A stretch of 33,550 nt of DNA, taken from a virus. Of this stretch, positions 1-33,550 are shown piece after piece. The notes under the pieces were generated by a model. The model ran no database searches and was not told the DNA's origin. It worked only from the letters and a program-made list of their open reading frames with translations. The position numbers were made by a program, and so were the translations under genes. Position 1 is the first letter of the stretch, and each line of letters begins with the position of its first letter. Where the stretch lies: positions 1 through 33,550 of the IMG/VR virus record IMGVR_UViG_3300013120_000374; one strand, given 5' to 3'.

Positions 1-300
1 AAGGGCGAGGACTTGTCGGAGGGGGATCCGGAGCGGGCCAAGGCGGCTATCAAGGCTACTTCGGCGGCGAAGCGGGTCCGGCGCGAATTGGGGTTGCCGG
101 AGGAGGTGCTGACGGAGGGGTGTGCTTGTCAGCGGGGGATGATGCATCGGCTTGGTGAGAGTGGGGTGACGCTGGTGCCTTGTCCGTTCTGTCAGGACGG
201 GTTGCAGGCGATGGTTCGGGCGGCGGTTGACAAGCGGTTGCCGGCGGTGGAGTGGTATCGGGAACACGTGGAGCTCGCGGGGTTCGGAGGTACGTCGTGA
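1..300 (+). CDS. Partial small Cys-motif protein, 5' end outside window
   Basis: The reading frame is open from the first base, so the true start is probably outside the window; an internal TTG at 13 would give 95 residues. The middle carries a C-x-C pair (CACQRG) and a C-x-x-C pair (CPFC) about 22 residues apart, which looks like a small zinc-binding knuckle. The N-terminal part is Lys/Arg-rich and probably helical. Its TGA (298-300) overlaps the GTG start of the next gene at 297, so the two are translationally coupled. I do not recognise the family. Small zinc-knuckle proteins are common in phage early regions, and DNA or RNA binding would be a guess. Confidence 0.55.
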   Translation, partial: KGEDLSEGDPERAKAAIKATSAAKRVRRELGLPEEVLTEGCACQRGMMHRLGESGVTLVPCPFCQDGLQAMVRAAVDKRLPAVEWYREHVELAGFGGTS

Positions 301-1439
301 AGGTCGTGATCGCTGGAATGGATGGGTATATCGGGTGGCCGCTGTCGCACTATCTGCGGTGGCGGGGGCATGAGGTGGAGGGGTTTGACTGCTTCCTACG
401 ACGTCAGATGGTGCGGTGGGCTGGAGGGGAGTCGGTGACGCCGTTGCGGGATTGGCAGGAGGTACCGTTCTGCGATCTGCGGCTACGTCGTTCAGGGAGC
501 CCGGTACAGCGGTTCTTGGAAGGGGCAGACGTTGTGATCCACCTTGCGGAGCAGCCGTCGGCGCCATTCAGCATGAAGGACATGGACTCTGCCGCCACGA
601 CGGCGAACAACAACGTTGTCGGGACGCTCAACCTCCTGTGGGCCATGCAGGAAGTCTGCCCGGAGGCGCACCTCGTGAAGCTGGGCTCGATGGGGGAGTA
701 TGGGACGCCGAACGTGGACATTCTGGAGGGGGAGGCGGAGATGGTGTTCCGTGGGAGGCATGACCGGATGATCTTCCCGCGGCGGCCGGGGTCATTCTAC
801 CATGCGTCGAAGGTGGCGGACACGTACAACGTGGAGCTTGCCTGCCGTGCCTGGGGACTGCGGGCCACAGACATCATGCAAGGGGTGGTGTATGGGCTCG
901 GATATGAGCATCAGCCGGAGGGCAAGCTCGGCCTGACGCGGTTTGATGTGGATCCGATCTTCGGGACGGCTATCAACCGGTTCTGTGCGCAGGCGGTGGC
1001 GGAGGTGCCGATCACGCCGTATGGCAAGGGAGGGCAGACGCGCGGGTTCCTGCCGTTGCGGGACTCGTTGCAGTGCCTGGGAATCGCGATCGAGAATCCG
1101 CCGGCGTCGGGGGAGTATCGGACGCTCAATCAGTTCGAGCAGACGTACTCGATCGGCGAGCTGGCGCAGCAGGTGCAGGTGGCGGCGTGGTACTGGGGCG
1201 TGGCTTCTGAGGTGCGGCACGTGGAGAACCCGCGGGCGGAGGCGGAGGCGCACTACTACGAACCGGATCATCAGCGGCTGTTCGACCTGGGGTATGTGCC
1301 GACGCGCGACATGCAGTTGGAGCTCCGGGAGCTGATTGGGGTGCTGAGGGAGTATCGGGATCGGATTGACGTGGAGGCGTTGCTGCCAGACGTGCATTGG
1401 TCGGGGGAGCGGCGGCGCGTGGAGTACTTGGAGGCGTGA
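297..1439 (+). CDS. sqdB: UDP-sulfoquinovose synthase-like NAD-dependent epimerase (SQD1/SqdB family)
   Basis: An extended short-chain dehydrogenase of 380 residues. SQD1/SqdB makes UDP-sulfoquinovose from UDP-glucose and sulfite, the head-group donor for sulfolipid. What is seen: an N-terminal nucleotide-binding loop G7-x-x-G10-x-x-G13 (GMDGYIG); GSMGEYGTPN around residue 131, where plant SQD1 has GTMGEYGTPN; the catalytic YxxxK at Tyr168-Lys172 (FYHASK); then RATDIMQGVVYG, FGTAINRFCAQA and YGKGGQTRGF, and finally NPRAEAEAHYY. These blocks match SQD1 almost end to end, and the length is normal for the family. The catalytic Thr of SQD1 is replaced by Ser131, a conservative change. I chose GTG 297 because MKVVIAGMDGYIG begins the Rossmann strand exactly there; upstream codons overlap the previous gene. 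SQD1-like enzymes with other sugar products exist, so the exact substrate is inferred. Confidence 0.85.
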   Translation: MKVVIAGMDGYIGWPLSHYLRWRGHEVEGFDCFLRRQMVRWAGGESVTPLRDWQEVPFCDLRLRRSGSPVQRFLEGADVVIHLAEQPSAPFSMKDMDSAATTANNNVVGTLNLLWAMQEVCPEAHLVKLGSMGEYGTPNVDILEGEAEMVFRGRHDRMIFPRRPGSFYHASKVADTYNVELACRAWGLRATDIMQGVVYGLGYEHQPEGKLGLTRFDVDPIFGTAINRFCAQAVAEVPITPYGKGGQTRGFLPLRDSLQCLGIAIENPPASGEYRTLNQFEQTYSIGELAQQVQVAAWYWGVASEVRHVENPRAEAEAHYYEPDHQRLFDLGYVPTRDMQLELRELIGVLREYRDRIDVEALLPDVHWSGERRRVEYLEA

Positions 1440-1440
1440 G

Positions 1441-1728
1441 ATGAACCGGACCCGCGACACGAGCCTTGAGGCGTTTCGAGATGTGATTGCCAAGCTGGGC
1501 GAGGCGCAGGCGGCGGTGTGGGGGCTGTTCCGGGAGGGGGCGGTGTTGTGTGACCTTGAGATTCGGGATCGGCTGGGGTGGACGATCAACCGGGTTACGC
1601 CTCGGCGAGGGGAACTCGTTGACAAGGGGCTGTTGGAACTGAAGTTCAGGCTGCCGTATAAGGGGCGGCGGCGGTGTTTCTGGGGGCGGAGTATGAGGCT
1701 GTTTGCTGGGAAGGAGGTGGTCGGATGA
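1441..1728 (+). CDS. Small winged-helix-like DNA-binding protein
   Basis: A protein of 95 residues starting one base after the epimerase stop. The centre reads as a helix-turn-helix: a helix around CDLEIRDRLGW, a turn, a second helix around NRVTPRRGELVDKGLL, then a basic beta-wing-like segment (KFRLPYKGRRRCFW). This is the pattern of small winged-helix regulators that many phages carry in the early region, where the last helix reads DNA and the wing contacts the backbone. Its TGA overlaps the next ATG in an ATGA junction at 1725-1728. The target is unknown. A role in early-gene control or replication initiation is inference from fold and position. Confidence 0.6.
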   Translation: MNRTRDTSLEAFRDVIAKLGEAQAAVWGLFREGAVLCDLEIRDRLGWTINRVTPRRGELVDKGLLELKFRLPYKGRRRCFWGRSMRLFAGKEVVG

Positions 1729-1973
1729 ATTCGGGATTCAGCATTCAGAATTCAGAATTGGAGGGCATGTGCCCGACTTGTGCAGAGGAGGTGGCGGAGA
1801 TCATTCGTGAGAACCAGGCGCTGTGCGAAGACAACGAGCGGCTGGAGATGGAGTATCGCGGGGCGTGTGAGACGTTGGATCATCTCGCGTGGGATGTCGA
1901 GCGCGCGAGGAAGGGGCAGGTCGGTAGACAGTTGGATGAGGCTCGACAAGTTGTGTCCGACATGATTCGGTAA
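1725..1973 (+). CDS. Hypothetical CxxC coiled-coil protein with repeat-derived N terminus
   Basis: A protein of 82 residues coupled to the upstream gene by an ATGA overlap. The start has the RBS-like stretch AAGGAGGTGG just upstream. The first dozen residues (SIQNSELE) are encoded by an ATTCAG word repeat at about 1734-1761 that looks like non-coding filler absorbed into the frame. After it come one CPTC motif and a long charged helix (residues about 20-80) of coiled-coil character. A plausible alternative start is the ATG of the methionine directly before CPTC, downstream of the repeat and with GGAGGG before it. Family not recognised. Confidence 0.5.
   Translation: MNSGFSIQNSELEGMCPTCAEEVAEIIRENQALCEDNERLEMEYRGACETLDHLAWDVERARKGQVGRQLDEARQVVSDMIR
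1734..1761 (+). repeat. ATTCAG word repeat at gene start
   Basis: Three or four imperfect copies of ATTCAG/ATTCAGA in a row, clearly more AT-rich than the surrounding sequence. It overlaps the first codons of the 1725 gene. It is the first of about a dozen word-like repeats that sit at gene edges in this window. Confidence 0.7.
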
Positions 1974-1994
1974 CTGGAAGCGAGGTAGATACAC

Positions 1995-2729
1995 ATGCCA
2001 CGGAAGAAGAAGGTTGAGACTACGATCACGAGCGTTGATGGGTGTGACTCACGGCTTGCCGAGCTGCGCGAGATTGCGACGGCGCGGCAGGCGGTCGAGA
2101 ACTGGCGGAATCAGATCGATGAGGTGGTGGAGCAGATCCAGCTTCGGCTGCTTCGCGGCGTTGAGCTGGACGTGGACATTCCGGCGACGTTGTTGGGGGT
2201 GATGGAGGCGATGCCAGAGGGGCCGGCGGATGAGCACCTCGACATCCGGGTGGAGGCGCTGTCGGCGGATGTGCTGGCGTTTGTCGAGAAGCATGAGAGT
2301 GAGTACACAGGCGAGCAAGGGAACCGTTCGTGGGACCTGCCGAACGGCACGATCGGCTATCGCCTTGGAAATCCAGCGGTGAAGCCGAAGCCCGGGATCA
2401 CGGAGACGGCGGTGAAGGAGAACGCTGACTGGATGGCGGCACTCCGGAAGCTGGGTTATGTGCGGCAACCGCCGGCGACCATCAACAAAGCCGAGATCCT
2501 GAACGACTGGGCCGGCAAGGAACGCAAAGGCAAGGATGGAGAGCCGGAGCCGGCGCCGGCCCACGACACGATTCAACGGAGGCTCGCTAAGAGCGGGCTG
2601 CGGGTGTTGCAGGAGGATGAGGGGTTCTTTGAGTTGGCGAGGCCGGAGTTGCATTCGGTGGCGGAGGCCGGAGTTGCATTCGGTGGCGGAGGCCGGGGAG
2701 ACCGAAGATGCGCAAGCGGAAGCAGCTAA
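1995..2729 (+). CDS. gam: Mu Gam-like host-nuclease inhibitor (DNA-end protector), C terminus frameshifted by a duplication
   Basis: Mu Gam is a dimeric protein, homologous to Ku, that coats linear DNA ends and blocks host exonucleases. Seen here: a basic start (MPRKKK), a long N-terminal helix (residues about 15-60), then the Gam core NRSWDLPNGTIGYR, KPGITETAVKE, LRKLGYVRQP with NKAEIL, and SGLRVLQEDEGFFEL. Those blocks follow the Gam order of glycine-turn strand, helix, NKEAIL helix and final strand. The length of 244 residues is somewhat above the usual ~170-180. A perfect 25-bp tandem duplication (2641-2690) near the end shifts the frame, so the last ~20 residues (GGGGRGDRR) are probably recent and non-functional. 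Without the second copy the protein would run on in frame to a stop at 2776-2778. The start ATG follows GAGGTAGATACAC. Confidence 0.8.
   Translation: MPRKKKVETTITSVDGCDSRLAELREIATARQAVENWRNQIDEVVEQIQLRLLRGVELDVDIPATLLGVMEAMPEGPADEHLDIRVEALSADVLAFVEKHESEYTGEQGNRSWDLPNGTIGYRLGNPAVKPKPGITETAVKENADWMAALRKLGYVRQPPATINKAEILNDWAGKERKGKDGEPEPAPAHDTIQRRLAKSGLRVLQEDEGFFELARPELHSVAEAGVAFGGGGRGDRRCASGSS
2641..2690 (+). repeat. Perfect 25-bp tandem duplication in the gam 3' end
   Basis: Positions 2641-2665 and 2666-2690 are identical, beginning GGCCGGAGTTGCATTCGG. A partial third copy (GGCCGGGGA) follows. Because 25 is not a multiple of three, the extra copy moves the Gam C terminus into another frame. 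Confidence 0.92.
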
Positions 2730-2965
2730 GGGCGGTGCTGGAATGCTGGGATGCTGGTATTCGGAACGGGGCGACTAGGAGGCAGATGATGCTGCGAGCC
2801 ACATCGTCGGAACAGGATCGTTCATTCCTGCAATCCGTGATCTCAACGACGTTGCTCGAGGAAGCGATGGAGTGGATCGCCAGTAACCTCGCGCCTAACG
2901 ACGTGTTCGATGAGTCGGACTTGAGAGATTGGGCGGAGGAGAACGGATACGTTCAGGAGGAGTAG
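2708..2965 (+). CDS. Hypothetical small acidic phage protein
   Basis: A protein of 85 residues that overlaps the present gam stop by 22 nt; GGGGAG precedes the ATG at a suitable distance. The N terminus (MRKRKQLR) is basic. The C-terminal half is acidic and helical and contains LLEEAMEWIASNLAPNDVF followed by LRDWAEENGY, a style often seen in small uncharacterised phage early proteins. An alternative start is the ATG pair at 2786-2791, which would remove the part overlapping gam. Function unknown. Confidence 0.55.
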   Translation: MRKRKQLRAVLECWDAGIRNGATRRQMMLRATSSEQDRSFLQSVISTTLLEEAMEWIASNLAPNDVFDESDLRDWAEENGYVQEE

Positions 2966-2967
2966 CC

Positions 2968-3171
2968 ATGGACGCCGGCCGCCTCGAAGAGTGTACTCAC
3001 TGCGGAACGATGAATGAGCGGTGGCAGTGGGATAGGACCGGCATGGTAGTTCACGTGTGGTTCTATGAGCCGGGGAGTTGGCAGGTGGAGTGTTGTCGGT
3101 GCGGCCGGCCGTTCATGGCGAGCTCGCCGGTTCCGGGGCCGGATGGAGAGGTTGAGATTCGCGATGAATGA
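2968..3171 (+). CDS. Small zinc-ribbon protein
   Basis: A protein of 67 residues with two C-x-x-C pairs, CTHC near residue 9 and CCRC near residue 54, separated by an aromatic beta-rich segment (WQWDRTGMVVHVWFYEPGSW). That arrangement is a classical zinc ribbon. The start ATG at 2968 has a good AGGAGG about 7 nt upstream. Its stop overlaps the start of the next gene (ATG 3164), so it is coupled to the oxidoreductase. Nucleic-acid binding is likely from the fold; nothing more specific can be said. Confidence 0.6.
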   Translation: MDAGRLEECTHCGTMNERWQWDRTGMVVHVWFYEPGSWQVECCRCGRPFMASSPVPGPDGEVEIRDE

Positions 3172-4159
3172 GCTGAAGGTGATTGTGCTTGGTGCTGGCG
3201 ATCGGGGGGCGGTGCATGTGAAGGGGTGGCAGGCGATGCCGAATGCCCGGATTGTGGGCATTGTGGACTCGGTGGTGTCGAAGGCGTCGATGTTGGCGCT
3301 TGGGTGCCGCTGCCAGTGCTGGGGGGAGAGTTGGCGGAAGGCGCTGGACCAGTGGGCGGCGGACGTGGTGTCTATCGCGCTGCCGACGTCGGAGCATGTG
3401 CCGGCGATTCGTTGGGCGTTCCGGCGGGGGATGGACGTGTTCTGTGAGAAGCCGCTGTCGCAGACCTCCGGGGACGTCCTGAGGGTGATCGAGGAGAAGG
3501 AACGCAAGCTCGCGGTGTGCTTCCAGCTCCGGGCGATGCGGGTGTATGAGGAGGTGCGGGACATCCTGGCGGAAGAAGTCGGGCGGCCGTTCATGATGAT
3601 CACCCACGACTTCCGGGAGATCCGGCCGAAGATAGCAATGCACGATCCGCACGTGAACGGCGGCCCGATCGTGGATTGTTGGTGCCACCAGGTGGATCTG
3701 ATGCGATGGTTCACGGGGTGCGAGCCGGAGTCGGTGTATGCGCAGGGCTATCGATGGGCGCAGGGACACCAGTCCCTGGAGAAGATCGAGGTACTTGCCC
3801 ACGATTCGGCGACGGTCACGGCGGTGTTCACGGATGGCTCGACACTCCAGAGCAACATGAGTTGGGGGCTGCCGAAGACGGTGGATCATGAGGTGGCTTC
3901 GCCGGTGTTCGTTGGGCCGGGCGGGGTGATGGAGATTGGCGAGAACATCATCTACGTCAACAGCCAACGGGCCGCAGAGCCCATGCAAGTGCCACACATC
4001 ACGTCGGATGCGGCGACCTACAACTTGATTCAGCGCTTCGCGCGCGTTGTCCGCGGCGAGAGCCAACCGAATGACTCGGCTTGGTCGGCTTACATGGCGC
4101 AGCGGGCTTCGTTGGCGGCGCTTCGATCTATTGATACGGGGGAGGTTGAGCGGATTTGA
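3164..4159 (+). CDS. Gfo/Idh/MocA-family sugar oxidoreductase
   Basis: A protein of 331 residues, the usual family size. The N-terminal Rossmann domain shows the dinucleotide-binding loop G10-A-G12-D-R-G15 and then the family hallmark E95-K96-P97 (FCEKPLS), in which the Lys is catalytic. The C-terminal alpha/beta domain has GGPIVDCWCHQVDLMRWF, the family's G-G-x-hydrophobic-x-D-x-x-x-H-x-x-D-hydrophobic pattern whose His and Asp line the active site. Such enzymes oxidise or reduce pyranose or cyclitol rings with NAD(P), often in nucleotide-sugar or inositol pathways. ATG 3164 lets the sequence begin MNELKVIVLGAG, ideal for the first strand. The gene is chained by overlap to the zinc-ribbon gene before it and the ASCH gene after it. 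The substrate is unknown; a nucleotide sugar would fit the other sugar genes here. Confidence 0.82.
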   Translation: MNELKVIVLGAGDRGAVHVKGWQAMPNARIVGIVDSVVSKASMLALGCRCQCWGESWRKALDQWAADVVSIALPTSEHVPAIRWAFRRGMDVFCEKPLSQTSGDVLRVIEEKERKLAVCFQLRAMRVYEEVRDILAEEVGRPFMMITHDFREIRPKIAMHDPHVNGGPIVDCWCHQVDLMRWFTGCEPESVYAQGYRWAQGHQSLEKIEVLAHDSATVTAVFTDGSTLQSNMSWGLPKTVDHEVASPVFVGPGGVMEIGENIIYVNSQRAAEPMQVPHITSDAATYNLIQRFARVVRGESQPNDSAWSAYMAQRASLAALRSIDTGEVERI

Positions 4160-4282
4160 AGGCGCTGACGATCATTGAACCGTGGGCTTCTCTCATTGTG
4201 TATGGGGCCAAGCGCTACGAGACTCGCTCGTGGTCGACGAAGTACCGCGGCCCGCTGGCGGTCCATGGGGGAGCCAGGCGAG

Positions 4283-4310
4283 TTCTGATGAGGTTGGGAA
4301 GTGGTATAAT
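4283..4310 (+). promoter_or_regulatory. Extended -10 promoter upstream of RNA element copy 1
   Basis: TATAAT at 4305-4310 is preceded by TGG, so it is a perfect TGn-extended -10. A weak -35-like TTCTGA lies at 4283-4288 with a 16-bp spacer. A start at about 4317 would put the first conserved base of the RNA (4321) near the 5' end of the transcript. Exact TATAAT is rare in DNA this GC-rich. The only other one I noticed lies upstream of the second copy of the same element. Confidence 0.6.
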
Positions 4311-4320
4311 TGGGAGTACA

Positions 4321-4402
4321 GCCCACGACGGCATCAACGCCCAGGCAATCCGCACGAGGCAAGTGCTCGTGCGGGGTGTCTGGGCGTTTTGCGTTGTAGG
4401 GC
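4321..4402 (+). ncRNA. Structured RNA element, copy 1
   Basis: Three nested helices can be drawn. P1 pairs GCCCACGAC (4321-4329) with GTTGTAGGGC (4393-4402), with one bulged A and one G-U. P2 pairs AACGCCCAG (4336-4344) with CTGGGCGTT (4380-4388). P3 pairs CCGCACGAG (4350-4358) with CTCGTGCGG (4366-4374) over a 7-nt loop. Bases 4321-4347 are identical to 15129-15155, and TCTGGGCGTTT is shared with 15194-15204. P3 differs completely in sequence between the copies yet both pair perfectly. The distance between the conserved arms differs by 7 nt, so no reading frame is conserved and selection appears to act on the RNA. I cannot assign a known family. Whether it acts in trans or on the downstream membrane-protein gene (4468) is open. 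Confidence 0.7.
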
Positions 4403-4450
4403 ATTGCCAATTGCGAATTGGCAATTGCCAACTGGCAATTGGGAATGCCT
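4401..4450 (+). repeat. AATTGGC/GCCAATT palindromic word repeat
   Basis: Alternating CCAATTG, GAATTGG, CAATTGCC and GGCAATTGGG words form overlapping palindromes immediately 3' of RNA element copy 1 and just before the RBS of the 4468 gene. A related repeat occurs at 13436-13474. It is markedly AT-rich against its surroundings and could fold into a short hairpin. Confidence 0.75.
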
Positions 4451-4467
4451 TCGTAGGGAGGTAAGTC

Positions 4468-4725
4468 ATGGAAGTCACGACAGCCAGACCTCCAAGGGAT
4501 GAAGGGTGCCGGCCGATTGGCGGCACGGTTCTGACAGGCGGCCCATTGCCACCGTTGGGACTGCCGCCGGGGTCGGTTCGGGCCATCGCTCTCCTGTTGA
4601 TAGCGATTACGCTTTGCATCTCGGTACTGAAGGGCATCGAGCCGCCGCAGTGGATGCTGGCGATCTTTGGGGCGCAGATCGGGGAGTATGTGAGCCGGCG
4701 CGGGAACGGGGGGCCGCCGCAATGA
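4468..4725 (+). CDS. Small membrane protein, possible holin
   Basis: A protein of 85 residues with a strong RBS (GGGAGGTAAGTC before the ATG). A Pro/Gly-rich N-terminal third is followed by one clear membrane segment (VRAIALLLIAITLCISVL, residues about 38-55) and a weaker hydrophobic stretch (WMLAIFGAQIGEYV), ending in a short basic tail (SRRGNGG). Size, topology and position next to a second membrane protein suggest a holin or holin partner. No family signature proves it; a generic phage inner-membrane protein is the alternative. Confidence 0.5.
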   Translation: MEVTTARPPRDEGCRPIGGTVLTGGPLPPLGLPPGSVRAIALLLIAITLCISVLKGIEPPQWMLAIFGAQIGEYVSRRGNGGPPQ

Positions 4726-4979
4726 ACGGGGACCTCGGGAAGATCCACGACAAGCTGATGGAGATGCATGGGGACATTCGGGCGATGGCAGCACACTGCG
4801 AGGAGCGGTGCAAGCACGTCGACGCCGAGCTCACCGAGCACGATCAGCGAGTGACTCGACTCGAGGTATCGGAGGCGAACACGAAGCGAATCACGGGGCT
4901 TATCTCGGCTGTGGTGGCGGCGTTTGTGGCGGCGGTGGGGCTGCTGGTAAAGTGGATCGGATTTGGTGAGGCGCGATGA
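4722..4979 (+). CDS. Coiled-coil protein with C-terminal membrane anchor (XhlA/holin-like)
   Basis: A protein of 85 residues, coupled to the previous gene through an ATGA overlap. Residues 1-55 form a charged helix with heptad character (KIHDKLMEMHGDIRAMAAH, then HVDAELTEHDQRVTRLE). Residues about 58-78 are a single membrane segment (LISAVVAAFVAAVGLLVKW). N-terminal coiled coil plus C-terminal membrane helix is the layout of XhlA-type haemolysin/holin accessory proteins and some spanin-like proteins. Together with the 4468 product it likely forms a membrane pair for lysis. That role is inferred from architecture only. Confidence 0.5.
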   Translation: MNGDLGKIHDKLMEMHGDIRAMAAHCEERCKHVDAELTEHDQRVTRLEVSEANTKRITGLISAVVAAFVAAVGLLVKWIGFGEAR

Positions 4980-5149
4980 TTACGGTGAAGAAGTTGGCGG
5001 AGGAACTCGGTGTCCGGACTACGGTTGTGCTGTCGGAAGCTAATCACCGTGGGATCCAGGTGGAGGAGATGGAGGAGAAGATCACAGTGCGTGCGAAGGT
5101 GCTGACCAAAGCGGACGCGGAGAGGTTGCGGCAAGCGCTGCGCAGGTGA
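4976..5149 (+). CDS. Mini protein resembling the IF2 N-terminal domain
   Basis: A protein of 57 residues whose ATG overlaps the preceding TGA. It begins ITVKKLAEELGVRTTVVLSE, continues with HRGIQVEEME and ends in a basic helix (TKADAERLRQALRR). The first 30 residues follow the short IF2_N helix pattern (V-x-x-L-A-x-E-L-G-V), a DNA/RNA-binding-like fold found at the start of bacterial translation initiation factor 2 and reused in phage proteins. It lies directly before the packaging genes. A role as a small DNA-binding packaging or regulatory factor is possible but unproven. Confidence 0.55.
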   Translation: MITVKKLAEELGVRTTVVLSEANHRGIQVEEMEEKITVRAKVLTKADAERLRQALRR

Positions 5150-5155
5150 TACGTG

Positions 5156-5947
5156 ATGGCTGCGAAGGCGAAGGCAAAGACCAAAAGGACTGCAGGGACC
5201 TCAAAGACGCTGAAGGAGCGGCAGCGGGCGGCCGGCAATGCTGTTCGGGAGCATCCGGAGGCGGATCGGAAGGGGAAGCCGAATACGCAGGGGGTTTCGT
5301 TGGCTCCGGTCGACACGACAGAGGTCACGGAGGCGCTCGAGGCGGTCATTGGGGACGGCGCGCACTGGTTGCTCGACACGGGGTGCTCTATCTGCGGTCT
5401 GTTGTGGGACAAGCCGGATGAGTTCGTGAAGGTGAACCAGATGCTGACGGCCCGCAAGGGGGAGCGGCCGACACAGGGAGCGGTTGAGCAGTATGTGAAG
5501 GGACTTGGCGTGCCGTGCGGCACGAGCACGATTCGACGGCACCGGACGCACATGAAGGAGGTCGGCTTCTGGACGGCGTTGTTAGGGAAGAACGCGGAGC
5601 GGCTGATTGAGGAGTCGAAGCGGGTCGCTGGCGGGAAGGCGCCGGAGTTGATCCGGGTGCTGTGCGAGAACCTCCTTATGAAGCTGCTCGTCAAGGCGAA
5701 CTCCGGGAAGGCGGCCAAGGAGCAGCTTGGCATCGCGAGCCTGGCGCTGCGGTACCTGACGGCGGCGCCGCGGTCGGAGCTGACGGAAGCGAAGGTGTCG
5801 CAGGAGAAGCGGAAGCAGGCGGGCGTCGACGCGATGGTGGAGGCGCGGGCCGGCATGGAAGTTGCTTCGCGACTGGAGTCTCTGCGGGGGAAGATGCCGG
5901 ACGATCAGATTGAGATGGTTCGTGAGGCGTTGAGCAGCGGTGACTGA
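5156..5947 (+). CDS. Putative small terminase subunit (gp27 position)
   Basis: A protein of 263 residues. ATG 5156 is preferred because AGGTGA lies 6 nt upstream; a GTG at 5153 is the alternative. The N terminus is very basic (AAKAKAKTKRTAG, then KTLKERQRAAG), followed by a segment with CSICGLLW, a helix-turn-helix-like stretch with STIRRHRTHMKEVGF, and a long helical C-terminal half. It overlaps the large terminase start by 8 nt. In Mu-like phages the gene in this position (gp27, DUF3486) is the small terminase, which recognises the packaging site. The helical, basic composition fits that role, but I see no decisive motif, so the call rests mainly on position. Confidence 0.5.
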   Translation: MAAKAKAKTKRTAGTSKTLKERQRAAGNAVREHPEADRKGKPNTQGVSLAPVDTTEVTEALEAVIGDGAHWLLDTGCSICGLLWDKPDEFVKVNQMLTARKGERPTQGAVEQYVKGLGVPCGTSTIRRHRTHMKEVGFWTALLGKNAERLIEESKRVAGGKAPELIRVLCENLLMKLLVKANSGKAAKEQLGIASLALRYLTAAPRSELTEAKVSQEKRKQAGVDAMVEARAGMEVASRLESLRGKMPDDQIEMVREALSSGD

Positions 5948-7691
5948 CACCTTCGGAGAACAGATCGCCGGCAAGCGGATGGTCGCTGTGGAGCGGCCCA
6001 CCGCCGAGGGCCTGCGGGAGTGGGTCCACGCGAACGCGCGTCCGCGGGGGAAGCCGTGGTCGTTTGAGCGGTATGAGTACCTCGAGGAGCCGCTGCTCTG
6101 GTGTGGTGAGTGGGAGGCGATTCGGGCTTCGACGCAGGTGGGCAAGTCGACGGCGGTTGAGCTGCAGATGCTGTACGTGGCGGCGCCGGGGAACCGGGTG
6201 GGGTACTACCTGCCGACCAAGGTCGACGTTCGGGACCACGTGCAGAACCACGTCGACCCGCTGATTGATGATTCGGAGTCGCTGACGAAACTCGCGGTGG
6301 GTTGGCAGGAGGTCAAGCAGGAGATTCGGCGGCGGAAACAACGGCCGGACAATGTGCTGTTGCTGAAGTTCGGGAACGGGTGGATCCACTACCGCGGCCT
6401 TCAGGACATGAAGGAAGCGAAGCGGACGCCGATGGATATGGTGATTGTCGACGAGGCGTCGGAGATCGCCCACATCACGGATGCGGAGACGGGCGTACAG
6501 CACCGGGACATGCTCATCGGCCGGATGGAGGCGAGTGAGCTTCAGTGGTGGCGGGAGACTTCGCAGACGGAGCTTGAAGACGAAGGTATCGATGCGACGT
6601 ACAAGGAGGGCAGCCAGGCGAGCTACCGCTGTCGGTGTCGCCGCTGCCGGACGTGGGTCGACCTCGGGATGACGTGGCCGGAGTGTGTGATGGGCCGGCA
6701 TGGCGATGGGCGGCTTGTGTCGGGTGCGGAACTCGAACGTGGGGTGGCGTGGCCGGATTGCGAGGAATGGTTCTACACTTGCCCGCGCTGCCGGAATGCG
6801 TCGGGGCCCGCGCGAATCACGTTGCCGCGGATGGGCGACAATGAATGGGCTTGGCAGCACGACAAGCCGACGCTGCGGGAGTCGAAACCCTCCTATTGGA
6901 TCTGCGGACTATACGGCCCGCAGATGACGCCGGAAAAGGCGGCGCGGCGGTGGCATGGGGCGCAGAAGGATGATGAGAGCCTGTGCGTGTTCTACTGGAT
7001 CACGCTGGGACGTCCGCGGAACGGGAGGCGCAAGCCGTTGACGGAAGAGCGGCTGCGGTTCGGCGACTTCCGTTGGTACCCGAAGCCGATTCCGGGGCAG
7101 CCAGTGGCGGTCGGTATCGACATCGGCGACTTGTTCCACTGCGTCGCCAACATGTATCACCCGGACCTCGGTTGGATCCTCGCGAACGTCCTCGAGACAG
7201 ATGAAGAGGAAGAGGCAGAGCGGTGGATGCGTGTGTGGGAGGGGCCCACGATCATTGACGCGCGCCCGGAGAAGCACACGGCCGTTCGCTTAGCGCGGCG
7301 CGTGGGCGGCCGGCACGTCGCGGTGCTCTACACGCACGACGGGCAGCGAGGGAACATCGAGGAAGGGGACTTCAAGGGGATCCGGACGGTCTCCATGTCG
7401 CGGGAGTGGGTGATCGATGAGGGCGTGCACTTCATCGAGTCGGACTTGCTCCTCCCGCCGAAGCGGTGGAAGAACGTCCCCACGGTGTGCCAGCACTTCA
7501 CGAGCTTCAAGCGGCAGAAGACTGACAAGGGGCTGTTCCGGTGGGCGCACGTGGACCACTACGGGATGGCTGAATGCCACGCGAAGGTGGCGATCGATCA
7601 TGGTACGGAGCTGCGCCTTGTGAAGCCGAAGCCGATGACCGACCCGAAGGACTACGCAGCCGGCGAGAAGATGAGCGTGACGGAGTGGTAA
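5940..7691 (+). CDS. terL: Phage terminase large subunit (gpA-like)
   Basis: A protein of 583 residues that pumps DNA into the prohead by ATP hydrolysis and cuts it with a C-terminal nuclease. Seen: a Walker A-like S64-T-Q-V-G-K69-S-T loop after the Trp-rich adenine-binding region (LEEPLLWCGEWEAIRAS); Walker B VIVDEA with D171 and E172; a coupling Ser/Thr motif in WWRETSQTE; and zinc-binding-like cysteines C231/C233/C236 and C281/C284 between the ATPase and nuclease. The nuclease opens with VAVGIDIGD (D394), the first metal-binding Asp of the RNase H fold. The S-T-Q-V-G-K-S form and inserted cysteines are typical of gpA-type terminases. The GTG start overlaps the preceding gene. Confidence 0.9.
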   Translation: MTDTFGEQIAGKRMVAVERPTAEGLREWVHANARPRGKPWSFERYEYLEEPLLWCGEWEAIRASTQVGKSTAVELQMLYVAAPGNRVGYYLPTKVDVRDHVQNHVDPLIDDSESLTKLAVGWQEVKQEIRRRKQRPDNVLLLKFGNGWIHYRGLQDMKEAKRTPMDMVIVDEASEIAHITDAETGVQHRDMLIGRMEASELQWWRETSQTELEDEGIDATYKEGSQASYRCRCRRCRTWVDLGMTWPECVMGRHGDGRLVSGAELERGVAWPDCEEWFYTCPRCRNASGPARITLPRMGDNEWAWQHDKPTLRESKPSYWICGLYGPQMTPEKAARRWHGAQKDDESLCVFYWITLGRPRNGRRKPLTEERLRFGDFRWYPKPIPGQPVAVGIDIGDLFHCVANMYHPDLGWILANVLETDEEEEAERWMRVWEGPTIIDARPEKHTAVRLARRVGGRHVAVLYTHDGQRGNIEEGDFKGIRTVSMSREWVIDEGVHFIESDLLLPPKRWKNVPTVCQHFTSFKRQKTDKGLFRWAHVDHYGMAECHAKVAIDHGTELRLVKPKPMTDPKDYAAGEKMSVTEW

Positions 7692-7694
7692 CTG

Positions 7695-9596
7695 ATGGCT
7701 GAGATCATCGTAACTGACCGGCGCGGACAGGAGATCAGGTTTGCGGAACCCGCTCGCCGGCCCAAGGGCGGCGAGGCTGGGTTCACCGGGCTTGATGTTT
7801 GGGACGGGCTCATCACCGATGACTACAACGCGAACCTTCGCGGGTCGGACTGGATCGAGACTTGTGAGAAGATGCGGCGGGGGGACGGGCAGGTTCAGGC
7901 GGTGGAGCTGGCGTTGACGCTGCCGATTCGGTCGGCTACGTGGTCGGTCGAGCCGCCGGACGGGGAGGATGCGGGGAGCTCGGCGAAGGAGGCGGCGGAG
8001 GGGTATTGGGCGAACTTGCAGAACACGACGTCTCACACGTGGGATGACCACATTCGTGAGGCGTGCGTGGGTATGTTGCAGGGCTACCAGGTGTTTGAGA
8101 AGGTGTGGAACGCCGATGGTAGCTATCGAAAGTTCCCGGTCCGCGGGGCGGATACGATCGAGAAGTGGGTGTTCGACCCGCAGGGCGGCCTGGCCGGGTT
8201 CAAGCAGCAGGGGACCGACACTTCGGGGAAGTTCCGGGAGATCACGATTCCGATCGAGAAGCTGTTGGTGTTCACGTATCGGAAGGAACGCGGGAACCCG
8301 GAGGGGTTTGGGCTGCTGCGGCCGGCGTACAAGCACTGGAAGATCCTGGACAGCTTGTACCGAATCGCGAACATCGGGTTCGAACATGTGTTCCTCGGCA
8401 TGCCCTATGCGATGATGGCGCCGGGGGCGAGCGCGGATGACCGAAGGAAAACGCTGAAGATCCTGAAGAACTGGCGGGCGGCGGAGAACGGGGCGGCGGC
8501 ATTCCCGAAGGATACTGTCGAGGAGTTGTCGACGCTGGAGATGAAGGGGGACATCTCGCGCATTGACACGTACATGAAACATCACCTGACGCTGATCGCG
8601 CGGTCGGCGCTGGCTCAGTTCATCTCGTTCGGCGATACGCGGTTCGGTGGGCAGCAGGTTACGGAATCGATGACGAAGTTCTTCCTGCTCAACCTGAACG
8701 CTTCAGCCCAGTGGTTCGCCCAGGTGCACAACCGGTACGCGATTCCGCAGTGGGTCGAGTACAACGCTCCCGGGCTGCCGCGGGAGGAGTGGCCGGAGCT
8801 GAAGCATGAGGACCTGGGGCTGCTGCTGCATCGGGATGATGTGGCGGAGATGCTGAAGTCATTGATTGAGGCGCAGGTGTTGACGGCGGGGGAGGATATT
8901 GAGGGGTGGGTTCGGGAGATCTACAATCTGCCGGAGAAGGAAGAGCAGGGGAGCGAAGAGCAGGGCAAGGGCAAATCCGCAGATTCCGCAGAAGAGGAGG
9001 ATGCTGGGGACAAGGCGGCGGCTCGTGAAGGGCGGCAGTCGGCGATTGTGTTGGCTGACAAGCCTTCGCCTTCTGAGGTGATTGTGCCGCCGGAGTATGG
9101 GTTGCAGGATGAGTTCCAGGAGCGGGCCCGGGCGGTGGTGGGCAAGCTGCATGAGAAGTTTCTCAAGAGGCTTGAGCCGCTACTCGCGAAGCTGGCGAAG
9201 GCTACGAAGTCGAACGCTGGAACCATCATCCGGGAGATTGGGGCGGTGGAGGTTCCACACTCCGGAGAGTACGCGGGGCTGCTGCGGGACTTCATGACAG
9301 AGGTTTGGACGCAGGCGACGCAGCGGTATGCGGAGCGCGGGAACGTTCCTGTTCCGCCTACGCCGAATTGGCTTGCCGGGTGGAAGGAAGCGAAGGCGGC
9401 CTCTCTCGAGGGCAAGCACGGCGAGGACCTGCGGTTTGCGGTTGTGGCGGACATCCTGAACCGGGTGAACGTGGAGGCTCCGCTGAAGGAGCTGTTGATG
9501 AATGCGGAGCAGGTGATGCGGGAAGTTTCTACTAAGGCGCTGACGGAGCATTTGGAGGAGGCGGCGGGGCAGATGATTGGGAAGGTGGCTGGCTGA
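7695..9596 (+). CDS. Mu gp29-like portal protein (DUF935)
   Basis: A protein of 633 residues, larger than the ~500 of Mu gp29. The portal dodecamer sits at the special vertex, through which DNA enters and leaves and to which the tail joins. Characteristic DUF935 blocks are the domain with MRRGDGQVQAVELALTLPI, WSVEPP, VGMLQGYQVFEKVW, KLLVFTYRKERGNPEGFGLL, ARSALAQFISFGDT and FLLNLNASAQWFAQVHN. Residues about 410-450 form a low-complexity acidic linker (EEQGSEEQGKGKSADSAEEEDAGD), partly encoded by a CGCAGATTC word repeat. The C-terminal ~170 residues are a separate helical domain that may interact with the MuF protein. The ATG follows the terminase stop by 3 nt. Confidence 0.88.
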   Translation: MAEIIVTDRRGQEIRFAEPARRPKGGEAGFTGLDVWDGLITDDYNANLRGSDWIETCEKMRRGDGQVQAVELALTLPIRSATWSVEPPDGEDAGSSAKEAAEGYWANLQNTTSHTWDDHIREACVGMLQGYQVFEKVWNADGSYRKFPVRGADTIEKWVFDPQGGLAGFKQQGTDTSGKFREITIPIEKLLVFTYRKERGNPEGFGLLRPAYKHWKILDSLYRIANIGFEHVFLGMPYAMMAPGASADDRRKTLKILKNWRAAENGAAAFPKDTVEELSTLEMKGDISRIDTYMKHHLTLIARSALAQFISFGDTRFGGQQVTESMTKFFLLNLNASAQWFAQVHNRYAIPQWVEYNAPGLPREEWPELKHEDLGLLLHRDDVAEMLKSLIEAQVLTAGEDIEGWVREIYNLPEKEEQGSEEQGKGKSADSAEEEDAGDKAAAREGRQSAIVLADKPSPSEVIVPPEYGLQDEFQERARAVVGKLHEKFLKRLEPLLAKLAKATKSNAGTIIREIGAVEVPHSGEYAGLLRDFMTEVWTQATQRYAERGNVPVPPTPNWLAGWKEAKAASLEGKHGEDLRFAVVADILNRVNVEAPLKELLMNAEQVMREVSTKALTEHLEEAAGQMIGKVAG

Positions 9597-10102
9597 TGGC
9601 TAACACTCGAATCATCAACGAAGCTGGACCCGATGTGCTGCTGCCGTCACCGGATGGATTGGAGCACGAACGGGATTTGCGTGAGGCAGGTGATCCCGAG
9701 GCCGTCGAGCTACGGGATAATGCCGTTCCGACGCTGGTGCAGATGATCAGTGACCTTCGACGGCTCATTGTGCGGGGGGATGTGGAGCAGCATCAGGCGA
9801 TTCTCGCCCAGAACCCGCAGTGGAAGGAAAATCTGTTCTCGCTGCGTGATGAGATCGAAGCGATCATCACGGTGTCGGATGAGGACATGGCCGCAGCCAT
9901 CGCAGATGCTGCGGATGCGACACCGTGGGCGGAAACAAGCGAGCCCTGCGCCGGGGGGGCGAAGCAGCGAGTAACTCAGCGGCAATGCCAATCGGCGACC
10001 GTCGGCTACCGTATGATCGAGCGCGTGCACTACCAAGAAGGCCCGGACTCGCGCAGGTGCTTTGCGGAGGATGGCCGGACCCGTGAGGTGGTGGCGCTCT
10101 AA
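9596..10102 (+). CDS. Hypothetical protein between portal and beta-helix gene
   Basis: A protein of 168 residues with a TGATG overlap to the portal gene and a shared base with the next ATG at 10102, so it is tightly coupled. The N-terminal ~100 residues are acidic and helical, with LVQMISDLRRLIV and EIEAIITVSDEDMAAAI. The C-terminal part is richer in Cys, Gln and Arg (KQRVTQRQCQSATVGYRMIE). I do not recognise a family. Position suggests an accessory head or tail-fibre-associated protein belonging to the inserted module that follows. Confidence 0.5.
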   Translation: MANTRIINEAGPDVLLPSPDGLEHERDLREAGDPEAVELRDNAVPTLVQMISDLRRLIVRGDVEQHQAILAQNPQWKENLFSLRDEIEAIITVSDEDMAAAIADAADATPWAETSEPCAGGAKQRVTQRQCQSATVGYRMIERVHYQEGPDSRRCFAEDGRTREVVAL

Positions 10103-11343
10103 TGCCTCTCTCGTGGGGACAGTCGGGAGACTACTATGTCTCGGCACTCGACGGCGACGACGGGGACGGTGGGGGTGCGAATGACCCGTTTGCGACCATC
10201 GGGGCAGCGGTGGCGGCGGCGGAAAGTTGGGACACTATCGTGATTGGGTCAGGTACGTACGTCGAGAACATTTCAATTCCCACAACGAAGAACTTATCGC
10301 TGGTGGGCGACGGGCGTGTAATACTAGATGGCACGATCACCGACACGGGGACAACGTCAAGCCACACATTGAGCGTGACAGGGATTCGCTTCGTGACTTC
10401 TGGGACGGCAATAGACTTGGCGGGTGTGTATAAGGACCATTTGACAGCGACCCGTTGTGAGTTTATCGGGTGTAGTTACGTTCTGAACGAACCTCGTCAT
10501 TGGAGTGCGGCCTTCACTAACTGCCTGTTCAGGGACATTGCGACCAAAGTCGTCTATGGGTTTCAAAATAGCATCACGCTTAGTTTCTCGCGTTGCACAT
10601 TCATCAATTGCGCGTATGGGATTGACTTTCGGCCGGGCACCAAGTCAGCCTTGTCTATCGCGAACTGCATCTTTGACGGCACCGCCGGCCGGCATATCAA
10701 TGTCCCGACGGCGGGCATGGGAACTGCCCTCGATTGGACGAGCATCTATCCCTTTGACGCGGATCAAGATGTGCGCTGGAACGGGACGTCATACGATTCG
10801 CTGGCAGCGCTTCAGGCTGCGGGCGTAAACACGAACGGCTACGCACAGGACGTGAGTTATGCCGACGAGGCGATAGATGACTATCACCTCGCGCCGACCG
10901 AGGCCCTGAAGACTGGGGGCTCAGGCGGCAGCTACATCGGCGCTTTCATGCCAGCCGTCATGTTTTCGCCGAACGTCAACGACGTGTTGGTGTGGTCGAA
11001 CCCCTACAGCACGTCGAATCTGGAGCAGGACGGCAATGACTTCTGGGTATTGACGAATCCAGGCTCTGGGCAGTACGTGTCGCAGGTCGTGGACCTCGCT
11101 GGCGACGAAAACCTGCGGCGCGTGATGCCGGTGATAGATGCACTTGCGAACGCGACATCCCTTGACACGACGACGGGCGATTACTGGTGGAGCATGGAGT
11201 GGCGTTATCAGACAGACGCCCAAGGGTCGTTCCAGCCAGACGCAGGCAGCCCTGCGTGGACCGAGTTTGTCTGGGACCGCGACATGGACATCAACGCCCG
11301 GTACGTGCAGTGGCGAGTGACGCCGCGAACGAACGGACCATAG
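10102..11343 (+). CDS. Right-handed parallel beta-helix virion protein (tailspike/fibre-like)
   Basis: A protein of 413 residues. It begins YYVSALDGDDG, then NDPFATIGAAVAAA and WDTIVIGSGTYVE, the classical entry cap of pectate-lyase-fold and DUF1565 proteins. It continues with repeated rungs ending in aliphatic or aromatic positions (NLSLVGDGRVILDG, ATRCEFIGCSYV, FTNCLFRDIATKV, FSRCTFINCAYGI, IANCIFDGTAG). The C-terminal third (from about residue 290, VLVWSNPYSTS) is a beta-sandwich-like domain of another kind. Such proteins bind or degrade surface polysaccharide. No catalytic residues can be assigned by eye. Base composition differs from neighbours: 31 of 60 bases are G/C in 10261-10320, against 44 of 60 in 61-120, suggesting recent acquisition. 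Confidence 0.72.
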   Translation: MPLSWGQSGDYYVSALDGDDGDGGGANDPFATIGAAVAAAESWDTIVIGSGTYVENISIPTTKNLSLVGDGRVILDGTITDTGTTSSHTLSVTGIRFVTSGTAIDLAGVYKDHLTATRCEFIGCSYVLNEPRHWSAAFTNCLFRDIATKVVYGFQNSITLSFSRCTFINCAYGIDFRPGTKSALSIANCIFDGTAGRHINVPTAGMGTALDWTSIYPFDADQDVRWNGTSYDSLAALQAAGVNTNGYAQDVSYADEAIDDYHLAPTEALKTGGSGGSYIGAFMPAVMFSPNVNDVLVWSNPYSTSNLEQDGNDFWVLTNPGSGQYVSQVVDLAGDENLRRVMPVIDALANATSLDTTTGDYWWSMEWRYQTDAQGSFQPDAGSPAWTEFVWDRDMDINARYVQWRVTPRTNGP

Positions 11344-11346
11344 GCA

Positions 11347-11550
11347 ATGGCTCAACCAGCACCAATCTGGGAAGGACTCGCGATAGAGCATCCGCCGCCT
11401 CCTGAGTGGAAGGGATTGGCTATCGAGGTGGTTGGTGGACTGGACTCGGACACGGTGACCATCGTCGCGCCCGTAGCAGCCGAAGTTCGCATGGACCTCG
11501 CTGGCCGGGGGATCGGCGCAGACTTCGCTGGACTGAGAGGCGGTATCTAA
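11347..11550 (+). CDS. Small hypothetical protein of the fibre module
   Basis: A protein of 67 residues, proline-rich at the start (MAQPAPIWEGLAIEHPPPPEWKG) and beta-rich afterwards (TVTIVAPVAAEVRMDLAG). It lies between the beta-helix protein and the 440-residue virion protein, with gaps of a few bases. The repeated phrase GLAIE suggests two short structural repeats. Composition resembles the beta-helix gene, so it probably moved with it. Function unknown; a small virion accessory protein is plausible. Confidence 0.5.
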   Translation: MAQPAPIWEGLAIEHPPPPEWKGLAIEVVGGLDSDTVTIVAPVAAEVRMDLAGRGIGADFAGLRGGI

Positions 11551-11551
11551 C

Positions 11552-12874
11552 ATGACGAACCGAGTGACCTACCTCGGCGCAACCGCCGACTCAACGTACT
11601 ACATGCTCGTCTTCCGTCCCAGCGATCGCGCCATCCGCGACGTTGTTGCTGACGAATGGGACGCGCTCGACGGCAGCGGTGACATCACGGCCATTGGTGA
11701 CTGTGACATCGCGCAGATCGCGACGGTGGGAGACGCGGGGGTCGTGCAGTTTACATTCCCGACGTTGAGTGCCGGGCTCTATGGCGTGCAGATCCGTGAG
11801 CAGGCAGGGGGATCTCCTGCAACAGACGACGCGATCCAGGCGGATGGCGTTGGGTTGGTAGCCTGGGACGGCACGCAGGTCCTATCGGTGGACGGACTGG
11901 CGCTTGCGTCGGTCTGTACTGAGGGACGCCTCTCTGAACTGGACATAACAGAGATACCTGCCGATGTTCTGGACGTGTACACCCGCTTGGGTGCCCCGGC
12001 GGGCGCGTCCGTAAGCGCAGATATAGCAGCGGTGAAGACGGACACGGGTAACCTTGCATCCAGGATTACCGGAGCGCTGTTCAGTGGCATTACGAGCGTG
12101 GCGGATTGGCTCGCGGCTATTGCTGGGAAGACGCCGGATGCGACGACTCAGGCAGAGATTCGGGCTCGGACGGCGGGAACAACTTACACGATAGCGGATG
12201 ACTCCAATGAGGCGATCCGCGATCGCGGCGACGCGGCCTGGACGGGCTCACCGTCCGGCGCCCACACCCTCACCCTCACAGTCGAAGACGACGGCGGAAA
12301 CCCGTTGGAGAACATGTGGGTGTGGTTGGCCGATGCGGCCGGCGAGGTGGTGTCGCCGGCGCAGCGGACGAACGCTTTGGGTCAGATCGTGTGGAGCCTC
12401 GGGAATGGGGACTACTACCCGAACATTGCGGCGAATGCTTCGTACACGTGGGATCAGACGAACTACAAGGTGACAATCAGTGGGGCAAGTGTGACGTCGA
12501 CCATCGTCGGGACGGCGTTCTCGGCGCCTTCGCCGAGCTCGGCGGAGTACTGTGTCCTCTACGGCTACCTGCAGGATGGCTCGGGGAATGTGTTGGCTTC
12601 GGAGTCGCGGGCGGTGGTGGTCGAGTTGGAGAACGACTACCGGAATGGCAACGTCGGCTGGGAGAAGGAGCCGCTGGCGGCCGATACCAACGCCTCCGGG
12701 TACTTCACACTGCAAGTGCCGCGGTCGATATACCTGTGTTCGGGCTCCGAGGCTTCGGGCTCGGGTACGGGCACGGTGAAGGTGCGCGTGGGGGCGAAGG
12801 GGCTCGTGGTGACGGGGTTGACGGTTCCGGATGCTGCTAATAAGGACTTCTGGGATCTGGTGAGAGGGGTGTGA
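11552..12874 (+). CDS. Virion protein with Ig-like/carboxypeptidase-regulatory-like domain
   Basis: A protein of 440 residues starting 2 nt after the previous stop. The N-terminal ~110 residues are beta-rich (YYMLVFRPSDRAIRD, VQFTFPTLSAGLYGVQI). A helical middle follows (DVLDVYTRLGAPAG, then ADIAAVKTDTGNLASRI), a pattern common in phage fibre-connecting proteins. From about residue 235 the sequence HTLTLTVEDDGGNPLENMWV, then TNALGQIVWSLGNGDY, is an Ig-like fold of the carboxypeptidase-regulatory/CnaB kind. A second copy of that theme is at YCVLYGYLQDGSGNVL with TNASGYFTLQVPRS. Such domains decorate virions and bind surfaces. Codon usage changes inside the gene (balanced before ~12.1 kb, G-rich after), hinting at a composite origin. 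Confidence 0.55.
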   Translation: MTNRVTYLGATADSTYYMLVFRPSDRAIRDVVADEWDALDGSGDITAIGDCDIAQIATVGDAGVVQFTFPTLSAGLYGVQIREQAGGSPATDDAIQADGVGLVAWDGTQVLSVDGLALASVCTEGRLSELDITEIPADVLDVYTRLGAPAGASVSADIAAVKTDTGNLASRITGALFSGITSVADWLAAIAGKTPDATTQAEIRARTAGTTYTIADDSNEAIRDRGDAAWTGSPSGAHTLTLTVEDDGGNPLENMWVWLADAAGEVVSPAQRTNALGQIVWSLGNGDYYPNIAANASYTWDQTNYKVTISGASVTSTIVGTAFSAPSPSSAEYCVLYGYLQDGSGNVLASESRAVVVELENDYRNGNVGWEKEPLAADTNASGYFTLQVPRSIYLCSGSEASGSGTGTVKVRVGAKGLVVTGLTVPDAANKDFWDLVRGV

Positions 12875-12908
12875 GGGGTAATTCGGTAATGGGGTAATTC
12901 GGTAATGA
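12875..12908 (+). repeat. GGGGTAATTCGGTAAT tandem word repeat
   Basis: Two near-identical copies of GGGGTAATTCGGTAATG fill the gap between the 11552 and 12921 genes. Related gene-edge repeats occur elsewhere in the window with different words. Confidence 0.75.
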
Positions 12909-12920
12909 GGAGATGGCGCG

Positions 12921-13139
12921 ATGGAGATTGTGCTGACGACGGACAACAAAGGGCGGACGCAGGTTCAGACGCAGGGGGTGCCGCATCCGTTGGCGCTGAT
13001 TGAGGTGATGACTCAGGCGACGGCGGAGGTCACTCAGACGGTGCTTCGGCAGATGAAGGCGGCGGAGGAAGCGGAAGAGAAGGAGCCGGAGATTGTGTTG
13101 CCGATACCGGGGAATGGGCGCGGGTTTCGCGGGGCGTGA
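12921..13139 (+). CDS. Small hypothetical coiled-coil protein
   Basis: A protein of 72 residues with a good RBS (GAGGAG about 9 nt before the ATG). It begins with a beta-hairpin-like segment (EIVLTTDNKGRTQVQTQGV) and continues with a helix (LALIEVMTQATAEVTQTVLR) that ends in a charged stretch (KAAEEAEEKEPE). Family not recognised. It sits after the fibre module and before the small HTH protein; nothing indicates its role. Confidence 0.45.
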   Translation: MEIVLTTDNKGRTQVQTQGVPHPLALIEVMTQATAEVTQTVLRQMKAAEEAEEKEPEIVLPIPGNGRGFRGA

Positions 13140-13214
13140 GGGTGTGGGTGTGTGGGCGTGTGGGGGAAAGGGCGGTAGGATGGTGCCGGAAGTCGCGAGC
13201 GGAGCATACAGGCG

Positions 13215-13233
13215 AACCAAACGCCGTTTGGTT
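13215..13233 (+). promoter_or_regulatory. Perfect 8-bp inverted repeat, possible operator
   Basis: AACCAAAC-GCC-GTTTGGTT is a perfect dyad 24 nt before the ATG of a helix-turn-helix protein gene (13257). It is more AT-rich than its surroundings and has no T-run after it, so it does not look like a terminator. An operator for autoregulation is an inference from position. Confidence 0.4.
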
Positions 13234-13256
13234 GAAGATTGGCGCGGAGGTCAGAC

Positions 13257-13691
13257 ATGCGATTGGCGCACATGATGGAGGAAGGCGGAATCTCGGTTCG
13301 TGAGGTGGCGCGTCGGGCAGAGGTGAATCCGGGTAGCGTGTCGGCAGTTGTGCGGCGACAGTCCGGGCAAGGTGGGCACCAAGTGTCGCGGGCGGCGCGG
13401 GGCAGAGTGGTCGGGACCGTGCTCGCGATGTATCGGCAATTGTCAATTGCCAATAGTCAATTGCCAATTGCCAATGACCCGGACCTTGACCCGATGCGGA
13501 AGTGCCTCGAGTGCCGGCAGCCGTATGAAGAGCAGGCGGATGGCGTGATCGTGTGCGGGTGTGAAGGGGCAGAGAGGTTTCCGGCAGGCAAGGGCTTGTC
13601 CGCAGATTGCGCGGATTCCGCAGATGGCTTGCGGGAGGCGTTCATGGGCGTTCTACGGCGCCGAGCGCAGGAGCTGACGGCGAATGCCTGA
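13257..13691 (+). CDS. HTH protein with C-terminal zinc-knuckle motif
   Basis: A protein of 144 residues. ATG 13257 is chosen because GGAGG lies upstream at a good distance and the helix-turn-helix begins immediately: HMMEEGGISVREVARRAEVNPGSVSAVVRR, in two parts, is a well-formed XRE/homeodomain-like HTH. The C-terminal half has CLEC and CGC (residues about 82-101), a likely zinc knuckle. Between and after these lie two segments encoded by DNA word repeats: QLSIANSQLPIAN (AATTGCC repeat) and LSADCADSADG (CGCAGATT repeat). They look like absorbed filler acting as linkers. A DNA-binding regulator or packaging/head-assembly accessory factor is plausible. Confidence 0.5.
   Translation: MRLAHMMEEGGISVREVARRAEVNPGSVSAVVRRQSGQGGHQVSRAARGRVVGTVLAMYRQLSIANSQLPIANDPDLDPMRKCLECRQPYEEQADGVIVCGCEGAERFPAGKGLSADCADSADGLREAFMGVLRRRAQELTANA
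13436..13474 (+). repeat. AATTGCC/CAATTG word repeat inside a coding frame
   Basis: About five overlapping CAATTG or AATTGCCAAT words occur in a row and are translated as SIANSQLPIAN in the 13257 gene. Same vocabulary as the repeat at 4401-4450. Confidence 0.72.
13597..13628 (+). repeat. CGCAGATT/CGCGGATT word repeat inside a coding frame
   Basis: CCGCAGATT-GCGCGGATT-CCGCAGATGG encodes the SADCADSADG segment near the end of the 13257 gene. The same words recur at about 8978-8993 in the portal gene (KSADSAEEE). Confidence 0.7.
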
Positions 13692-14841
13692 TAAGGCCAA
13701 ACGCTCAGAGCGAACCTGGGGCCCGTCGGCTGTTGACACGATCAATGAGCCGTTGCGGATTACGGGCTCGATTCTCATCGGGCAGATGGATGCATTCGCG
13801 GCGGACACTACGTTCCCGATTGAGACGTATCCGTTTGCGCGTTACGCGGGGCCGCGTGACGATCGGAACTCGGAGCTCTGCCGGCGGCTTCACAATCAGA
13901 TCTTCGACCGGCGGGATCCGTCGTTCGCGGAGTTCACGCCGCCGGTGCACATCAACTGCCGGCATTACTGGACGTTCATCGGGAAGGCCGACGGGCGCAG
14001 GCCGAACTTCGTCCGGCCGGAACAGGCGATCATTGACCGCGATGGGCACTTCGTGCGGGACCCGGAGAAGTACTCTCCTCTACGTGTACGCGCGCGCGCG
14101 AACGGGCGGGACTTCATCTTCCGGCGGGTGAAGGATGAGTCGGGCGAGGTGGTGTCGAAGATCACGTGGCGGCAGCGGGGGATGGATGCGCCGGTCACTG
14201 GGGTCGAGAATCTGCTGCCGACGAAGGAAGAGGTGGAGTCGGGGACGGAGCCGTGGTCGGTGGATAAGGTGCGGAGGTTCTTGCGGGAGTTGCCGCGGGA
14301 GGTGCGGCAAGCGCCGGGGCTCACGGAGATGGCATTCGCTGGCGATGAGTACGCGGCCCATGTGGCGCAGGTTCCGCCGGCAGACCAGGCGGCGACTCTG
14401 AGGGCACTTGGGTACTACCGGGCGGACACGGGGCAGGTTGTCCTGAATGATGCCAGGCTGCACAATCTGCCGAATGCCGAGATGCATCTGTTGGACACGA
14501 TCGCTCACGAGAGCGGCCACGCTTGGGCGGCGGAGGCGAACTCGCCAGACAGTGTGTCGCCGCCGGCATTGACGGGCGAACTGCTGACGCTGTTCGGTGT
14601 GGCGCCAACCGCAACCATGCAGGCGCGGACAGCGTTGTTCATGGCAATCAGCGAGGACAACCAGGAGCGCGGCCACGTGACGGACTACGCGATGACCGAC
14701 CTCGGAGAGGATGAGGCGGAGAATGTCCGGCTCTTCCTTCGGTGGCAGGTCGAGAACGACAGTGCGGCCAGATCGCGCATCAAGCCTCGGAAGCGAACGG
14801 TGGCCGTGCTGAAGTCTCTACTGGGGTTGAACCTGCGATGA
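13684..14841 (+). CDS. MuF-like minor head protein fused to a zinc metallopeptidase (zincin)
   Basis: A protein of 385 residues. The N-terminal ~130 residues contain the end of a MuF/SPP1 gp7 domain: ELCRRLHNQIFDRRDP with FTPPVHINCRHYW, which follows the family's C-x-x-L-x-x-x-x-F ... P-P-x-H-x-N-C-R pattern. The long N-terminal helices usual for MuF are missing. A linker of ~110 residues follows. The C-terminal domain carries TIAHESGHAWAAEA with H275-E276-x-x-H279, the zincin signature, and about 60 residues later HVTDYAMTDLGEDEAENV. That matches the downstream motif of gluzincin-like peptidases, in which a Glu of the E-D-x-A-E block (E342-E346) is the third zinc ligand. MuF-fused effector domains are known from temperate phages; whether this one matures the head or acts on the host is unknown. 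Confidence 0.72.
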   Translation: MPDKAKRSERTWGPSAVDTINEPLRITGSILIGQMDAFAADTTFPIETYPFARYAGPRDDRNSELCRRLHNQIFDRRDPSFAEFTPPVHINCRHYWTFIGKADGRRPNFVRPEQAIIDRDGHFVRDPEKYSPLRVRARANGRDFIFRRVKDESGEVVSKITWRQRGMDAPVTGVENLLPTKEEVESGTEPWSVDKVRRFLRELPREVRQAPGLTEMAFAGDEYAAHVAQVPPADQAATLRALGYYRADTGQVVLNDARLHNLPNAEMHLLDTIAHESGHAWAAEANSPDSVSPPALTGELLTLFGVAPTATMQARTALFMAISEDNQERGHVTDYAMTDLGEDEAENVRLFLRWQVENDSAARSRIKPRKRTVAVLKSLLGLNLR

Positions 14842-15119
14842 GTGTGATTGGCGCGCAAGGAATCGAGAAGGATACGGTGGCGGTTCTGTTCGTCGACCGC
14901 GCGGAGCCGCCGGTGCGTCAGCGGGTGAAGTTGACGCGACACGGGAAGCTGGCCTTTATAGAAGGTACGCCGGAGGGGCTGGCAGAGGAGATCCTCGCCG
15001 CGGTGTCGAAGGCCGACCTCAACAAGCGGAAGCAGACAGTAGACGGCTTCAGCATCGAGATTCTGTGGTATAATCCTCAACAGAAGACCTACGAGGAATC
15101 CGGGGCCGCTGACAACTAA
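14838..15119 (+). CDS. Hypothetical protein upstream of RNA element copy 2
   Basis: A protein of 93 residues coupled by an ATGA overlap to the MuF-zincin gene. It has an alternating beta pattern (TVAVLFVDRAEPPVRQRVKL, then HGKLAFIEGTPEG), a helix (LAEEILAAVSKADLNKRK) and a final strand (FSIEILWYN). The last 17 codons include the TATAAT promoter of RNA element copy 2. Being downstream of and coupled to a peptidase gene, it could be an inhibitor or partner of the zincin, but this is speculation from position only. Family not recognised. Confidence 0.5.
   Translation: MSVIGAQGIEKDTVAVLFVDRAEPPVRQRVKLTRHGKLAFIEGTPEGLAEEILAAVSKADLNKRKQTVDGFSIEILWYNPQQKTYEESGAADN
15046..15074 (+). promoter_or_regulatory. 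Extended -10 promoter upstream of RNA element copy 2
   Basis: TATAAT at 15069-15074 is preceded by TGG, the same extended -10 (GTGGTATAAT, 10 of 10 bases) as at 4301-4310. The -35 region is not recognisable. A start near 15081 would give a ~48-nt leader before the conserved RNA core at 15129, longer than at copy 1. Confidence 0.55.
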
Positions 15120-15128
15120 CATCCGACC

Positions 15129-15216
15129 GCCCACGACGGCATCAACGCCCAGGCAGTTCCGGAACTCAACTCGCAGAGGTGAGTTCCAGAAGGTCTGGGC
15201 GTTTCGCATGTATGGC
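15129..15216 (+). ncRNA. Structured RNA element, copy 2
   Basis: Bases 15129-15155 are identical to 4321-4347. P2 is AACGCCCAG (15143-15151) with CTGGGCGTT (15195-15203), as in copy 1. P3 is replaced by an unrelated but perfect stem, GGAACTCA (15161-15168) with TGAGTTCC (15180-15187), capped by a mini-stem CTC-GCA-GAG. P1 is weaker than in copy 1: GCC/GGC plus ACG/UGU around an internal loop, although the 3' sequence still aligns (GCATGTATGGCAT against GCGTTGTAGGGCAT). The 3' side overlaps the first start codons of the gpG-like gene (15208, 15220), neither of which has a clear Shine-Dalgarno, so a cis role in translation is possible. A separate small RNA from the upstream promoter is the alternative. 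Confidence 0.7.
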
Positions 15217-15696
15217 ATGGCCGTCAAACTCAGTGGTCCGGTGCAGCTCCAGGAGACCTTCCGGGATGTGCTGGTGGACAAGCCGCGCGATCTGACGCCG
15301 GTGTGGGCTCGGATCACGATGGACTTCTACGGCATCGAGGCGGAGGTCTATGCGGCGCAGGGGGCGGCTCACGGCGGGACGAAGTGGCCGGAGCTCTCTG
15401 AGCAATACGCGGCCTGGAAGGCGAAGCACTTCCCTGGCGCGCAGATTGGCGTCCTCACCGGGATGACCCGCGAGGCGCTGACGGGACCAGGGGCGGCTTC
15501 CATCGTCGAGATGAGCCCGCAGCGGCTCGCATTGGGCGCAAGCTGGCAGCGCGGCGAGTGGGACATTCCGGGACTGCTGGACACGGGCACGGAGAAGATG
15601 CCCGCGCGCGACCCGATCCCCTCTATGCTTGGCTCCACGAAGAGCCGTTGGGTGGGCTGGATTGGTGACCATCTTATGGAGGAGGTGGCGGCGTGA
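15208..15696 (+). CDS. Mu gpG-like virion morphogenesis protein
   Basis: A protein of 162 residues from ATG 15208, or 158 from ATG 15220 (MAVKLSG). No Shine-Dalgarno precedes either, because the conserved RNA structure occupies that space; the frame is also open upstream without a standard start codon. The central part shows the family pattern: GGTKWPELSEQYAAWKAK, then IGVLTGMTREALTG, as in W-x-x-L-S-x-x-Y-x-x-x-K ... L-x-x-T-G-x-L. Mu gpG and relatives act in late head or tail-joining assembly. It lies between MuF and the protease gene exactly as in Mu. The C terminus overlaps the GTG of the next gene. Confidence 0.72.
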   Translation: MYGMAVKLSGPVQLQETFRDVLVDKPRDLTPVWARITMDFYGIEAEVYAAQGAAHGGTKWPELSEQYAAWKAKHFPGAQIGVLTGMTREALTGPGAASIVEMSPQRLALGASWQRGEWDIPGLLDTGTEKMPARDPIPSMLGSTKSRWVGWIGDHLMEEVAA

Positions 15697-16718
15697 GTGA
15701 TCGGACGATGGTTACCTTCTCCGAGGTTCTGTCCGAGGAGAACTGGATCCAAGTGCTGCCCCTCGGTGAGTGGATGTACCCGACGTGGGACGGGATGAAG
15801 GACATCCTGGTCGACGAGCGGATGCTGACGGACTTCGTGGCGAACTTCGACGGCGGCGTGGCCGGCAAGCCGCTGCCGGTGGACGCCGAGCACCGGTACG
15901 ATGCCGAAGGCGCCCATGGATGGATTGAGGAACTGCAGGCGCGGGACGCCGGGCTGTTCGCCCGGGTGGAGTGGACGGACCGGGGAAAGACCGCGATCGA
16001 GAACAAGCGATTCCGGTTTGTGAGCTCGGAGTTCGCGGAGAAGTACCGCAACAACAAGGGCAAGCTGCACCGGAATGTGTTTCTGGGCGCCGGGCTGACG
16101 GTTCGGCCCTTCATCAAGACGGACGAGCTCGAGGAGCTGCCTCAGCCCGTGCAGGCAAGCGAGGGGCTCTTCATCACCTGCCGGGAACCCGCCGGCGATC
16201 CAAGTGAGGGAGCGACGCAGGAGGCAATTGACATGGACGAACTGCAGAAGCTACGCGGGGAACTAACTGGGCAGATTGATGGGCTGCGCGAAGCGGCCGA
16301 GGCGAAGGACGGCCAGATCACCGAGCTGAACGATCAGCTCACGGCCCTGACCGCCGAACGCGATCAGGCTGCCACCGAGCTTGGCGAGGTCCGCCTCCGC
16401 GAGCAGCGGGCCGAGATCGAGACGCAGCTCGGCGAGAAGCCGTTCCCAGAGGCTCACCTGAAGCGCTTCGCCGATCTGCTCATGCGGGTCGAGGACGTCG
16501 AGCTTCGTGGCGAACTGGCGGACGCGATCGCGCAGGTCGAGATCGTGGACACCGAGGAGCGTGGCTTTACCCCCGACCCGAAGAGGGGCGGCGACAAGTT
16601 CTCCGACGCGGACCGGAAGCGGGCTCGCGAGCTCGGCATCACCGAGGAAGACCTCGAGAAGTACGGCGGCGAAGTTCCGGACTTCGTTTCGGACGGCGAC
16701 GATGACGACGAAGAGTGA
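15693..16718 (+). CDS. Mu I-like prohead protease fused to scaffold
   Basis: A protein of 341 residues; GTG start with GGAGGAGG 7 nt upstream. The N-terminal ~170 residues are the Mu-like protease: LPVDAEHRYDAEGAHGWIEEL places His67 in the D-x-x-H ... A-x-G-W context of the family, and FRFVSSEF gives the nucleophile candidates Ser111/Ser112. The second half is a scaffold: a long coiled coil (LQKLRGELTGQIDGLREAAE onward, residues about 180-250) and an acidic tail (DGDDDDEE). In Mu the full-length I protein digests scaffold during prohead maturation. An in-frame internal start at 16233 would make the scaffold alone. Confidence 0.85.
   Translation: MSDRTMVTFSEVLSEENWIQVLPLGEWMYPTWDGMKDILVDERMLTDFVANFDGGVAGKPLPVDAEHRYDAEGAHGWIEELQARDAGLFARVEWTDRGKTAIENKRFRFVSSEFAEKYRNNKGKLHRNVFLGAGLTVRPFIKTDELEELPQPVQASEGLFITCREPAGDPSEGATQEAIDMDELQKLRGELTGQIDGLREAAEAKDGQITELNDQLTALTAERDQAATELGEVRLREQRAEIETQLGEKPFPEAHLKRFADLLMRVEDVELRGELADAIAQVEIVDTEERGFTPDPKRGGDKFSDADRKRARELGITEEDLEKYGGEVPDFVSDGDDDDEE
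16233..16718 (+). CDS. Nested in-frame scaffold protein (Z-like)
   Basis: An internal ATG in the same frame as the protease, with a perfect AGGAGG at 16219-16224 and an 8-nt spacer. The product would be 161 residues, starting MDELQKLRGEL and holding only the coiled coil and the acidic C terminus. Mu makes I and Z this way, and lambda C/Nu3 is analogous: the short form is abundant scaffold and the long form the protease. The strong internal RBS is seen directly; translation is inferred. Confidence 0.7.
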   Translation: MDELQKLRGELTGQIDGLREAAEAKDGQITELNDQLTALTAERDQAATELGEVRLREQRAEIETQLGEKPFPEAHLKRFADLLMRVEDVELRGELADAIAQVEIVDTEERGFTPDPKRGGDKFSDADRKRARELGITEEDLEKYGGEVPDFVSDGDDDDEE

Positions 16719-16832
16719 GAGTCACTGAACCTGTAGCCTGACGGATCACACCGAGGTCGGCTTTGAGCGGGGCGATGAAAGCCACCAGGCGCGGCGTGTG
16801 CAAGGCGGACGGCGAGAGAAAGGAAAAAGCAC
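16719..16832 (+). other. Leader before the DUF2190-type gene with nested hairpins
   Basis: A 114-nt non-coding gap. GGCTTT (16759-16764) pairs with AAAGCC (16778-16783) and is enclosed by GCCTG (16736-16740) with CAGGC (16786-16790). The next gene has AAAGGAAAA as RBS. No T-run follows, so it is not an obvious terminator. It may be a structured 5' leader; evidence is modest. Confidence 0.35.
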
Positions 16833-17258
16833 ATGGCTGCAACCACGACTGATCGAGACACCAAGCGCAAGGTCGGCGACAGTGGCGACGGGCCGGTGAA
16901 GGCGGCGACGAAGATCCCGGCGATGGTGTTGGTGATGGAAGATGCCTCCGGCTACATCACCAACGGTGCCGACACCGCAAGCTGCGTCTTCATGGGGATC
17001 TCTCGCGAGCAGAAGGACAACACGTCTGGCGCTGCGGGCGACCTTGACATCGAGTTCTGGCGGACGGGTATCTTCACGTTCGCTTGCACGGGGATGGCTC
17101 AGGCGAATGTGGGCGACGCCGTCTACCTCGTCGACAACCAGACGGTTGGCCTGAAGGCCACGACCACGAATGACGTCTGCTGCGGACGAATCGTCAAGTT
17201 CATCTCCGCAACGGAGGTCGAAGTCGACATTGCCGATCGGTACACGATCGAGCCCTGA
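16833..17258 (+). CDS. DUF2190-like capsid-associated (decoration) protein
   Basis: A protein of 141 residues, beta-rich throughout. It has the family flow of an N-terminal strand region (KIPAMVLVMEDASGYITNGAD), a central SREQKDN, then FTFACTGMAQANVGDAVYLV and a C-terminal GRIVKFISATEVEVDI. The G-D-x-V-Y-L-V phrase and the final strand are typical of DUF2190 and similar head-decoration folds, whose genes sit next to the capsid gene. Here it lies between scaffold and gpT. Such proteins form trimeric knobs stabilising the expanded shell. Confidence 0.65.
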   Translation: MAATTTDRDTKRKVGDSGDGPVKAATKIPAMVLVMEDASGYITNGADTASCVFMGISREQKDNTSGAAGDLDIEFWRTGIFTFACTGMAQANVGDAVYLVDNQTVGLKATTTNDVCCGRIVKFISATEVEVDIADRYTIEP

Positions 17259-17266
17259 TTCGAGTG

Positions 17267-17283
17267 GGAACCCACTGGGTTCC
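17267..17283 (+). repeat. GGAACCC-ACT-GGGTTCC hairpin, copy 1
   Basis: A perfect 7-bp inverted repeat with a 3-nt loop between the DUF2190-type gene and the capsid gene. The same palindrome with loop ACA occurs at 24016-24032. No T-run follows. Confidence 0.65.
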
Positions 17284-17309
17284 AGGCGCGCGAAAGGAAG
17301 GGAAGTCAG

Positions 17310-18251
17310 ATGGCACGAGAATTGATCCAGACCCGCGTGGCGTCCTACTCGAAGACGTTCAAGGCGATGTTCCTCAAGTCGTATTGGGACGAAACGCCCG
17401 AGTTGGACAACCTGGTCACGTTCGTGACCTACACGGGCTCCGAATCGGAGCTGCAGGTCCCCGGCGCTCCACCGTACATGGAGGAGTGGCTGTCGGAACT
17501 GCAACACCAGAGGGTGTCGGCGACCCCATACACGATCAAGGATCGTCGGTGGGGCAAGGCGCTGGACATCCCGGTGTCGGCATTCGAGGATGACAACCTC
17601 GGGCTGTATCCGGCGAGCATCCAGACGTTTGGCCAGAACGCGCGGAACGCACCCGGAGATCTGGTGTGCGAGTTGATGCGTGATGGCGGGTCCACGACCT
17701 GCTATGACGGGCAGTACTTCTTCGACACGGACCATTCCGAGGGCGACAGCGGAACCCTCAACAACATCATCACTGGCACGGTCGACACGGGCTACACGCT
17801 CTCCACGTTCAAGAACGACTGGATGAGCGCGTGGGATCGGATGCAGACGTGGAAAAACGACCGCGGCAAGGCAATGCGGGGAATCTCCCCGGACACAATA
17901 GTGGTTCCCTCTGGGCTCGCGTCGCTGGCAATCGAGTTCGCCGGCGCGATGATGCTCTCCAGTACCACGAACGTGTGGGTGCCGAAGATCCGGAACGTGA
18001 TCTGCAATCCGGACCTGACGGACGTGAACGACTGGTACGCCTTCTGCACCACGAAGCCGATCAAGCCCTTCATCGTGGCGAAGCACAAGAACTATCCGGT
18101 GCCGAAGATCAGTGCTCGGATCAGCACCGACTCCGATGTTGTGTTCGAGGAAGACGTGTACTCCTGGCGGGCCAAATCCCGGCACAACGCCGGATATGGT
18201 CCGTGGCAGCTCGGGATCAAGGTCAGCAATTCCGGCTCATACACTCACTGA
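17310..18251 (+). CDS. Mu gpT-like major capsid protein
   Basis: A protein of 313 residues, the normal size for Mu gpT. It self-assembles into the HK97-fold shell. Diagnostic segments: KTFKAMFLKSYWDETPELDN at the N terminus; YMEEWLSEL with VSATPYTIKDRRWGKALDIP; FEDDNLGLYPASIQTFGQNA; LMRDGGSTTCYDGQYFFDTD (residues ~124-142), the conserved C-Y-D-G-Q-x-F-F-D-T-D-H block; and C-terminal TDSDVVFEEDVYSWRAKSRHNAGYGPW. The RBS GGAAGGGAAG stands before ATG 17310. Codon choice is more C-balanced than in most of the window, as expected for a highly expressed gene or one of different ancestry. Confidence 0.92.
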   Translation: MARELIQTRVASYSKTFKAMFLKSYWDETPELDNLVTFVTYTGSESELQVPGAPPYMEEWLSELQHQRVSATPYTIKDRRWGKALDIPVSAFEDDNLGLYPASIQTFGQNARNAPGDLVCELMRDGGSTTCYDGQYFFDTDHSEGDSGTLNNIITGTVDTGYTLSTFKNDWMSAWDRMQTWKNDRGKAMRGISPDTIVVPSGLASLAIEFAGAMMLSSTTNVWVPKIRNVICNPDLTDVNDWYAFCTTKPIKPFIVAKHKNYPVPKISARISTDSDVVFEEDVYSWRAKSRHNAGYGPWQLGIKVSNSGSYTH

Positions 18252-18264
18252 TAACCCGTGAGAC

Positions 18265-18305
18265 GGCCGGCGGGGAGTTGGTGTCCTCCTTCCTCCCCGC
18301 CGGCC
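18265..18305 (+). terminator. Perfect 13-bp hairpin downstream of the capsid gene
   Basis: GGCCGGCGGGGAG (18265-18277) pairs base for base with CTCCCCGCCGGCC (18293-18305) over a 15-nt loop, 14 nt after the gpT stop. No U-tract follows, so it may be an mRNA 3'-end stabiliser, a rho-dependent or partial terminator, or a cis-regulatory element. A conserved metagenomic RNA described downstream of Mu-like gpT genes (mu-gpT-DE) would fit the location, but I cannot confirm a match from memory. Confidence 0.55.
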
Positions 18306-18335
18306 CACATTCTGCCGAAGAGCAAAGGCGCGACG

Positions 18336-18509
18336 ATGCTTTTCGTTCGAGTACAACTCAAGCACCCGAGTGACCCTTTCCGGCGCTCGGGTGTTGTGTT
18401 TTGTAAGGCGGCGTGGACGGTGTTGACCGCAAAGCGGTTGGCGGAGATCGGCGCGGAAGGCGTGGAGCGGATTGAGACGGACCCGGCGTTTGAGGTGATC
18501 CGGTACTGA
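18336..18509 (+). CDS. Small gp35-like protein after the capsid gene
   Basis: A protein of 57 residues from ATG 18336: LFVRVQLKHPSDPFRRSGVVF, then AAWTVLTAKRLAEIGAEGVERIETDP. This is the pattern of short proteins after the capsid in Mu-like phages (gp35/HI1506 type): a strand, an R-x-G-hydrophobic-F block, then a helix ending near D-P-x-hydrophobic-x-V. Inside the frame, AGCACCCGAG (18360-18369) can pair with CTCGGGTGTT (18385-18394) just before a GTGTTTTG stretch, so an intragenic attenuator is possible. The longer frame from 18258 would include the hairpin and is rejected. Confidence 0.55.
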   Translation: MLFVRVQLKHPSDPFRRSGVVFCKAAWTVLTAKRLAEIGAEGVERIETDPAFEVIRY

Positions 18510-18548
18510 CTGGCACGTGAGGCGTGAATACGTGAAGGTCAAGGGCCT

Positions 18549-19022
18549 ATGAGTGTTTACGCGGACATCGCAGATGTGCAGGCTCTGATCGCGGCGGAGC
18601 AGTGGACTCCGAGCGCAACGAGCTACCCGACGGAGGCGACGGCGCAACGGTGGCTGGACTCATTCGAGTCAGAGGTCGAAGCGAAGATCTGCCGGAACGT
18701 GACGACGCCGGTCACGGGCATCAAGTCGGTCGAGATCATGCGGGACTCGATCGTGGCACCGATCGTGGCGGCGCGGGTGTGGCGGGTGGTGTTCGGCGGG
18801 CAGACGGAGGTGGGGCAGCAGACGTACGCGGACATCATCGAGGGACCCGCGCGCGAACTGCTCCAGAGCTTGATTGACGGCGAGAAGATCCTGCCAGACG
18901 CCTCTTACATCGAGGACCCGAGCGAGGCGCCACATGCTTCGCCGGAGTCGCCGTATGAGGACATGGACGCTTCGGCGGATGTGATTGATGAGCGGATGTT
19001 CGCGCGAGATGACGTGTGGTAG
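18549..19022 (+). CDS. gp36-like head-tail adaptor protein (DUF1320-like)
   Basis: A protein of 157 residues. MSVYADIADVQALIAAEQW, then TEATAQRWLDSFESEVEAKI is the all-helical start of the connector/adaptor proteins that bind under the portal, followed by further helices (VAARVWRVVFGG, YADIIEGPARELLQSLIDG) and an acidic tail. The position (capsid, gp35, then this) matches Mu gp36, DUF1320. I rely on order plus the N-terminal pattern rather than a complete motif set. Confidence 0.62.
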   Translation: MSVYADIADVQALIAAEQWTPSATSYPTEATAQRWLDSFESEVEAKICRNVTTPVTGIKSVEIMRDSIVAPIVAARVWRVVFGGQTEVGQQTYADIIEGPARELLQSLIDGEKILPDASYIEDPSEAPHASPESPYEDMDASADVIDERMFARDDVW

Positions 19023-19025
19023 CCC

Positions 19026-19523
19026 ATGGCATCGCTGACGGAAAACCTGATTGATGCGGCTCTCACGTTGCTGAAGGCAAACCTCCCCACAAAGCTCACC
19101 GCGGCGGGGGAGACGAATCAGCCGACAGTCGACGCGAAGGGCTACATGTATGGCGAGCCGGAGCTGTTGCCGACGTCGCGGTGTCCGTTCTTGTCGGTCG
19201 ACCGGATGCGTTGGCAGCAGCGATCGCGGGTGTTGGGCTCCCAGGGGCCGCGGAACCAGGGGAAGCAGTTTGACCTCGAGGTCACCTGCTTCGTGACCGG
19301 GGCGACCCGGGAGGAGTTGAGCATTCGGCTGCACCGGTTCTCGGATGCAGTGGTGGCGGTGTTCGAGGACTCGCCGGACCTGAGCGACAACGTGATGCTG
19401 GCCCAGGTGGTACGGGGCGACGACTCGCCCACGTTCAAGGAGCCGCGGACGAATCGGCTCTTCCGGGGGAATCGGATCGAGGTACAGCTCAACGTGGCGA
19501 AGCAACGGGGCGATACGAGCTAA
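19026..19523 (+). CDS. gp37-like tail-terminator/neck protein
   Basis: A protein of 165 residues starting 3 nt after the adaptor stop. It begins with a helix (LTENLIDAALTLLKANLPTKL), then mixed beta: CPFLSVDRMRW, a basic loop, QFDLEVTCFVTG with a helix REELSIRLHRFSDAVVAVFED, then VMLAQVVRGDD and IEVQLNVAKQRG. An alpha/beta fold of this length after the adaptor is what tail-completion or tail-terminator proteins (gpU/gp17-type) look like. Family assignment by position and secondary structure only. Confidence 0.5.
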   Translation: MASLTENLIDAALTLLKANLPTKLTAAGETNQPTVDAKGYMYGEPELLPTSRCPFLSVDRMRWQQRSRVLGSQGPRNQGKQFDLEVTCFVTGATREELSIRLHRFSDAVVAVFEDSPDLSDNVMLAQVVRGDDSPTFKEPRTNRLFRGNRIEVQLNVAKQRGDTS

Positions 19524-19694
19524 GACCCACGACCTAAGACCACACCTGAAGACACACCGTAAAGACGCGAAGGACGCAAAGATGCGCAAAGGAAGGCACA
19601 ACCGGGAAAGACAGGGATTGCCCTTCTTTGCGACCCTTCGCGCTCTTAGCGCCTTAGCGGTTACAGACCTTGACGTTCCGGCGCGGAGGATGAC
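19524..19694 (+). repeat. Intergenic AAGACGC/CGCAAAG repeats forming a long imperfect inverted repeat
   Basis: A 171-nt gap. It contains AAGACC/AAGACAC words, then CGCGAAGGACGCAAAGA (19566-19582), which is largely complementary to CTTCTTTGCGACCCTTCGCG (19623-19642); the transcript could fold into a long stem. CGCTCTTAGCGCCTTAGCGG follows. This AAAGACGCAAAG vocabulary is intergenic filler of a kind I associate with environmental high-GC bacteria. No coding sequence is visible. Confidence 0.65.
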
Positions 19695-20444
19695 ATGAGA
19701 GCGGTTTGCCTGGCAGGCGGATACGGAAAGCGGATGCGGCCGCTGACCCACTACATCGCAAAGCCGATGTTGCCGGTCGGCTGTACGCCGTTCCTGCAGT
19801 TCGCGATGGATGAGCTGGCGACGTTGACGGATGCCATCGGGACGGAGCTCGAGGTGGTCATTGGCTCCGAGCATCTCGGCTGGCAGATTCGGGAGTGGTT
19901 TGGCTCACGGTGGAAGGGCCTGCACCTCACGCACGTGTCGACGCCGGCGCCGGAAGGTACGGGCAAGCGGCTTGGGGTGATCCACCAACAGCTTCGGTTC
20001 GACGATGACACGCTCGTGTGGCTTGGCGACACGTTCTTCAATGCAGATACGTTCCGGCGGATGATCGTGGCGGACGGGGATGCCGTTCTCGGCATCACGC
20101 AGCATGGACCCTACCACGCAGACCACGGGCACGTGTGGATCGAGACGGACTACGAGCCGACGCAATATCCAGGCGGCCAGCATGTCTGGAAATGCTGGGG
20201 CGGACATTCGGACTGGGCGGACGCCGGGATCTATCGGCTGTCGCCGGATCTGCTCGACCGGATCGCTCGAGGTGGCGGGCCGAACTGCCAGGCGACGGGC
20301 GAGCACCGCATCCTCCCCACGGTGCAGGATGCGATGGGCGAGGCGACGGTCCGCGGGGTGGACATCGGTGAGTGGATCCACCTCGGTGATGAGCCTACGC
20401 CGGAGGAGAACTACCTGAACGTACAAGGAGCGTTGCTGCAGTGA
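19695..20444 (+). CDS. Sugar-phosphate nucleotidyltransferase (RmlA/GCD1-like)
   Basis: A protein of 249 residues. The start MRAVCLAGGYGKRMRPLTHY with KPMLPV is the G-x-G-x-R-(M/L)-x-P-L-T ... K-P-x-L-P-V signature that binds NTP and sugar-1-phosphate. VWLGDTFFN supplies the metal-binding Asp near residue 115, and DAGIYRLSP is the usual second metal/sugar region. These enzymes make NDP-sugars from NTP and sugar 1-phosphate. It lies inside the structural operon, before an endolysin and a tandem glycosyltransferase, and likely supplies an activated sugar. The exact sugar cannot be read. The ATG has GGAGGATGAC upstream. Confidence 0.85.
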   Translation: MRAVCLAGGYGKRMRPLTHYIAKPMLPVGCTPFLQFAMDELATLTDAIGTELEVVIGSEHLGWQIREWFGSRWKGLHLTHVSTPAPEGTGKRLGVIHQQLRFDDDTLVWLGDTFFNADTFRRMIVADGDAVLGITQHGPYHADHGHVWIETDYEPTQYPGGQHVWKCWGGHSDWADAGIYRLSPDLLDRIARGGGPNCQATGEHRILPTVQDAMGEATVRGVDIGEWIHLGDEPTPEENYLNVQGALLQ

Positions 20445-20752
20445 AAGTGAAAGAGCAAGTGAAAGTGGCAGACCAGGGCCAGGGCAAGGCTCTGACCGGG
20501 AAGCTCATCATCGACATGAGGCGGCGCATCACTGCGCTGAAGGTGAACGACGCCGACTGCGTGCAGCTCCACGACGGGGATCCTGTGGCGGTGCTGGATG
20601 AGGGGGGCAAGGTGGCCCACATCGTGAGCGACCGGAAGCCGCTGGCTCTACGGGGGACGCTCTGTGTTATGTGGGATCGAGATGCCGTTGGCGTGCTGGT
20701 TGGCGATCAGCTCTGCCCATTGGCCGGTGGTGAAGCTCTGCGAGCCGGGTGA
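20441..20752 (+). CDS. Hypothetical protein with repeat-derived start
   Basis: A protein of 103 residues beginning at a GTG that overlaps the previous TGA; AAGGAG lies about 10 nt upstream. The first residues (KVKEQVKVADQGQG) come from a GTGAAAGTG word repeat (20441-20468). The rest alternates beta strands and turns (LIIDMRRRITALKVNDADCVQLHDGDPVAV in two parts; KVAHIVSDRKPLAL; AVGVLVGDQLCPL), resembling a small beta-barrel. Family not recognised. It is followed by the endolysin. Confidence 0.45.
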   Translation: MKVKEQVKVADQGQGKALTGKLIIDMRRRITALKVNDADCVQLHDGDPVAVLDEGGKVAHIVSDRKPLALRGTLCVMWDRDAVGVLVGDQLCPLAGGEALRAG

Positions 20753-20753
20753 G

Positions 20754-21245
20754 ATGATGAATGAGCCCAAACGGCTGCAACTGAATCATGAGCGGCTTCA
20801 GTGGCTGCACCCGACGATCAAGCCGAAGGTGCACGCTGTGCTGACCGATCTGCAGGGGCATGGGTTGCGGCCGGTGCTGGCCTCGAGCACGTTCCGGACG
20901 CCAGCGGAGCAACGGCGACTGAAGGCACAGGGGCGGTCGAAGGTGTCGTGGAGCTTCCACTGCGCGCGGATGAATGGACGGCCGGCGGCGTTGGCGGCGG
21001 ACATTGTGGAGGCGGACATGGGCTGGGGGGCGCCGCGGAAGTTCTGGTTGATGCTCGGCTCGTCGGCGACGGCCCATGGGATGCAGTGGGGTGGGTTCTG
21101 GGGGCTGCGGTTGTGGCAGCGGCGGCGCGTTCGGCGGCTGTGGAAGCATGGGGCTTGGAACAGTTCTGTTGCGCTGGGCTGGGATCCGGCGCACATTCAG
21201 ACGGCGAAGTTCTCGTTGCGTAAGGCGCGGAGGTTGTTCGGATGA
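20754..21245 (+). CDS. M15-family (VanY-like) peptidoglycan peptidase, endolysin
   Basis: A protein of 163 residues. VHAVLTDLQGHGLRPVLASSTFRTPAEQ is the M15 lead-in, in which an R-(S/T) element is followed by the zinc site. The ligands are His69 in SFHC, Asp83 in AALAADIV, and His147 in WDPAHIQ, the conserved W-D-P-x-H that closes VanY-like sites. H69 and D83 are separated by 14 residues rather than the usual ~7, an insertion of NGRP type in the loop. The C-terminal region is very basic (RLWQRRRVRRLWKH). Such enzymes cleave stem-peptide bonds and serve as phage endolysins. ATG 20754 is taken, with GGGTGAG upstream. Confidence 0.75.
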   Translation: MMNEPKRLQLNHERLQWLHPTIKPKVHAVLTDLQGHGLRPVLASSTFRTPAEQRRLKAQGRSKVSWSFHCARMNGRPAALAADIVEADMGWGAPRKFWLMLGSSATAHGMQWGGFWGLRLWQRRRVRRLWKHGAWNSSVALGWDPAHIQTAKFSLRKARRLFG

Positions 21246-22918
21246 AAGGCGCGATGGTGCGAGAGATGAAGGACGTTCCCATTCACGAGAGACCACTTGT
21301 TCGTGTGTCGGCGTTGGGTGAGTCGACGCCGGCGCCGGTGCAGCAACAGCAGACGGCGACGGGGCGGAAGCCTCGGGCCGGGTATGCGCCGCCGCCGCGC
21401 GAGTGGGACGCGATCGTGTGTCACCGGGCGGGGGACTCGCTGGAGTTCCTGGCGGAGTGCTTGACTTCCATCCAGAAGCAGACGGTGGCGCCGAAGGCGA
21501 CGATCGTGGCGACGTGTGCGCAGGGCAAGGAGCGCGACGAGCTGCGGGAGATCGCGAAGGAGCGTGGGGCGGAGGTCGTGTCGAACCCGGACTGGCGCTG
21601 CCAAGGGGAGAAGGTCAACGCCGCGGCAACGAAGACGGAGGCACCGTTCTTCATCGTCCTCGACGATGACGACACGTTCCCGCCGGACTATGCGGAGAAG
21701 CTGTTCGAGGCTTGGCGGCCGGAGTGTGCTGTGGTGTCGCCGCAGTTGGCCAAGCGCATTGGCGAGGCCTCGGGCGAGATGGTCTTTCCACTCCCCATCA
21801 AGGCCGGCCATCGGTTGGGCGACTTTTCGGCAGACTGGATCCGGCAGGAGATTGCCAAGGAGAATCTCTTCCCGCACCCGTGCCTCCAGCTTCGGGCGGC
21901 ACATGAATTGGTCGGCGGGTATCCGGAGAACCCGGAGGCGGTGCAGGATTGGTCAAAGTGGAAGCGCTACGCGAACGCGGGATGGCAGTTCGCGCTGTCG
22001 GAGGCATGGTTCAACTATCGGCGGCATGATCGTTCGATGACCGTGACCACCGATATGACCGCGCGGCGGGTGGAGGCGATTGCGGACACGCATCGGGTGG
22101 CGATCTTCACGCCGTTTGCGGGGCGGGCGGGGAGCATTCGGCGGTGGCAACGGGTGATTGCGGAATGTGGGTGGCCGGCGGAGCGATTGCAACTGATTGC
22201 AATTGATGATTCGTGGGTTGCAGAAGGGGACGCGGTGGATCCTGACAAGCGATTTGGGGCACAGCTTCGGAGAGCGATCACTGAGCTTCGCGTGTCGGCG
22301 CAGACCTATTGCCGCATCACGGAGCCTCCGCCGAACGGGGATACTGCAGAGGAGCTTGCTGGAGGTGATCAGCATGATCGGCAACGGCGAATTGTCGCCG
22401 TCGCGAACCGGGTGGCGGGACACTTTGAGCGGGCTCGGCAGATATGCGGGGCAGATTGGCTTGTGACCCTGGAAGACGACCTCGAGCCGCCGCCGGGGTG
22501 GGTGCGGATGCTACTCGATGGCATCACGCCCGGGGTGGCGATGGTGGGGGCGCCGTACTTGAGCCGCTATGAGCAGCGCGGGTATCTGGTGTGGGCAGTT
22601 GAGAGTCGGGCGCCGTATCGGGCGACGCCGGTTGATCCACCATGGCCGATGGGCACGGAAGGCGAGGGCTTCGACGGCGAGGAGATTCGCGAGGTAGACG
22701 GCACGGGCACGGGGTGTGCGCTGATTCGCCGGGAGGCGCTACGGTTCTGCACGTTCCGCGGGTTCCTGGATCCACACAACTCGCGGTGGGGCGGGCAGGA
22801 CATCGGGCTGTGCTGGGACCTGCGACAGCACGGCTACGTGGTTCGGGTGCACTGGGGCTGCGTTGCGAAGCACTATCACGACGGGGCGGAGTACATGCGG
22901 GAGACGAGCTCGGAGTAG
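21242..22918 (+). CDS. Tandem family-2-like glycosyltransferase
   Basis: A protein of 558 residues with two GT-A domains. Domain 1 (about 55-265): WDAIVCHRAGDSLEFLAECL, then FFIVLDDDDTFPPDY, where D141-D144 carry the DxD metal site, and later VGGYPENPEAVQDWSKWKRY, the acceptor-side region. Domain 2 (about 285-550): VAIFTPFAGRAGSIRRWQRV, LQLIAIDDSW, LVTLEDDLEPPPGW with E411-D413, and GTGTGCALIRREALRF with GGQDIGLCWDLRQHGY, the C-terminal G-x-D/E-D pattern of GT2 enzymes. Tandem GT2 proteins often add two sugars in turn or polymerise. The ATG overlaps the endolysin stop. With the nucleotidyltransferase it suggests phage-directed glycan synthesis on virion, DNA or host surface; the target is not visible. 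Confidence 0.8.
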   Translation: MKGAMVREMKDVPIHERPLVRVSALGESTPAPVQQQQTATGRKPRAGYAPPPREWDAIVCHRAGDSLEFLAECLTSIQKQTVAPKATIVATCAQGKERDELREIAKERGAEVVSNPDWRCQGEKVNAAATKTEAPFFIVLDDDDTFPPDYAEKLFEAWRPECAVVSPQLAKRIGEASGEMVFPLPIKAGHRLGDFSADWIRQEIAKENLFPHPCLQLRAAHELVGGYPENPEAVQDWSKWKRYANAGWQFALSEAWFNYRRHDRSMTVTTDMTARRVEAIADTHRVAIFTPFAGRAGSIRRWQRVIAECGWPAERLQLIAIDDSWVAEGDAVDPDKRFGAQLRRAITELRVSAQTYCRITEPPPNGDTAEELAGGDQHDRQRRIVAVANRVAGHFERARQICGADWLVTLEDDLEPPPGWVRMLLDGITPGVAMVGAPYLSRYEQRGYLVWAVESRAPYRATPVDPPWPMGTEGEGFDGEEIREVDGTGTGCALIRREALRFCTFRGFLDPHNSRWGGQDIGLCWDLRQHGYVVRVHWGCVAKHYHDGAEYMRETSSE

Positions 22919-22950
22919 GCGCGAACCTGTCACGAGGAGAGTGATCAAAG

Positions 22951-24000
22951 ATGCAGCACGATTACACAGGCGAAGCGTCTATCCTTGGGTTCGGGTTGGA
23001 GAACACCCGAAGCACGTTGGTGACGCCTCAGCACTTGGTCGACTTCCGGACGGAATCGTTGACCGGCCACAATGTCGCGGTCAAGAGCCAGGCACGGCGC
23101 GGCCGGATGCGGCGTCGGATTGCGCTGCCCGGGAAGAGCTGGGCGGACGGTGGCGTGGTGATGGAAGTGACGCCGCAGTCTCACGCGCGGCTGCTGTATG
23201 GCTTCTGCAACTCGGTGAGCGTGGCTGGAGGCAACGATCCCTACACGCACACGTTCGACCTCGACGCCGGCGAGCCCATCCCGATGAGCTGGCACGTGAA
23301 GCGGGCGGGCATGTACTACGCCTACGCCGGCATGTACGTCAACGAGTTGGCCTACTCGATCACGGCCGGCGAGGGTGATGACCATGTGCTGATCTGCGAG
23401 GCGGCGCTTGCCGGGCACGGCGAGGCGATCTACAACAGCTCGCAGATGGGTGCCGCGGCCTACGATGCGGACGGCGCAATGGTGTTCACCCGGGCGTACC
23501 TCAGCCTCGACGGTGGATCCACGCAGTGGAACGACGCCTTCGACGCGTCGTGGCGAATCGTCTCGGCTTCGCAGTCGAAGACGGTCCTGCGGGACTCGCG
23601 CCACGAGCACGGCCGGTATGACTCGTCGCTGACCATCGAAGGAGACATCACGCTGTACTTCGCCTCGGAGTCGGAACGACTCGAGTTCATGGGGATTGAC
23701 TCGTCCGCGGCGAGCTACCCGGAGGCGCCTTCGGATGCGGTCCGGGAGCGGGACATCCACCTGCGGTTCCAGTCGGACGCCACGGGAACGGGCAACCGCC
23801 AACTTCTGTTCGACTTCCCGCTTGTGACCTGGGAGGACGGCATGAACGAGCCGATTGCCGGGCCCGAAGCCATCGAGCAGACGATTCCGTTCAGTGTCCG
23901 TTACGACTCCAGCACGAAGCCCATTATCACGATCGAGACGGATCAGTCGGACGTGACTGGGCTTGGTAGCAACCTCGGCTCGCAGCCCACGTGGGTGTAG
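22951..24000 (+). CDS. Phage tail tube protein
   Basis: A protein of 349 residues. The sequence is almost entirely beta-strand and loop, as in siphophage major tail proteins: GEASILGFGLENTRSTLVTP at the start (a G-x-E-x-x-x-x-x-x-P-x-x-L-V lead), RRGRMRRRIALPGKSWADG, HTFDLDAGEPIPMSWHV, and a C-terminal domain with TGTGNRQLLFDFPLVTW and QTIPFSVRYDSST. This combination (tube core plus added beta domain) resembles tail tube proteins of environmental siphophages. It opens the tail section. No sheath gene precedes it, supporting a non-contractile tail. RBS GAGGAGAG lies upstream. Confidence 0.72.
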   Translation: MQHDYTGEASILGFGLENTRSTLVTPQHLVDFRTESLTGHNVAVKSQARRGRMRRRIALPGKSWADGGVVMEVTPQSHARLLYGFCNSVSVAGGNDPYTHTFDLDAGEPIPMSWHVKRAGMYYAYAGMYVNELAYSITAGEGDDHVLICEAALAGHGEAIYNSSQMGAAAYDADGAMVFTRAYLSLDGGSTQWNDAFDASWRIVSASQSKTVLRDSRHEHGRYDSSLTIEGDITLYFASESERLEFMGIDSSAASYPEAPSDAVRERDIHLRFQSDATGTGNRQLLFDFPLVTWEDGMNEPIAGPEAIEQTIPFSVRYDSSTKPIITIETDQSDVTGLGSNLGSQPTWV

Positions 24001-24092
24001 CTGAGTGAAAGTGCTGGAACCCACAGGGTTCCCAGTGCAAGTGAAAGTGAAAGTGCAAGTGGAAGGTCAAGGGCTCTGGCCCATGTGATGAC
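24001..24092 (+). repeat. GTGAAAGTGCAAGTG word repeat and GGAACCC hairpin, copy 2
   Basis: The 92-nt gap holds GGAACCC-ACA-GGGTTCC (24016-24032), a second copy of the hairpin at 17267-17283, followed by tandem GTGCAAGTGAAAGTGAAAG words. The same GTGAAAGTG words start the 20441 gene. No coding sequence is visible. Confidence 0.7.
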
Positions 24093-25361
24093 ATGCCTCG
24101 AATCTCCCGTATTCTGATTCATGGTTCTTACGGCAACGGCGACGCCGAGGCTTATCCGGCTGCGGCGCCGCCGGCGCCTTCGGGGGTTGAGCTTCAGGGC
24201 ACGTGGTATGAGCACACGTCTACCACGGGCACGACGGAGTATGACCACCACTGGATCATGGGCGGGACTCGGTGTTTCTCGATCGAGAACGGCGCCGGCG
24301 AGAACTCGCTGATCTATCAGTGCCTCCCGCCGGCGCCGGTTGATGCGGGGGTTCGGATGGGCGGGTTCTTCGTGGTGGAGTCGTCGCCGGGGCCCACCAC
24401 GGCCCGCGCGCGGTTGCGTGAGGTGAACGACGCGGGGGCGTGGAACCTTGCGGCGGAGAATGACATCGCGGGTATCGGCACAGGGGCTTGGATCTTCGTC
24501 CAGAATGAGCGGACGATCAGCTCCGATCACCGCTACCTGCGGGCGGAGATCCAGGCGGAAGGCGTCGGGGAGTTCCGCGGAGACTCTATCGACGTGGAGA
24601 TGTTCCTCGATCTCGACGATGAGCTGGAAGGCGACGTCGCGGAGGAGCTCACGGCGCAGGTGGCGGGATCGGAGGCGAACCGGTCTCACCGGATGGTCGA
24701 GTCGCATCAGATCCAGCGGGTGGTGTCTATCCCGCTGGTGTTCGCGAACGACGCGACGAGCCTGAACAAGCGGAACGCCCTCCTCGACTGGTGGACGCTG
24801 AAGGAGCCCGTGCGGCTCTACCTCGACCCGGACAATGACCCGCCGGAGCGGTTCGCGCGAGTCATCCCGATGGGCGTGGAGGCGACGGTGCCCGGGCGCG
24901 CGGACCGGATCGTTCTCCGGGCGGCGGTGCGGGACCTGCACTGGCAGGAGTACATCCCGATACGGAAGCAGTTCACGGTCTCCTCCGACGATCACCGCGA
25001 GGTCCTCGACCCGACGCTCGGCGCCCGGACGCTGATGAACTGCACGGTCTACTTCGCCACGGGCTTCGCGAACCCCACGGAGATCGCCGTGGGGATCACG
25101 GGGACCGACCGGAAGTGCCACTTCACGACGGATGCGGCAACGGCACAGTCGGCCTTCGTGTCGGTGAGCTCGGAAGGCTACTGCGTGTTTGATGATGATG
25201 CGCCGACGCACGTGGACCACAACGATTGGCTTTCGCAGGATTCGGTTCCGTTGGCGTTTTCGACTACGCGCAGCGAGATGTATGTGGAGACGATTGCGGG
25301 GACTCGGCCGTCGCAGGTTCATCTGGGGTGGTGGCCGAGGTGGCCGTTTGAGGTTGACTGA
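24093..25361 (+). CDS. Tail protein with N-terminal jelly-roll-like domain
   Basis: A protein of 422 residues. Residues about 25-190 read as a carbohydrate-binding-module-like beta sandwich: GVELQGTWYEH, GGTRCFSIENG, GVRMGGFFVVE, TTARARLREVNDAGAW, AWIFVQNERTISS, LRAEIQAEG, FRGDSIDVEMFLDL. These strands mirror CBM4/9-type modules, in which ligand presentation ends with a strand like G-D-S-I-D-V-E. The C-terminal half (from ~215, RMVESHQIQRVVSIPLVF, LLDWWTLKEPVRLYLDPD) is the structural part, possibly a distal-tail-type ring protein. Glycan binding is inferred from fold resemblance. It lies between the tube and the hub gene. Confidence 0.5.
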   Translation: MPRISRILIHGSYGNGDAEAYPAAAPPAPSGVELQGTWYEHTSTTGTTEYDHHWIMGGTRCFSIENGAGENSLIYQCLPPAPVDAGVRMGGFFVVESSPGPTTARARLREVNDAGAWNLAAENDIAGIGTGAWIFVQNERTISSDHRYLRAEIQAEGVGEFRGDSIDVEMFLDLDDELEGDVAEELTAQVAGSEANRSHRMVESHQIQRVVSIPLVFANDATSLNKRNALLDWWTLKEPVRLYLDPDNDPPERFARVIPMGVEATVPGRADRIVLRAAVRDLHWQEYIPIRKQFTVSSDDHREVLDPTLGARTLMNCTVYFATGFANPTEIAVGITGTDRKCHFTTDAATAQSAFVSVSSEGYCVFDDDAPTHVDHNDWLSQDSVPLAFSTTRSEMYVETIAGTRPSQVHLGWWPRWPFEVD

Positions 25362-26210
25362 GTGACGGGAGACGAGTGGCGAGTGACGAGTGAAGGCGCG
25401 ATTGGCATTCCTGGGGTTGAGCCGTACTTCCGTTCGGCGGACGGGCGGCAGGTGCTCTATCACGGGGACTGCCAGGAGCTGCTGCCGAAACTGCCCAGTG
25501 CGAGCATTGACCTTGTGTTGGTGGACCCGCCATACAAGCGAATGAAGGGCAACGTGGCGGGTGTGCGTCGTGACGCCACCAGGAAGACCCCACACTATTC
25601 AACGCTCGGAGATGTGTGGGAGGGCGGCTTGGAGTGGCTATCGGAGGCGTGGCGGTGCGCCTCAAGTGGAATGATCGTGTTCTGCTCGCATCACTTCATC
25701 TGCGATGTGCCGATTCTCGTTGGCGCCGATCCGATGGCTCTTCTCACGTGGTGCAAGCCGAACACGTTGCCTCCCTTGCGCAACGTCCCCTTTTGGTCGA
25801 CGGAGTTTCTGTGGGCGTTTAAGCGCGGGACCGGAATGTCGTGGCGGGAACTCAAGACCTACCTGATCGCGAATCAAGCCACGAGTGGTGTGGCGGCTAC
25901 AGAGCGCGTGGTCGACGGAAACCATAAGGCGGTTCACCCGACGCAGAAGCCGCTTGCGCTAATTGATCAACTATTGGTGGTCAAGCCAGAGACGGTCCTG
26001 GATCCGTGTAGCGGTACCGGGACAACTATGGTTGCGTGTGCCAGGAAGGCAATGGCGTGCGTGGGCATGGAGATCGAAGAACGCTACTGCGAGGTCGCCG
26101 CGAAGCGGCTTGAGCAGCAGACGCTGCCGTTCCACGCACTCGCAGATGACAACGGACATTCGCCACTCGACACTCGACACCCGACACTCGACCTTGAGGA
26201 GGCAGCCTAA
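25362..26210 (+). CDS. Beta-class DNA methyltransferase (N6-adenine/N4-cytosine)
   Basis: A protein of 282 residues. Motif order defines the beta class: catalytic D55-P-P-Y58 (LVLVDPPYKRM) near the N terminus, a target-recognition region in the middle, and the AdoMet-binding L-D-P-C-S-G-T-G (214-220) at the end. DPPY suggests N6-adenine, though N4-cytosine enzymes can share it. VHPTQKPLALIDQLL is a family-typical helix before the AdoMet site. No restriction partner is adjacent, so it is an orphan, probably shielding phage DNA. Both ends contain word repeats (EWRVTSEG from GAGTGGCGAGTGACGAGTG; PLDTRHPTLDLEEAA from CGACACTCGACAC). The GTG follows the previous stop directly. Confidence 0.87.
   Translation: MTGDEWRVTSEGAIGIPGVEPYFRSADGRQVLYHGDCQELLPKLPSASIDLVLVDPPYKRMKGNVAGVRRDATRKTPHYSTLGDVWEGGLEWLSEAWRCASSGMIVFCSHHFICDVPILVGADPMALLTWCKPNTLPPLRNVPFWSTEFLWAFKRGTGMSWRELKTYLIANQATSGVAATERVVDGNHKAVHPTQKPLALIDQLLVVKPETVLDPCSGTGTTMVACARKAMACVGMEIEERYCEVAAKRLEQQTLPFHALADDNGHSPLDTRHPTLDLEEAA
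26160..26195 (+). repeat. CACTCGACA tandem repeat at the methyltransferase 3' end
   Basis: CGCCACTCGACACTCGACACCCGACACTCGACC: four CACTCGAC-type units encode the last residues of the methyltransferase. Confidence 0.72.
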
Positions 26211-28132
26211 TGCTACGCTTCCTCATCCACGAGCCATGGAGCTCCGGCCGGGATCGCATCTGCGATGTTACCCACCGCTTGGCGACTGCCGAGTTCGAGC
26301 TGAAGGACGCGGGCAACTGGGTTGGGCTTGCATCGTTCACGCTGGATCCGGATGCTCAGCTCGCACCGATGCCGGCGATTGAGGACGGGGATGAGGTCGA
26401 CGTCGTTGATGACTCGGACGGGACGATCTGGTGGCGAGGGGTGATTGCGAAGACGGTTCGGGATCTGATTCAGGAGGAGCTGACTTCGTTCCAGGCGATC
26501 GGGCTGGGGGAGCTGTTGGGCACTACGCCAATCGACGCGGACCGATCGGTGTCGGGTGGGGCGGAGGAGTTCAAGCTGCTATTCGAGTGGGCGGTGAAGT
26601 CGGCTTCGCGGGTGAACCGCAGGCTGGCGGACATCACGGTGAGCTCGTCCAACGTGGGGCATACGTATGAGGAGTTCGATGCTCGATCGCAGACGCTCCA
26701 ACAGGTGATTGAGCGTATCGTGCGGGCGACGGATGGGGTGACGTACTGGCGGGTGTATGACAACTCGGGCACGGAGACGTTCGAGTTGGCGCAGCGGGAC
26801 ACGGCGACGTTCTACCCGGTTCAGGTCCGCGATGTGGAGCGCTTGGACTGGACGAAGGACGCGCGAAACTTATTCAACATCGTCCTGGTAGTGCTGCAGT
26901 CGGGAGACCGGCCGACGTCGCGGGTGGTGGATCAGTCGTTTGAGGACGTCGAGGGCGACGATTACAAGCAGTGGTCGCTCAACGGGGCGAACATCTCGCT
27001 GTCGGTGTCGTCGGGCGAGGCGATCGGGCTCCACGGGCTGAGGTGTGCCCATGTGACGACCACGGCGGGCTTCGCGGCGAATGCGTATCTTCACACTGCC
27101 GACCCGACGCAGTTCGACGGGGTGTCGGGCTATACGTTCCAGGTGTGGGCCCGCAACACGGGGGCGGGGTCGAAGGACTTCAAGTTCTTCACGGCAGACC
27201 CTACCTGGGGAGCGATAGGGGTTAGCCCGGCTGCGCACACGATCACGAATGACGGGCGTTGGCGCCTATTCACGGAGACGTGGGGGGCGGGGACGGGCGG
27301 GCAGTACTTCGTTGGCATCCAGTTCTTCCAGGCGGGGGCGTCGGAGCTGCAGTTCGACGGGTTCCGGTGGCTGCCGCCAGGATACGGGTCGGACCTGGTG
27401 GAGGTGGCGCAGGCGCTGGAGATGGGCGGGGCGGATGGGATTCCGTTGGTGCCCGGGTGCTCGCTCCTTCAGGCGGAGGCGTGGGGGGTGTGCACGGCTA
27501 CGGAGGTTACGGACGGGTCGGGCGGCACGCGGGTGTACACGGAGAACATTGACTGGACCGCTCTCGGCTTGGGCACGGGGCAGACGGTGAACTTCTTCGG
27601 CTTCAACCAGAGCAGCGTTGCGACCACGATCAAGGCGTGGGGGAACGGCTTCTTCGACGCGACGTTGGCGCCGGGCTCGATGCCTTCGCCGTTGGCGGGG
27701 CATTGCTACCTCATCGAGGGCGTGCCGGTTCCGGAGACGGGGTTCAGTGAGGATTCGGAGGAGGCGAGCTCGATCACGCGGTTTGGTCCGCGGGTCAAGG
27801 TGATCGCGTTCCCGGAGGGGCGCGATAGTGTCGAGGCGGAGAGGCTGGCCATCGGCTACCTGACGAGCTACTCCACACCCCAGCAGACGGTGGAGTGCCA
27901 GCTCACGACCCGGCAGGAAGATCCGTGGTACGTGGAGCCCGGGCGCATGTTGCGCGTGCTGGGTACGGACGAAACGATTGAGGACCTGGCAGTCACGACG
28001 GTGCGCTGCCGGGTGGCCAGCGGGAACATCGAGCAGACGATCTATGCGGGCTCGGAGCCGGCGCGGCTGACAAGTGTGGTGCGGGGTGTGGCGGAGACCA
28101 CGGGGCAGATGATCGTGCGGAACAAGAGGTGA
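26210..28132 (+). CDS. Tail hub/baseplate protein with an inserted jelly-roll domain
   Basis: A protein of 640 residues. Its ATG shares a base with the methyltransferase stop. N terminus: strands typical of phage hub proteins (ATAEFELKDAGNWVGLASFTL, DEVDVVDDSDGTIWWRGVIAKT), then helices with YEEFDARSQTLQQVIERIV, as in gpD/gp44-like hub rings. Residues about 240-386 are a complete CBM4/9-like jelly roll: DQSFEDVEGDDYKQWSL, LRCAHVTTTAGFAANAYL, GVSGYTFQVWARNTG, WRLFTETWG, QYFVGIQFFQAG, LQFDGFRWL. The hub resumes after a second small beta domain (~400-490) with ARLAIGYLTS-like sequence (AERLAIGYLTSYSTPQQTVECQL) and WYVEPGRMLRVLG. The inserted module likely binds host glycan at the tail tip. Confidence 0.65.
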   Translation: MLRFLIHEPWSSGRDRICDVTHRLATAEFELKDAGNWVGLASFTLDPDAQLAPMPAIEDGDEVDVVDDSDGTIWWRGVIAKTVRDLIQEELTSFQAIGLGELLGTTPIDADRSVSGGAEEFKLLFEWAVKSASRVNRRLADITVSSSNVGHTYEEFDARSQTLQQVIERIVRATDGVTYWRVYDNSGTETFELAQRDTATFYPVQVRDVERLDWTKDARNLFNIVLVVLQSGDRPTSRVVDQSFEDVEGDDYKQWSLNGANISLSVSSGEAIGLHGLRCAHVTTTAGFAANAYLHTADPTQFDGVSGYTFQVWARNTGAGSKDFKFFTADPTWGAIGVSPAAHTITNDGRWRLFTETWGAGTGGQYFVGIQFFQAGASELQFDGFRWLPPGYGSDLVEVAQALEMGGADGIPLVPGCSLLQAEAWGVCTATEVTDGSGGTRVYTENIDWTALGLGTGQTVNFFGFNQSSVATTIKAWGNGFFDATLAPGSMPSPLAGHCYLIEGVPVPETGFSEDSEEASSITRFGPRVKVIAFPEGRDSVEAERLAIGYLTSYSTPQQTVECQLTTRQEDPWYVEPGRMLRVLGTDETIEDLAVTTVRCRVASGNIEQTIYAGSEPARLTSVVRGVAETTGQMIVRNKR

Positions 28133-28166
28133 GTGAGTTTGGGAGTGTGGGGGTGTGAGTGTGAAG
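28130..28166 (+). repeat. GTGAGTGTGG word repeat
   Basis: GTGAGTGAGTTTGGGAGTGTGGGGGTGTGAGTGTGAAG spans the hub gene's stop and the short gap before the tail chaperone's RBS (GGAGGTAGGCAC). Related GTGTGGGTGTGTGGG words occur at 13140-13165. Confidence 0.65.
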
Positions 28167-28181
28167 ACTGGAGGTAGGCAC

Positions 28182-28652
28182 ATGGCGCAGGAGAAGCAGA
28201 CGAGTCTGGAGGAGGCGATTCCTCAGGCGGTGGAGGCTTGGGGGCTGAAGTTCTGGCCGCTGGATATGCGGGCGCTTTCGCTGATTGAGAAACGGTTCGG
28301 AGGGCTGGAGAAGATCGAGTTCAGCGGGATGGAGGATGTGGGGTTCCTGCTCTCGTTGTCGGTCGGCTCGACGCTGCAAGGGGTGAACATGCACTCCGAT
28401 GAGTTGATGCAACACATCCCGGCTGCCGCGTTGGTGGATGGTACGGCGATGACCTTGCTCACGGATCTCTTCCAACGCTCTGGGCTAACCGTGGAGGAGG
28501 ACGAGTCGGGAAACCCTCCCGACGCCGCGCCCGCGGCAAGCGACCCGTCCCACCAGGTGGAGGAGCAGGTGGCGCCGCCCACGATTGGGGTTGCGTCTTC
28601 TGGTTCCTCCGAACCCAGAGCGGACGATCCGGGGCAGAAGTTCCTGCGCTGA
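28182..28652 (+). CDS. Tail assembly chaperone (G-like, zero-frame product)
   Basis: A protein of 156 residues with a strong RBS (GGAGGT). The N-terminal ~105 residues are the helical chaperone domain (LEEAIPQAVEAWGLKFWPLDM, LSLIEKRFGGLEKIEF, LMQHIPAAALVDGTAM, LLTDLFQRSGL). After residue 110 the product becomes a low-complexity Pro/Ala/Ser tail. At 28508-28514 lies G GGA AAC in the correct frame, so a fraction of ribosomes should shift -1 into a longer product. The chaperone pair coats the tape measure during tail assembly. Its place after the hub gene and before the tape measure is unusual because two accessory genes intervene. Confidence 0.75.
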   Translation: MAQEKQTSLEEAIPQAVEAWGLKFWPLDMRALSLIEKRFGGLEKIEFSGMEDVGFLLSLSVGSTLQGVNMHSDELMQHIPAAALVDGTAMTLLTDLFQRSGLTVEEDESGNPPDAAPAASDPSHQVEEQVAPPTIGVASSGSSEPRADDPGQKFLR

Positions 28653-28801
28653 CGTTGCCGGAAGTGGAAGGCGACTTCCGCGCGTGGCGCTGGTGGCAGG
28701 AGCAGCAAGCGAAGGCGGAGCAGAAGAATCGCCGGCGCCGGGGCGGTGACACGGAGTATCGGCAGGGGCCGCAGGCTAAGGTTGGTGAGGTGATTCGATG
28801 A
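28182..28801 (+). CDS. Predicted GT-like frameshift fusion of the tail chaperone
   Basis: A join of 28182-28514 and 28514-28801, giving about 206 residues. After the slip the -1 frame reads a Gly/Arg/Pro-rich linker and then LPEVEGDFRAWRWWQEQQA with a basic helix (KAEQKNRRRRGG) and KVGEVIR, ending at TGA 28799-28801. The short T-like domain with its Trp-rich, charged helix is what binds tail tube or tape measure in lambda. I see no stop in the -1 frame across the join. The shift itself is a prediction. The stop overlaps the next ATG. Confidence 0.68.
28508..28537 (+). promoter_or_regulatory. Programmed -1 frameshift site G GGA AAC with downstream hairpin
   Basis: GGGAAAC at 28508-28514 is a canonical X XXY YYZ heptamer in the zero frame of the chaperone gene (TCG GGA AAC); lambda G/T uses GGGAAAG. 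Nine bases later GCCGC-GCCC-GCGGC (28524-28537) forms a compact GC-rich stem suited to stimulating slippage. The -1 frame is open from the site to 28801. Confidence 0.78.
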
Positions 28802-28965
28802 GTTGGCTATCAAACTGGTGGCGACAGCGACGGTACGGAATCAAGGAGAGTGTCGCGCGGGTTTTCGCTGACGATGTGCGCCAGTTCTGCCGTAATCGAG
28901 GGCTGCGCGAGGAGCACGCCGCAGCGGTCAGCGAGTTCGTGTATGGCCGCGTGATGAAGCTGTAG
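28798..28965 (+). CDS. Small basic protein downstream of the chaperone
   Basis: A protein of 55 residues, ATGA-coupled to the end of the chaperone fusion. It starts MSWLSNWWRQRRYGIKESVA and continues VFADDVRQFCRNRGL with a helix HAAAVSEFVYGRVMKL. It is helical and basic with a Trp-rich start. Mu-like siphophages often have a tiny gene here, between chaperone and tape measure. No family recognised. The region after its stop folds into the hairpin at 29009-29070. Confidence 0.5.
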   Translation: MSWLSNWWRQRRYGIKESVARVFADDVRQFCRNRGLREEHAAAVSEFVYGRVMKL

Positions 28966-28973
28966 CAGTTTGT

Positions 28974-29070
28974 CGGCGCGGTGGTGCCGATGTGCACCAA
29001 TGCGTTTGGCCCCTGGGAGTACTGAGCTGGTACCGCGCCGCCGGCCGACTCCCGGGGGCTTCTTTCTTTC
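28974..29070 (+). terminator. Terminator-like hairpin with a competing upstream pairing (possible attenuator)
   Basis: GCCCCTGGGAGT (29009-29020) pairs with ACTCCCGGGGGC (29048-29059; 12 bp, one G-U) and is followed by the T-rich TTCTTTCTTTC, the form of an intrinsic terminator with a 27-nt loop. CGGCGCGGT (28974-28982) is perfectly complementary to ACCGCGCCG (29032-29040) inside that loop, so the two stems interlock: either a pseudoknot or mutually exclusive terminator and antiterminator states. It lies directly before the first accessory methyltransferase gene. The 130-nt gap has no convincing coding sequence. Confidence 0.6.
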
Positions 29071-29095
29071 AGATCATTGCGGGTGGCGCAATTCA

Positions 29096-29743
29096 ATGAA
29101 ACTGCTGAACATTGAAATAGTGGAGAAGGTCCTCGAGGGCGAGCGGTTTGCTGCGAGCCATGGGGCGGAGGAGAGCGGCTACCAGGGAGCGGGGATGCTG
29201 TACTTCGTGCTGCCGTATCTGCTACGGGCCCGGACGTGTGTCTGCCTCGGCTCGGGTTCGGGGTATGTGCCGAAGTGGATGAGCCTGGGGCAGCAGGCGG
29301 CGGGAGTGTCGCCGCGGCGGACGGTGCTCGTCGACGCGAACAAGCCCGGAGCAGGGGGCGGTCGACCGGACTACTTCCTGGGCGACCTCGAGGAGCACGT
29401 GGACTGCCCGTTCCGCCGGAGCTTCCCGGAAGTCGAGATCGTCGAGGGGACGTGGGAGGCGTTCTGGGAGCTGTTCCCCAGGGGCGAGCACGGGACGCCG
29501 ATAGACTACCTGCACATTGACGCGGACCATCGGTGGGAGTACGTCGCCTCCGACTTCTGGGCGGCGCAGGGATGGCTGCGGGTGGGGTCGGTGGTGACGC
29601 TGCACGACTCGAAACACAGATGCTACGGGGTGCGTGACCTGGTGGCGTGTATCCGGCGGATGCCGGGGCACTTTGAGGTGATGGACTTCCCGGTGAGGCA
29701 TGGGGTGGCGGTGGTTCGGGTGATCAAGGATGTGGCTGCGTGA
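29096..29743 (+). CDS. Class I SAM-dependent methyltransferase-like protein
   Basis: A protein of 215 residues. CVCLGSGSGYVPKWM at residues ~49-63 is a Rossmann motif I (G-x-G-x-G); TVLVDANKPG is the end of strand 2; PIDYLHIDADHRWEYV, with the D-A-D-H block, is the metal/substrate region of cephalosporin-hydroxylase/Methyltransf_24-like enzymes, followed by GSVVTLHDSKH and GVRDLVACI. The family often methylates sugars or amino sugars. ATG 29096 comes shortly after the terminator-like hairpin; the longer frame from 28970 would include that hairpin and is rejected. No strong RBS is visible. It interrupts the chaperone-tape measure pair. Confidence 0.68.
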   Translation: MKLLNIEIVEKVLEGERFAASHGAEESGYQGAGMLYFVLPYLLRARTCVCLGSGSGYVPKWMSLGQQAAGVSPRRTVLVDANKPGAGGGRPDYFLGDLEEHVDCPFRRSFPEVEIVEGTWEAFWELFPRGEHGTPIDYLHIDADHRWEYVASDFWAAQGWLRVGSVVTLHDSKHRCYGVRDLVACIRRMPGHFEVMDFPVRHGVAVVRVIKDVAA

Positions 29744-30288
29744 GCCGGTGGGAGTACCTGGATTCGGAGGCGTTCCAGTTGCGTGAGCTGATCGCGGCGG
29801 AGTTGCTGTCGGGCGAGTGTGCCGAGGTACTGGAGATCGGGGCGGACTACACGGGCATCAGCGGGACGCCATTAGCACACGACTTCCGGGAGATCACGCT
29901 CGTGGGGCCTGAGTGCCATGGGGACTATGACCACGTGGTAGCGATTGAGTGCTGCTTCCAGGACCTCGAGGCGGGGTTCTTCGTGCCGGCGCCAGACGGA
30001 GTGGCGATGTTGGGGCTGGCTCTTGAGGGAATGACGGAGGCGGCATGGGCGCACCTGTTCGACCTGGTGAACGGCGCGCGCCGGACGGTGATCGAGTACC
30101 CGCCGGCGCATCCGTTGCCGGTGCAACAGGCGCAACGGATCCGGGCGAACACGGATACAATGATGACATACTACTTCGACCTCGACCTGCGGACGGTGCC
30201 CGTCGGGGACCCGCGGGTCGAGAAGTTCGGACTCCGGCGGTTCTGTGTGTTGGAGCCGGCAAAACCAGGCGCGGAGAATGGATCATGA
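29740..30288 (+). CDS. Divergent methyltransferase-fold protein
   Basis: A protein of 182 residues from GTG 29740, overlapping the previous TGA. CAEVLEIGADYTGISGTPLA resembles methyltransferase motif I in degraded form (G-x-D-x-x-G in place of G-x-G-x-G), followed by ITLVGPECHGDYDHVVAIECCF and later DLVNGARRTVIEYPP, the usual strand 4/5 layout of a Rossmann fold. Missing glycine-loop residues suggest weak or no AdoMet binding. As the second gene of the pair it may be a partner of the 29096 product or a degenerate duplicate. Moderate confidence in the fold, low in function. Confidence 0.45.
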   Translation: MSRWEYLDSEAFQLRELIAAELLSGECAEVLEIGADYTGISGTPLAHDFREITLVGPECHGDYDHVVAIECCFQDLEAGFFVPAPDGVAMLGLALEGMTEAAWAHLFDLVNGARRTVIEYPPAHPLPVQQAQRIRANTDTMMTYYFDLDLRTVPVGDPRVEKFGLRRFCVLEPAKPGAENGS

Positions 30289-30291
30289 CCT

Positions 30292-33200
30292 ATGGCCGAA
30301 CGCCTGGTTATTGAGATCGATGCTGACCTGTTGTCGGGCCTGAACCGGTCGTTTCGGCAGGTTGAGCAGCACTTGGGCAAGCTGACGAAGGGCGTGAAGA
30401 GGTTCAACCGCGACTCCGAGAAGGGCGCCAAGCGGTTCGCGGACCGGCTGAAGGACGTCGAGTCGCGGCTGAGGACTACGGCAGACCGGCTTGATCGGAC
30501 GAGCCAGGGCCTGCGGCGGTTCGGTATGGCGATGACGGTGGGGGTGGCGGCGCCGATTGGGTTGGCGGTGCGTGCGGCGGGCAAGTTTCAGGACAGACTC
30601 AAGTACGCCAATACGATGGTGAAGATGGGCGAGGGTGAGCTGCGGAAGTTCGGGGAACGACTTCGGGAGCAGACGCGGGCGATGGACTACTCCCGCTCGA
30701 GCACGGACCGGGCGGCGGCGAGCTATGAGGTGTTCTCCCGGATCACGAAGGACCAAGAGCAAGCACTCGCCGCGCTGAAGGATGCCAATATCGCGGCAGT
30801 CGGCGGGCAGATGGAATTGGCGGAGTCGGTGGTGGCAGGCTCGCGGGTGTTCAATGCGCTGAAGGGCCAGCTCAAGACGCTCGGCGGGGCATATGACTGG
30901 ATGTTCGCGATTGTGCAGGAGGGCGGCACGACATTTCGCGAGCTCGCGCAGACGATAGGTAACGTGACCGGTGCGGTGAAGGCGGCGAAGATCGGCGTCG
31001 ACGAGTTCGGCGGTGCGACGGCATTGCTCACGAACATCATGCCGACCTCGATCGCGTTGCAATCGCTATGGGCAGTACTGCGGGACATCCGGAACGAGAC
31101 TCCAAAAGCAACGAAGGCGGCGAAGGCGCTGGGCATTGAATGGGGGCAGACGGCGCTTCAGACGAAGGGGCTCATCGGCACGCTGCGGCAGTTGGAGGGT
31201 GTTGACTCGACGAAGATCGCGAACCTGTTCCAGGCTGAATCGATGCGGGCGGTCGACGAGCTGATGGTCAATATGGACGAGTGGGCGAAGAAGACGCAAG
31301 CGGTCAGTGAGTATGCGGGGGCATCGGCGGCGGCGGCGAAGGAGATGGCTGATAGTTGGGGCGAGCAGACACAGCGGATGAAGAACATGTTTGCGGAGAT
31401 TGGGGTGAGTGTGGGGCAGAAGATCCTGCCACAGCTCAATGAGGGGATGGAGAAGCTGCGAGACAATATCAAGGAGATGGAGGATAGCGGGGAACTTGAG
31501 GAGTCTGGGGATTCGCTGGGGAAGGCGCTGGAGAAGATTGGCGATCGTATGCCCACGGTTATGCGCCATCTGAAAGGGCTCGCGGATTGGTTCTCGAACC
31601 TCAACCCGAAGGTGCAGGAGTTCCTTTTGCTGGCCACGTTGTTGGCGGCGCCGCTCGCGACGTTAGCGGGTGCGTTTTTGGGCCTGGTGGGGGTAATGGG
31701 GAGGTTCACGGCAGCGATCATTGCGGTGAGTAGTGCAATTGTGACGAGATTCGGCGGGGCGAAGAAGGTCCTCGGAAACTTCGGCGCATGGTTGGCGTTG
31801 CGGGCTGAGGTGTGGGGCCCGTATGTGCGCAACGCGGTTGGCGCGATCGGCAGGGCATTGATGACGTTGCCGGGCGCGGTGGTGGCTGTGGGGCCCGGGC
31901 TCGATGCCGCGTGGTCCGCGCTGCTGGACATCGTGCCGGCGAAGTGGAATGTGGCGCTGCGCAAGGTGCAGAGGAGTTGGCAGGAGTGGGGCTACAAACT
32001 GGACGCGTGGATCATTGGCCTTGGGCGCAGGCTTCGGGAAGGCGGAGAAAGTCTGATCCGGCAGTTCGACCAGGGGGTGAAGAGCGCGTTCAAGGTCGTT
32101 TCAGGCACGGTGCGCCGCAACCTGCAGAAGATTCGGGACATGTTCCCTGGCTCGGAGCCGAAGGACGCCACGTCGCCGCTGTATGGGCTGACGAAGGCTG
32201 GGGAGGCGATCGGAGAGAACTTGGCGGCCGGGATGCGGAAGAGCAAGGCGGCAGTGCGCCAGGCGGCTATGGAATTGGCTGCCGCGGCAGGGGTACCATT
32301 CGGGACGGTGCAGGCGAGGAAGACCGCGGTGGGGGCGATTGTGCCGCATGAGGGCGCGTTAGTTGAGACGGGCTTGGGTCTGCCCACGCCGGGTACGCCT
32401 GGGCGCGATCTGGGCTTGGGGCAGAAGGTCTTCAAGCGGCCTACGCCGCAGCGAGGACGCGGGCTCGGCCTACCGTCGTTCCGGTTCCCTGGGATCCCGC
32501 GGCCACGGGTGAGTATGCCGGAGCTGGGCGCCGTGATCTCTGGCCGCCGGGAGAAGGCAGCGGAGTCCATGCGATGGCTCAACCGGGAGCTTGACCAGAT
32601 GAGCGATCGCTTCGCGAACAACTTCGCCCGGGCGATCTCCGGCCGTCGACGGGACTTCGGGGACCTGTTCCGGAGGGCGGGCCAGGACCTCAAAGAGATG
32701 CTGGCGCGAGCCGTGTATGAAGCCACGATCGGCGACACCATGCGAAGTGTGCTGGGGCAGTTCGGGAAGCTCCTGAAGCGCGCCTTCGGCGGCAAGAAGA
32801 GCGGTCTCCTCGGCGGCGGCGAGATCTTCGGCAAGAACATCATGCCCGCGGGCAACATGAACCTGAGCTTGCCGGCGTTGGCAATGACGGCAGGAATGAC
32901 CATCGGCGGAACCGCCGGCAAGGTGCTGGGAGGAGCATCCCTCGGCTTCATGGTTGGTGGTCCGGTTGGCGCACTTGTTGGCGGTCTAATCGGCGGCTTG
33001 TTCCACGACTCCGCGAACGACCGCAGCGCAAAGCAAAGCGGCCGAGATCTTGCCAGGCACTTCCTCTCCGGAGTCGAAGACCAACAACGTCGAACCGGCT
33101 CTTTCACGATGGTCCCAGCCGTAGCCCGCCGCGACGATGCCAGGCTCGCAAAGCTCCTCGCGAAGGAGATCCAATCCGCCCAGCCTCCCACCCCAGGCAC

Positions 33201-33294
33201 CATCCGAGCCCACGCATCAACCCGCCTCACACTGGGCACCAGAGACCTCGAGGAGACCATCCACGACCTCCACTTCCTCCCCTCCGTCGTGTGA
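30292..33294 (+). CDS. Tail tape measure protein
   Basis: A protein of 1000 residues, the longest gene here, which sets tail length and is ejected with DNA. N-terminal coiled coil (LSGLNRSFRQVEQHLGKLTK to about residue 70), then the TP901-like core: GLRRFGMAMTVGVAAPIGLAV, AANTMVKMG-like (KYANTMVKMGEGELRKFGE), SSTDRAAASYEVFSRI, GAVKAAKIGVDEFGGATALL, ESMRAVDELMVNM. A hydrophobic segment around residues 440-488 (FLLLATLLAAPLATLAGAFL) may cross the host membrane at ejection. Near residues 860-905 a Gly-rich apolar stretch (ALAMTAGMTIGGTAG, GASLGFMVGGPVGALVGG) precedes a C-terminal tail. By 1000 residues x ~1.5 A of helix, the tail would be near 150 nm. The last ~100 codons switch to C-rich usage. 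Confidence 0.88.
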   Translation: MAERLVIEIDADLLSGLNRSFRQVEQHLGKLTKGVKRFNRDSEKGAKRFADRLKDVESRLRTTADRLDRTSQGLRRFGMAMTVGVAAPIGLAVRAAGKFQDRLKYANTMVKMGEGELRKFGERLREQTRAMDYSRSSTDRAAASYEVFSRITKDQEQALAALKDANIAAVGGQMELAESVVAGSRVFNALKGQLKTLGGAYDWMFAIVQEGGTTFRELAQTIGNVTGAVKAAKIGVDEFGGATALLTNIMPTSIALQSLWAVLRDIRNETPKATKAAKALGIEWGQTALQTKGLIGTLRQLEGVDSTKIANLFQAESMRAVDELMVNMDEWAKKTQAVSEYAGASAAAAKEMADSWGEQTQRMKNMFAEIGVSVGQKILPQLNEGMEKLRDNIKEMEDSGELEESGDSLGKALEKIGDRMPTVMRHLKGLADWFSNLNPKVQEFLLLATLLAAPLATLAGAFLGLVGVMGRFTAAIIAVSSAIVTRFGGAKKVLGNFGAWLALRAEVWGPYVRNAVGAIGRALMTLPGAVVAVGPGLDAAWSALLDIVPAKWNVALRKVQRSWQEWGYKLDAWIIGLGRRLREGGESLIRQFDQGVKSAFKVVSGTVRRNLQKIRDMFPGSEPKDATSPLYGLTKAGEAIGENLAAGMRKSKAAVRQAAMELAAAAGVPFGTVQARKTAVGAIVPHEGALVETGLGLPTPGTPGRDLGLGQKVFKRPTPQRGRGLGLPSFRFPGIPRPRVSMPELGAVISGRREKAAESMRWLNRELDQMSDRFANNFARAISGRRRDFGDLFRRAGQDLKEMLARAVYEATIGDTMRSVLGQFGKLLKRAFGGKKSGLLGGGEIFGKNIMPAGNMNLSLPALAMTAGMTIGGTAGKVLGGASLGFMVGGPVGALVGGLIGGLFHDSANDRSAKQSGRDLARHFLSGVEDQQRRTGSFTMVPAVARRDDARLAKLLAKEIQSAQPPTPGTIRAHASTRLTLGTRDLEETIHDLHFLPSVV

Positions 33295-33388
33295 TAGGTT
33301 CTCATTTCAAGCGCAAAACGCACCCCTACGCAGACCCGCGAATTGCGCCTAAAATGAGAAGATTCTCAGTTTTGGCTGAACCTATCAC
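33291..33388 (+). repeat. Nested inverted repeats after the tape measure
   Basis: GTGATAGGTTC (33291-33301) and GAACCTATCAC (33378-33388) are perfect 11-bp arms. Inside, TTCTCATTT (33299-33307) pairs with AAATGAGAA (33352-33360), and TGAGAA-GA-TTCTCA with flanking AAAA/TTTT and GCC/GGC forms a competing hairpin at about 33347-33376. The left arm includes the tape-measure stop. The segment is AT-richer than anything nearby. It could be a bidirectional terminator, a regulatory structure, or the remnant of a small inverted-repeat element. Confidence 0.65.
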
Positions 33389-33542
33389 CGGGCGGCGCAA
33401 CCCCGAACCCAGTGCCCCAGCGGGCCGCACAGACCAGCGCTGCAAACGCCGGATTGCGGGATCCGACGGACAACCATAGCGCGGCCGGCGCGGACACAAC
33501 CACACACGCTATCCGACGCACTTCGAGAGGGAGGGCTCGACG
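33389..33542 (+). other. Intergenic region after the inverted repeats
   Basis: About 150 nt of C-rich sequence without a clear coding frame. It may belong to the leader of the gene that starts at 33543. A GGATCCGACGG and a GCGGCCGGCGCGG stretch are present, but no convincing promoter. Confidence 0.4.
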
Positions 33543-33550
33543 ATGCCGAA
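33543..33550 (+). CDS. Likely start of the next gene, cut by the window edge
   Basis: ATG at 33543 is preceded by GAGAGGGAGGG ending about 7 nt upstream, a good Shine-Dalgarno. Only the first codons are inside the window, so identity cannot be given; in phages of this type more tail-tip or tail-completion genes follow the tape measure. Confidence 0.35.

Follow-up and report, generated by a model that had tools for sequence, protein, structure and literature searches.

Two copies of a repeated RNA element in the virus record IMGVR_UViG_3300013120_000374, which was analyzed over its whole length of 33,550 bases (the window), are probably promoter-proximal attenuators, in which a factor acting in trans would lock an upper hairpin, similar in working to RAT and ANTAR targets (probability about 0.62). 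Each copy comprises an upper hairpin and a terminator-like hairpin, both of which covary at five sites in two phages and exclude each other.

Copies of the element in two Mu-like phages

The late gene order of the window is Mu-like (Gam-like, gp27-like, terminase, portal, Mu F-like, protease, capsid, and tape measure genes). Three further IMG/VR contigs are 100% identical around the repeats and represent the same virus. The relative IMGVR_UViG_3300009128_000088 (31 kb, hereafter G001; coordinates are given on its reverse complement) has a DNA identity of about 73–86% (~80%) in the larger shared blocks. Both copies are present in G001 at syntenic positions, together with a third copy at about 26,561–26,640, which was the next best match of a model built without it (E about 2e-4). 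The window lacks the third copy; the corresponding part of G001 is an insertion of roughly 540 bp (window site 29061–29102), which carries copy 3 and a small HTH_3 regulator gene encoding 73 amino acids. The sites are designated w1 and w2 (copies 1 and 2 of the window) and g1, g2, and g3 (G001). All covariation counts given below refer to these five sites from only two genomes, of which w1 and w2 are nearly identical in the upper-hairpin stretch. The latter two are also more alike than either is to its own orthologue in G001.

The initial annotation had reported positions 4321–4347 to be identical to 15129–15155, which was confirmed; the repeat reaches 29 of 30 bases over 4318–4347/15126–15155. 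Compared to shuffled sequences, the folding stability corresponds to z = −9.1 for copy 1 and −5.1 for copy 2. When all 90-nt stretches of the contig were compared with adjustment for composition, the two copies ranked first and second in stability.

All features of the window copies described here are located on the plus strand. A TATAAT box had been noted upstream of both copies, and (G)TGGTATAAT indeed precedes each of them. These extended −10 boxes resemble sigma-70 promoters, from which we infer promoter activity. The box of copy 1 (4302–4310) is found at the same intergenic place in G001. The box of copy 2 (15066–15074) lies within the 3′ end of the upstream gene and is kept in G001, but the surrounding coding stretch is conserved, and the conservation of the box could be due to coding. 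At g3, the box is TGCTATCAT. The sequence TGNTATAAT occurs twice in the window (0.12 occurrences expected), both times upstream of element copies, and twice in G001, upstream of copies 1 and 2, respectively. The −10 box is separated from the outer stem of the upper hairpin by 10 nt at w1 and g1 and by 67 nt at g3, whereas the distance for copy 2 differs between the phages (54 nt at w2, 101 nt at g2).

The terminator-like hairpin

The basal helix P2 was described as identical in both copies, and this holds: the 5′ arm AACGCCCAG (4336–4344 and 15144–15152), which is shared with the upper hairpin, pairs with the 3′ arm CTGGGCGTT (4380–4388 and 15195–15203). Including the U run, the 3′ segment covers 4380–4390 in copy 1 and, with a short U run, 15195–15204 in copy 2. 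The apical hairpin P3 is unrelated in sequence and yet paired in both copies, as stated before, with 9 bp in copy 1 (4350–4374; 4350–4358/4366–4374) and 8 bp in copy 2 (15161–15187; 15161–15168/15180–15187). Between the P2 arms lie 35 nt in copy 1 and 42 nt in copy 2; the difference of 7 agrees with the earlier statement that it is not a multiple of 3.

Across the five sites, the arms follow the pattern AAC-X′-nAG/CUn-X-GUU and are paired in 45 of 45 cells (nine of nine basal pairs at each site), with four of the nine pairs changed on both sides. The arms of g3 are AACGGUUAG/CUAACCGUUUUUUU. At all sites, P2 carries a second hairpin on top, the sequence of which is unrelated, and 3–7 U follow; in the window, these runs are short (4 U in copy 1 and 3 U in copy 2). 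Two G–U pairs in P2 on the plus strand correspond to A–C on the opposite strand, which argues that the element acts as RNA and on the coding strand. As in regulated intrinsic terminators, a G+C-rich hairpin is followed by a U run. P2/P3 was missed by a consensus terminator scanner because the loop limit of this scanner is 8 nt. Judged by its sequence, P2/P3 is an intrinsic-terminator-like hairpin, at which transcription would be terminated.

Of the P1–P3 model proposed in the initial annotation, P2/P3 could be retained as a terminator-like hairpin. P1 of copy 1 (GCCC…GGGC), whose 3′ strand lies 3′ of P2, is not kept at the other sites and was discarded, and a second, overlapping hairpin had been missed. 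The more general proposal, that an RNA structure under selection is preceded by a promoter-like box of its own, is supported. The case named as counter-evidence in the initial annotation, homologues keeping a reading frame without the pairing, was not observed: the relatives keep the pairing, and lengths shift by non-multiples of 3. A protein reading of the repeat (HDGINAQA…VWAF) was rejected, since a degenerate pattern of it gave no further matches and the arms are out of frame in copy 2.

The upper hairpin

Rather than serving as a linear tag, the 27 identical bases form this second hairpin, which overlaps P2. In copy 1 (4321–4346), it consists of an outer stem (4321–4323/4344–4346), an internal loop with CACGAC (4324–4329) opposite CA (4342–4343), an inner stem (4330–4332/4339–4341), and the hexaloop ATCAAC (4333–4338). 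Copy 2 (15129–15154) has the outer stem 15129–15131/15152–15154, the same internal loop (CACGAC/CA), the inner stem 15138–15140/15147–15149, and the hexaloop 15141–15146. The consensus of the five sites is an outer stem of 3–7 bp, one asymmetric internal loop CRCGAC/NA, an inner stem of 3 bp, and the hexaloop AUNRAC, with a total length of 26–34 nt. Among the unpaired bases, the internal loop keeps C.CGAC and the A on its opposite side at every site, and the hexaloop keeps AU..AC.

The pairing was identified in a register scan, in which the CC of CCRCGAC was set to offset 0, the alignment was gap-free up to offset 24, and 261 registers were scored for 3-nt complementarity. Just two registers pair at all five sites; all others pair at no more than two of the five. 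The inner register (7–9:16–18) is GGC/GCC at three sites, CCG/CGG at one, and ACC/GGU at one; the outer register (−2..0:21..23) is GCC/GGC at two sites and ACC/GGU, UCC/GGA, and GUC/GAC at one site each. Both registers nest and give one hairpin. Watson–Crick pairs are found in 30 of 30 cells, and compensatory changes in five of the six pairs. None of 500 shuffles reached the covariation score of the upper hairpin, and the signal collapses when the alignment is slid. When columns were shuffled (20,000 runs), at least one such register was obtained in 221 runs and two in none.

Mutual exclusion of the two hairpins and the proposed switch

At all five sites, the terminator uses the 3′ half of the upper hairpin as its 5′ arm. 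The two structures are therefore mutually exclusive, and an alternative, covarying hairpin is incompatible with the terminator at every copy. In leaders truncated before the 3′ arm of the terminator (RNAfold, unconstrained), the upper hairpin is the minimum free energy (MFE) structure at w1, w2, g2, and g3, and pair probabilities of 0.64–0.98 were obtained for it. Site g1 favors a shifted outer stem; the difference between its outer stem and its nascent MFE structure counts against the attenuator reading. For the complete leader, RNAfold favors the terminator by about 12–22 kcal/mol. Folding and the shared arm together indicate that X′ can pair with the preceding or the following X. Between w2 and g2, X differs, and all three segments have changed together.

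In the proposed mechanism, the host RNA polymerase would initiate at the extended −10 box and produce a short leader, in which the upper hairpin would fold first. Without stabilization, transcription of the 3′ arm would allow the much more stable P2/P3 to invade, and the U run would halt transcription. A common trans factor, most likely an RNA-binding protein of the phage or the host, might read the invariant bases of the internal and apical loops. The locked upper hairpin would shorten P2 and detach it from the U run, and the downstream operon would be transcribed. We infer both this factor and the direction of control.

The element may represent an undescribed class of antiterminator RNA, for which we see slightly less than an even chance: one phage factor or ligand would read the CRCGAC/NA plus AUNRAC hairpin and free several operons together, and late timing would be set by termination at each operon, without an activator or processive antitermination. 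The usual explanations of late control in phages are an activator (Mu C), processive antitermination (lambda Q), or a phage polymerase. A switch based on hairpin exclusion, repeated in front of several operons of the same phage and of the type known from bacterial sugar or ethanolamine genes, would solve the task in another way. The compact motif, with stems of 3 bp, offers an exact target for testing and a handle on the candidate factor.

Placement of the copies and alternative explanations

The first complete gene after copy 1 (4468–4725) encodes a small hydrophobic, possibly holin-like protein without a family match. It is followed by a Mu gp27-like gene (23.8 bits, below the family cutoff) and the gene of the terminase large subunit (5940–7691). 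The gene after copy 2 (15208–15696), also without a family match, occupies the position of Mu gene G and is followed by a Mu-like protease (15693–16718) and a capsid protein gene (17310–18251). In copy 2, the last U of the run is at 15204 and the ATG follows 4 nt later, at 15208; copy 2 abuts the start codon and is therefore located inside a leader and not at the end of an operon. No clear Shine–Dalgarno sequence was detected before this gene, and the corresponding ATG in G001 is likewise close behind the U run. All five copies are oriented into the downstream gene and precede head or packaging operons and, in one case, a regulator gene. By sequence, they are positioned between promoter and gene, with the boxes upstream and the start codons downstream. 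The initial annotation had left the function open between a small RNA, a cis-regulator, and a processing or packaging signal; among these, attenuation or antitermination in cis fits better than packaging or processing.

This arrangement makes it unlikely that the copies form a family of trans-acting small RNAs of about 75–90 nt with their own promoter and terminator, whose loops bind a target or protein and for which the downstream genes are incidental. Copy 1 is a compact promoter–RNA–terminator unit, unpaired bases are conserved, and several copies occur per phage, as such a family might display. However, the orientation toward a downstream gene is the same in all five copies, the 4 nt between copy 2 and the start codon leave no space for another promoter, and the terminator would consume the conserved hairpin in the finished RNA, so that the loops would not be displayed.

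Conserved bases in internal and apical loops, within covarying stems that overlap a terminator, would also suit a riboswitch for a metabolite or ion, with the upper hairpin as aptamer and the same competition between terminator and antiterminator over the late genes. We regard this as rather improbable for a hairpin of just 26–34 nt with a single asymmetric internal loop and without a match in Rfam, and the use before structural operons of a phage suggests a phage-specific signal.

Strong hairpins, located close to the putative 5′ end in copy 1 and immediately ahead of a start codon in copy 2, might stabilize or process the late leaders, as an RNase site or by 5′ protection, or copy 2 might be a protein-bound translational operator, in either case without regulated termination. 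Such functions leave the three-way complementarity X–X′–X and the universal U run unexplained and appear quite improbable.

Very improbable is the interpretation as plain intrinsic terminators of the preceding units, with upstream conservation due to recent duplication or gene conversion. The terminator-like character of P2/P3 agrees with it, and gene conversion would be expected to render the window copies closer to each other than to their orthologues, as observed. Duplication would not explain, however, that the pairing was kept although X (GGC, CCG, ACC) and the outer stem (GCC, ACC, UCC, GUC) changed, and copy 2 as an operon end would cut off the next gene.

A small mobile or recombination element (a REP/MITE-like hairpin or an attC-like site) is hardly credible: there are several intergenic copies with a conserved foot and a variable apical palindrome, but their orientation is constant, a promoter-like box and a U run are always present, both loci are kept in two diverged phages, no copy was detected in 2.9 million other viral contigs (tailored patterns) or in genome contigs (narrower pattern), and the G–U pairs and the one-sided U run favor RNA. 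For an attC site, the flanking bases also misfit the recombination-box consensus by inspection.

Comparison with known leader elements

The attenuator reading can be compared with systems in which phages open genes through antitermination at sites in the leader, as in lambda N/nut, lambda Q, and HK022 put. The put site occurs twice per genome, as do the copies in the window. Lambda N, Q, and put modify RNA polymerase processively and without overlap with a terminator, whereas the hairpin described here is part of the terminator.

In described attenuation systems under protein control, a stabilized antiterminator hairpin overlaps the 5′ arm of the terminator, shortens it, and parts it from the U tract (PMC3369936). 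The mini-hairpins of ANTAR targets have hexaloops and stems of at least 3 bp (PMC3369931). The phage element resembles the ANTAR-target leaders of eut, nas, and ami (PMC3369931; PMC3369936) in its mini-hairpin of at least 3 bp, its hexaloop beginning with A, and a 3′ strand shared in part with the 5′ arm of the terminator; the presence of more than one such leader in a genome, here under a putative common factor, is a further likeness. ANTAR targets consist of two tandem hexaloop hairpins, whereas the phage element is a single hairpin that includes an outer stem and a 6/2 internal loop. A would-be second hairpin (−2..0/7..9) pairs at only two of the five sites; just one hexaloop hairpin is conserved. 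The overlap of the second ANTAR hairpin with the terminator 5′ arm has its counterpart here. Of the loop bases A1 and G4, A1 is found at five of five sites and G4 at one (position 4 is otherwise A). Unlike the ANTAR-target leaders, the element stands in late leaders of phages.

Like RAT, the target of BglG, SacY, and LicT, the element is one hairpin that contains an asymmetric internal loop, excludes a terminator, and presumably needs stabilization by a protein. It is set apart by description, since the RAT stem has two asymmetric internal loops (PMC3369936) and the phage hairpin one. Neither an ANTAR domain nor a CAT domain (CAT_RBD) was found on the window contig or G001, both of which are fragments without the early region; the putative regulator is either missing from them or escapes recognition. 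By analogy, the element may work like ANTAR and RAT targets, although membership in either class is not shown.

Copies 1 and 2 precede packaging and head genes, at positions that roughly correspond to those of Plys and PI in Mu (PMC4461284). Initiation at the late promoters lys, I, P, and mom of Mu is activated by C (PMC4461284), whereas sigma-70 extended −10-like boxes and a conserved element in the transcript are found here. The endolysin-like gene of the window, however, is located elsewhere (20664–21245).

Distribution of the element

Rfam 15, a check that had been proposed initially, yielded no match at gathering score in the window; low-threshold matches around copies 1 and 3 were far below the cutoffs. 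With tailored patterns, no copies were detected in 2.9 million other viral contigs outside these two phages. Genome contigs were scanned with a narrower pattern, which copy-3-like sites would escape; it gave 37 matches. Full P2 pairing was seen in two of these, which read as a fortuitous match in coding sequence and a terminator matched by chance. A loose P2-only pattern retrieved 71 viral stretches, of which all outside this phage group were unrelated. The loose pattern also caught a different repeat, TTTTATAAAACGCCCAG…CTGGGCGTTCTAAAAAGG with a variable middle, in many unrelated large viral contigs (L008–L073).

Among 79 loci of Mu-like phages gathered via the capsid protein, the upper-hairpin model found no copy (best match 18.6 bits, compared to 37–43 bits for true sites). 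Matches in 772 genomes of two phyla and 14 others reached at most 34 bits; all 13 from the two phyla were rejected, as they are situated in long frames without a promoter box or terminator. Full pairing, promoter box, and terminator were lacking in the matches to unrelated sequences. Neither a terminase search for hosts nor a DNA search of cultured phages and plasmids returned relevant matches.

Further observations on the contig

The ASCH-domain gene at 4156–4464 is intact in G001. In the window, about 320 bp are deleted from its interior (junction near 4267/4268) and one base is added, so that what is left of the frame extends across copy 1; this open frame was accordingly dismissed as a by-product of the deletion. 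A hairpin at 29009–29062 is also found in G001 (reverse complement, 26318 onward). Its outer stem is GCCCCTGGGAGT/ACTCCCGGGGGC versus GCCCCTCCGGAGT/ACTCCGGAGGGGC with the pairing kept, and the inner ACTGAGCYGGTACCGCGCCGCCGGCC is nearly unchanged and followed by CTTTCTT; this structure is terminator-like with a conserved head. Palindromic AATTGCCAATTGGC arrays are located at 4400–4449 and 13439–13475 and are mutually inverted. A perfect tandem duplication of 25 bp (2639–2688) lies near the end of the Gam-like gene.
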